In this document: positions 1-34,218 of the stretch, piece by piece
Position numbering within the stretch: position 1 is the first letter of the stretch
Layout of the letters: every line of letters begins with the position of its first letter
Origin: Deltaproteobacteria bacterium
GTDB lineage: Bacteria > UBA10199 > DSSB01 > JACPFA01
Direction of reading: 5' to 3'
Assembly: GCA_016183235.1 (NCBI GenBank)
Contig: JACPFA010000030.1
Span: 1-34,218, forward strand
Length of the DNA: 34,218 bases
The notes under the pieces: generated by a model
What the model saw: the letters and a program-made list of their open reading frames with translations, nothing else
Told to the model about the DNA's origin: nothing
Databases searched by the model: none
Program-made: the position numbers and the translations under genes

Positions 1-1
1 C

Positions 2-109
2 CCCTATGCCTACATGAGGCACTTGCTGACTGAACTGCCCCGATGCCAAACCGCCGATCAAATCGAAAAACTCGTGCCCCACAAAATTGATTCCAAGATT
101 TTAAGGTAA
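2..109 (+). CDS. IS66-family transposase, C-terminal end (partial)
   Basis: Only the last 35 residues are inside the window; the gene enters from the left edge. They start PYAYMRHLL, continue with a TELPRC segment and end in HKIDSKILR. This is the typical tail of IS66 transposases (the TnpC DDE enzyme), where a 'PYAYLRHVL...LP' stretch is followed by a short 'LLPW...' end. The reading frame is open from base 2 to a TAA at 107-109. The transposase would cut and join the ends of its own element. The inverted-repeat end just downstream (115-138) supports this reading. Whether the element is intact cannot be told, because the rest lies outside the window. Confidence 0.75.
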   Translation, partial: PYAYMRHLLTELPRCQTADQIEKLVPHKIDSKILR

Positions 110-114
110 GGTGT

Positions 115-138
115 AGGGTGGGTTTGGTGATCGCTTAC
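115..138 (+). mobile_element. Putative right terminal inverted repeat of the IS66-like element
   Basis: Read on the minus strand from base 138 the sequence begins GTAAGCGATCACC. IS66-family termini characteristically begin GTAAGCG. It lies 29 bases after the transposase stop, where the element end is expected. IS66 elements make 8-bp target duplications, so bases 139-146 (GAACGTTA) would be the right copy. The left end is not in the window, so this is not confirmed. Confidence 0.6.
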
Positions 139-176
139 GAACGTTAAACTCATTGTAACAATTGAATTTAACGTTC
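139..176. repeat. Perfect 10-bp inverted repeat with nested palindrome
   Basis: GAACGTTAAA (139-148) is matched exactly in reverse complement by TTTAACGTTC (167-176). The 18-base spacer contains a second palindrome, ATTGTAACAAT (152-162). It lies between the IS66-like end and the 3' end of the fic gene. No U-run follows on either strand, so a standard intrinsic terminator is unlikely. It could be an old insertion target or a protein-binding dyad. Confidence 0.6.
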
Positions 177-206
177 CTTCGTCATGCGATCTTTTGATAC
201 GATGCT

Positions 207-1217
207 TCATTTCAATAAGATTTCATATTTCCCTGATTTTCGGGTGCCGATGCGTTGAATCAATCCTGCGGCGATGAGGGGTTTTAATATTTTCATTGTA
301 CCTTGTTTTGTAATGTTGAGTTCTTTCCAAATTTCAGCAGGAAACATGCCCCCTTTGTCTTTAAGCAGATGCAGCAGCTTTTCTTGTTTTTTGGTCAACA
401 CAATCTTGCCCCCGATTTGTTTTATCGACAAACGGTCAATACGTTTTAGAACCCGTTCCAATGTTAAGTGGAGTGCCTCGGCTGAATATTCCAGCCAGCC
501 GGTTAGATCACTATTTGATTTTCGAACCGCATCTAGTTGGGCATAATAGCGGGGGCGGTTTTCCCAATAAACCTCATCAACTGAAAAAATGTGATGGGTA
601 TCAAAACCCCGCCGGTAAAGTTCCCAAAGGGCTATGGCTCGGCCCATTCGGCCATTGCCATCGCCAAAAGGATGAATTGCTTCAAAACGGTAATGTAAAA
701 TAGCTGACGAGATAACGGCAGACCATTCTTGTGCCTTTCGGTTCCACCACTGTAAGTAGTCTTGCATCAGTTTGGGTACTTCTTTGGCCGGTGGAGGCAG
801 GTAAGAACCTACTCGCACGCCAAACGTGCGGTATTGCCCTGGTTTGCCTTGATCCATGACATGGGTGGCGATGAGTTTATGGAGTCGAAAAAGATCGCTT
901 TGAGATATAGCCTTTCTCTTTTGGTTCTTTTCGATGAATTTTAATCCTGCTAGCTGGTTTAAAATTTCTCTACGAGCTCTCTTACTTGCTTCTGGCAAGG
1001 ATCGTCCATCTACTAACGCCTCAACTTCTTCCAAAGTTAGGGGATTGCCCTCAATGGCTGTAGAACTGTGGGTATTGCGAGCACGAGCATCTCGTTGCAG
1101 AAGGGGGATCCAGGGGACTTGTAGGGTGGCAGAAATGATTTTCTGCCGATAGGCAGAGAGCTCTTCAATTAATTTTAAAAGATGTTGGGTTACATGAAAA
1201 TGGGGAATATAAGCCAT
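207..1217 (-). CDS. Fic-domain protein (class II, self-inhibited) with C-terminal winged helix
   Basis: Fic enzymes move AMP or another nucleotide-derived group onto hydroxyl side chains of target proteins. The catalytic motif HPFGDGNGRMGR is at residues 182-193 and is complete, including the catalytic His. The N-terminal inhibitory motif [ST]xxxE[GN] is present as S52-TAI-E56-G57, which places it in class II (N-terminal inhibitory helix in the same chain). The last ~65 residues resemble a winged-helix DNA-binding domain (TKKQEKLLHLL, then a KELNITKQG recognition region). This architecture is common in stand-alone bacterial Fic proteins that may regulate themselves. I chose ATG at 1217 over an in-frame TTG at 1229: the TTG lies inside the direct repeats at 1221-1253, and relatives begin MAYIPHF. 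No clear Shine-Dalgarno is visible for either start. The target protein is unknown. Confidence 0.9.
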   Translation of the reverse strand: MAYIPHFHVTQHLLKLIEELSAYRQKIISATLQVPWIPLLQRDARARNTHSSTAIEGNPLTLEEVEALVDGRSLPEASKRARREILNQLAGLKFIEKNQKRKAISQSDLFRLHKLIATHVMDQGKPGQYRTFGVRVGSYLPPPAKEVPKLMQDYLQWWNRKAQEWSAVISSAILHYRFEAIHPFGDGNGRMGRAIALWELYRRGFDTHHIFSVDEVYWENRPRYYAQLDAVRKSNSDLTGWLEYSAEALHLTLERVLKRIDRLSIKQIGGKIVLTKKQEKLLHLLKDKGGMFPAEIWKELNITKQGTMKILKPLIAAGLIQRIGTRKSGKYEILLK

Positions 1218-1220
1218 TAA

Positions 1221-1253
1221 ATAAGTCAACCATAAGTCAACTTATGAGTCAAC
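1221..1253. promoter_or_regulatory. Three direct repeats of ATRAGTCAAC upstream of fic (operator-like)
   Basis: Copies are at 1221-1230, 1232-1241 and 1244-1253, spaced 11 and 12 bases apart, about one helical turn. They end 3 bases upstream of the chosen fic start. On the minus strand each reads GTTGACTYAT. Spacing on one DNA face and position over the translation start suggest a repressor site, possibly for the winged-helix domain of Fic itself. The repeats are seen; the role is inferred. Confidence 0.5.
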
Positions 1254-1294
1254 CCACTTATAAATTAGAGAAATTGTATGACGGAGGAACGATT

Positions 1295-1912
1295 TTACTG
1301 CACATTGGGATTGTAGGGGTCGGCGTCATAGCGATCTGGGGTGAGATCTAGATCCCAATCCTGATTTTCCCCGGTGGTGTTAGAATCATAGTAATTATGA
1401 GTGCCAGAAGAAGAGCTTGAGGTAGAAGTAGTAGCCCCTGAGCTGGAGCAGCTAAGATTTCCAATTATAAACTTATCTCCAGAAATAGAATAATCAACCG
1501 TAAAGGTTTCGTTGTCGGCGGTGATCGAAAGGGTGTCTTGATCTACCCGGCTCCAGGTGCCGGTGCTTACGGTGGTGCCATCCTGGACAACCGTAAAGGT
1601 CTTTTCTGAAAAGATAATTTCATAAGAAGCTTCTGATTCTGAAGGAGAGTTTTGGTCTACAATCTTTTTCATCGAGGGAGCTCCGGCATAATTTACGCTA
1701 TTAACTGTGGAACCACTGCTAGTTGTATTCACAGTCTCTGAATCGACGTTGGGAGAGATTTCACTGGGAGCTGAAACACAATTTTGCGAAATTTCGTTAG
1801 GATTATCGACCTTGTAGGTTTTTCCTTTCAACACGTCTGAATTTCCGCCGCAATGGGTAAGTAAGATTCCTATGGATAAACCGGCCAAAGTTTTAAGATT
1901 GAAAAGCTTCAT
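1295..1912 (-). CDS. Predicted lipoprotein with Asp-rich calcium-binding-like tail
   Basis: The N-terminus has two lysines, a hydrophobic stretch (LAGLSIGILL) and a lipobox-like LTHC with Cys21. His at -1 is unusual for signal peptidase II. The middle (about 95-155) alternates beta-strand-like segments (FTVVQDGTTVSTGTW, then DTLSITADNETF), resembling small lipocalin-like domains of secreted lipoproteins. A Ser/Thr-rich linker follows. The C-terminus is rich in Asp (DLDLTPDRYDADPYNPN), similar to one thrombospondin type-3 / calcium-binding repeat. A strong ribosome site AAAGGAGG lies 7 bases before the ATG. It is divergent from the metalloprotease lipoprotein at 2068. No specific function is recognised. 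Confidence 0.7.
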   Translation of the reverse strand: MKLFNLKTLAGLSIGILLTHCGGNSDVLKGKTYKVDNPNEISQNCVSAPSEISPNVDSETVNTTSSGSTVNSVNYAGAPSMKKIVDQNSPSESEASYEIIFSEKTFTVVQDGTTVSTGTWSRVDQDTLSITADNETFTVDYSISGDKFIIGNLSCSSSGATTSTSSSSSGTHNYYDSNTTGENQDWDLDLTPDRYDADPYNPNVQ

Positions 1913-2067
1913 GTAATACCTCCTTTTACCCCCAGACTTGCTGTTTGACGTTTAATTATCGTGATTTGGGTAACCGAAAGGTGCGTTGTTTAAAAACAAG
2001 CAACTATTCTTAAGTCTTATCGAGAGTTTATAAAAATATTGGGGGAATTCTACGGAGGAATTTCATT

Positions 2068-3393
2068 ATGCCTGGCCCCCTTGTTGCGCTTGCAATTGTA
2101 GGTCTTACCTTAGCCGCCTGTTCGGGACGTGATCGGAAAAAAGATCCCCCTGCAAATCCACCTCAAAATGGGCAACTAATTTCCTTTAACCCCCAAGGAC
2201 AGCCCAATGATTTTTGGGCTAATACTTATCATTTAGTGGTTATGGTACACAACTTTCGTGAAGGCGGCCATCAATCGGCTAGGGCTTTATTATCTGCCGA
2301 AAGGGCAATTCAAATCGCTCGAGATTTCATTGAACGGCGCAATGGTTTGTTGGCTATGTCCCCCTTTAATGAACCGGGATTTCAGAATAAAATTCGATTT
2401 TGGATTTTTGTGCCATCCCCTGCCCAGGCCTTAGTGCGTAGTGCTTCAGGGCTGTGTGCGGGGGCAGCGGACCCCTTTCATGCCATTGATGATATCAATG
2501 ATGCAGCTGAAACTTCGCTTCGACTTTTAGGCATGGGTGGAAAGATTATTTTTAATAATTATTTAAATACAGAATGTGAACGCAATAACGGCTCTCATAT
2601 TGAAATCGCAAGTTTCACCACTGAAAATAACGTTAATAACTTACTTCGACGAATTTTTGATGTGGAAAGCATCGTCAATGAACTCATAGAAAATCCTGAG
2701 CTACTTCATGATTCAGAAGAATTCAAAGATTGGGTGGTAGAACAATTATTAGATAGGCTTATTCACCGTTTTAGTTCACCTAGAACCTATGTGGCTATTA
2801 ACGAAGGGACTGTTGAGAGAGACCTACTTACTGATGCCCAGACCCGTGTTCATGAGCATGAAATCGGTCATACCTTTCGATTATGGGATCTTTATTTTGG
2901 CCGCGATCGTCAGGGTTTGGCAGGGGTCTTACAAGCGTTAGATCAAGATTTTGATTTGCGGGAATTTTTAGGCTTGCCTGAACGAATTGCTGGCCTTGAG
3001 GTTCCTACGCTTACAGTCAATCTTCGTGAGGAGATGATGAAAAGTGATTTTGCCACAAGACTACTTGGCACCCCCATCGGTTTTCCACATTGTGCTCCCG
3101 ATCCTAACACTGGGCATGCGTGGTTGCGAGCCTTAGGCGTTGCTAATCCTGAACAGTATTTTCAGGAAGCAGGCTGTTTGTATCTTAGTGGCCAAGATGG
3201 CAATGGCAATATGCATGGCCCTTATCGAGCGACAAACTCCATTATGTATTCACCCCGTAACCACCCAGAATTCAGTGAACCCGAAAGGGCGTGGATCCGC
3301 TGGCAGCTCACCTGCGGTTTAGAACCTAACCACGAAATTTGCGATGACTTAGAGAGATTTGACATCACTCCTAACAGAGTTTGGCCAGATTGA
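2068..3393 (+). CDS. Metzincin-like metalloprotease lipoprotein
   Basis: The signal sequence ends in a good lipobox, LAAC (Cys18), so the protein is probably lipid-anchored. The n-region (MPGP) lacks the usual Lys/Arg, which is odd. HEIGHTFRLWD at 264-274 gives the zinc motif HExxH with Asp274 as possible third ligand. The metzincin consensus is HExxHxxGxxH/D; here the usual Gly is Arg271. A Met-turn candidate, NSIMYSP, has Met393. The gap of ~120 residues between motif and Met-turn is longer than in most metzincins and suggests an insertion. A DGNGN segment at about 377 could bind calcium. The start has GGAGG nine bases upstream. By family knowledge it would be a secreted zinc endopeptidase; the exact family is not assigned. 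Confidence 0.7.
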   Translation: MPGPLVALAIVGLTLAACSGRDRKKDPPANPPQNGQLISFNPQGQPNDFWANTYHLVVMVHNFREGGHQSARALLSAERAIQIARDFIERRNGLLAMSPFNEPGFQNKIRFWIFVPSPAQALVRSASGLCAGAADPFHAIDDINDAAETSLRLLGMGGKIIFNNYLNTECERNNGSHIEIASFTTENNVNNLLRRIFDVESIVNELIENPELLHDSEEFKDWVVEQLLDRLIHRFSSPRTYVAINEGTVERDLLTDAQTRVHEHEIGHTFRLWDLYFGRDRQGLAGVLQALDQDFDLREFLGLPERIAGLEVPTLTVNLREEMMKSDFATRLLGTPIGFPHCAPDPNTGHAWLRALGVANPEQYFQEAGCLYLSGQDGNGNMHGPYRATNSIMYSPRNHPEFSEPERAWIRWQLTCGLEPNHEICDDLERFDITPNRVWPD

Positions 3394-3424
3394 ATGAGTT
3401 GAACTTCCTCCGCCATATGATTCT
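3393..3424 (+). repeat. 32-bp direct repeat, left copy
   Basis: This stretch (AATGAGTTGAACTTCCTCCG, then CCATATGATTCT) recurs at 4968-4999 with a single C/T difference, in the same orientation. It overlaps the last base of the metalloprotease stop codon. The two copies bracket the DUF4143 ATPase gene and its upstream region. Confidence 0.9.
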
Positions 3425-3502
3425 TGCCACGCATTTGTTATAGCGCGGTTGAGGTAACGGAATCACAAGAAAAGTGTATGATATGCCAATACAACTTGCA
3501 GA

Positions 3503-4855
3503 TTATTGAAGGAATTCAATCAGCCTGCAAACAAGATAATGGGGTATTTGCAAAAACGATATTTGGCGCTTGCGAGGGTCGTTGGGTAGACTGGCTTGAT
3601 AATCGGAATGATAAAACATTTTGGTAGCACCAACTTTTATAAGAAGATCGGCCTGTGTTTCCAAAATAGCAAAGCTCATGAGTGAAAAATTTTTTCCTGT
3701 TGAGCTTTTAACATCAATACCTGAAAATTTTGGGGATCTGACTACAAATTCCAGCCCAGCCCGATTGCCCGATTTCCAGTAAAATAAATCATCACGGGTT
3801 ACCAGTTGACTGATTATTTCGTTGCCCACGAATGTTTCAAGCATAATGGCCAAATGTTCCGGATGAATCCGGTAGTTGAGTAAATCAGAACCATTGAGCA
3901 AATAGTTAGCAATGCCACTATCAAACAAAATATATTTTGATAAATCCCGCTCGGTTCTTAATAAACGAATTTTATGCGCTACTCTGGCTCCCACTGTTTT
4001 ATTCACCAAACGCTTGGCCTCTGCCTGGCCAGCATGCTGAACCTGCAAGTTGGTATATTTGAGCGTATTCAGTGACAAGATGGCCAATTTTCTTAAAACA
4101 TCCTCATATTCGTAAAGCTTGGACTTTTCCCCAAGTACTGCTTTTACATTTTCTTCAATACTAAAAGTAAGATCCTTCACAATTTCGGGTATCTCTTTGA
4201 GTCGCTCCTCCAAATAGGCCGCTATTATTGTAGGCATTCCACCCAACCGCACGTAGGTTTTTACAAGCTCCATCAGTTTGTTGTGAAAAAAATCAGTTTG
4301 TTGATTACCCCCAAAGGTCAGACTGTGGAGATAAGCCTTCTCTTGTTCGCTTCCAGATGCATTCAGAAAATCCAAAAACGAAATGGGGTAAAGGTCAAAA
4401 AAGTGTTTACGTCCTGTTGCAGCGTTCTTGACAGTGATATTTTCTAGATTACTACCAGTAAGAATAAATTTAATATCCGGTGAAAATTCTGCCAAAAGCT
4501 GGATCGCTTCCAGAATTTTTGGGTGACGATCCACTTCGTCAATAAAAACCAAAACAGGTTTGTGATTATTTGGAGTCTGTGAAAAAAGTTGTTCCAGATT
4601 TTTCAACAAATCAGTGCCATCGGGTGATGCTCCCAAGAAATCCCGCCCCAAATAATTTCGTCCCAAAATTTTTCGGCTTGTGGCATAGAGACAATTAATC
4701 GAAACTTGGGGATATTCCTTCAAGCCATCCAAAATATTTAGCACAAAGGACGTCTTTCCAACCTGCCTCGCCCCTCTAACAATAAGAACCTGACCCTTTA
4801 AACTATTTAAGATATTGATAAAACTAGATTTTTTATCATTTCTGGATATCCACAT
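3503..4855 (-). CDS. AAA-type ATPase with DUF4143 domain
   Basis: The N-terminal half is a P-loop ATPase. Walker A is GARQVGKTS at residues 28-36, Walker B is VLVFIDEVD, and a sensor-like FILTGSN follows. The C-terminal half matches the DUF4143 type: KYILFDSGIANYLL, then YWKSGNRAGLEFVV and GIDVKSS, resembling a degenerate nuclease fold. These proteins are common in bacteria and archaea, often in variable regions; their biochemical role is poorly known. An in-frame TTG at 4891 would add 12 residues, but it lies beside the palindrome at 4876-4917, so ATG 4855 is preferred. No clear Shine-Dalgarno is seen. The upstream ~60 bases are extremely AT-rich. The gene sits between 32-bp direct repeats, which suggests acquisition as a unit. 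Confidence 0.88.
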   Translation of the reverse strand: MWISRNDKKSSFINILNSLKGQVLIVRGARQVGKTSFVLNILDGLKEYPQVSINCLYATSRKILGRNYLGRDFLGASPDGTDLLKNLEQLFSQTPNNHKPVLVFIDEVDRHPKILEAIQLLAEFSPDIKFILTGSNLENITVKNAATGRKHFFDLYPISFLDFLNASGSEQEKAYLHSLTFGGNQQTDFFHNKLMELVKTYVRLGGMPTIIAAYLEERLKEIPEIVKDLTFSIEENVKAVLGEKSKLYEYEDVLRKLAILSLNTLKYTNLQVQHAGQAEAKRLVNKTVGARVAHKIRLLRTERDLSKYILFDSGIANYLLNGSDLLNYRIHPEHLAIMLETFVGNEIISQLVTRDDLFYWKSGNRAGLEFVVRSPKFSGIDVKSSTGKNFSLMSFAILETQADLLIKVGATKMFYHSDYQASLPNDPRKRQISFLQIPHYLVCRLIEFLQ

Positions 4856-4875
4856 GGAAAAGATATTAACTATTC

Positions 4876-4917
4876 TTAATATTAATTTCAATTATTATTT
4901 AATAAAATTAATATTAA
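4876..4917. promoter_or_regulatory. Perfect 13-bp inverted repeat upstream of the ATPase gene
   Basis: TTAATATTAATTT (4876-4888) is matched exactly by AAATTAATATTAA (4905-4917), with a 16-base AT-rich spacer. It lies just upstream of the preferred ATG of the DUF4143 ATPase, where an operator would be expected. It could also be a cruciform-prone end. The arms are seen; the regulatory role is inferred. Confidence 0.6.
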
Positions 4918-4967
4918 AAAATTAAAGCCGGAGGAAATTAAGCAATTGATATTATGGGCATGTTGAA

Positions 4968-4999
4968 AATGAGTTGAACTTCCTCCGTCATATGATTCT
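4968..4999 (+). repeat. 32-bp direct repeat, right copy
   Basis: Identical to 3393-3424 except for T in place of C in the CCTCCGYCAT core. It lies between the ATPase gene's upstream region and the small secreted protein gene at 5103. The core also occurs in inverse orientation at 1275-1286 and in the same orientation at 22909-22920. Confidence 0.9.
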
Positions 5000-5102
5000 C
5001 TTATTAGCTAATGATTTTAAAATGTTATGAGTTTGGGTGGGAAACTCGTAGCAAAGTTTATTCATGTTCGATAAAATCGTATTTCAATCAAAGGGAGGTT
5101 TT

Positions 5103-5459
5103 ATGAAACATGGGTGGGTGAGTTTTGGTTTGCTTATTGTTTTTTTTGCCGTTTTAGGGTTGTCGCATGGAGTTTATGCTCAAAGGTATACGGGGATTCA
5201 GGCTGAGATGGCTCAATACGGGACTAACTGCAACAACTATAAAGATTATGCCTGGCATGTGAATAAGGTTTGTGGTCGCAAGGAATCGTGCACCTATAGG
5301 ATCGATCATCGGGTGATTGGCGACCCGGCCTATGGTTGTGCTAAAAGTTTTTTCTTAAAATGGCGTTGTTTTGATAAAAATGGCTACGTGAGCATCGCCA
5401 GAGACGAGTGGGTTGAGCAAGAGGCCTCGGGCAAGGTGCTTAACTTAGTTTGTCCGTAA
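5103..5459 (+). CDS. Small secreted cysteine-rich protein, rhamnose-binding-lectin-like
   Basis: A clear Sec signal peptide (about 1-26, ending GVYAQ) precedes a domain of ~90 residues with six cysteines (43, 57, 63, 79, 89, 117). The pattern C-GRKESC-...-GDPAYGC-K-...-WRC resembles the SUEL/rhamnose-binding lectin domain, in which C-G...C, DPC-...-K and YxC positions are conserved. This is pattern recognition by eye, so the family is tentative. If right, the protein would bind a sugar outside the cytoplasm, with three disulfides. The start is ATG 5103, with AGGGAGG six bases upstream; an upstream ATG at 5064 has no ribosome site. It opens a same-strand run of small exported proteins (5103-6981). 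Confidence 0.65.
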   Translation: MKHGWVSFGLLIVFFAVLGLSHGVYAQRYTGIQAEMAQYGTNCNNYKDYAWHVNKVCGRKESCTYRIDHRVIGDPAYGCAKSFFLKWRCFDKNGYVSIARDEWVEQEASGKVLNLVCP

Positions 5460-5511
5460 ATATTTTTGGCACTGGATCCATCCAAGATTCCCAAAGAGAT
5501 GAGCATCTTTC

Positions 5512-6216
5512 ATGGCTATGGATAGTAAAAAAATCTTCATGCTATTGCTGATGCAAGTCGGGTTGTTTTTAGGCGTAGCGAATGCTCAGAGCTATGACAA
5601 AAAAATAATTCCTCCAGGGTGGAAGGTAGAAAAAACAGTGCCAGGTCATCTTGATGATAATAATTTAGAAGATTTGGTATTAATTTTAATCATAATCAAA
5701 AATAACTTTGGGGAAACAGACATTTTTGAAGATTCTAGTCGCCAACTTCTCTTGCTTTCTCAAACTAGTCCCGGGAAATACAATGTTCAATTGAAAAATT
5801 CGGGGGCTATTTTATGTGCCCGTTGTGGGGGCATGTTAGGGGATCCGCTACAAAGTATCGAAATCAAAAATAAAGTATTGATCATTACCCATTATGGTGG
5901 CTCTAGAGATCGCTGGGGTATGGTTCACCGATATCGTTTTCAACAAGGTGACTGGTATTTGATTGGCGCTACTTATAGGTATGATGATAATTTTTTACTT
6001 TGTGGTACCACCAACGATATTAATCTCAATACTCGAGAGATGATTGTAAAAGGTTATCATGAAGACAACCAAAAGATTCTTCATCAAACTACACTTCCTA
6101 TCAAACCACTACCATTGCTCAAAACTTATAATTTAGAGACCGAAGGTGTTAAAGGTTTGTTGGTGTGGGGGATTAAACCCGCTGCTAGCGGCGAGGCCTG
6201 CCCAAAAGATAGTTGA
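5512..6216 (+). CDS. Exported protein of unknown function
   Basis: The signal peptide (MLLLMQVGLFLGVANAQ) probably ends near residue 26. The mature part starts PPGWKVEKTVPGHLDDNNLEDLVLIL, resembling the 'GDLNxDxxxDLVLI' segment of FG-GAP/integrin-like beta-propeller repeats, but only one such segment is seen. The centre has two close cysteines (LCARCGGMLGDPLQ) and a YGGSRDRWG segment followed by WYLIGATYRYDD, a layout I associate with a family of exported proteins without known function. The first ATG (5512) and another two codons later are both possible; the ribosome site is weak. It lies 52 bases after the lectin-like gene and probably shares its transcript. Confidence 0.6.
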   Translation: MAMDSKKIFMLLLMQVGLFLGVANAQSYDKKIIPPGWKVEKTVPGHLDDNNLEDLVLILIIIKNNFGETDIFEDSSRQLLLLSQTSPGKYNVQLKNSGAILCARCGGMLGDPLQSIEIKNKVLIITHYGGSRDRWGMVHRYRFQQGDWYLIGATYRYDDNFLLCGTTNDINLNTREMIVKGYHEDNQKILHQTTLPIKPLPLLKTYNLETEGVKGLLVWGIKPAASGEACPKDS

Positions 6217-6225
6217 TTTATTTTC

Positions 6226-6274
6226 TTGAAATAGTTGGATGGTGATGTATTCAGGGAGGCTGTTACTATTTCAA
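6226..6274 (+). promoter_or_regulatory. 10-bp inverted repeat next to the ribosome site of the 58-aa gene
   Basis: TTGAAATAGT (6226-6235) pairs perfectly with ACTATTTCAA (6265-6274); the loop is 29 bases. The right arm runs into the AAAGGAGT ribosome site of the gene at 6285. In RNA the hairpin could hide or expose that site. It begins 10 bases after the preceding stop codon. The role is inferred. Confidence 0.45.
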
Positions 6275-6284
6275 AGGAGTACTT

Positions 6285-6461
6285 ATGGCCATTGTTGAAG
6301 AATCTGAATATAAAGGCAACCCGATGATCGTTCTCAAAAATAGTGAAGAAGATCGATTTCCTTTTCAGTTTGGGGTTAAAAAAGCTAAGCTGGTTTTAGA
6401 GCATGTTGAAGATATTAAAAAATTCGTTGAGAAATACGATAAATCTAAAAATGAATCCTAA
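6285..6461 (+). CDS. Small conserved protein, 58 residues
   Basis: An excellent ribosome site (AAAGGAGT, 4 bases before the ATG) and a compact sequence support a real gene despite its length. The protein reads EYKGNPMIVLK, then a short acidic stretch, then FPFQFGVKKAKLVLEH and a charged helix. The 'YKGNP...L...PFxFGxxKAKLxL' arrangement looks like a widespread family of ~55-70-residue cytoplasmic proteins without known function. There is no signal peptide. Its last 11 bases overlap the start of the next gene (ATG 6451), which suggests translational coupling. No function is assigned. Confidence 0.7.
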   Translation: MAIVEESEYKGNPMIVLKNSEEDRFPFQFGVKKAKLVLEHVEDIKKFVEKYDKSKNES

Positions 6462-6981
6462 AAGAACGTTTTTGGTAGCACTGATTTTTTCAGTTCTCTT
6501 TTTAGCAGCGCCTTCCCTTTGGGCGGCCAGTTCGGTTTATACCAGCGTTGAAGAAAAAAATTGTAAAATGTTGCAAGATAGCAGCAAAGATCCTGAAGCC
6601 GAGATCGATTATTTTACCATGAGCTGCCCAGGCCGAGAGGGCTATGAAATTATCGTTGATGGTGGGGATGCAAGAAGTTGGTTAGTGATCAAAAAACAAC
6701 GCAAAGAAATTTATGATATGCGGGTTGACGAATTTAATCATGCCCCCGGCGGGTTCCCCTATGTCGGGGGGAAGGTGCTCGAGTGGCGTTATAGCGATGC
6801 CAAAAAACTTACGGCGTTGATTATCCGAATTACGGGGCAGGGCCCTGAGCTGTCTAAATCTAAAGAGGTCAGCAAACTTTTTGTCATTCGCCATCAAGAT
6901 GGCAAGTTTTGTTTTCTAGGTAGCGACCCCACCAACGAAGGTGCCAGAAAATTAGCCGATAGTCCTCAAGCTTGTCGGTAG
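6451..6981 (+). CDS. Exported protein of unknown function
   Basis: The signal peptide (KRTFLVALIFSVLFLAAPSLWA) ends near residue 25. The 150-residue mature part has cysteines near both ends (NCKMLQ, SCPG, KFCFLG, QACR), probably forming disulfides in the periplasm. A SWLVIKKQR segment and a VLEWRYSD segment look like beta-strands. ATG 6451 is preferred: it directly precedes the signal peptide and overlaps the stop of the 58-residue gene, so the lack of its own Shine-Dalgarno is explained by coupling. An upstream in-frame ATG at 6403 would place 16 non-hydrophobic residues before the signal. No family recognised. Confidence 0.65.
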   Translation: MNPKRTFLVALIFSVLFLAAPSLWAASSVYTSVEEKNCKMLQDSSKDPEAEIDYFTMSCPGREGYEIIVDGGDARSWLVIKKQRKEIYDMRVDEFNHAPGGFPYVGGKVLEWRYSDAKKLTALIIRITGQGPELSKSKEVSKLFVIRHQDGKFCFLGSDPTNEGARKLADSPQACR

Positions 6982-6983
6982 CA

Positions 6984-7073
6984 ATGTCCCTCCAATTAAT
7001 GCGCAAGAAAGTTAGGATTATCACAGCAAGAAGTGCATCTAAAAAAGAAAGAAAGATTTATGAAGAAAAATAA
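6984..7073 (+). pseudogene. BrnT-type toxin, C-terminal remnant
   Basis: An open stretch of 29 codons ends KKVRIITARSASKKERKIYEEK. That is the hallmark end of BrnT ribonuclease toxins, which close with 'RIISAR.AS..ER..YE'. The first ~65 residues with the catalytic core are absent: the fragment starts 3 bases after the stop of the previous gene. It is followed after 6 bases by a BrnA-like antitoxin, the normal brnT-brnA order. I read it as a 5'-deleted toxin gene. Confidence 0.7.
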
Positions 7074-7079
7074 AAAAAT

Positions 7080-7345
7080 ATGAAGCAAAGCAAAAATGAA
7101 ATTAAAATCTACGATGAACAAGATACATCGGGAATGATTGACCTTACCAAACAGCTTCGTTTTGAAGACTTAGGTTTACAACTTCCTGCCGTACCCCCCC
7201 CACGCAAGTTGTTTCAATTCGATTACCTTCTGCCTTATTAAACGAACTCAAGGCAATGGGCTCTCAACAAGATATCCCCTATCAAGCCCTGATCAAGTTG
7301 CTGCTTGCCCAATCAATTGATAAGTTGAAAAGAAAGGTTTCTTAG
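7080..7345 (+). pseudogene. BrnA/CopG-type antitoxin, frameshifted at a run of eight C
   Basis: Frame 1 from ATG 7080 encodes IKIYDEQDTSGMIDLTKQLRFED and stops at 7239-7241 after 53 codons. From the C-run (7194-7201) another frame continues the protein: VVSIRLPSALLNELKAMG, then DIPYQALIKLLLAQSIDKLK, ending TAG 7343-7345. The second part is a ribbon-helix-helix segment as in BrnA antitoxins ('ISIRLP..LL..LK..A...GIPYQ.LI...L'). Nine or six C instead of eight would restore one frame, giving a protein of ~88 residues. Options are a true mutation, a slippage-prone switch or a sequencing error. The toxin gene upstream is also broken, so decay is likely. Confidence 0.75.
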
Positions 7346-7360
7346 TTGGTCTTTGTTTGC

Positions 7361-7816
7361 CTACAAATTACCAATATAAGTGATCATGGGTTTGCTGCCG
7401 TCTTTGGGAATAAAGACATGCAATGGGGCTGGCATTTGGCCAGGTTTCGTAATGAAGATTTTGTAAAGGTCGCCCAATTCTTTTTGGCTGCCTAAGCTGA
7501 TTCCATCTTGGTCGAATTTTTGGACGCGTTCAATTTTTACAGGGTAAGTAAAAAGTTTGGCATTGCCATGGGCCTTTTTAAAACCAAATTCCTTTACATC
7601 ACGAGTTAGCCCAGTTTTTTCTGAGTTAATTAGTGTGCTGTGTAGATAAGGGAGGATGGCTTTTTCTGCATCTTCAGCGACTGGGATTAAAAGTGCCCCC
7701 ATAAAATCATTAACAAGTTTTTCAACACCAGCTGGAATGTTGACGGGGTCGGCCTTTGCCTCAGATAAAGTTGAAATGAGAACAATTCCAATCAATAAAA
7801 TTTTAATCATGCGCAT
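7361..7816 (-). CDS. Exported protein of unknown function
   Basis: The signal peptide (MIKILLIGIVLISTLSEAKA) is clear, with cleavage near residue 22. The mature ~129 residues have no cysteine and appear alpha/beta: a helical first half (IPAGVEKLVNDFMGALLIPVAEDAEKAILPYL) and a strand-rich second half (FTYPVKIERVQKFD, LYKIFIT, PLHVFIP, MITYIGNL). The start has GGGAGGG five bases before the ATG. It lies 65 bases downstream of another small exported gene on the same strand and ends 15 bases from the convergent brnA remnant. No family recognised. Confidence 0.6.
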   Translation of the reverse strand: MRMIKILLIGIVLISTLSEAKADPVNIPAGVEKLVNDFMGALLIPVAEDAEKAILPYLHSTLINSEKTGLTRDVKEFGFKKAHGNAKLFTYPVKIERVQKFDQDGISLGSQKELGDLYKIFITKPGQMPAPLHVFIPKDGSKPMITYIGNL

Positions 7817-7881
7817 AATAGCCCTCCCAATGATTTTGATATTTGTAGCCTAATTTTGGGTTAGAAGCCAAATGAAAAGGA

Positions 7882-8112
7882 TCAACCACCACCGCATTCC
7901 TCGCCGGGGTGGCCAACGATGGGGCCAGGTTTATATTTCTTTTTGTGGGATTTTTTGGTTTTGAGCTTTTCTTCTTTTTTGGGTTTGTCTTCGCTCGGGT
8001 TTTGGATTTCTGTATTGTCGGGCTTATCAATATTTTTGGCCAAGACAGGTTGCGAAAGCCCTAAAACCCATATTCCTAGAAAGAGTATTAATAAAAAAGT
8101 TTTTGATTTCAT
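7882..8112 (-). CDS. Small exported lysine-rich protein
   Basis: The 76-residue product has a good signal peptide (KTFLLILFLGIWVLGLSQPVLA). The mature ~50 residues are highly basic and charged (KPKKEEKLKTKKSHKKKYK) and end GEECGGG. It is low-complexity and no fold can be proposed. A short AAGG before the ATG is a weak ribosome site. It probably heads the transcript that includes the gene at 7361. The basic part could bind anionic cell-surface polymers, but this is speculation. Confidence 0.5.
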   Translation of the reverse strand: MKSKTFLLILFLGIWVLGLSQPVLAKNIDKPDNTEIQNPSEDKPKKEEKLKTKKSHKKKYKPGPIVGHPGEECGGG

Positions 8113-8130
8113 AAGGTTAACCTTGCATAG

Positions 8131-8259
8131 GACCGTTGAAAAATGCGCTCTCTGTCATCCCTGCGAAGGCAGGGATCCAGTGATTTCAAACAGTTCTGGA
8201 TTCCCGCCGGAGTTTACCCCTGCGCAGGCAGGGGCGGGAATGACATTTCTCAACAGTCC
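8131..8259. repeat. Palindromic repeat, GTCATCCCTGC family, with terminal inverted repeats
   Basis: The left end GGACCGTTGAAAAATG is matched by the reverse complement of the right end (GGACTGTTGAGAAATG), two mismatches. Inside are GTCATCCCTGCGAAGGCAGG and a second GC-rich palindrome (CCCCTGCGCAGGCAGGGG). A related copy is at 18564-18673. It fills the gap between the small exported gene and the FMN reductase gene. Short open frames inside it are not real genes. Confidence 0.8.
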
Positions 8260-8306
8260 CTCTATTGGATTAGAAAGACGAAAAGAAAGTTAAAGGGGGT
8301 GTAAAA

Positions 8307-8849
8307 TTATTTTTGGAGTTTTTGTACCCAGCCTATAAAGCCGGTCAAGGCATCTTCAAATAATTTTTTAAGAAAAGAATCAACAATTTGGCTACCATCG
8401 GGGCTTAATTTGTCTTGCACTCTTTGAAAAAATACCCGTTGGCCGTAGAGGTTAGCCAATCGGTAGTGCAATATCGCCTCCATTTGTTCAACGGCCCTTA
8501 GGCCCCCAAAGGCGCCAGCCGCTACACCGATAAAAGCGCAGGGCATGTTGTTAAAGCTCTCGGGGAATTTAAGCAGATCAATGAAATATTTTAATGCCCC
8601 CGGGAAGCTGCCATTATATTCGGGGATCACTAACAAAATACCATCGGATTTAAGAATTAAATCTTGATAAGGTTTAAACTTAGGGTTTTGATTGCCGTAA
8701 TTTTCGGGTCGAAAAAGTTCGTGGGGAAATTGGTGAAGATCGATTAATTGAACCGGGTTGTAAATTCCTTTTAAGAAATTGAGTGCTAAATTTGTAACTT
8801 TTAACGTAGAAGAATCTTTGCGATCTGACCCAGCAATAACCGTAATCAT
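8307..8849 (-). CDS. NADPH-dependent FMN reductase (flavodoxin-like fold)
   Basis: The 180-residue protein begins MITVIAGSDRKDSST, the phosphate-binding loop of the FMN_red family (GSxRxxS), followed by the second FMN-contacting segment VIPEYNGSFPGALKYFIDLL, which is strongly diagnostic (PEYNGS.PG.LK..ID). Length is normal for the family (about 175-190). Members reduce FMN, quinones, azo compounds or metals with NAD(P)H in the cytoplasm; the natural substrate here is unknown. ATG 8849 has AGGAG eight bases upstream; a TTG one codon earlier is less likely. It lies 24 bases downstream of a glutathione S-transferase gene on the same strand, so the two are probably one stress- or detoxification-related operon. 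Confidence 0.88.
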   Translation of the reverse strand: MITVIAGSDRKDSSTLKVTNLALNFLKGIYNPVQLIDLHQFPHELFRPENYGNQNPKFKPYQDLILKSDGILLVIPEYNGSFPGALKYFIDLLKFPESFNNMPCAFIGVAAGAFGGLRAVEQMEAILHYRLANLYGQRVFFQRVQDKLSPDGSQIVDSFLKKLFEDALTGFIGWVQKLQK

Positions 8850-8873
8850 CAACCACTCTCCTTTATTAATCGA

Positions 8874-9485
8874 TTAAGAGGCAGATTTTTTCCAGGCTTC
8901 AAGTTGCTCTACTTGAGCGTACCAGCGTTTAATCTCTTGGTAAGGTTCAAGCGGCATTTGGGCCATGGCGGCATAGTGCAAGGGTGCAGCTACGGCAAAA
9001 TCAGCCAAGGTAACATCGCTACCCACTAACCATTTTTTGCCCTTGAGATGATCGTTTAACACCGTGCCGAAGCGTTTAAATTTTTCTTCAGCTTCTTTGA
9101 GCTTGTTTGGGTCGGGATCCCCTAACTTCATAAATTGCTTTACGACGCGCTCAAAGGTGAAAGGGTTGCAAGCATAGTCCCAGTGGGCCGATTGCCAATA
9201 AAGCCAACGAGCCACATCCGCTTGAGTTTTAGGGTCTTGCGGCCAAAGAGTGTTGGTTTTTTGGGAACATAAATACTGCATGATGGCGTTGGATTCCCAA
9301 AGCAGAAAGCCATTGTCTTCGAGGGCTGGTGTCATGTGATTAGGGTTGACAGCAATAAAATCAGGTTTCATTTGCTCGCCCTTACCAAGGTCCACAAAAA
9401 CAAGCTCTGGGGTCAAGCCAAGATGATGAACCACAGCTAAAACTTTGCGAGTATTGGGGGAGGGGGGAAAGACATAAAGTTTCAT
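8874..9485 (-). CDS. Glutathione S-transferase
   Basis: The N-terminal thioredoxin-like domain (about 1-80) starts KLYVFPPSPNTRKVLAVVHHLG and contains the glutathione-binding MTPALEDNG and ESNAIMQYL segments (cis-Pro and Glu-Ser pair). The C-terminal helical domain (about 90-200) carries VGSDVTLADFAVAAPLHYA, the usual N-capping box. Length 203 fits. It would conjugate or reduce compounds with glutathione in the cytoplasm. AGGAG lies six bases before the ATG. A perfect -10 box TATAAT is at 9532-9537 on the minus strand, about 50 bases upstream, with a poor -35. It is transcribed ahead of the FMN reductase gene. Confidence 0.92.
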   Translation of the reverse strand: MKLYVFPPSPNTRKVLAVVHHLGLTPELVFVDLGKGEQMKPDFIAVNPNHMTPALEDNGFLLWESNAIMQYLCSQKTNTLWPQDPKTQADVARWLYWQSAHWDYACNPFTFERVVKQFMKLGDPDPNKLKEAEEKFKRFGTVLNDHLKGKKWLVGSDVTLADFAVAAPLHYAAMAQMPLEPYQEIKRWYAQVEQLEAWKKSAS

Positions 9486-9575
9486 GGGAGCTCCTGGTTA
9501 AAGTGAGAATTTTAAGGGGATAACCTTTTTAATTATAAAGTCAAGCAGATGGCAGGGAATAGTAAGAATATTCGT

Positions 9576-9605
9576 TTGACGAATCGAAGCCAGGGGAGTT
9601 ATTAA
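9576..9605 (+). promoter_or_regulatory. Candidate sigma-70 promoter for the CDGSH gene
   Basis: TTGACG at 9576-9581 and TATTAA at 9600-9605 with an 18-base spacer give matches of 5/6 and 4/6 to the consensus. It is correctly placed about 30 bases before the ATG of the CDGSH gene. Predicted by eye only. Confidence 0.4.
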
Positions 9606-9635
9606 AGTTATGCCTAGTTGGAAGGAGGAATTTTT

Positions 9636-9875
9636 ATGACGGAGGCAGTCGTTGCGCAAAAGGCGCCTTATGTTGAAAATTTGAGCCCAAAAAAATATTT
9701 TTGGTGTGCTTGTGGGAGATCAAAAAATCAGCCTTATTGTGATGGTTCTCATGCTGGCACGGGCATTCAACCAGTCAAGGTAGAGATTACTGAAGCAAAA
9801 AAAGTGGCCTGGTGTGGCTGCAAACATACGGCAACGCCGCCTTTTTGTGACGGCAGCCACCGCAAACTAGGATAA
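9636..9875 (+). CDS. Double CDGSH-type iron-sulfur protein
   Basis: The 79-residue protein carries two CDGSH motifs. The first uses C24, C26, C35 and H39, the second C60, C62, C71 and H75. Each should bind one [2Fe-2S] cluster by three Cys and one His, as in mitoNEET and its bacterial tandem relatives; proposed roles are electron or cluster transfer. No membrane anchor or signal is present, so it is cytoplasmic. ATG 9636 has a strong AAGGAGG site upstream; an in-frame TTG at 9618 precedes that site and is rejected. The next gene, a response-regulator receiver, begins only 4 bases after the stop, so they are co-transcribed. Confidence 0.93.
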   Translation: MTEAVVAQKAPYVENLSPKKYFWCACGRSKNQPYCDGSHAGTGIQPVKVEITEAKKVAWCGCKHTATPPFCDGSHRKLG

Positions 9876-9879
9876 AAAT

Positions 9880-10254
9880 ATGGAAACCAAGAAAAAGGTT
9901 CTGATTGTCGATGATGAAGTGGACATGTTGGAATTATTATCGCCTCGTTTACAGGCCATTGGGAAATATATTGTCGAGACAGCAACCGATGGCGCCATGG
10001 GTTTGCAAAAGGTGGGGGAGTTTAATCCTGATATTGTTTTGCTTGATGTGGTGATGCCTAAAATGGATGGCTGGGAAGTGTGTCGGAGTATTCGTTCGAG
10101 TCTTGCCACTAAAAATATTCCGGTCATCTTAATCACCGCCGCTCAAGCCATTGATTTAGAAAAAAAGGCTAAGGAAGTGGGGGCCAATAAAGTGTTGGTG
10201 CGCCCTTATAAGGAACAAGAGCTTTTTCGGATTATGCAGGATTTGCTCGATTAG
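9880..10254 (+). CDS. Stand-alone response-regulator receiver domain (CheY-like)
   Basis: The 124 residues form one receiver domain. The acidic pair is D11-D12, the phosphorylation site is D56 (VLLDVVMP) and the switch Thr is T86 (LITAA). The usual conserved Lys before Pro is replaced by Arg108 (VRPY). In typical receivers that Lys contacts the phosphoryl group, so Arg may change signalling. There is no output domain, so it must act by protein contact, as CheY or Spo0F do. It starts 4 bases after the CDGSH gene, its ribosome site (AGGA) overlapping that stop codon. No histidine kinase is in the window. The partner is unknown. Confidence 0.92.
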   Translation: METKKKVLIVDDEVDMLELLSPRLQAIGKYIVETATDGAMGLQKVGEFNPDIVLLDVVMPKMDGWEVCRSIRSSLATKNIPVILITAAQAIDLEKKAKEVGANKVLVRPYKEQELFRIMQDLLD

Positions 10255-10316
10255 GTCATCTCTCTACCTGATGAGAATCATTTAGATCTTATCACTGTTG
10301 TAGCAAGGATAAGCAG

Positions 10317-10344
10317 TTGACACTCGCTGGGATAGCGGTAATTA
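10317..10344 (+). promoter_or_regulatory. Candidate promoter region for the sdh operon
   Basis: A perfect -35 box TTGACA (10317-10322) is followed after 16 bases by TAATTA, a poor -10. It lies ~30 bases upstream of the sdhC start and its AAAGGAG site. Only the -35 is convincing; a regulator-dependent promoter is possible. Confidence 0.3.
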
Positions 10345-10370
10345 GTTTTTTGAAAAGGAGCAAATAGGCA

Positions 10371-11195
10371 ATGAGTACGCAAGTTTTGACTTCGGGGCAT
10401 GTGCAAGGGTTTGGGGCTACGTTACGTAAAGATCGATGGTGGGCGGCTCCCCTTTTAACTTGTATTGGGTTAGGGGGTTTTGTGGTTTATACCACTTGGG
10501 CGGCTTTTCAGGGCAATCATTATTGGTATGGCACTTATTTGTCCCCTTTATATTCCCCTTTATTTTTTATTGATCCTACGGCAGCAGGTAGTGCTCCGTT
10601 AGAACATGCCTTGTTTGGGACTTGGCCAACATGGTGGCCAGCGATTTTACCCGCATCACCCGCTTTTTTTATTTTGCTTTTTCCGGGTTCTTTTCGAGTC
10701 ACCTGTTATTATTATCGCAAGGCCTATTATCGCGCCTTTTTTGCCACCCCTCCGGGCTGTGCAGTAGGCCCCTTAAGCAAAAAACCCTACCGAGGTGAAA
10801 CCCGGCTCTTACTTTTTCAAAACCTTCATCGCTATGCCATGTATTTTGCAATTATTTTTATTTTCATCCTTTATTATGATGCCTTTATGGCGTTTTTTCG
10901 AGAAGGCAAGTTTGGGGTGGGAGTAGGTTCTTTGGTTTTGCTCCTCAATGCCACTTTGCTCGCCTGTTATACCTTTGGTTGCCATTCCTTTCGTCATTTG
11001 ATTGGGGGCAAACTGGATTGCTTTTCTTGTGATGCCACCAAACAGGTGCGTCATGGGGCTTGGAAAAAGGTCTCTTTTTTAAATAGTCATCATATGCTCT
11101 TTGCATGGTTGTCGCTTTTTTGGGTGGGTTTTGCTGATTTTTATGTGCGCATGGTTTCCATGGGTATCTTTCATGACTTTAGCACTTGGGGCTGA
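10371..11195 (+). CDS. sdhC: Succinate dehydrogenase membrane-anchor subunit (single-chain type)
   Basis: The 274-residue protein has five likely membrane helices (about 26-47, 90-112, 155-176, 183-204, 241-262). It anchors the flavoprotein and iron-sulfur subunits and passes electrons to quinone. Histidines suited to haem binding include H153, H205, H209 and H240/H241; I cannot say which are ligands. Length, gene order (anchor, flavoprotein, iron-sulfur) and a single large anchor instead of a small SdhC/SdhD pair resemble the mycobacterial Sdh1 operon (Rv0249c-Rv0247c), also known in other phyla. AAAGGAG lies upstream of the ATG. The stop is 5 bases before the preferred sdhA start. Confidence 0.85.
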   Translation: MSTQVLTSGHVQGFGATLRKDRWWAAPLLTCIGLGGFVVYTTWAAFQGNHYWYGTYLSPLYSPLFFIDPTAAGSAPLEHALFGTWPTWWPAILPASPAFFILLFPGSFRVTCYYYRKAYYRAFFATPPGCAVGPLSKKPYRGETRLLLFQNLHRYAMYFAIIFIFILYYDAFMAFFREGKFGVGVGSLVLLLNATLLACYTFGCHSFRHLIGGKLDCFSCDATKQVRHGAWKKVSFLNSHHMLFAWLSLFWVGFADFYVRMVSMGIFHDFSTWG

Positions 11196-11200
11196 TCGAT

Positions 11201-13024
11201 ATGGTTGATGTTTCAGAAATCCAAACGTTAGAATATGATGTCGTGGTGGTGGGGGCCGGCGGGGCGGGGCTGCGGGCAGCCATTGAGGCATCCAAACAAG
11301 GGGTGAAAACCGCTTTAATTTGTAAATCGCTTTTGGGCAAAGCCCACACGGTTATGGCCGAGGGGGGAATGGCAGCGGCCTTGGGCAATGTTGACTCCCG
11401 TGATAATTGGAAAATTCATTTTCGTGATACCATGCGCGGTGGGAAATTTTTGAATCAATGGCGCATGGCTGAAATTCACGCCAAAGAATCACCCGATCGA
11501 GTGCGCGAACTAGAAGAATGGGGTGCTGTTTTTGATCGCACTAAAGATGGCTTGATTAGCCAACGTAATTTTGGGGGCCATCGTTACCCTCGCTTGGCGC
11601 ATGTGGGTGATCGCACGGGGTTGGAACTCATTCGCAGTTTGCAAGATTATGCCATTCATCAACCTATGGATATTCACATGGAGTGCACGGCCTTATCGAT
11701 CACCAAAGATGGCGAAAGGGTTTCGGGGTTGGTGGGATATTGGCGCGAAACCGGGCGATTTGTGATGTTTAGAGCCAAGGCGGTGATTTTTGCCACGGGT
11801 GGGGCTGGCAAGGCTTGGCCGATCACCTCGAATTCGTGGGAATATACCGGCGATGGGCTGGCCATGGGTTATGAAGCCGGTGCTGAATTGATGGATTTAG
11901 AATTTGTGCAGTTTCATCCCACGGGCATGGTGTGGCCGCCTTCAGTTAAAGGGACTTTGGTGACGGAAGGGGTGCGGGGCGATGGTGGGATTTTACTCAA
12001 TAACCGAGGGGAACGGTTTATGTTTCAATACATTCCCCCAAAATTTGCATCTGAGACCGCTGACACTGAAGCAGAGGCCAACCGCTGGCTCCAAGGTGAT
12101 AAAGAAGCCAGGCGGCCGCCCGAACTTTTAACTCGAGACGTGGTGGCCAAGGCCATCAACAAAGAAGTGAAAGAAGGCCGAGGGTCTCCCCATGGCGGAG
12201 TCTTTTTAGATATCGCCTCGCGTCTGCCTGCCGATGTGATTAAGCGTAAACTCCCTTCCATGTATCATCAATTTAAAGAACTAGCCGAACTCGACATTAC
12301 CAAAGACCCCATGGAAGTGGGGCCAACCACCCATTATTTTATGGGCGGTTTAAGGGTGAATTGGGAAACCCAAGAGACCCATGTGCCGGGCTTATTTGCC
12401 TGTGGGGAATGCGCGGCGGGGCTCCATGGCGCCAATCGTTTGGGTGGAAATTCGCTTTCCGATCTTGTGGTGTTTGGCCGTTTAGCGGGGCTGGGTGCGG
12501 CCAATTATGCCAAGCAGCAAGCTAAAATACCGGCCTTGTCAGCCGAGCAGGTGGAGTCGGTGATTCAACAGGCCACGGCTTGTTTAAAACGAGAGTCGGG
12601 CAAAAGCCCTTATCTGGTTCACGAAGAATTACAAAAAATTATGGGGCAATATGTGGGCATTGTGCGAACCGAGGCCGAATTGCAAAAGGCCATTGCCGAG
12701 CTGCAACAGCTCGAAGAAAGTTTGAAGTTATTAAAAGCCCCCGGTGCATCTCAATATAACCCAGGGTGGAACCAAGCCATCTCGCTACCTTCGATGGTGA
12801 CGGTATCGGAGGCCGTTGCGCGGGCGGCATTGATGCGGCAAGAAAGTCGGGGTGGGCACACGAGAATTGATTACCCCGACGAAAGCCCCGAATGGGTGAA
12901 ATATAATATCATCATCAAAAAAGGGGAGCGTGGCATGGAGGTAAGAAAAGAAGCCAGGGGCGAACCGCCAGTGGAGTTGGCTAAGATTGCTTATGCAAGC
13001 TTAGAAGAATTGGAGGGCAAATAG
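11201..13024 (+). CDS. sdhA: Succinate dehydrogenase / fumarate reductase flavoprotein subunit
   Basis: It oxidises succinate to fumarate with FAD (TCA cycle, complex II), on the cytoplasmic face. Features in order: dinucleotide fold VVVVGAGGAG (G18, G20, G23); H49 in KAHTVMAEGG, the His that carries covalent FAD in this family; substrate-site QFHPTG; VTEGVRGDGG; TRDVVAKAI with a family catalytic Arg; and the C-terminal GLFACGECAAGLHGANRLGGNSLSD. Length 607 fits. An in-frame TTG at 11186 overlaps sdhC; ATG 11201 is preferred and puts five residues fewer in front of the FAD fold. The iron-sulfur gene starts one base after the stop. Direction (SDH or fumarate reductase) cannot be fixed by sequence alone. 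Confidence 0.96.
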   Translation: MVDVSEIQTLEYDVVVVGAGGAGLRAAIEASKQGVKTALICKSLLGKAHTVMAEGGMAAALGNVDSRDNWKIHFRDTMRGGKFLNQWRMAEIHAKESPDRVRELEEWGAVFDRTKDGLISQRNFGGHRYPRLAHVGDRTGLELIRSLQDYAIHQPMDIHMECTALSITKDGERVSGLVGYWRETGRFVMFRAKAVIFATGGAGKAWPITSNSWEYTGDGLAMGYEAGAELMDLEFVQFHPTGMVWPPSVKGTLVTEGVRGDGGILLNNRGERFMFQYIPPKFASETADTEAEANRWLQGDKEARRPPELLTRDVVAKAINKEVKEGRGSPHGGVFLDIASRLPADVIKRKLPSMYHQFKELAELDITKDPMEVGPTTHYFMGGLRVNWETQETHVPGLFACGECAAGLHGANRLGGNSLSDLVVFGRLAGLGAANYAKQQAKIPALSAEQVESVIQQATACLKRESGKSPYLVHEELQKIMGQYVGIVRTEAELQKAIAELQQLEESLKLLKAPGASQYNPGWNQAISLPSMVTVSEAVARAALMRQESRGGHTRIDYPDESPEWVKYNIIIKKGERGMEVRKEARGEPPVELAKIAYASLEELEGK

Positions 13025-13025
13025 A

Positions 13026-13766
13026 GTGGCCGACAAGCGTAAATTTAAGATTTGGCGTGGTGATAAAACCGGGGGAAGTTTTGTAGATTACGAAGTTACC
13101 ATGGATCCCGGTATGGTGGTGCTAGATGTCGTTCACAAAGTTCAAGCCACCGAGGCCGGTGATTTGGCCTGCCGTTGGAATTGTAAAGCCGGCAAATGCG
13201 GTTCTTGTAGTATGGAAATTAATGGCAAGCCACGCCTTGCCTGTATGACTAGGATGAATTCGTTCAAACCCGATGAAGAAATTACCATCCAGCCGTTAAA
13301 AACATTTCCTATTTTACGAGATTTGGTGTGCGATGTGTCTTGGAACTATCGCCAAAATAAACGCATCTCCCCGCTAAACCCCAAGCCGCGTGATCCCGAT
13401 GGCAATTATCGGATGAAGCAAGCAGATGTGGATCGTATCCAAGAATTTCGAAAATGTATTGAGTGTTTCCTTTGCCAAGATGTTTGTCATGTGCTGCGCG
13501 ATAGGAATGAAAAAGATCATTTTGTAGGCCCGCGGTTTATGATCAGGTTGGCGGGTCTTGAAATGCACCCCCTCGATCAAGCCGATCGTATCCCACAAAT
13601 CAGAAAAGAATTTGGTTCAGGTTATTGCAATATTACCAAGTGCTGCACCGAGGTGTGCCCCGAACACATCAGTATTACCGATAATGGAATCATCCCCATC
13701 AAAGAACGGGTGGTTGATCGCTATTACGACCCGATCGCGTGGCTTATCCGAAAAATCTTTGGTTAA
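13026..13766 (+). CDS. sdhB: Succinate dehydrogenase iron-sulfur subunit
   Basis: It carries electrons from FAD to quinone. The N-terminal ferredoxin domain binds [2Fe-2S] through C53, C58, C61 and C73 (spacing x4-x2-x11). The C-terminal domain has CIECFLCQDVC and CNITKCCTEVCPEH, the ligands for the [4Fe-4S] and [3Fe-4S] clusters. Length 246 fits. The start is GTG 13026, one base after the sdhA stop, with GGAGG eleven bases upstream inside sdhA. The TAA stop (13764-13766) overlaps the stop of the convergent outer-membrane gene by three bases. No terminator lies between them. Confidence 0.96.
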   Translation: MADKRKFKIWRGDKTGGSFVDYEVTMDPGMVVLDVVHKVQATEAGDLACRWNCKAGKCGSCSMEINGKPRLACMTRMNSFKPDEEITIQPLKTFPILRDLVCDVSWNYRQNKRISPLNPKPRDPDGNYRMKQADVDRIQEFRKCIECFLCQDVCHVLRDRNEKDHFVGPRFMIRLAGLEMHPLDQADRIPQIRKEFGSGYCNITKCCTEVCPEHISITDNGIIPIKERVVDRYYDPIAWLIRKIFG

Positions 13767-15451
13767 AATTCTAAAAATAAAGTGCTGCGAACCGCATAAG
13801 CCATTTCGGCGGTGTCTTGAATAACCGCATTCACCGGAATGCCAAAGATTTGATTGCTGGCAGCGGCGTCGTTGCGAATATCGTAAGCCCCGCCCGGGAA
13901 AAATAAACCGCCGGTTAAATTCCAGGTTAGGTGGTCAAAAAATTTACCTTCGACAATCAAGTCACCTTCAACCCCATACCAACGACTTTTATTGATAAAA
14001 GTGGGGGCGCCCGTAGCACCCGTGATTTCACCAAAATCAAGATTGATGACTCGTGAAGGGGCCCACGCGGTAACTACATGCGCACCGACTTTTAAATATT
14101 GAGCCTGGGGAATGGCGCGAGAGACATCAAACTCGTGCATGTAAGTAGCCCCTACATAAATGGCATTGTTAACTCGATTGCCTGTAATGGGGACATTGCC
14201 CAATTTAGTATCGCCATTGACCTGAACAGCAGGGGAGGTACCCATGGGAATATTAAACAACAAAAGACCAACATCATAGTCGGGCCTAAATCCAAATTGA
14301 GTGATATTGTGCGAAAGAGGGGAGGAGTCGCCTTGGGCAAAACCCGAAATTAATTTCCAATTACCACCAAAATCGTGTTTACCTTCAACTTCAAGGGCAG
14401 CCATGTTGACGTTTAAGAGATTAGAACCATCTAAACACAGAGGGTCGGGAACCGGATTTGTCCCCGAGACGTTTTGAAAGGCGTTGATACAAATGCCAGT
14501 GCTGATTTTCCCTCCCAAGTGCACATATTCCACTTTGGCCGTGATGGGGCCTTTTTCAAATTTGGCGTAAACATCGGCAAACCATGTGCTGGTATTGCCA
14601 TCGAGTGCTCCAGCAACACTGGCCCCATTGTCATCGACGGCGCCGTTAGCAATACGGGCATTAGTGCCTTTGCGTAAGCGGGCCCCGCCAAAGGTCCCAA
14701 TTTCAAAATGAGGCCTTTGATACAAGGCAAAGCCGGCTAATTGGTAAGTCCCACTTTCAAAACCTACGATCCGTTGGGTAAGCCCGGTTAGCTGAGGGTC
14801 TTCTTGGGCATTAAAAGCAAAATCAGTGATGAGCCCTAGGGCCAGAGAACTGGTATCGTTAAAATCGACCTTACCAACGTAGAGGAAACGATCAAAGGTA
14901 TCACCAAATTTGTCAAACATGCCGTTGCCATCATTTGAGATGATCCCCAGCCCCCAATGCGAAGGTTGCCGCCCAATGCGAAATTTGCCGACCGGAGTTA
15001 GAATATCAACATATAAACGGCGCACATTGATTGAACCGCCACCACCGGTAATAATATCCCCCGCGCCAGCTCCGGTGACACCAAAGGCGCCATTTCCACC
15101 GGGGAGTTGTAAAGTTCCAGCGATGGGGTCATTGATGCTGATCGAATTGATATCGTTTTGGCCAAATAAGACATTGTCGAGCACATCGACAGTTCCGTGG
15201 ATAGAAAGATTATCGTTGATTTTCAAGGTGGGTTCTAGGCGCATGCGATGTTGGGCAAAAAGAATGTGGGTAAAACGGTTATTGCCGGTTTGATTGCCTT
15301 GGGCAAAGGTGCTGGCGTGTTGAGTGTCGAGGTCAAGCGACCAATCTAAAAAAACCCGATAATAGCCGTGCAGCGAGTAATCGATCGACCAAGCGGTTTG
15401 AGTGGAAAATAAACAGATGAGGGTGAGAAGAAGGCCCAAGAATTTTCTCAT
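13763..15451 (-). CDS. Predicted outer-membrane beta-barrel protein
   Basis: A signal peptide (KFLGLLLTLICLFSTQTAWS) is followed by YSLHGYYRVFLDWSLDLD and repeated amphipathic strands with alternating residues. The last residue is Phe (RSTLFLEF), the signal recognised by the BAM machinery. A segment near 155-195 reads IGRQPSHWGLGIISNDGNG, then FGDTFDRFLYVGKVDF, which resembles porin-like barrels of myxobacterial and related proteins. Length 562 suggests a large barrel of 16-18 strands (estimate). No cargo can be named. ATG 15451 has AAGGA seven bases upstream; an in-frame TTG at 15484 is rejected because it precedes that site. It converges on sdhB with overlapping stops. Confidence 0.8.
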   Translation of the reverse strand: MRKFLGLLLTLICLFSTQTAWSIDYSLHGYYRVFLDWSLDLDTQHASTFAQGNQTGNNRFTHILFAQHRMRLEPTLKINDNLSIHGTVDVLDNVLFGQNDINSISINDPIAGTLQLPGGNGAFGVTGAGAGDIITGGGGSINVRRLYVDILTPVGKFRIGRQPSHWGLGIISNDGNGMFDKFGDTFDRFLYVGKVDFNDTSSLALGLITDFAFNAQEDPQLTGLTQRIVGFESGTYQLAGFALYQRPHFEIGTFGGARLRKGTNARIANGAVDDNGASVAGALDGNTSTWFADVYAKFEKGPITAKVEYVHLGGKISTGICINAFQNVSGTNPVPDPLCLDGSNLLNVNMAALEVEGKHDFGGNWKLISGFAQGDSSPLSHNITQFGFRPDYDVGLLLFNIPMGTSPAVQVNGDTKLGNVPITGNRVNNAIYVGATYMHEFDVSRAIPQAQYLKVGAHVVTAWAPSRVINLDFGEITGATGAPTFINKSRWYGVEGDLIVEGKFFDHLTWNLTGGLFFPGGAYDIRNDAAASNQIFGIPVNAVIQDTAEMAYAVRSTLFLEF

Positions 15452-15534
15452 AGGGATCCTTTTTGCTAAAAATTTGTTGGGCAATATGTAGCAGTGAAAA
15501 GTTTAAGCTGTCAAATGTTTAAAGGGTTTTAGGC

Positions 15535-15568
15535 AAAAAAAAGGCGCCTACTTGTTGGTAGGAGCCTT
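15535..15568 (-). terminator. Intrinsic terminator of the groES-groEL transcript
   Basis: An 11-bp stem (15541-15551 with 15558-15568, one mismatch) has a 6-base loop. On the minus strand it is followed by eight U (A-run 15535-15542, overlapping the stem's two terminal A). It lies 175 bases past the groEL stop, with the MITE-like element in between. Confidence 0.85.
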
Positions 15569-15599
15569 AGCAAAAGGTTGCGCTAGGAGCGACGCACAA

Positions 15600-15741
15600 G
15601 ACCTCTTGCAGAACCGTCGCGAGCAGACCCAAGGACAAGGCGGGTCGGGGCCCCAAAACCGCAGCGTATATGGAAATACGTGAGGATTTTGGGGTGACCC
15701 AACGAAGTCATTGGGTCGCGCAGCAGGTTATGCAAGAGGTC
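15600..15741. mobile_element. MITE-like palindromic element, copy 1
   Basis: A 142-bp unit has terminal inverted repeats GACCTCTTGCAGAACC and (reverse complement of the other end) GACCTCTTGCATAACC, 15/16 matching. Internal stems include CCCCAAAA...TTTTGGGG and GACCCAA...TTGGGTC. A ~96% identical copy lies in the opposite orientation at 21075-21215. It has no coding capacity. It lies two bases after the groEL stop and before the groEL terminator, so it is part of the groEL 3' untranslated RNA. No target duplication is evident. Confidence 0.85.
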
Positions 15742-15743
15742 GA

Positions 15744-17411
<1,668 letters not shown>

Positions 17412-17426
17412 TTAGAAATTTTTAGA

Positions 17427-17729
17427 TTACTGAACTAAAACAGCTTGAATATCTTCTTCGCGTAAAATGAGATATTCTTCGCCTTCTAGTTTGATTTCGG
17501 TTCCGGAATATTTGCTAAACAGTACTTTGTCCCCAACTTTAACATCGAGGGGAATGGTTTTGCCTGAGTCGTCGATGCGACCACTGCCAACCGCCATCAC
17601 CTCAGCCTCTTGGGGTTTCTCCTTAGCTGTATCGGGAATGATGATTCCGCCTTTGGTTTTGGTTTCTTCTCCTACCCTTTTTACGAGTAAACGATCTCGC
17701 AAGGGGCGAATTTTGATTTTCTTAGACAT
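17427..17729 (-). CDS. groES: Co-chaperonin GroES
   Basis: The 100-residue protein forms the heptameric lid of GroEL. It has the diagnostic [12 protein letters not shown] start, the mobile loop with [14 protein letters not shown], and the [30 protein letters not shown] end. Length is normal (95-100). GGAGG lies eight bases before the ATG. Transcription probably starts from the promoter at 17816-17845. No CIRCE operator is visible, so HrcA control is not supported; a heat-shock sigma promoter is not obvious either. Confidence 0.99.
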
Positions 17730-17815
17730 AGCGCTTATCCTCCATTATGAAATAAGTATATGAAATTATTAAGTTAATTTAAAAAACCGCTTGATTCACA
17801 GGCTCAATCTGGCAG

Positions 17816-17845
17816 TTAATATAAGCATTCAACGGCCTCTGTCAA
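17816..17845 (-). promoter_or_regulatory. Sigma-70 promoter of groES-groEL
   Basis: On the minus strand a perfect -35 TTGACA (17845-17840) is followed by TATATT (16-base spacer) or TATTAA (18-base spacer) at 17823-17816. It leaves a leader of about 80 bases before groES. It lies between the DUF507 gene end and groES. Confidence 0.65.
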
Positions 17846-17879
17846 TGCACGTTGCTCGCAAATGGACATTTTTTTTGAA

Positions 17880-18149
17880 TTAGAGGTGTTTGTGAGCTTC
17901 TTCTTCGAAATACTTATGGTAGAGGATTTCCCATTCCGGGCTGCCCGGGGCGACATTGCGTCGTAGCGAAGTGATTTTTTCCCGGACCTTTCGGTCGATT
18001 TCATCGGCCTTATGCGCATAGTTTAAAAAAACCTCGCGCAGGGCAGCCAAGGCCTTTTGACTATCGACCAAATGAGCCGACTTTTCAGCACCGAGTGATT
18101 TCCAAACCCGGTGGGCAAGTATTTTGGCTTTTTCTTCAGAAAGTTTCAT
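17880..18149 (-). CDS. DUF507 family protein, second copy
   Basis: The 89-residue protein is almost entirely helical and charged: MKLSEEKAKILAHRVWKSLGAEK, then KALAALREVFLNYAHKADEIDRKVREKI, and a C-terminal EILYHKYFEEEAHKHL. This layout (short N-terminal helix 'KLSEEKI..LA..I...L', long middle helix, 'PGS.EW..L..KYF' end) fits DUF507, cytoplasmic proteins of unknown function. It follows another DUF507 gene 65 bases upstream on the same strand, with a short palindromic repeat in between, and precedes the groES promoter. ATG 18149 lacks a clear Shine-Dalgarno. Co-occurrence as a pair suggests a heteromeric complex, which is an inference. Confidence 0.75.
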   Translation of the reverse strand: MKLSEEKAKILAHRVWKSLGAEKSAHLVDSQKALAALREVFLNYAHKADEIDRKVREKITSLRRNVAPGSPEWEILYHKYFEEEAHKHL

Positions 18150-18160
18150 TTTAATTTACC

Positions 18161-18201
18161 TGTCATTGCGAGCGAGCACCGTTTGCGAGCGTGGCAATCT
18201 T
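18161..18201. repeat. Short palindromic repeat, GTCATTGCGAG family
   Basis: TGTCATTGCGAGCGAGCACC is followed by GTTTGCGAGCGTGGCAATCT. Related units are at 19722-19969, 22622-22703, 32424-32560 and 34089-34218. It occupies nearly the whole gap between the two DUF507 genes, where the second gene's ribosome site would be. Confidence 0.8.
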
Positions 18202-18214
18202 CAGTATTTCTCAT

Positions 18215-18493
18215 TTAATCATCTAATTTGTATTTCTTCGTAAGTTCTTTCCTAATGAGTTGAAGCATTTTTTCTCGATCAAAGGATGCCCCCATTTTAT
18301 TTGCGTATTGTTTAAGCAGGCCCTCGGCCTCTTGATTGATTTTTTCTTCAGCATCCACCACGTCGATGATTGCTTTGTGAATTAATTTTATAATTTGGTC
18401 GCGGGGCGCATGCAACTCAATGAGCTTTTTTTGTTCGAGGACAATCAATGCTAAATGACTGAGCCGCTCAATTTGTTCTTTTTTTAGGTACAT
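18215..18493 (-). CDS. DUF507 family protein, first copy
   Basis: The 92-residue, highly charged helical protein begins MYLKKEQIERLSHLALIVLEQKKLIEL and continues with IIKLIHKAIIDVVDAEEKINQEAEGLLKQ, ending REKMLQLIRKELTKKYKLDD. Size and helix pattern match DUF507; 'INQEAEGLL' with the final 'LI..KLAKK'-type helix is characteristic. The two DUF507 copies here are clearly diverged from each other. Function is unknown in the family. It is probably first in the transcript that runs to the second copy, and possibly on into groES-groEL. Confidence 0.75.
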   Translation of the reverse strand: MYLKKEQIERLSHLALIVLEQKKLIELHAPRDQIIKLIHKAIIDVVDAEEKINQEAEGLLKQYANKMGASFDREKMLQLIRKELTKKYKLDD

Positions 18494-18563
18494 AAAGGTC
18501 TAACTTAGCCTAAAAGGAAGATACTTGCCAAGGATCTTCCGAATAAGGAGAATATACCCTAAT

Positions 18564-18673
18564 GGGAATGTTGAAAAATGCACTTTCTGTCATCCCTGCG
18601 GAAGCAGGGATCCAGTGATTTTAAACAGTTCTGGATTCCCGCCTCCGCGGGAATGACATTTTTTAACATTCCC
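18564..18673. repeat. Palindromic repeat, GTCATCCCTGC family, second copy
   Basis: Terminal inverted repeats GGGAATGTTGAAAAATG and GGGAATGTTAAAAAATG match at 16 of 17. The interior (GTCATCCCTGCGGAAGCAGG, then CAGTGATTTTAAACAGTTCT) matches 8131-8259. It lies just upstream of the aroF ribosome site and may hold or displace its promoter. Confidence 0.85.
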
Positions 18674-18691
18674 TTAATAAAGGAGAGGATA

Positions 18692-19711
18692 ATGATCATT
18701 GTCATGAAAGTAGGGGCCAGTCACGCTCAGGTGGAGCATGTAACCCAAAAGATAGAGGCCTTGGGTTTTAAATCCCATGTGATTGAGGGTGAAGAACGCT
18801 GTGTTATTGGTGCCATCGGCCACGAAAAAAAGAAGGCCGATCTTTTAGCCCTAAACTCGGTGCCAGGGGTAGAGGCCGTTATTCCCATTAGCAAACCTTA
18901 TAAACTGGCTTCTAAAGAATTAAGAAAAAAACCATCCCTTATTAAAATTCACAAGAATCTTTCCATCGGCGGAGACAAAATAATTGTGATGGCCGGCCCT
19001 TGCAGTGTGGAGAGTGAAGAACAAATTCTGCGCACGGCACTGGCGGTGAAAAAAGCCGGTGGGCATATGATTCGAGGCGGGGCTTTTAAACCGCGAACCT
19101 CGCCCTATAGTTTTCAAGGTTTGGCCGAAGCGGGGTTAAAGTTGTTAGCCTTGGCCCGGCAAGCTACGGGTTTGCCGGTGGTTACGGAGGTGATGAGTCA
19201 ACGGGATGTAGAATTGGTGGAGCATTATGCCGATGTAGTGCAAGTGGGGGCGCGCAATATTCAGAATTTTTCTCTCTTGAAAGAACTAGGCAAGGTGAAA
19301 AAACCTATTTTGCTCAAAAGGGGGATGGCAACTACCATTCAAGAATGGTTAATGAGTGCGGAATATATTCTCTCGGAGGGGAACCCCCAGGTTATTTTGT
19401 GTGAACGGGGCATTCGCACCTTTGAAACGGCGACGCGCAATACTTTAGATCTCAACGCCGTGCCCATTTTGAAAAAAGAATCGCACTTGCCGATTGTCGT
19501 TGACCCCAGTCATGCCACGGGCATTCGAGATATTGTCATTCCCATGGCGATGGCAGCCATTGCTTGTGGGAGTGATGGCATCATGCTGGAGATTCATCCT
19601 AATCCGGATCAGGCTTGGAGCGATGGGATGCAGTCTTTGACGCTTGAAATGTTTGCGGAAGGCATGCAGCAATTGCGTGCCGTAGCCAAGGCGGTTGGCA
19701 GGACCCTTTAA
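18692..19711 (+). CDS. aroF: 3-deoxy-7-phosphoheptulonate synthase (DAHP synthase, type I-beta)
   Basis: It joins phosphoenolpyruvate and erythrose 4-phosphate, the first step of the shikimate pathway to aromatic amino acids. The first ~70 residues form a ferredoxin-like regulatory domain ([22 protein letters not shown], then ERCVIGAIG), as in the Thermotoga-type enzyme that is feedback-inhibited through it. The catalytic barrel has [49 protein letters not shown], and VVDPSHATG with metal-binding His. Length 339 matches the type. ATG 18692 follows AGGAGAGG closely; an upstream open extension to 18578 only translates the palindromic repeat and is rejected. No neighbouring aro genes are present. 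Confidence 0.95.
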
Positions 19712-19721
19712 TAATAAGGAG

Positions 19722-19969
19722 TTTTTAACAAGCATACAAGCGTGTGGCCGGGATCTCTTTTTTGCCCCGGCGCTCCAGCGGCGACCCTCATATGGGGTTA
19801 GTGGGCATGGACTTTCTGTCATTGCGAGCCCAACGGGCGTGGCAATCTCACCGGTTAGACAGAAGGGATTGCTTCACACTGCTGTGTTCGCAATGACAGA
19901 GGGGCCCAGCCGCTTCCGCGATGGGGCAAAAAAGAGATCCCGGCCACACGCTTGCATGCTCGTTAAAAA
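19722..19969. mobile_element. Composite palindromic element with 47-bp inverted ends
   Basis: The left arm 19722-19768 and the right arm 19923-19969 are inverted copies (45 of 47 identical), sharing AAGCGTGTGGCCGGGATCTC and a run of six T followed by GCCCC. The middle holds a GTCATTGCGAG-type unit whose own ends (CTGTCATTGCGA and CGCAATGACAG) are also inverted, so the structure is nested. It occupies the gap between convergent aroF and prfA. It may serve as a two-way terminator, and looks like a non-autonomous mobile element. No coding capacity. Confidence 0.8.
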
Positions 19970-19985
19970 GTTTTTTAAAAAATCC

Positions 19986-21056
19986 TCAACTCCCCTCAGC
20001 TTGCTTGAGGGCTTCGGCTTGGAAGTAGGCGTGGAGGGGGTCGATGACGAGTTGTAGTTTTCCGTCGATGATGGAGTCGAGTTGGTGGAGGGTTAGGCCG
20101 ATGCGGTGATCGGTGAGGCGGTTTTGGGGAAAATTGTAGGTGCGGATCTTTTCGCTGCGGTCTCCGGTGCCCACTTGCGAACGGCGACTTTCAGTGGTTG
20201 CTTTGAGTTGTTTTTCGCGCTCGGCCTCGAATAATCTTGATTTTAACATGCTCAAAGCCCGGGCTTTGTTTTTGTGTTGGCTTTTTTCTTCCCGGCATAC
20301 CACTGCAATTCCGCTTGGGATATGGGTTACGCGGACGGCAGAGTCGGTGGTGTTCACACTTTGCCCGCCAGGGCCACTGGCGCGAAATACGTCGATCTGC
20401 AAATCTTTGTCTTGAATATTAACTTCAACATCATCGGCCTCAGGCAAAACCGCGACCGTTACGGTAGAAGTGTGAATGCGGCCTTGGGCCTCGGTTTTGG
20501 GTACGCGTTGCACGCGGTGAACCCCGCTTTCGTATTTTAACCGACTATAAACTTTATCCCCTGAAATTTGTGCAACGATTTCTTTGATGCCACCAATGCC
20601 GGTTGCACTGCTATCCAGAATTTCGTTTTTCCACCCCAAACTTTCGGCAAATTTAGAATACATACGAAAGAGATCGGCAACAAACAAAGCCGCTTCATCA
20701 CCACCCGCTCCAGCACGAATTTCCAAAAAAATATTTTTTTCATCTAAGGGGTCAGGCGGTAAAAGTAAGACCTTTAATTTTTCGGTTAGATCTTTTAGCT
20801 CAGGTTCTAGCCGATTAATTTCTTCTTTGGCCATTGCGCGCATTTCTTCATCTTTATCGGCTAGCATTTCTCGATTGGCTTCAAGTTCTTCTGTGGTTTT
20901 TTTATATTGTTGGTAACACTGTACCAAGGCTTTAAGAGAGTTATGCTCGCGAATGATTTTTTGATAAGCCTTGGGATCGGCTAGAATATTGGGGTCGAGT
21001 AGTTTTTGATCTAAATCTTGGAATTTTTTTTCGACTTCGGTGAGTCTCTCAAACAT
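19986..21056 (-). CDS. prfA: Peptide chain release factor 1
   Basis: RF1 reads UAA and UAG in the ribosomal A site and triggers peptide release. The codon-reading PxT motif is P186-K-T188 (RVPKTEAQGRIHTST) and the catalytic GGQ is at 230-232 (GPGGQSVNTTDSAVR). The helical N-terminal domain (about 1-95) is complete. Length 356 fits. ATG 21056 has GGGGA upstream; an in-frame ATG at 21086 lies inside the MITE-like element and would add ten unrelated residues, so it is rejected. The gene is enclosed by repeats on both sides (19722-19969 and 21075-21215). A prmC methylase gene, often next to prfA, is absent. Confidence 0.98.
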   Translation of the reverse strand: MFERLTEVEKKFQDLDQKLLDPNILADPKAYQKIIREHNSLKALVQCYQQYKKTTEELEANREMLADKDEEMRAMAKEEINRLEPELKDLTEKLKVLLLPPDPLDEKNIFLEIRAGAGGDEAALFVADLFRMYSKFAESLGWKNEILDSSATGIGGIKEIVAQISGDKVYSRLKYESGVHRVQRVPKTEAQGRIHTSTVTVAVLPEADDVEVNIQDKDLQIDVFRASGPGGQSVNTTDSAVRVTHIPSGIAVVCREEKSQHKNKARALSMLKSRLFEAEREKQLKATTESRRSQVGTGDRSEKIRTYNFPQNRLTDHRIGLTLHQLDSIIDGKLQLVIDPLHAYFQAEALKQAEGS

Positions 21057-21074
21057 AAAGATAAATCCCCAACA

Positions 21075-21215
21075 GACCTCTTGCATAACCTACTGCGCGA
21101 CCCAATGACTTCGTTGGGGCACCCCAAAATCCTCACGTATTTCCATATACGCTGCGGTTTTGGGGCCCCGCCCCGCCTTGTCCTTGGGTCGCTCGCTACG
21201 GTTCTGCAAGAGGTC
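21075..21215. mobile_element. MITE-like palindromic element, copy 2 (inverted)
   Basis: This 141-bp unit is the reverse complement of 15600-15741, with about five differences. Ends are GACCTCTTGCATAACC and its near-mirror GGTTCTGCAAGAGGTC. It lies between the rpmE terminator and prfA and abuts the terminator's A-run. Any promoter of prfA must lie in this element, in the short gap to the start codon, or upstream of the terminator. Confidence 0.85.
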
Positions 21216-21218
21216 TAA

Positions 21219-21253
21219 TAAAAAACCCGCTGGGACAAAAGTTCCAGCGGGTT
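21219..21253 (-). terminator. Intrinsic terminator of rpmE
   Basis: A perfect 10-bp stem AACCCGCTGG (21224-21233) / CCAGCGGGTT (21244-21253) with a 10-base loop. On the minus strand it is followed by a U-run. It lies 34 bases after the rpmE stop. Confidence 0.9.
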
Positions 21254-21287
21254 CAACCTAAGGAGGGGCTTTCACCCCGGATAAAAA

Positions 21288-21494
21288 CTATTTTTCCTTT
21301 TTTTGGTAACGTTTACGGAAACGATCGATACGTCCACCTGCGTCTACATATTTTTGTCGACCCGTAAAAAAAGGATGACATTGCGAACAAATTTCGGTGT
21401 GAAACTCTTTAACCGTTGAAACTGTTTTAAAGGTTGCACCGCAACCACAAACAACGATTACTTCTTGAACTTGAGGGTGAAGACTCTTTTGCAT
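21288..21494 (-). CDS. rpmE: 50S ribosomal protein L31
   Basis: The 68-residue protein starts [22 protein letters not shown] and carries the zinc-binding set C16, C18 and the CSQC pair (about 36-39), then [24 protein letters not shown], all diagnostic. It is the zinc-containing (C+) type of L31. Product binds the 50S central protuberance. AGGAA lies upstream of the ATG. It is followed by its own terminator and then, beyond the MITE-like element, prfA. The rpmE-prfA order is common in bacteria. Confidence 0.97.
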
Positions 21495-21611
21495 AGGGGA
21501 AAATTCCTAAAATTGGTCTTGCAACTATCAAATGGGGCCTGCCCTGGCAAGGGTATTTTAAGGCTTCTGAGTGATCTTTGTAACAGCCTGATTTTATTTA
21601 CTTAAATTCCC

Positions 21612-22595
21612 TTATCTGGGCGGGACACAGGCCAATGCATCCCCAATTATAGTAGGAGAACTCTCATTCCCATATATTGGATTATAGTAACATCTTCGGG
21701 TTGTCGCCCCGGTTGTGGGATTAAATTCGTAGGCGATCATCGTGTAGTTAATTCTTTGCTGATTAATCACTATGCTTTGAGCAGATTCATAATATCGCTT
21801 TAATTCGGTTCGTCGATTATTTTCATTCAGGATCGTTAAAGTTGAGATACGTCCGTTATTAAAATAAGTGTATTGAAGTCGTTCTTCAAAGATCCCATCA
21901 CCATTTTCGTCATATCTTTCTTCTCTAAGCTTACCCGTTGTGGGGTCGTAATCGTATTCTACAATATAATTGATCGAACCATCATTTCCGTAATCTTCTT
22001 CCTGTCTAATTTCACGCCCTGTTTCTGGATCGTAGAAAACTTTAGAACGTGTAGTGTCTTTCCTGCCATCAATAAATTGAGTGCATGTGGAGACAGTGGT
22101 TTTTGATACAACCTTTCCATCGGCATTGTATTCAGGAGAAAGTTCGCCATCACACGCAGCAGCTTGGCTAGAACTATGCCAAAGTTCTTTTTCAACTCGG
22201 TCAGTATTATTTTGATAATAATAACAACTCTTATCAGAATAACCTCCGTTCGACCGATAACTGAAGTAAGCGATCTCGAGATTATTAACATCTGAGGTCG
22301 ATACACTGTAGGTTTCATAGTCAAGTGTTCGATACCTGCTGATTTCAACTTCATTTACTTTAGCATCAGCATAATCTGCTGAATTTGGATCGGCGGTGTA
22401 GGTAAAAGTTCTTGGATCCCAAGTTTGGCACACTTCATCGGTGATTTTTTTCAGATCAAAGGAAGTTGTAGGTGCGTTGTTTGGCTTATTACTTTCCGGT
22501 TGCCCTTCCTGTTTGGCCGGATCGTCAGGTGAACCCCCTGAACTACAAGCCATTAAAAATAAAAGTGAAATTAAAGTAAGACAATAACGTTTCAT
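21612..22595 (-). CDS. Predicted lipoprotein with YD-repeat-like segments
   Basis: The signal peptide (RYCLTLISLLFLMAC) has a lipobox with Cys17 followed by SSGGS. A proline/asparagine-rich linker precedes a ~280-residue domain rich in Tyr and Asp. Segments VFYDPETGREIRQEEDYGNDG, then EYDYDPTTGKLREERYDENGDG, then YTYFNNGRIS resemble YD/RHS repeats ('YDxxGxxxxxxYDxxG'). The C-terminal part has two more cysteines (RRCYYNP, LACVPPR). YD repeats form beta-shell carbohydrate or protein binders; here only a few copies exist, so function is unknown. ATG 22595 has AAAGGGG upstream; a longer frame to 22745 would translate a repeat and is rejected. A promoter lies at 22710-22739. Confidence 0.7.
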   Translation of the reverse strand: MKRYCLTLISLLFLMACSSGGSPDDPAKQEGQPESNKPNNAPTTSFDLKKITDEVCQTWDPRTFTYTADPNSADYADAKVNEVEISRYRTLDYETYSVSTSDVNNLEIAYFSYRSNGGYSDKSCYYYQNNTDRVEKELWHSSSQAAACDGELSPEYNADGKVVSKTTVSTCTQFIDGRKDTTRSKVFYDPETGREIRQEEDYGNDGSINYIVEYDYDPTTGKLREERYDENGDGIFEERLQYTYFNNGRISTLTILNENNRRTELKRYYESAQSIVINQQRINYTMIAYEFNPTTGATTRRCYYNPIYGNESSPTIIGDALACVPPR

Positions 22596-22621
22596 CCCAG
22601 ACCCCTTTTGAAAACCCCCAT

Positions 22622-22703
22622 TTGTCATTGCGATCGTGTCACCCCCGCCCCTGCCTACGCAGGAGGTAAATTCCGATGGGGACCCATGGTGACAGAGCAA
22701 TCT
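22622..22703. repeat. Palindromic repeat in the leader of the YD-repeat lipoprotein gene
   Basis: TTGTCATTGCGATCGTGTCA, then CCCGCCCCTGCCTACGCAGG and GGGACCCATGGTGACAGAGC: the GTCATTGCGAG family joined to a GCAGG palindrome. It lies between the promoter at 22710-22739 and the start codon. In the 373-base gap 22596-22968 there are also two promoters; nothing else coding is seen. Confidence 0.75.
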
Positions 22704-22709
22704 CAACTC

Positions 22710-22739
22710 ATTATCGCTCCACACATGAACTTTTGTCAA
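22710..22739 (-). promoter_or_regulatory. Sigma-70 promoter of the YD-repeat lipoprotein gene
   Basis: On the minus strand a perfect -35 TTGACA (22739-22734) and -10 GATAAT (22715-22710, 5/6) are separated by 18 bases. Transcription would start near 22703, so the palindromic repeat is in the leader RNA. Confidence 0.65.
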
Positions 22740-22920
22740 TGTCACCGTTTTTAAGGCAAAGCAAAGTCAGAAAATGAAGATGTGTAAAACGGCTAAAGGT
22801 TGCACGGCTTGGGGGGCAAAGGGGGATTTTACATCGATATTTTTGCTCATCGTCATTGGATAATAAATACTTTTATTAATGATTTCATAGGAGTATTGAA
22901 ATTTTACCCTTCCTCCGTCA

Positions 22921-22936
22921 TGGCACGAAGCTTGCT
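22921..22936 (+). promoter_or_regulatory. Sigma-54 (RpoN) promoter
   Basis: TGGCACGAAGCTTGCT matches the consensus TGGCACG-N4-TTGCW exactly, with GG (-24) and GC (-12) 10 bases apart. Start of transcription should be near 22947, giving a ~22-base leader with GGGAG before ATG 22969. Such promoters need an enhancer-binding activator. The TTCCTCCGTCAT motif lies immediately upstream (22909-22920). Confidence 0.85.
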
Positions 22937-22968
22937 TAAATAGAGGGGGAATTACTTTGGGAGTTTTT

Positions 22969-25908
22969 ATGGTTGATGGGGTTGGAGATGCAAAACAAAA
23001 GGCCATCTTGAGTTGTGAGCCTAATACTCAAGGCTTAGCCGCCGAGGCTGCAGGACAGGCTGAAATGCAAAATTTAGAGAGGGTAGTGACGGATCCCCAG
23101 TTTATCCCTGCCCAGGACATTTATGACTTTTTACAGTCAGGGACACTCCCTTTAAATCATCCTCTCTCCCTTCGTTCGCGGCAGTGGGGTGCTGTGAATC
23201 GACTGGTGGATAAGATCAAAAATCGCATTCCTCAAGAACTAGCCGAAAATCCAGCCGCTCGTAGTGAATATGAACGTGAACTAATCACCCAAATTTTAGC
23301 GGAGTTTTATTTTCCACGCTCTTTAGGGTTGGTCTATGATGCTCAGATGGAAACGGCATTGGATGCCACCCAGGCCCTAGAGCAACAGGCCGTGCAGTGT
23401 CGGGAGTTGAGTTACATCTTTGTAATTATGGCAAGGCAGGCGGGGTTGAATGCCTTTTTTATGGGGGTCGATCGCTACCAAGATGGCCGTACCCCTTACG
23501 AAATGGGCATGGGCCATATGCTAGCAGGCGTGTTGCTGAGCGATGGCACGGTATTGCAAGCAGACCCTACCGAAGAGTTTGTCAGCAGTGAGGTCATGCC
23601 CGGCCATTGTGAAGTGCATTTTGAAAGTGATCAGGAGGTAGCGAGTGATTATGTAGCTAGCAAGGCCTTTTTTGAGGATCTTAAAAGTAGAAGCGAAAAT
23701 GCCAATGAGTTTTATTATCGAGCGGCGATTCTCAACCCCGAGAATGGCATGGCCCGTTTAGGAAATTTGTATCACGCTAAATTTGATAGTGCAACAGAAG
23801 CTATCGGTTATTACCAAAACTTAGCTAATTATCTTCCCCATAACCCTGAAATTCAATTAGTGACGGGTCAGGTTTATGCACAATCTCAAGATGGCGACCA
23901 GGCCCTCTTTTATTTTCAACGTGCCATCGAATTATCAAAAGATGTGGTTTACGCCGAAGCCTATCTGTCTAGCATTGAGGTGTTGGAAGCAGCCATGCAA
24001 AAGTATAAGCCAATGCCTTTAAATTTATCTTTCGAAGAAAAGCAAAATCGTTGGGTGCAGTTACATTTAACCTTACTCAATTGCGAACCCTACAATGCCT
24101 ACGACGCCTATCTTTTGGAAAAGGCATCCCAATTGTTTCTAGAAACCTTGCAAAAAAATCGTGTTGAGCTGGGGGATAGTGATTATGAGCAAGAAGATCT
24201 CTTAAAACAGGCAGAAGATTTTGTTGCCCGGCATCGCATTGCTTTTGACCAATTGCCAAGTGTGGTCAAAGAATTAACAGAATTGGGTTATTACACTGAG
24301 GCCCTCAAGCTAACTGAGCGATTTTTGGGTTTGAACGGCTGGTTGCAGTTATGGCAAGCAGACGACAGAACGACTCTTAATATGGAGCTACTCCACGGAG
24401 AAATTCCCTATCTTAAGGGACTGAAGGCCCTTGCCAAAGAGAATTGGCAAAACTCTCCACATTGGGCAGAGATAACTCACCTATTTAGCCGGGTCATGGC
24501 TGACGAAGGCTACCCCGGTAGCGGCCATTTTACCCTGGCCGTTCGGTTTGCCAAGAGGCTTTTGTTGTTGGTCCCTAACGACATTGAGGCGCGCCAATTT
24601 TTGGCCTTGGCCTTTGCAATAAACCCCGAGTTACAGGAAGAAGGGGACACCTTCGATTTATCTGATAGTTCTACCCATCAACCCTTCTTGCAGGCGCTGG
24701 CCGTGCTTGAAGCCGATTCTTCTGAAATACGTCGTGCAAAATTATTGGAATTTTCAGATGGGCTAAGGGCCTTCTTAGAAGAAGAATCCCCAGATGGGCT
24801 TCAACGTATTTTCTATTTTTTAGAATATTATTTTTTAGAAAGACAAGACCTCGAATCTCTCAAAATACTTTTAAAGCTACGAGAAGATCTTAATATTCAG
24901 TTTGATCTAAACCGTTTTTTAACCGCAACCCATTATGAAAAAATGGGCGATTTACTCATGACCGATGCAGATCTCAAGGTAAAGACATGGGCCAGACGTT
25001 GTTATACCACGGCGGCTATGGCGCAAGAGAGTTTGTGGGCCGATGATCCTAAGGGCTTTGTTGCTAAGGTCGGTGAATTAGTGAGGGTAAAAAACGCCAG
25101 CCCCAAAGATAGTCAATGGATCGATCAAGATTTTATAACCCATTATCTCAATGCTCATTTTACAGTTGGGTTTAAATCAGTGACTTCTCCATCTTTGGAA
25201 CAAAGTTACCGGCGTGATCTTAGTCTTTTAAGTGGGCTCAACATGAAAAACTCCGAGCATTATCACAGGGCCCTGCAGGTCTTTGCCAATCGGCTCGTTA
25301 CCATAGCCATCTATCCCCCAGAGGCCTATGCGGGCTTGGATCCACTCGATGTATTGGGAAAAAAGGCGGTGGAATTATTAGAGGTGCTTGAAACCCGAAA
25401 GCGGTTTTTTGCCAAACATGGGTTAGCGGAAAATATTCGTGTTGAAGAAAGACAATTTCTATTTTTAGAATTGGTGTCGGAGGTGGTCAAACAGGGATAT
25501 TCTTTGCGTGAAATACAAACAGCCGTGCCCCTGGAATTTTGGGTAGCCCTTTCTCCGGTGGCAGCGGAAGCTGGTTTTGAAACAGAAGATTCCTTATTAG
25601 TTATTCAGGCAGCCTTGGCCTACCTCGACCTCTTTGCAGAAGACGGCCAAAGCACGGCTATTGCTATTCTCGAAAAATTGGCTAAAAAGTATTCGGGCAA
25701 GATGGATCAAACGGTTTTTTCTTTTGATGTAGATACGTTAGGTGATCACCCCTTTGGTCCGCTGGTCCCTTATTTCAAGGCATTCGAGAGCAAGCAAAGG
25801 CAAGCTCAAAGCGCCTATCAAATCGCCGAGAGCCTTGCGCGTGAGGCCAATCGCTCTGATTTGGCCCAGTCTTTTAGTCTTTTAGAAAATCGTCTAGAAA
25901 TGCCTTAA
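22969..25908 (+). CDS. Transglutaminase-like domain protein with TPR-like helical region
   Basis: The 979-residue protein has no signal or membrane segment and is probably cytoplasmic. Residues ~50-205 resemble the transglutaminase/SirB1-like fold. Helices lead to AVQCRELSYIFVIMARQAGL (C144), then GMGHMLAGVLLSDG (H183) and VLQADPTEE (D199), a plausible Cys-His-Asp triad in the right order and spacing. Next come TPR-like helix pairs, e.g. EFYYRAAILNPENGMARLG, NPEIQLVTGQVYAQ, DQALFYFQRAIELSKD. The remaining ~650 residues are helical with weaker repeats (e.g. RFAKRLLLLVPNDIEARQFLALAFA). TPRs usually hold partner proteins. Expression should depend on RpoN and an activator (promoter 22921-22936). 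ATG 22969 has GGGAG five bases upstream. The 3' end overlaps the convergent gene at 25874 by 35 bases. Peptidase, amidase or inactive scaffold are all possible. Confidence 0.75.
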   Translation: MVDGVGDAKQKAILSCEPNTQGLAAEAAGQAEMQNLERVVTDPQFIPAQDIYDFLQSGTLPLNHPLSLRSRQWGAVNRLVDKIKNRIPQELAENPAARSEYERELITQILAEFYFPRSLGLVYDAQMETALDATQALEQQAVQCRELSYIFVIMARQAGLNAFFMGVDRYQDGRTPYEMGMGHMLAGVLLSDGTVLQADPTEEFVSSEVMPGHCEVHFESDQEVASDYVASKAFFEDLKSRSENANEFYYRAAILNPENGMARLGNLYHAKFDSATEAIGYYQNLANYLPHNPEIQLVTGQVYAQSQDGDQALFYFQRAIELSKDVVYAEAYLSSIEVLEAAMQKYKPMPLNLSFEEKQNRWVQLHLTLLNCEPYNAYDAYLLEKASQLFLETLQKNRVELGDSDYEQEDLLKQAEDFVARHRIAFDQLPSVVKELTELGYYTEALKLTERFLGLNGWLQLWQADDRTTLNMELLHGEIPYLKGLKALAKENWQNSPHWAEITHLFSRVMADEGYPGSGHFTLAVRFAKRLLLLVPNDIEARQFLALAFAINPELQEEGDTFDLSDSSTHQPFLQALAVLEADSSEIRRAKLLEFSDGLRAFLEEESPDGLQRIFYFLEYYFLERQDLESLKILLKLREDLNIQFDLNRFLTATHYEKMGDLLMTDADLKVKTWARRCYTTAAMAQESLWADDPKGFVAKVGELVRVKNASPKDSQWIDQDFITHYLNAHFTVGFKSVTSPSLEQSYRRDLSLLSGLNMKNSEHYHRALQVFANRLVTIAIYPPEAYAGLDPLDVLGKKAVELLEVLETRKRFFAKHGLAENIRVEERQFLFLELVSEVVKQGYSLREIQTAVPLEFWVALSPVAAEAGFETEDSLLVIQAALAYLDLFAEDGQSTAIAILEKLAKKYSGKMDQTVFSFDVDTLGDHPFGPLVPYFKAFESKQRQAQSAYQIAESLAREANRSDLAQSFSLLENRLEMP

Positions 25909-26119
25909 TTTCTGGGTCTTGAGCCTCTAACTTTTTAACCACTTGGGTTTTGGGTGGGTTTTTTTCAGGCAATTCCCGGGTGCTTAGCCCCAAGAATTTT
26001 TGCAACAGGGCCTTGGGCCCTGGAAAAGAAGCGGGATCAGCGATGCCCTTGGCTTCGGGGGCTAAAGGCCTAGCCCTCGGTTTAAGCCAAAATTGTTTTA
26101 AACCTTCAAATAAGCTCAT
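25874..26119 (-). CDS. Small protein encoded directly after radA
   Basis: The 81-residue product begins with an amphipathic stretch MSLFEGLKQFWLKPRARP, has a Pro/Ala-rich middle and ends with an acidic helix PEIKAFLDDFLKD. No family recognised; no signal peptide. Its ATG lies one base after the radA stop (TAA then TATG), which strongly suggests translational coupling and supports a real gene. Its last 35 bases overlap the 3' end of the convergent transglutaminase/TPR gene, so the two transcripts are partly complementary. Confidence 0.6.
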   Translation of the reverse strand: MSLFEGLKQFWLKPRARPLAPEAKGIADPASFPGPKALLQKFLGLSTRELPEKNPPKTQVVKKLEAQDPEIKAFLDDFLKD

Positions 26120-26120
26120 A

Positions 26121-27497
26121 TTATTTTAGAAATCCCAATGCTTCGTGTACGGTGGTTACAGGATAAAATTCAATCCCCGATAAATCTTTATTGCCTTGAA
26201 CCGCTTTTAAATCTTGAGCGGATTTTTTGGGTAATAAAATATTTTTATAACCCAACTTTTTTCCTTCTAAAATTCTAAACAATGCCCCGGCCACGGGCCG
26301 AATTTCTCCGGTCAGCCCCACTTCGCCTAACACCAAATACGAGGGAGGCAGCATTTTATTTTTAAGGCTAGACACCATGGCTAACAAAACCCCCAAGTCA
26401 ATCGCGGGTTCTTCTAGCGAAAGCCCGCCTACCACGTTAATAAAAATGTCTTGATTGGCAAGCACGAATCCGCAAACTTTTTCTAACACCGCGGCCAGCA
26501 ATGCCACGCGGCTTGAATCCACCCCCACCGTCACACGGCGGGGCGTCGCCAAATGACTTGGCACCACCAAGGCTTGCAATTCCGCCAAAATAGGGCGGGT
26601 GCCTTCTAAAGAAGATACGACTACAGAACCAGGGCGCGATTGTTCTTTGTGCGATAAAAAGAAAGAAGAAGGATTTTCAATTTCCAGCAAGCCCTGTTCG
26701 CCCATTTCAAAAACCCCAACCTCGTGAGTTGCGCCATAACGATTTTTAAACGTGCGCAGCAAACGATAGGGTTGCCCCCGATCGCCTTCGAAATAAAGTA
26801 CGGTGTCTACCAAGTGTTCTAAAATCTTGGGGCCAGCGAGCGACCCTTCTTTGGTAATGTGCCCAACCAGCCAAGTGACTAAACCTTTCGACTTGGTGAA
26901 ATAGAGGAGCTTGCCTGCACATTCCCTCACTTGACTCACCGAGCCAGGGGCTGAACCTAAATCGGGCAAGTAGACAGTTTGAATGGAATCAACGACCAAA
27001 AAATCAGGCTCGTATTGGGCAACCGTTTGCAACGCGACCTCCAAATTATTTTCAGAAAGCACCGTGATGTTTTGATTTTGAATGCCTAAACGTTCAGCAC
27101 GTAACCGAATTTGCGCTAAAGATTCTTCACCCGTGAGATAAAAAGTTTTTTTGCCTGCTTGAGTGAGTTGGTTTTGAATTTGTAAAACCAAAGTTGATTT
27201 TCCAATGCCAGGGTCGCCGCCTAGTAAAGTGGTGCTACCTGTTACGAGCCCACCGCCTAACAGGCGGTCTAATTCGTGAATACCCGTGATGATGCGTGAA
27301 TTTGAATCCATTTCAATTTGAGTGAGGGGCAAAGGTTTTGAATTTAAGGTATAAAAAGAAGCCGCTTGGTTATCGCTGCGCTCCATGCGTTCTTCTACCA
27401 AGGTATTCCATTGTTGGCATTCGGGGCATTTGCCTAACCATTTGGGAGTTTGATAACCACATTGTTGGCAGGCAAAGAGGCTCGACTTTTTAGACAT
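26121..27497 (-). CDS. radA: DNA repair protein RadA (Sms)
   Basis: RadA is a hexameric DnaB-like helicase that extends recombination intermediates. The N-terminal zinc finger uses C10, C13, C24 and C27 (CQQCGYQTPKWLGKCPEC). The RecA-like core has Walker A GGDPGIGKST near residue 95, Walker B FLVVDSIQT, and the RadA-specific KNRYGATHEVGVFEM (KNRFG motif; Phe is Tyr here, a common change). The C-terminal Lon-protease-like domain (about 280-458) has VGLTGEIRPV. Length 458 is typical. A GAGG lies just before the ATG. It follows the PII gene by 40 bases but a weak terminator may separate them. Confidence 0.97.
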   Translation of the reverse strand: MSKKSSLFACQQCGYQTPKWLGKCPECQQWNTLVEERMERSDNQAASFYTLNSKPLPLTQIEMDSNSRIITGIHELDRLLGGGLVTGSTTLLGGDPGIGKSTLVLQIQNQLTQAGKKTFYLTGEESLAQIRLRAERLGIQNQNITVLSENNLEVALQTVAQYEPDFLVVDSIQTVYLPDLGSAPGSVSQVRECAGKLLYFTKSKGLVTWLVGHITKEGSLAGPKILEHLVDTVLYFEGDRGQPYRLLRTFKNRYGATHEVGVFEMGEQGLLEIENPSSFFLSHKEQSRPGSVVVSSLEGTRPILAELQALVVPSHLATPRRVTVGVDSSRVALLAAVLEKVCGFVLANQDIFINVVGGLSLEEPAIDLGVLLAMVSSLKNKMLPPSYLVLGEVGLTGEIRPVAGALFRILEGKKLGYKNILLPKKSAQDLKAVQGNKDLSGIEFYPVTTVHEALGFLK

Positions 27498-27516
27498 GCC
27501 TCATGTGTAGCATAAC

Positions 27517-27537
27517 AAAAAAGCCAAGGGAAGTTCC

Positions 27538-27539
<2 letters not shown>
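27517..27539 (-). terminator. Weak intrinsic terminator after the PII gene
   Basis: On the minus strand AGGGAACTTCCCT (5-bp stem, 3-base loop) is followed by TGGC and six T. The stem overlaps the PII stop codon. It may give partial read-through into radA. Confidence 0.4.
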
Positions 27540-27894
<355 letters not shown>

Positions 27895-27923
27895 TTAGGG
27901 GGAAGCTTAATGCTTCCCCCTAA
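27895..27923 (-). promoter_or_regulatory. Perfect hairpin between amtB and the PII gene
   Basis: TTAGGGGGAAGC (27895-27906) and GCTTCCCCCTAA (27912-27923) form a perfect 12-bp stem with a 5-base loop. No U-run follows, so it is more likely an RNA stability or processing element, or partial terminator, setting the ratio of AmtB to PII. Role inferred. Confidence 0.7.
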
Positions 27924-27932
27924 TATAATCAA

Positions 27933-29315
27933 TTAACTTTGTGAACGAGCTTGAACGAAGTCGGGATAGGCGATGTTACCATGTTCGCCATAGTCAAGGC
28001 CTTCCATTTCTTCATCTTCGCTCACTCGTAGCCCTAAAACCGCCTTAATGATTGCCCAAGTGATCAAAGCAACAACCAGGGTAAAGCCGCCCACTGCTAA
28101 GACGCCTTTAATTTGAGCCATTAATAAGGTGGCACCACCGCCAAACAAGAGGCCATTGCCCGTGGTAGCAGGTTGAAATTGATCTTGCGCAAACAGCCCA
28201 ACACACAAGGTTCCGAATATCCCACAAACTAAGTGCACGGAAAGGGCACCCACCGGGTCGTCAATTTTGATTTTATCAAAAAACATAACCGATAAAACCA
28301 CCAGTGCTCCAGCTAGTAAGCCAATGATAACCGAGCTACCCACGCTTACAAAGGCGCAAGGTGCGGTGATGGCCACTAAGCCGGCTAAGGCGCCGTTTAA
28401 AATCATGGTAAGGTCGGGTTTTTTTAACAGCAGCCAAGAAACAACCGTTGCACCAAGAATAGCGGCAGCGGCAGCTGAATTGGTAGTGACGGCTATATGA
28501 GCAATGGCATCACCTACTGACATGGTTGAGCCAGGGTTAAAACCAAACCAACCCAACCATAAGATGAAGGCACCCAAAGTTGCCATGCCTAAGTTATGAC
28601 CTTGAATGGGGTGAACTTTCCCATCTTTGAATTTCCCGATGCGGGGGCCTAACATTAAAACTCCCGCTAAGGCCGCCCAGCCACCCACGGAATGCACCAC
28701 GGTAGAACCAGCAAAGTCCCACATACCAGCAGCAGCCAACCAGCCACCGCCCCATACCCAGTGACCGGTGACAGGATACATAATTCCAACAAGAATGGCT
28801 GAAAAGACGATGAAGGAAATGAATTTGATTCTTTCGGCCACAGCCCCAGAGACGATGGTCGCAGCGGTACCGGCGAAGACCAATTGGAAGAAAAATTTAC
28901 AAATCAATGGAACGCCTGCCCAAGCAATAGAACCATAAACACCTTGGTAGGTATCTCCGGTTGCGGGGCTATTATCGACCCCCGATAAAAGCCAAAGCCC
29001 TTGGGTTCCGAATAGGGGAGAACCATCGCCGAACATGAGGCCCCAGCCTAAGACCCAAAAAGAAAGTGAGGCAACGGCAAAAACAACAAAGTTTTTAGCC
29101 AAAATGTTAACGGCATTCTTGCTTTGACAAAGCCCGGCCTCCACCATGGCAAACCCGGTATTCATAAAGAATACCAAGACGGCGGCTATCAATACCCACA
29201 ACGTGTCGATGGCGATTTTAAGTTCTGCAGTGGTGGGATCATCGGCAAAGGCCAGGGTTGGTATACAAAAAAGCAGCATGGCAAGAAACGAAAACAAGAT
29301 CTTTCTCTTTAACAT
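27933..29315 (-). CDS. amtB: Ammonium transporter AmtB
   Basis: The 460-residue inner-membrane channel imports ammonium. A cleavable signal peptide (KILFSFLAMLLFCIPTLAFA), as in other AmtB proteins, precedes about 11 membrane helices. Family segments: FFMNTGFAMVEAGLC, WALVFAGTAATIVSGAVAERIKF-type FAGTAATIVSGAVAER, the pore His region VVHSVGGWAALAG, LGWFGFNPGS, and HLVCGIFGTLCVG with the second pore His. A cytoplasmic tail (LDYGEHGNIAYPDF) is where PII binds. ATG 29315 has AAGGAG nine bases upstream. A sigma-54 promoter lies at 29437-29452. An upstream frame to 29375 lies in the leader and is rejected. Confidence 0.97.
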   Translation of the reverse strand: MLKRKILFSFLAMLLFCIPTLAFADDPTTAELKIAIDTLWVLIAAVLVFFMNTGFAMVEAGLCQSKNAVNILAKNFVVFAVASLSFWVLGWGLMFGDGSPLFGTQGLWLLSGVDNSPATGDTYQGVYGSIAWAGVPLICKFFFQLVFAGTAATIVSGAVAERIKFISFIVFSAILVGIMYPVTGHWVWGGGWLAAAGMWDFAGSTVVHSVGGWAALAGVLMLGPRIGKFKDGKVHPIQGHNLGMATLGAFILWLGWFGFNPGSTMSVGDAIAHIAVTTNSAAAAAILGATVVSWLLLKKPDLTMILNGALAGLVAITAPCAFVSVGSSVIIGLLAGALVVLSVMFFDKIKIDDPVGALSVHLVCGIFGTLCVGLFAQDQFQPATTGNGLLFGGGATLLMAQIKGVLAVGGFTLVVALITWAIIKAVLGLRVSEDEEMEGLDYGEHGNIAYPDFVQARSQS

Positions 29316-29349
29316 GATTACATTCTCCTTATCGATTATGATGGCAATC

Positions 29350-29379
29350 CAGGGTGGCCCCTTGCGGGAATCCACCCTG
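29350..29379 (-). promoter_or_regulatory. Hairpin in the amtB leader
   Basis: CAGGGTGG (29350-29357) pairs with CCACCCTG (29372-29379), a perfect 8-bp GC-rich stem with a 14-base loop. It lies 34 bases before the amtB start, inside the leader made from the sigma-54 promoter. No U-run; a post-transcriptional role is possible. Confidence 0.5.
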
Positions 29380-29436
29380 TTCTCTTGCCACTCGTTAAAC
29401 TTTCAATCCCACACCTATTTTTTGCCTACTGAGCTT

Positions 29437-29452
29437 TGCAATAGAGATGCCA
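29437..29452 (-). promoter_or_regulatory. Sigma-54 promoter of amtB-PII
   Basis: On the minus strand TGGCATCTCTATTGCA fits TGGCAC-N5-TTGCW with one change; GG and GC are 10 bases apart. Start of transcription near 29425 gives a ~110-base leader. NtrC with sigma-54 is the usual control of amtB-glnK in proteobacteria. No convincing NtrC site was identified by eye. Confidence 0.75.
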
Positions 29453-29579
29453 AGTCTCCACTTATTTATAACTTGTTGAAATTCTTTCATTTGTTTTTTA
29501 GGATGGGCTTTGTCACACTCAAAAATGTGCCTGGGTTATTAGCAGTGCATAAAATTTAAGCACGAAAGATCTTAATTAC

Positions 29580-30083
29580 ATGCGATGGTTGGTCGACGGT
29601 TACAATTTGCTGCGCGGGGTAAGTTGCTTTGCAAATTTAGAATTGCAAAATCCCACCAAGGCAAAACAAGATTTATTAAATTTTTTAGAAGCCTTTCATC
29701 GGGCTACCGGAGAAAAGGTGCAGGTGTATTTTGATCGTTATAGTCAAACAGGGAATGTCCCGTTGCAAGAAGAGCATGGGGGTATTTCGGTTTTTTATTC
29801 CAGAGGTGGTTATACGGCCGATGAAGAAATAATGCTGCAGATGCGTGAGCAAGGGGAACAAGCGTTGGTGGTGACCTCCGATCGAGAGATCCAGCGTGCG
29901 GCCAAAGCCAGCCGATGCTCCTATTTAGAGGCGCGCGAATTTTATGAGGGAGTGATGGAGATTTTGCATCAGTCAACCGATGATGAAGATGTTATAAATT
30001 CAAGATTGAAAGGTAATGCCTTTCGGCCGAGAGAAGAGAAACGTAAGGCCTTCAATCGATTAAAAAAGTTTTTACAATATTGA
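29580..30083 (+). CDS. NYN-domain protein, YacP-type (putative ribonuclease)
   Basis: The 167-residue protein starts MRWLVDGYNLLRG, the defining acidic strand of YacP/NYN (PIN-like) nucleases. A second acidic strand is VQVYFDRYSQTG, then YTADEEIMLQM and ALVVTSDREIQRAA supply the remaining metal-binding acids. The C-terminal tail is basic (RPREEKRKAFNRLKKFL), suited to RNA binding. The Bacillus relative Rae1/YacP is a ribosome-associated endoribonuclease; the same role here is an inference. The ribosome site is weak. metF starts 22 bases after the stop, and both may share a transcript. Confidence 0.85.
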   Translation: MRWLVDGYNLLRGVSCFANLELQNPTKAKQDLLNFLEAFHRATGEKVQVYFDRYSQTGNVPLQEEHGGISVFYSRGGYTADEEIMLQMREQGEQALVVTSDREIQRAAKASRCSYLEAREFYEGVMEILHQSTDDEDVINSRLKGNAFRPREEKRKAFNRLKKFLQY

Positions 30084-30105
30084 GTATGTATATTAGCGAG
30101 AACCA

Positions 30106-30978
30106 ATGAAATTCTCAGATCTTTATCAAAATGGGCAGTTTCGTTATTCGGTAGAATTGTTTCCCCCCAAATCTCCGGGGAGTGTTGATGCGCTCATTCA
30201 AGAGGTCAAACGCCTTTGTGCAATTCACCCCGCCTATTTTTCGGTGACCTATGGGGCCATGGGTTCAACGCGCGATCTTACCAAAAATATTGTATTGCGA
30301 TTAAAAAAAGAAACGAAAGTACCCATTGCGTCTCACTTCACCTGCATTGCTTCGAATCGAGATCAAATCAAACGTTATGTTGAAGAGATATTATCGCAAG
30401 GCATTGATTTAATCGTGGCGCTGCGGGGAGACGTTCCGCAGGATTTAAAAAACCATGTACCTCCTCAAGATGGTTTTCGTCACGCCAATGAATTGGTAAC
30501 TTTTCTTAAAACTCACTATCCACAATTAAGTATTGCGGTAGCGGGTTATCCCGAAAAACATTTAGAAGCGGCAAGCCCTGAAGAAGATCTGAAAAATCTC
30601 CAACGCAAAGTAGAGGCCGGTGCCGATGTTATTATTACCCAATTATTTTTTGACAACGCAGATTTTTTTAATTTTGTGCAACAAGTAAGAGAAAGGGGAA
30701 TCAAAGTCCCCATTCTGCCAGGGATCTTACCTGTGCAAAATCTCAAACAGGTAGAAAAGTTCACGCAAATGTGCGGGGCCAAATTTCCAAAACCATTGCA
30801 ACAGCGCCTCATCAATTGCCAAAACGATGCCGACCAAATGAAAGCGGTAGGCGTTGAACATGCAACCAGCCAGTGCCGAGAATTGATTGCCAAGCAAGTC
30901 ACAGGCATTCATTTCTACAGTCTCAATAAAGCCGATAGCGTATTGAAAATCGCAGCCAATACGGTTTTGCCTGCTTGA
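30106..30978 (+). CDS. metF: 5,10-methylenetetrahydrofolate reductase
   Basis: It reduces methylene-THF to methyl-THF with FAD and NAD(P)H, supplying methyl groups for methionine. The TIM barrel shows SVELFPPKSPGS with the catalytic Glu (E19), FSVTYGAMGSTRD, SHFTCIASNRDQI, IVALRGDVPQD, ADVIITQLFFDNADFF and VPILPGILPV, all family signatures. Length 290 is typical for the bacterial enzyme without a regulatory domain. The Shine-Dalgarno is weak (GCGAGAA). It follows a YacP-type gene and precedes hemN by 33 bases. Confidence 0.96.
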   Translation: MKFSDLYQNGQFRYSVELFPPKSPGSVDALIQEVKRLCAIHPAYFSVTYGAMGSTRDLTKNIVLRLKKETKVPIASHFTCIASNRDQIKRYVEEILSQGIDLIVALRGDVPQDLKNHVPPQDGFRHANELVTFLKTHYPQLSIAVAGYPEKHLEAASPEEDLKNLQRKVEAGADVIITQLFFDNADFFNFVQQVRERGIKVPILPGILPVQNLKQVEKFTQMCGAKFPKPLQQRLINCQNDADQMKAVGVEHATSQCRELIAKQVTGIHFYSLNKADSVLKIAANTVLPA

Positions 30979-31011
30979 TTATCTCAAGCTATTTGGTTTA
31001 AACCCTTAAGC

Positions 31012-32391
31012 ATGCCAGCTTCTTTATTACCACTGTTAGAAAAATATAACGTCCCTGGGCCGCGTTATACCAGCTATCCTACGGTGCCGGCCTGGTCAGA
31101 ACAAATAGGCGTTGAATTATTTGAACAAAGCCTACAATCGCTACGAGCTGGCGAAAAGCTCTCTCTTTATTTTCACCTGCCTTTTTGTGAACGGCTCTGC
31201 CATTTTTGTGGTTGTATGCAAATGATCACCAAAGATCATGCTCGTTCTCGAGAATATTTAGAAATTTTAAAAAAAGAAATCCAAAAATCAGTTCAATTTA
31301 TTCCAACCACCGCTCGAGAATTAAGCCAGTTACACTTTGGTGGGGGGACGCCCAATTTTTTTCAACCCGAAGAATTAGCTGAAATTGTTGGTGAGGTAAA
31401 AAAACATTTTGCATTTTCCCCTGACGCTGAACTTGCTATCGAGATGCACCCGCGCACGAGCACCCATGCCTTTTGTGATAAATTGCGCGAGTTAAACTTT
31501 AATCGCATTTCTTTAGGAGTGCAGGATTTTGACCCGGTGGTGCAAAAATTAATTCATCGCGATCAAACCTATGAAATGACGGTTGCGATGCTCGATTATC
31601 TAAAAAATTTAGGGTTTAATTCTTTTAATTTTGATCTTATCTATGGCTTGCCAGGGCAGACTTTATCAGGCTGGACCAAGACTTTAAACTTAGTTTTGGG
31701 TCTGAAGCCCGACCGCTTAGCAGTTTACAGTTATGCCCATGTGCCATGGGTGCGGCCCGTACAACGGTCTTTTAAAGATTCCGATCTTCCATCCCCTGAA
31801 CTAAAATTAGAATTATTTGCCAAGGCCTATGAAACCTTTACCCAAGGTGGTTATGAACTAATTGGCATGGATCACTTTGCTAAAGCCTCCGACGAATTAG
31901 CGAAGGCCAAGCGCAACGGCAGCCTGCATCGCAATTTTATGGGCTATTCTACTCGGGCCGATGCCCATCAGATTGGGTTTGGGGTCAGTTCGATTTCTTA
32001 TGTGGGGGGCAATTATTTTCAAAATGCCAAAGATTTGAAAAAATATTACCAACAAATTCAAGCCAGGGGTTTGGCTACTTTTCGCGGTTTTATCTTAAAG
32101 CCTGATGACACCTTACGCCGAGATCTCATTACCCAAATCATGTGTCATGGCGGGGTGAACTTGCTTAAGTTTGGTAAAAAATGGCAAATTCAATTTGAAG
32201 ATTATTTTGCCTCAGAACTCTTGAATTTAAAGGCCTTTGTGCAAGAGGGTTTGTTAGAAATAAATGATCGACAAATGAAAATAAAAGATTTAGGCCACCT
32301 TTTCTTAAGAAATATGGCGATGGTGTTTGATCAATATTTAGCAGGAATCAAAAAAGACGCGAAGACCCCGGTGTTTTCGAAGACGGTGTGA
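31012..32391 (+). CDS. hemN: Oxygen-independent coproporphyrinogen III oxidase
   Basis: This radical-SAM enzyme turns coproporphyrinogen III into protoporphyrinogen IX without oxygen. The [4Fe-4S] motif is C59-x3-C63-x2-C66, followed by G67-C68 (LPFCERLCHFCGC), which is the true HemN pattern rather than HemW. RYTSYPTVPAW at 18-28 is the N-terminal HemN signature; HFGGGTPNF, EMHPRT, RISLGVQDFDP and FDLIYGLPGQT follow. Length 459 fits. It gives the cell haem synthesis under low oxygen. No good ribosome site. The next haem genes hemJ-hemH follow after a palindromic repeat. Confidence 0.96.
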   Translation: MPASLLPLLEKYNVPGPRYTSYPTVPAWSEQIGVELFEQSLQSLRAGEKLSLYFHLPFCERLCHFCGCMQMITKDHARSREYLEILKKEIQKSVQFIPTTARELSQLHFGGGTPNFFQPEELAEIVGEVKKHFAFSPDAELAIEMHPRTSTHAFCDKLRELNFNRISLGVQDFDPVVQKLIHRDQTYEMTVAMLDYLKNLGFNSFNFDLIYGLPGQTLSGWTKTLNLVLGLKPDRLAVYSYAHVPWVRPVQRSFKDSDLPSPELKLELFAKAYETFTQGGYELIGMDHFAKASDELAKAKRNGSLHRNFMGYSTRADAHQIGFGVSSISYVGGNYFQNAKDLKKYYQQIQARGLATFRGFILKPDDTLRRDLITQIMCHGGVNLLKFGKKWQIQFEDYFASELLNLKAFVQEGLLEINDRQMKIKDLGHLFLRNMAMVFDQYLAGIKKDAKTPVFSKTV

Positions 32392-32423
32392 ACGGTGTCG
32401 TTGCGAGGTCAACGGGGGCTTTC

Positions 32424-32560
32424 TGTCATTGCGAGGCAAGCCAGCTCCTTCGGCAAGCCTCAGGATAAACTCCGCAATCTCCTCGGTTAGGCAGAAGAGA
32501 TTGCTTCACCCTGCTGGGTTCGCAATGACAGAGAGCCGTGGCTGGGTTCGCAATGACAGA
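32424..32560. repeat. Palindromic repeat between hemN and hemJ, GTCATTGCGAG family
   Basis: It begins TGTCATTGCGAGGC and ends with two tandem copies of CGCAATGACAGA, the inverse of the start. The second copy stops 5 bases before the hemJ start codon, so hemJ has no normal ribosome site. Confidence 0.85.
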
Positions 32561-32565
32561 TACTT

Positions 32566-32994
32566 ATGTACCTTTGGATTAAAGCTTTTCATCTCATTTT
32601 TGTAGTCGCATGGTTTGCGGGCCTCTTTTATATCTTTCGCCTTTTTGTTTACCATGTCAAATTTCAAACCGAACCTAAACTTGCGGCAGCCTACGAACTG
32701 ATGGAGCGCAAGCTGCTTTATATCATCATGCATCCAGCCATGTTGCTCACCATCGTTTTTGGGGTTTGGCTAATTTTTCTCAACCCAGCTTTACTCAAGC
32801 AAGCCTGGTTTCATTCCAAATTATCGGGTGTTTTGGTGCTGATCGCTTATCAGATTTTTGCCGGGGTCGTTCGGCGCAAATTTTCTCAAGGCAATTTTTT
32901 TCTTTCCGAACGAGCTTGTCGCATTATTAATGAAGTTCCAACCCTCCTGCTCATTGGCATTGTTATCTTTGCGGTCACGAAACCCCAGTTATGA
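32566..32994 (+). CDS. hemJ: Protoporphyrinogen IX oxidase HemJ
   Basis: The 142-residue membrane protein has four likely helices. It starts MYLWIKAFHLIFVVAWFAGLFYIFRLFVYH, with conserved H9, and includes the family segments MERKLLYIIMHPAML and WFHSKLSGVLVLIAYQ. HemJ oxidises protoporphyrinogen IX to protoporphyrin IX in the inner membrane, the step between HemN and HemH, and binds haem b. The stop overlaps the hemH start by 4 bases (ATGA), so they are translationally coupled. The ATG is fixed by the conserved start although no Shine-Dalgarno is present. Confidence 0.94.
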   Translation: MYLWIKAFHLIFVVAWFAGLFYIFRLFVYHVKFQTEPKLAAAYELMERKLLYIIMHPAMLLTIVFGVWLIFLNPALLKQAWFHSKLSGVLVLIAYQIFAGVVRRKFSQGNFFLSERACRIINEVPTLLLIGIVIFAVTKPQL

Positions 32995-34025
32995 AAGGCA
33001 TCTTGCTCCTTAATCTTGGCACCCCGGTCGCACCCACCCGCCAGGCTGTGGCCAAATTCTTGCGCGAATTTTTGATGGACCCTTTTGTTTTAGATATTAA
33101 CCCCATGGCACGATGGTTTTTAGTGCATGGGATTATCGCCCCTTTTCGCGCCAAAAAATCCGCTACTGCTTATCAAAAGATTTGGACAAAAGCAGGGTCG
33201 CCTTTAATGGTTCACACTCAAAATTTACAAAACGCTTTACAAAAGGAGTTGGGCCCCGAATTTTTGGTAGCAATCGGGATGCGTTATGGTGAACCAAGTG
33301 TTGAGCATGCTTACCAGACATTGGTGAAAAAAGGGGTGCAAGAAATTTTAGCCATCCCCCTCTATCCTCAGTTTGCTGATTCATCGACCCGAACCGTTTT
33401 GGAAGACTTATTTAAAGTGCACCGTAACTATTCCAAAAAAATTTCCCTTACTCATATTGCTGAATTTTATCATGAGGCAGGTTTTTTGAAGGCCTTTGCT
33501 AGTCTTGGGCGGGGATGGATGACAAATTTTAAGCCGGATCATATCTTGTTTAGTTTTCATAGTATCCCGGAACGTCAGTTGAAAAAACAAATTATTGCAG
33601 GGAAGGTTTGCCGCAACGATGGTCAATGCTGTGAACCTTTAGAGGTAAACAATAAAGATTGTTATCGCGCCCAATGTTTTTATACCGCCCGGGCCTTGGC
33701 CAAAGAACTACAATTGTTATCTGATCAATACTCCATTAGTTTCCAATCAAGATTAGGCAGAATTCCGTGGGCACAACCTTACACTGATAAAACCATCATA
33801 CAATTGGCGGGGGGAGGGAAGAAGCGGCTACTCGTGTTTTGTCCGTCATTTGTAACCGATTGTTTAGAAACTTTAGAAGAAATTGCTTTAAGGGGCAGGG
33901 ATTCCTTTCTTGAACATGGAGGGGAAGACTTAGCTTTAGTCCCATCCCTCAATGACCATCCCGATTGGGTTCAGGCCTTAGCGAATATAATATTGCAATC
34001 CACACAGAACCCCCTTGAATATTAG
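32991..34025 (+). CDS. hemH: Ferrochelatase
   Basis: It inserts ferrous iron into protoporphyrin IX, the last step to haem b. Signatures: KGILLLNLGTPVAPT, the catalytic His H190 in FSFHSIPER, and FCPSFVTDCLETLEEIA with the metal-site Glu. Length 344 fits. Five cysteines (207, 213, 214, 224, 229) cluster just after the catalytic His; some bacterial ferrochelatases hold a [2Fe-2S] cluster with internal Cys of this type, so one is possible here (inference). It overlaps hemJ by 4 bases and ends the haem block. Confidence 0.96.
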   Translation: MKGILLLNLGTPVAPTRQAVAKFLREFLMDPFVLDINPMARWFLVHGIIAPFRAKKSATAYQKIWTKAGSPLMVHTQNLQNALQKELGPEFLVAIGMRYGEPSVEHAYQTLVKKGVQEILAIPLYPQFADSSTRTVLEDLFKVHRNYSKKISLTHIAEFYHEAGFLKAFASLGRGWMTNFKPDHILFSFHSIPERQLKKQIIAGKVCRNDGQCCEPLEVNNKDCYRAQCFYTARALAKELQLLSDQYSISFQSRLGRIPWAQPYTDKTIIQLAGGGKKRLLVFCPSFVTDCLETLEEIALRGRDSFLEHGGEDLALVPSLNDHPDWVQALANIILQSTQNPLEY

Positions 34026-34088
34026 AGATGAGGTAGCTATGGCGATGGTTCGAGGGAGGTAATTTACGTGAGTGCCAAGTCTAAAAAT

Positions 34089-34218
34089 GTCATTGCGAGG
34101 AATGTCATCCCCGCCCCTGCCTGCGCAGGGGTAAACTCCGGCTCAGGACCCATGATAACAGAAGCAATCTTCCTCGCGAGGCCCTCCATTGATGTCATTG
34201 CGAGTCGAGCGAAGCTCG
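34089..34218. repeat. Palindromic repeats at the right edge, GTCATTGCGAG family
   Basis: TGTCATTGCGAGGAATGTCA, then CCCGCCCCTGCCTGCGCAGG and GGACCCATGATAACAGAAGC, followed by another GTCATTGCGAG at the edge. It combines both repeat cores of this genome, as at 22622-22703. It continues beyond the window. Confidence 0.8.

Follow-up and report, generated by a model that had tools for sequence, protein, structure and literature searches.

The 979-residue protein encoded in the window (the whole 34,218-nt stretch of DNA that was analysed, which is one complete contig of a 2.6 Mb genome in 51 contigs) may be a conditional cytoplasmic Cys-His-Asp enzyme that acts on a protein chosen by its helical arm, and judging from the sequence we give this reading a probability of roughly 0.5. 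The protein is a member of a previously unlabelled family that is largely confined to the class UBA10199, in the candidate phylum of that name, and is built from known domain types. The coordinates of the gene, its predicted control elements and the parts of its product are collected in Table 1.

Table 1. Features of the transglutaminase-like/TPR gene and its borders, in window coordinates
Feature	Position	Strand	Evidence
Sigma-54 (RpoN) -24/-12 promoter, predicted, TGGCACGAAGCTTGCT	22921..22936	+	Exact consensus match
Likely Shine-Dalgarno sequence GGGAG	22959..22963	+	5 nt 5ʹ of ATG 22969; sequence reading
Gene of the 979-aa transglutaminase-like/TPR protein, ATG to stop	22969..25908	+	ORF, translation, family HMM E 7.5e-44
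N-terminal family-specific region, residues ~1-118	22969..23322	+	Alignment with relatives
Transglutaminase-like core, residues ~119-220, with C144, E146, H183, D199	23323..23628	+	PF01841, invariant columns, predicted topology
TPR repeats, residues ~242-330	23692..23958	+	Pfam TPR models and designed TPR proteins
Predicted all-helical arm, residues 346-979	24004..25905	+	Helices at low pLDDT
Terminator-like hairpin followed by a T-run	25939..25957	+	Consensus scan only

An in-frame stop lies 5ʹ of the reading frame at 22897, and an alternative start, TTG at 22957, is found four codons 5ʹ of the ATG. Both flanking genes are on the minus strand, which agrees with the statement of the earlier note that the gene stands alone with no partner on its own strand. 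Because of this flanking on both sides and of the terminator-like hairpin behind the stop codon, the gene looks monocistronic from its sequence context; terminator-like matches near the gene were no commoner than in shuffled sequences. The earlier note had also proposed a consensus-perfect RpoN promoter about 30 bases 5ʹ of the gene, and this was borne out: TGGCACGAAGCTTGCT fits TGGCACGNNNNTTGCW with zero mismatches and leaves a gap of 32 nt to the ATG. It was the sole match to TGGCACGNNNNTTGCW in the window even when one mismatch was allowed, a tolerance at which shuffled window sequences gave a mean of 0.34 matches. Genome-wide, the exact promoter motif occurred at 3 sites versus 0 in the reversed control, the broader motif TGGCACNNNNNTTGCW at 19 sites versus 0 in the reversed-pattern control, and TGGCATNNNNNTTGCW at 20 sites versus 2; the exact -24/-12 sites of both broader motifs thus numbered 39 in the whole genome versus 2 in the controls, and they were mostly intergenic. 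The sequence features of a sigma-54-dependent gene, that is, a -24/-12 element at the correct distance from the start, with rpoN and activators in the same genome, were all found here. Since the genome carries rpoN and ten strong sigma-54 activator genes, and in view of the 39 versus 2 enrichment, we regard the promoter call as sound, and the predicted promoter is very likely functional. The enhancer search upstream of the gene returned only an imperfect 14-nt inverted repeat (22866-22897), and no activator site could be named. Among the open-licence papers searched, none joins UBA10199 and sigma-54, and the titles on UBA10199 that came up deal with other subjects.

Other sites of the same kind were observed elsewhere in the genome. 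In the window, an exact sigma-54-type site, TGGCATCTCTATTGCA, lies on the minus strand at 29437-29452 and precedes amtB-glnK (29375-27538), where a site of this kind is to be expected under nitrogen control. Further sites precede a second ammonium transporter, gvpA, a response regulator, several lipoproteins and proteins without known function. With such sites before two ammonium-transporter genes of this genome, a nitrogen-limitation signal is possible for the window gene, and a link to nitrogen is suggested. The site before the GvpA-like gas vesicle protein gene (L002:1501-1516; G000:C33:39861) is one of the three exact occurrences of the promoter motif and lies 107 nt from that gene, with a sigma-54 activator gene (C33:35294) about 4 kb upstream of the site. 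Another one (L030/L077; G000:C42:166179) precedes a signal-less ORF of unknown kind which is truncated where its contig stops. TGGCACAAGAATTGCT was noticed in three identical copies (L022-L024; G000:C41:35927, 36247 and 37969) before toxin-antitoxin-like genes; they share the same 20 bases upstream, are probably a repeated element and perhaps are not sigma-54 promoters.

The protein was described in the earlier note as a transglutaminase-like domain joined to a very long TPR-like region. The domain was supported, and TPRs were found at residues ~243-330, the only place where repeats are recognisable from sequence; there the Pfam TPR models score just below their cut-offs and designed TPR proteins match with an E of 2.6e-22. 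The remaining ~630 residues are without sequence support and helical at low confidence only: residues 346-979 gave no match among 36 family members and no Pfam family above its cut-off. For the core, PF01841 (Transglut_core) is the Pfam family that matches most members; it matches 7 of the 12 family members that were aligned, with a best E of 6.8e-8, and the trimmed region of the window protein with an E of 6.8e-4. The scores of the window protein (17.4 bits at full length, 20.3 trimmed, 21.7 in the search of its own genome) are all below the curated cut-off of 23, which one relative, L132, exceeds with 26.3 bits. The N-terminal region is divergent in the window protein, and the corresponding part of the family profile was matched only inside class UBA10199. 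No signal peptide, membrane segment or export motif was found in the window protein. PADLOC gave no match for it either, and membership in a defence system was therefore rejected.

The numbering of the proposed catalytic residues, C144, H183 and D199, was correct, and they follow each other in the proper Cys-His-Asp order. The 12-member alignment shows no variation at E146, A158, H183 and D199 and very little at C144, G159, L160 and G187; at C144 the sole exception is a Ser in L068. When all 37 sequences (including that of the window) were considered, 27 keep Cys, His and the acid, which is Glu in one of them, seven are degraded and three are unalignable over the whole core, so that 27 of the 34 members which could be aligned, from many families of the class, retain the triad named in the earlier note. 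The losses, which are few and come from members whose alignment is uncertain, concern L068 (Ser for Cys), the L115 pair (Pro), L116 and the upstream genes of the L111, L112 and L113 pairs; all of these relatives retain the family architecture.

The full-length AlphaFold2 model, calculated from six sequences, had a mean pLDDT of 48 and was too poor to be read beyond secondary structure. The trimmed model (residues 81-328) reached a mean pLDDT of 68.5 and contained the same core elements. Both predictions, of low to moderate confidence, place a helix at 144-157 and strands at 161-166, 184-189 and 195-198, which is the transglutaminase order, with C144 beginning the helix, H183 just before strand 184-189 and D199 just after strand 195-198. 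In the trimmed model, block pLDDT values were ~61-81 for the Cys helix and its surroundings and 70-76 near the His and Asp, and the TPR region was the most confident part. Fold searches with the predicted models put TPR proteins on top, not transglutaminases, and the matches of the full-length model (SKI3, Naa15, OGT and similar) were set aside as generic helical-repeat matches. As the fold searches were dominated by TPRs, the transglutaminase assignment is based on Pfam, conservation and the order of secondary-structure elements.

With the window protein alone as a query, one relative covering both domains was found in its own order (G006; BLASTP E 4e-8); it is lipoprotein-like, 545 aa long, and has TPRs after the same core. 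A scan of the genome contigs with the window sequence alone gave no relative. A two-sequence profile found more relatives. The 12-member profile, from which the TPRs were left out, detected ~50 loci in 32 of the 46 class genomes at an E of 0.01 and hits in 29 of 46 at 1e-6, a threshold at which 8 of 339 genomes outside the class were matched, in every case by the generic transglutaminase portion of the profile. The window protein matches positions 23-262 of this profile with the E value given in Table 1, which is not independent, the window sequence being one of its 12 rows; the BLASTP match to G006, obtained with the window protein alone, serves as an independent check. Relatives are labelled as 'Deltaproteobacteria' MAGs, one of which is named HKST-UBA10199, and from this label and from kinship we assign the window to GTDB class UBA10199. 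The common plan is an N-terminal region peculiar to the family, a low-scoring Transglut_core and then TPRs; member lengths range from 266 to 1088 aa, some being cut by contig ends or having uncertain starts. The suggestion that the protein is something undescribed is reasonable, because the family is largely limited to one class and is named by no library used, its parts being known domain types.

The family is diverse and often multicopy, and its C-terminal arms are variable. Members are mostly without a signal peptide; lipoprotein-like N-termini were found in L076, L115 (two) and L116, all from the order of the window protein, which indicates that part of the family crosses the inner membrane. 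Three co-directional pairs of family genes with overlapping ends (L111:2919-7183, L112:3264-7200 and L113:3464-7242) were found, each pair in a different family of the class, and in all three triad residues are lost from the upstream copy but not from the downstream copy. Both genes are intact in the non-overlapping L110 pair, and both are degraded in the L115 pair. Among the neighbours of family members examined, there was no conserved gene that would name a substrate, and the only conservation was synteny inside a single family of the same order, together with a kinase/HTH pair near two members. In that pair, Ser/Thr-kinase-like genes that are 61% identical (L113:7372-10434 and L073:3725-5001) adjoin the two members, and related HTH regulator genes lie near both.

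Although rpoN is present in 44 of the 46 class genomes, none of 36 relatives had a sigma-54 site with up to one mismatch in the 250 nt upstream, where start-codon errors may hide some sites, and sigma-54 control as a family trait was rejected. The window gene is the only one of the 37 family sequences with such a site. The use of sigma-54 control as a clue to the role of the protein, as in the earlier note, was therefore not supported, and 'activator-dependent' describes how the window gene is run rather than what the family does.

The likeness to the PF01841 superfamily lies in the Cys-His-Asp triad, the order of helix and strands and the position of the Cys at the helix start, whereas the window protein differs by its score below the cut-off, its class-specific N-terminal region and its TPR/helical arm. 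SirB1 proteins (Transglut_core2, PF13369) resemble it in having a transglutaminase-like domain followed by TPRs and no signal peptide; however, they are ~270 aa long according to the earlier note, and the window protein, with its 979 aa, has a different N-terminal region. PF13369 was not listed for it at E values up to 10, by which SirB1 membership was rejected and the distinction already drawn from this type was upheld. The same genome encodes, at C3, another protein that matches PF01841 strongly and is membrane-bound, and a profile comparison with the standard transglutaminase of this genome was weak (E 0.022). Closest are the other members of the UBA10199 family (e.g. L130, PCXA01000007.1; L133, isolate HKST-UBA10199), which share the N-terminal region, triad and TPRs; the window protein is set apart from them by its long arm, for which no relatives were detected, by the divergence of its N-terminus and by the sigma-54 site.

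In the reading that we prefer, the protein would be a cytoplasmic enzyme of the papain/transglutaminase fold, probably catalytically competent, with Cys144 as nucleophile, His183 as base and Asp199 orienting the His. The C-terminal TPR/helical solenoid would bind a protein partner and present it to the active site, where the likely reaction would be hydrolysis or acyl transfer at a protein amide bond. The sequence does not discriminate between a peptidase, a deamidase and a cross-linker. Synthesis of the protein would be confined to conditions in which a sigma-54 activator is active, nitrogen limitation being a possible one. Its activity, substrate, partner binding and inducing signal are what we infer from these features. 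Counting against this reading are the PF01841 score under the cut-off, the weak profile comparison, the triad losses in relatives, the modest confidence of the models with TPR proteins heading the fold searches, the lack of the sigma-54 site in relatives and the lack of a conserved neighbour that would point to a substrate.

The main rival is a scaffold or pseudoenzyme, in which the transglutaminase fold would serve as a binding module and partners would be held on the helical arm with no catalysis. The seven relatives without the full triad indicate that part of the family does something for which catalysis is not needed, the bulk of the window protein consists of TPRs and predicted helices, and the wider papain-like superfamily has catalytically inactive members (PMC10318531); however, the full triad of the window protein and the near-invariant Glu, Ala and Gly around it speak against a scaffold, which we hold to be unlikely but the most serious competitor. 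A true Gln-Lys transglutaminase that cross-links and remodels an intracellular structure appears considerably less probable. The transglutaminase superfamily includes many hydrolases, and the window domain scores below the PF01841 cut-off, both of which count against a cross-linker. In its favour, the triad is present, and a bacterial protein of the same superfamily and with the same triad, TgpA of Pseudomonas aeruginosa (PA2873), has proven transglutaminase activity (PMC3507681); TgpA, however, is a membrane protein whose catalytic domain lies in the periplasm, whereas the window protein is without an export signal.

The two remaining alternatives bear on where the protein acts and on how it is expressed. 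Export from the cytoplasm by a route that needs no classical signal peptide would fit a diverse, often multicopy family with variable arms and four same-order relatives with lipoprotein-like N-termini, but as no export motif was found in the window protein and no secretion locus adjoins the members examined, we consider it the least probable of all. It is also improbable, if slightly less so, that the sigma-54 motif is coincidental and that a different promoter drives the gene. All 36 relatives examined are without the site, and at least one exact genomic site is a chance match, since L018:1501-1516 is where the coding sequence of rpoN begins; against this stand the perfect match in the right orientation 32 nt before the start codon and the mostly intergenic genome-wide enrichment.

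For the family as a whole, we tentatively picture, as an idea that is itself rather unlikely to be right in full, a class-specific intracellular system of enzymes and pseudoenzymes, some of them sharing an operon with a degraded sister, whose fast-evolving arms would pick targets to process or cross-link; the window gene would be its lone, long-armed and sigma-54-driven version. The family, which some 30 of the 46 genomes of an uncultured class possess and which domain libraries barely register, has now been given boundaries. The intact/degraded pairs yield a testable prediction, namely an enzyme-pseudoenzyme partnership, and, because the window gene is tied to a defined regulatory system, the condition that induces it could be sought.
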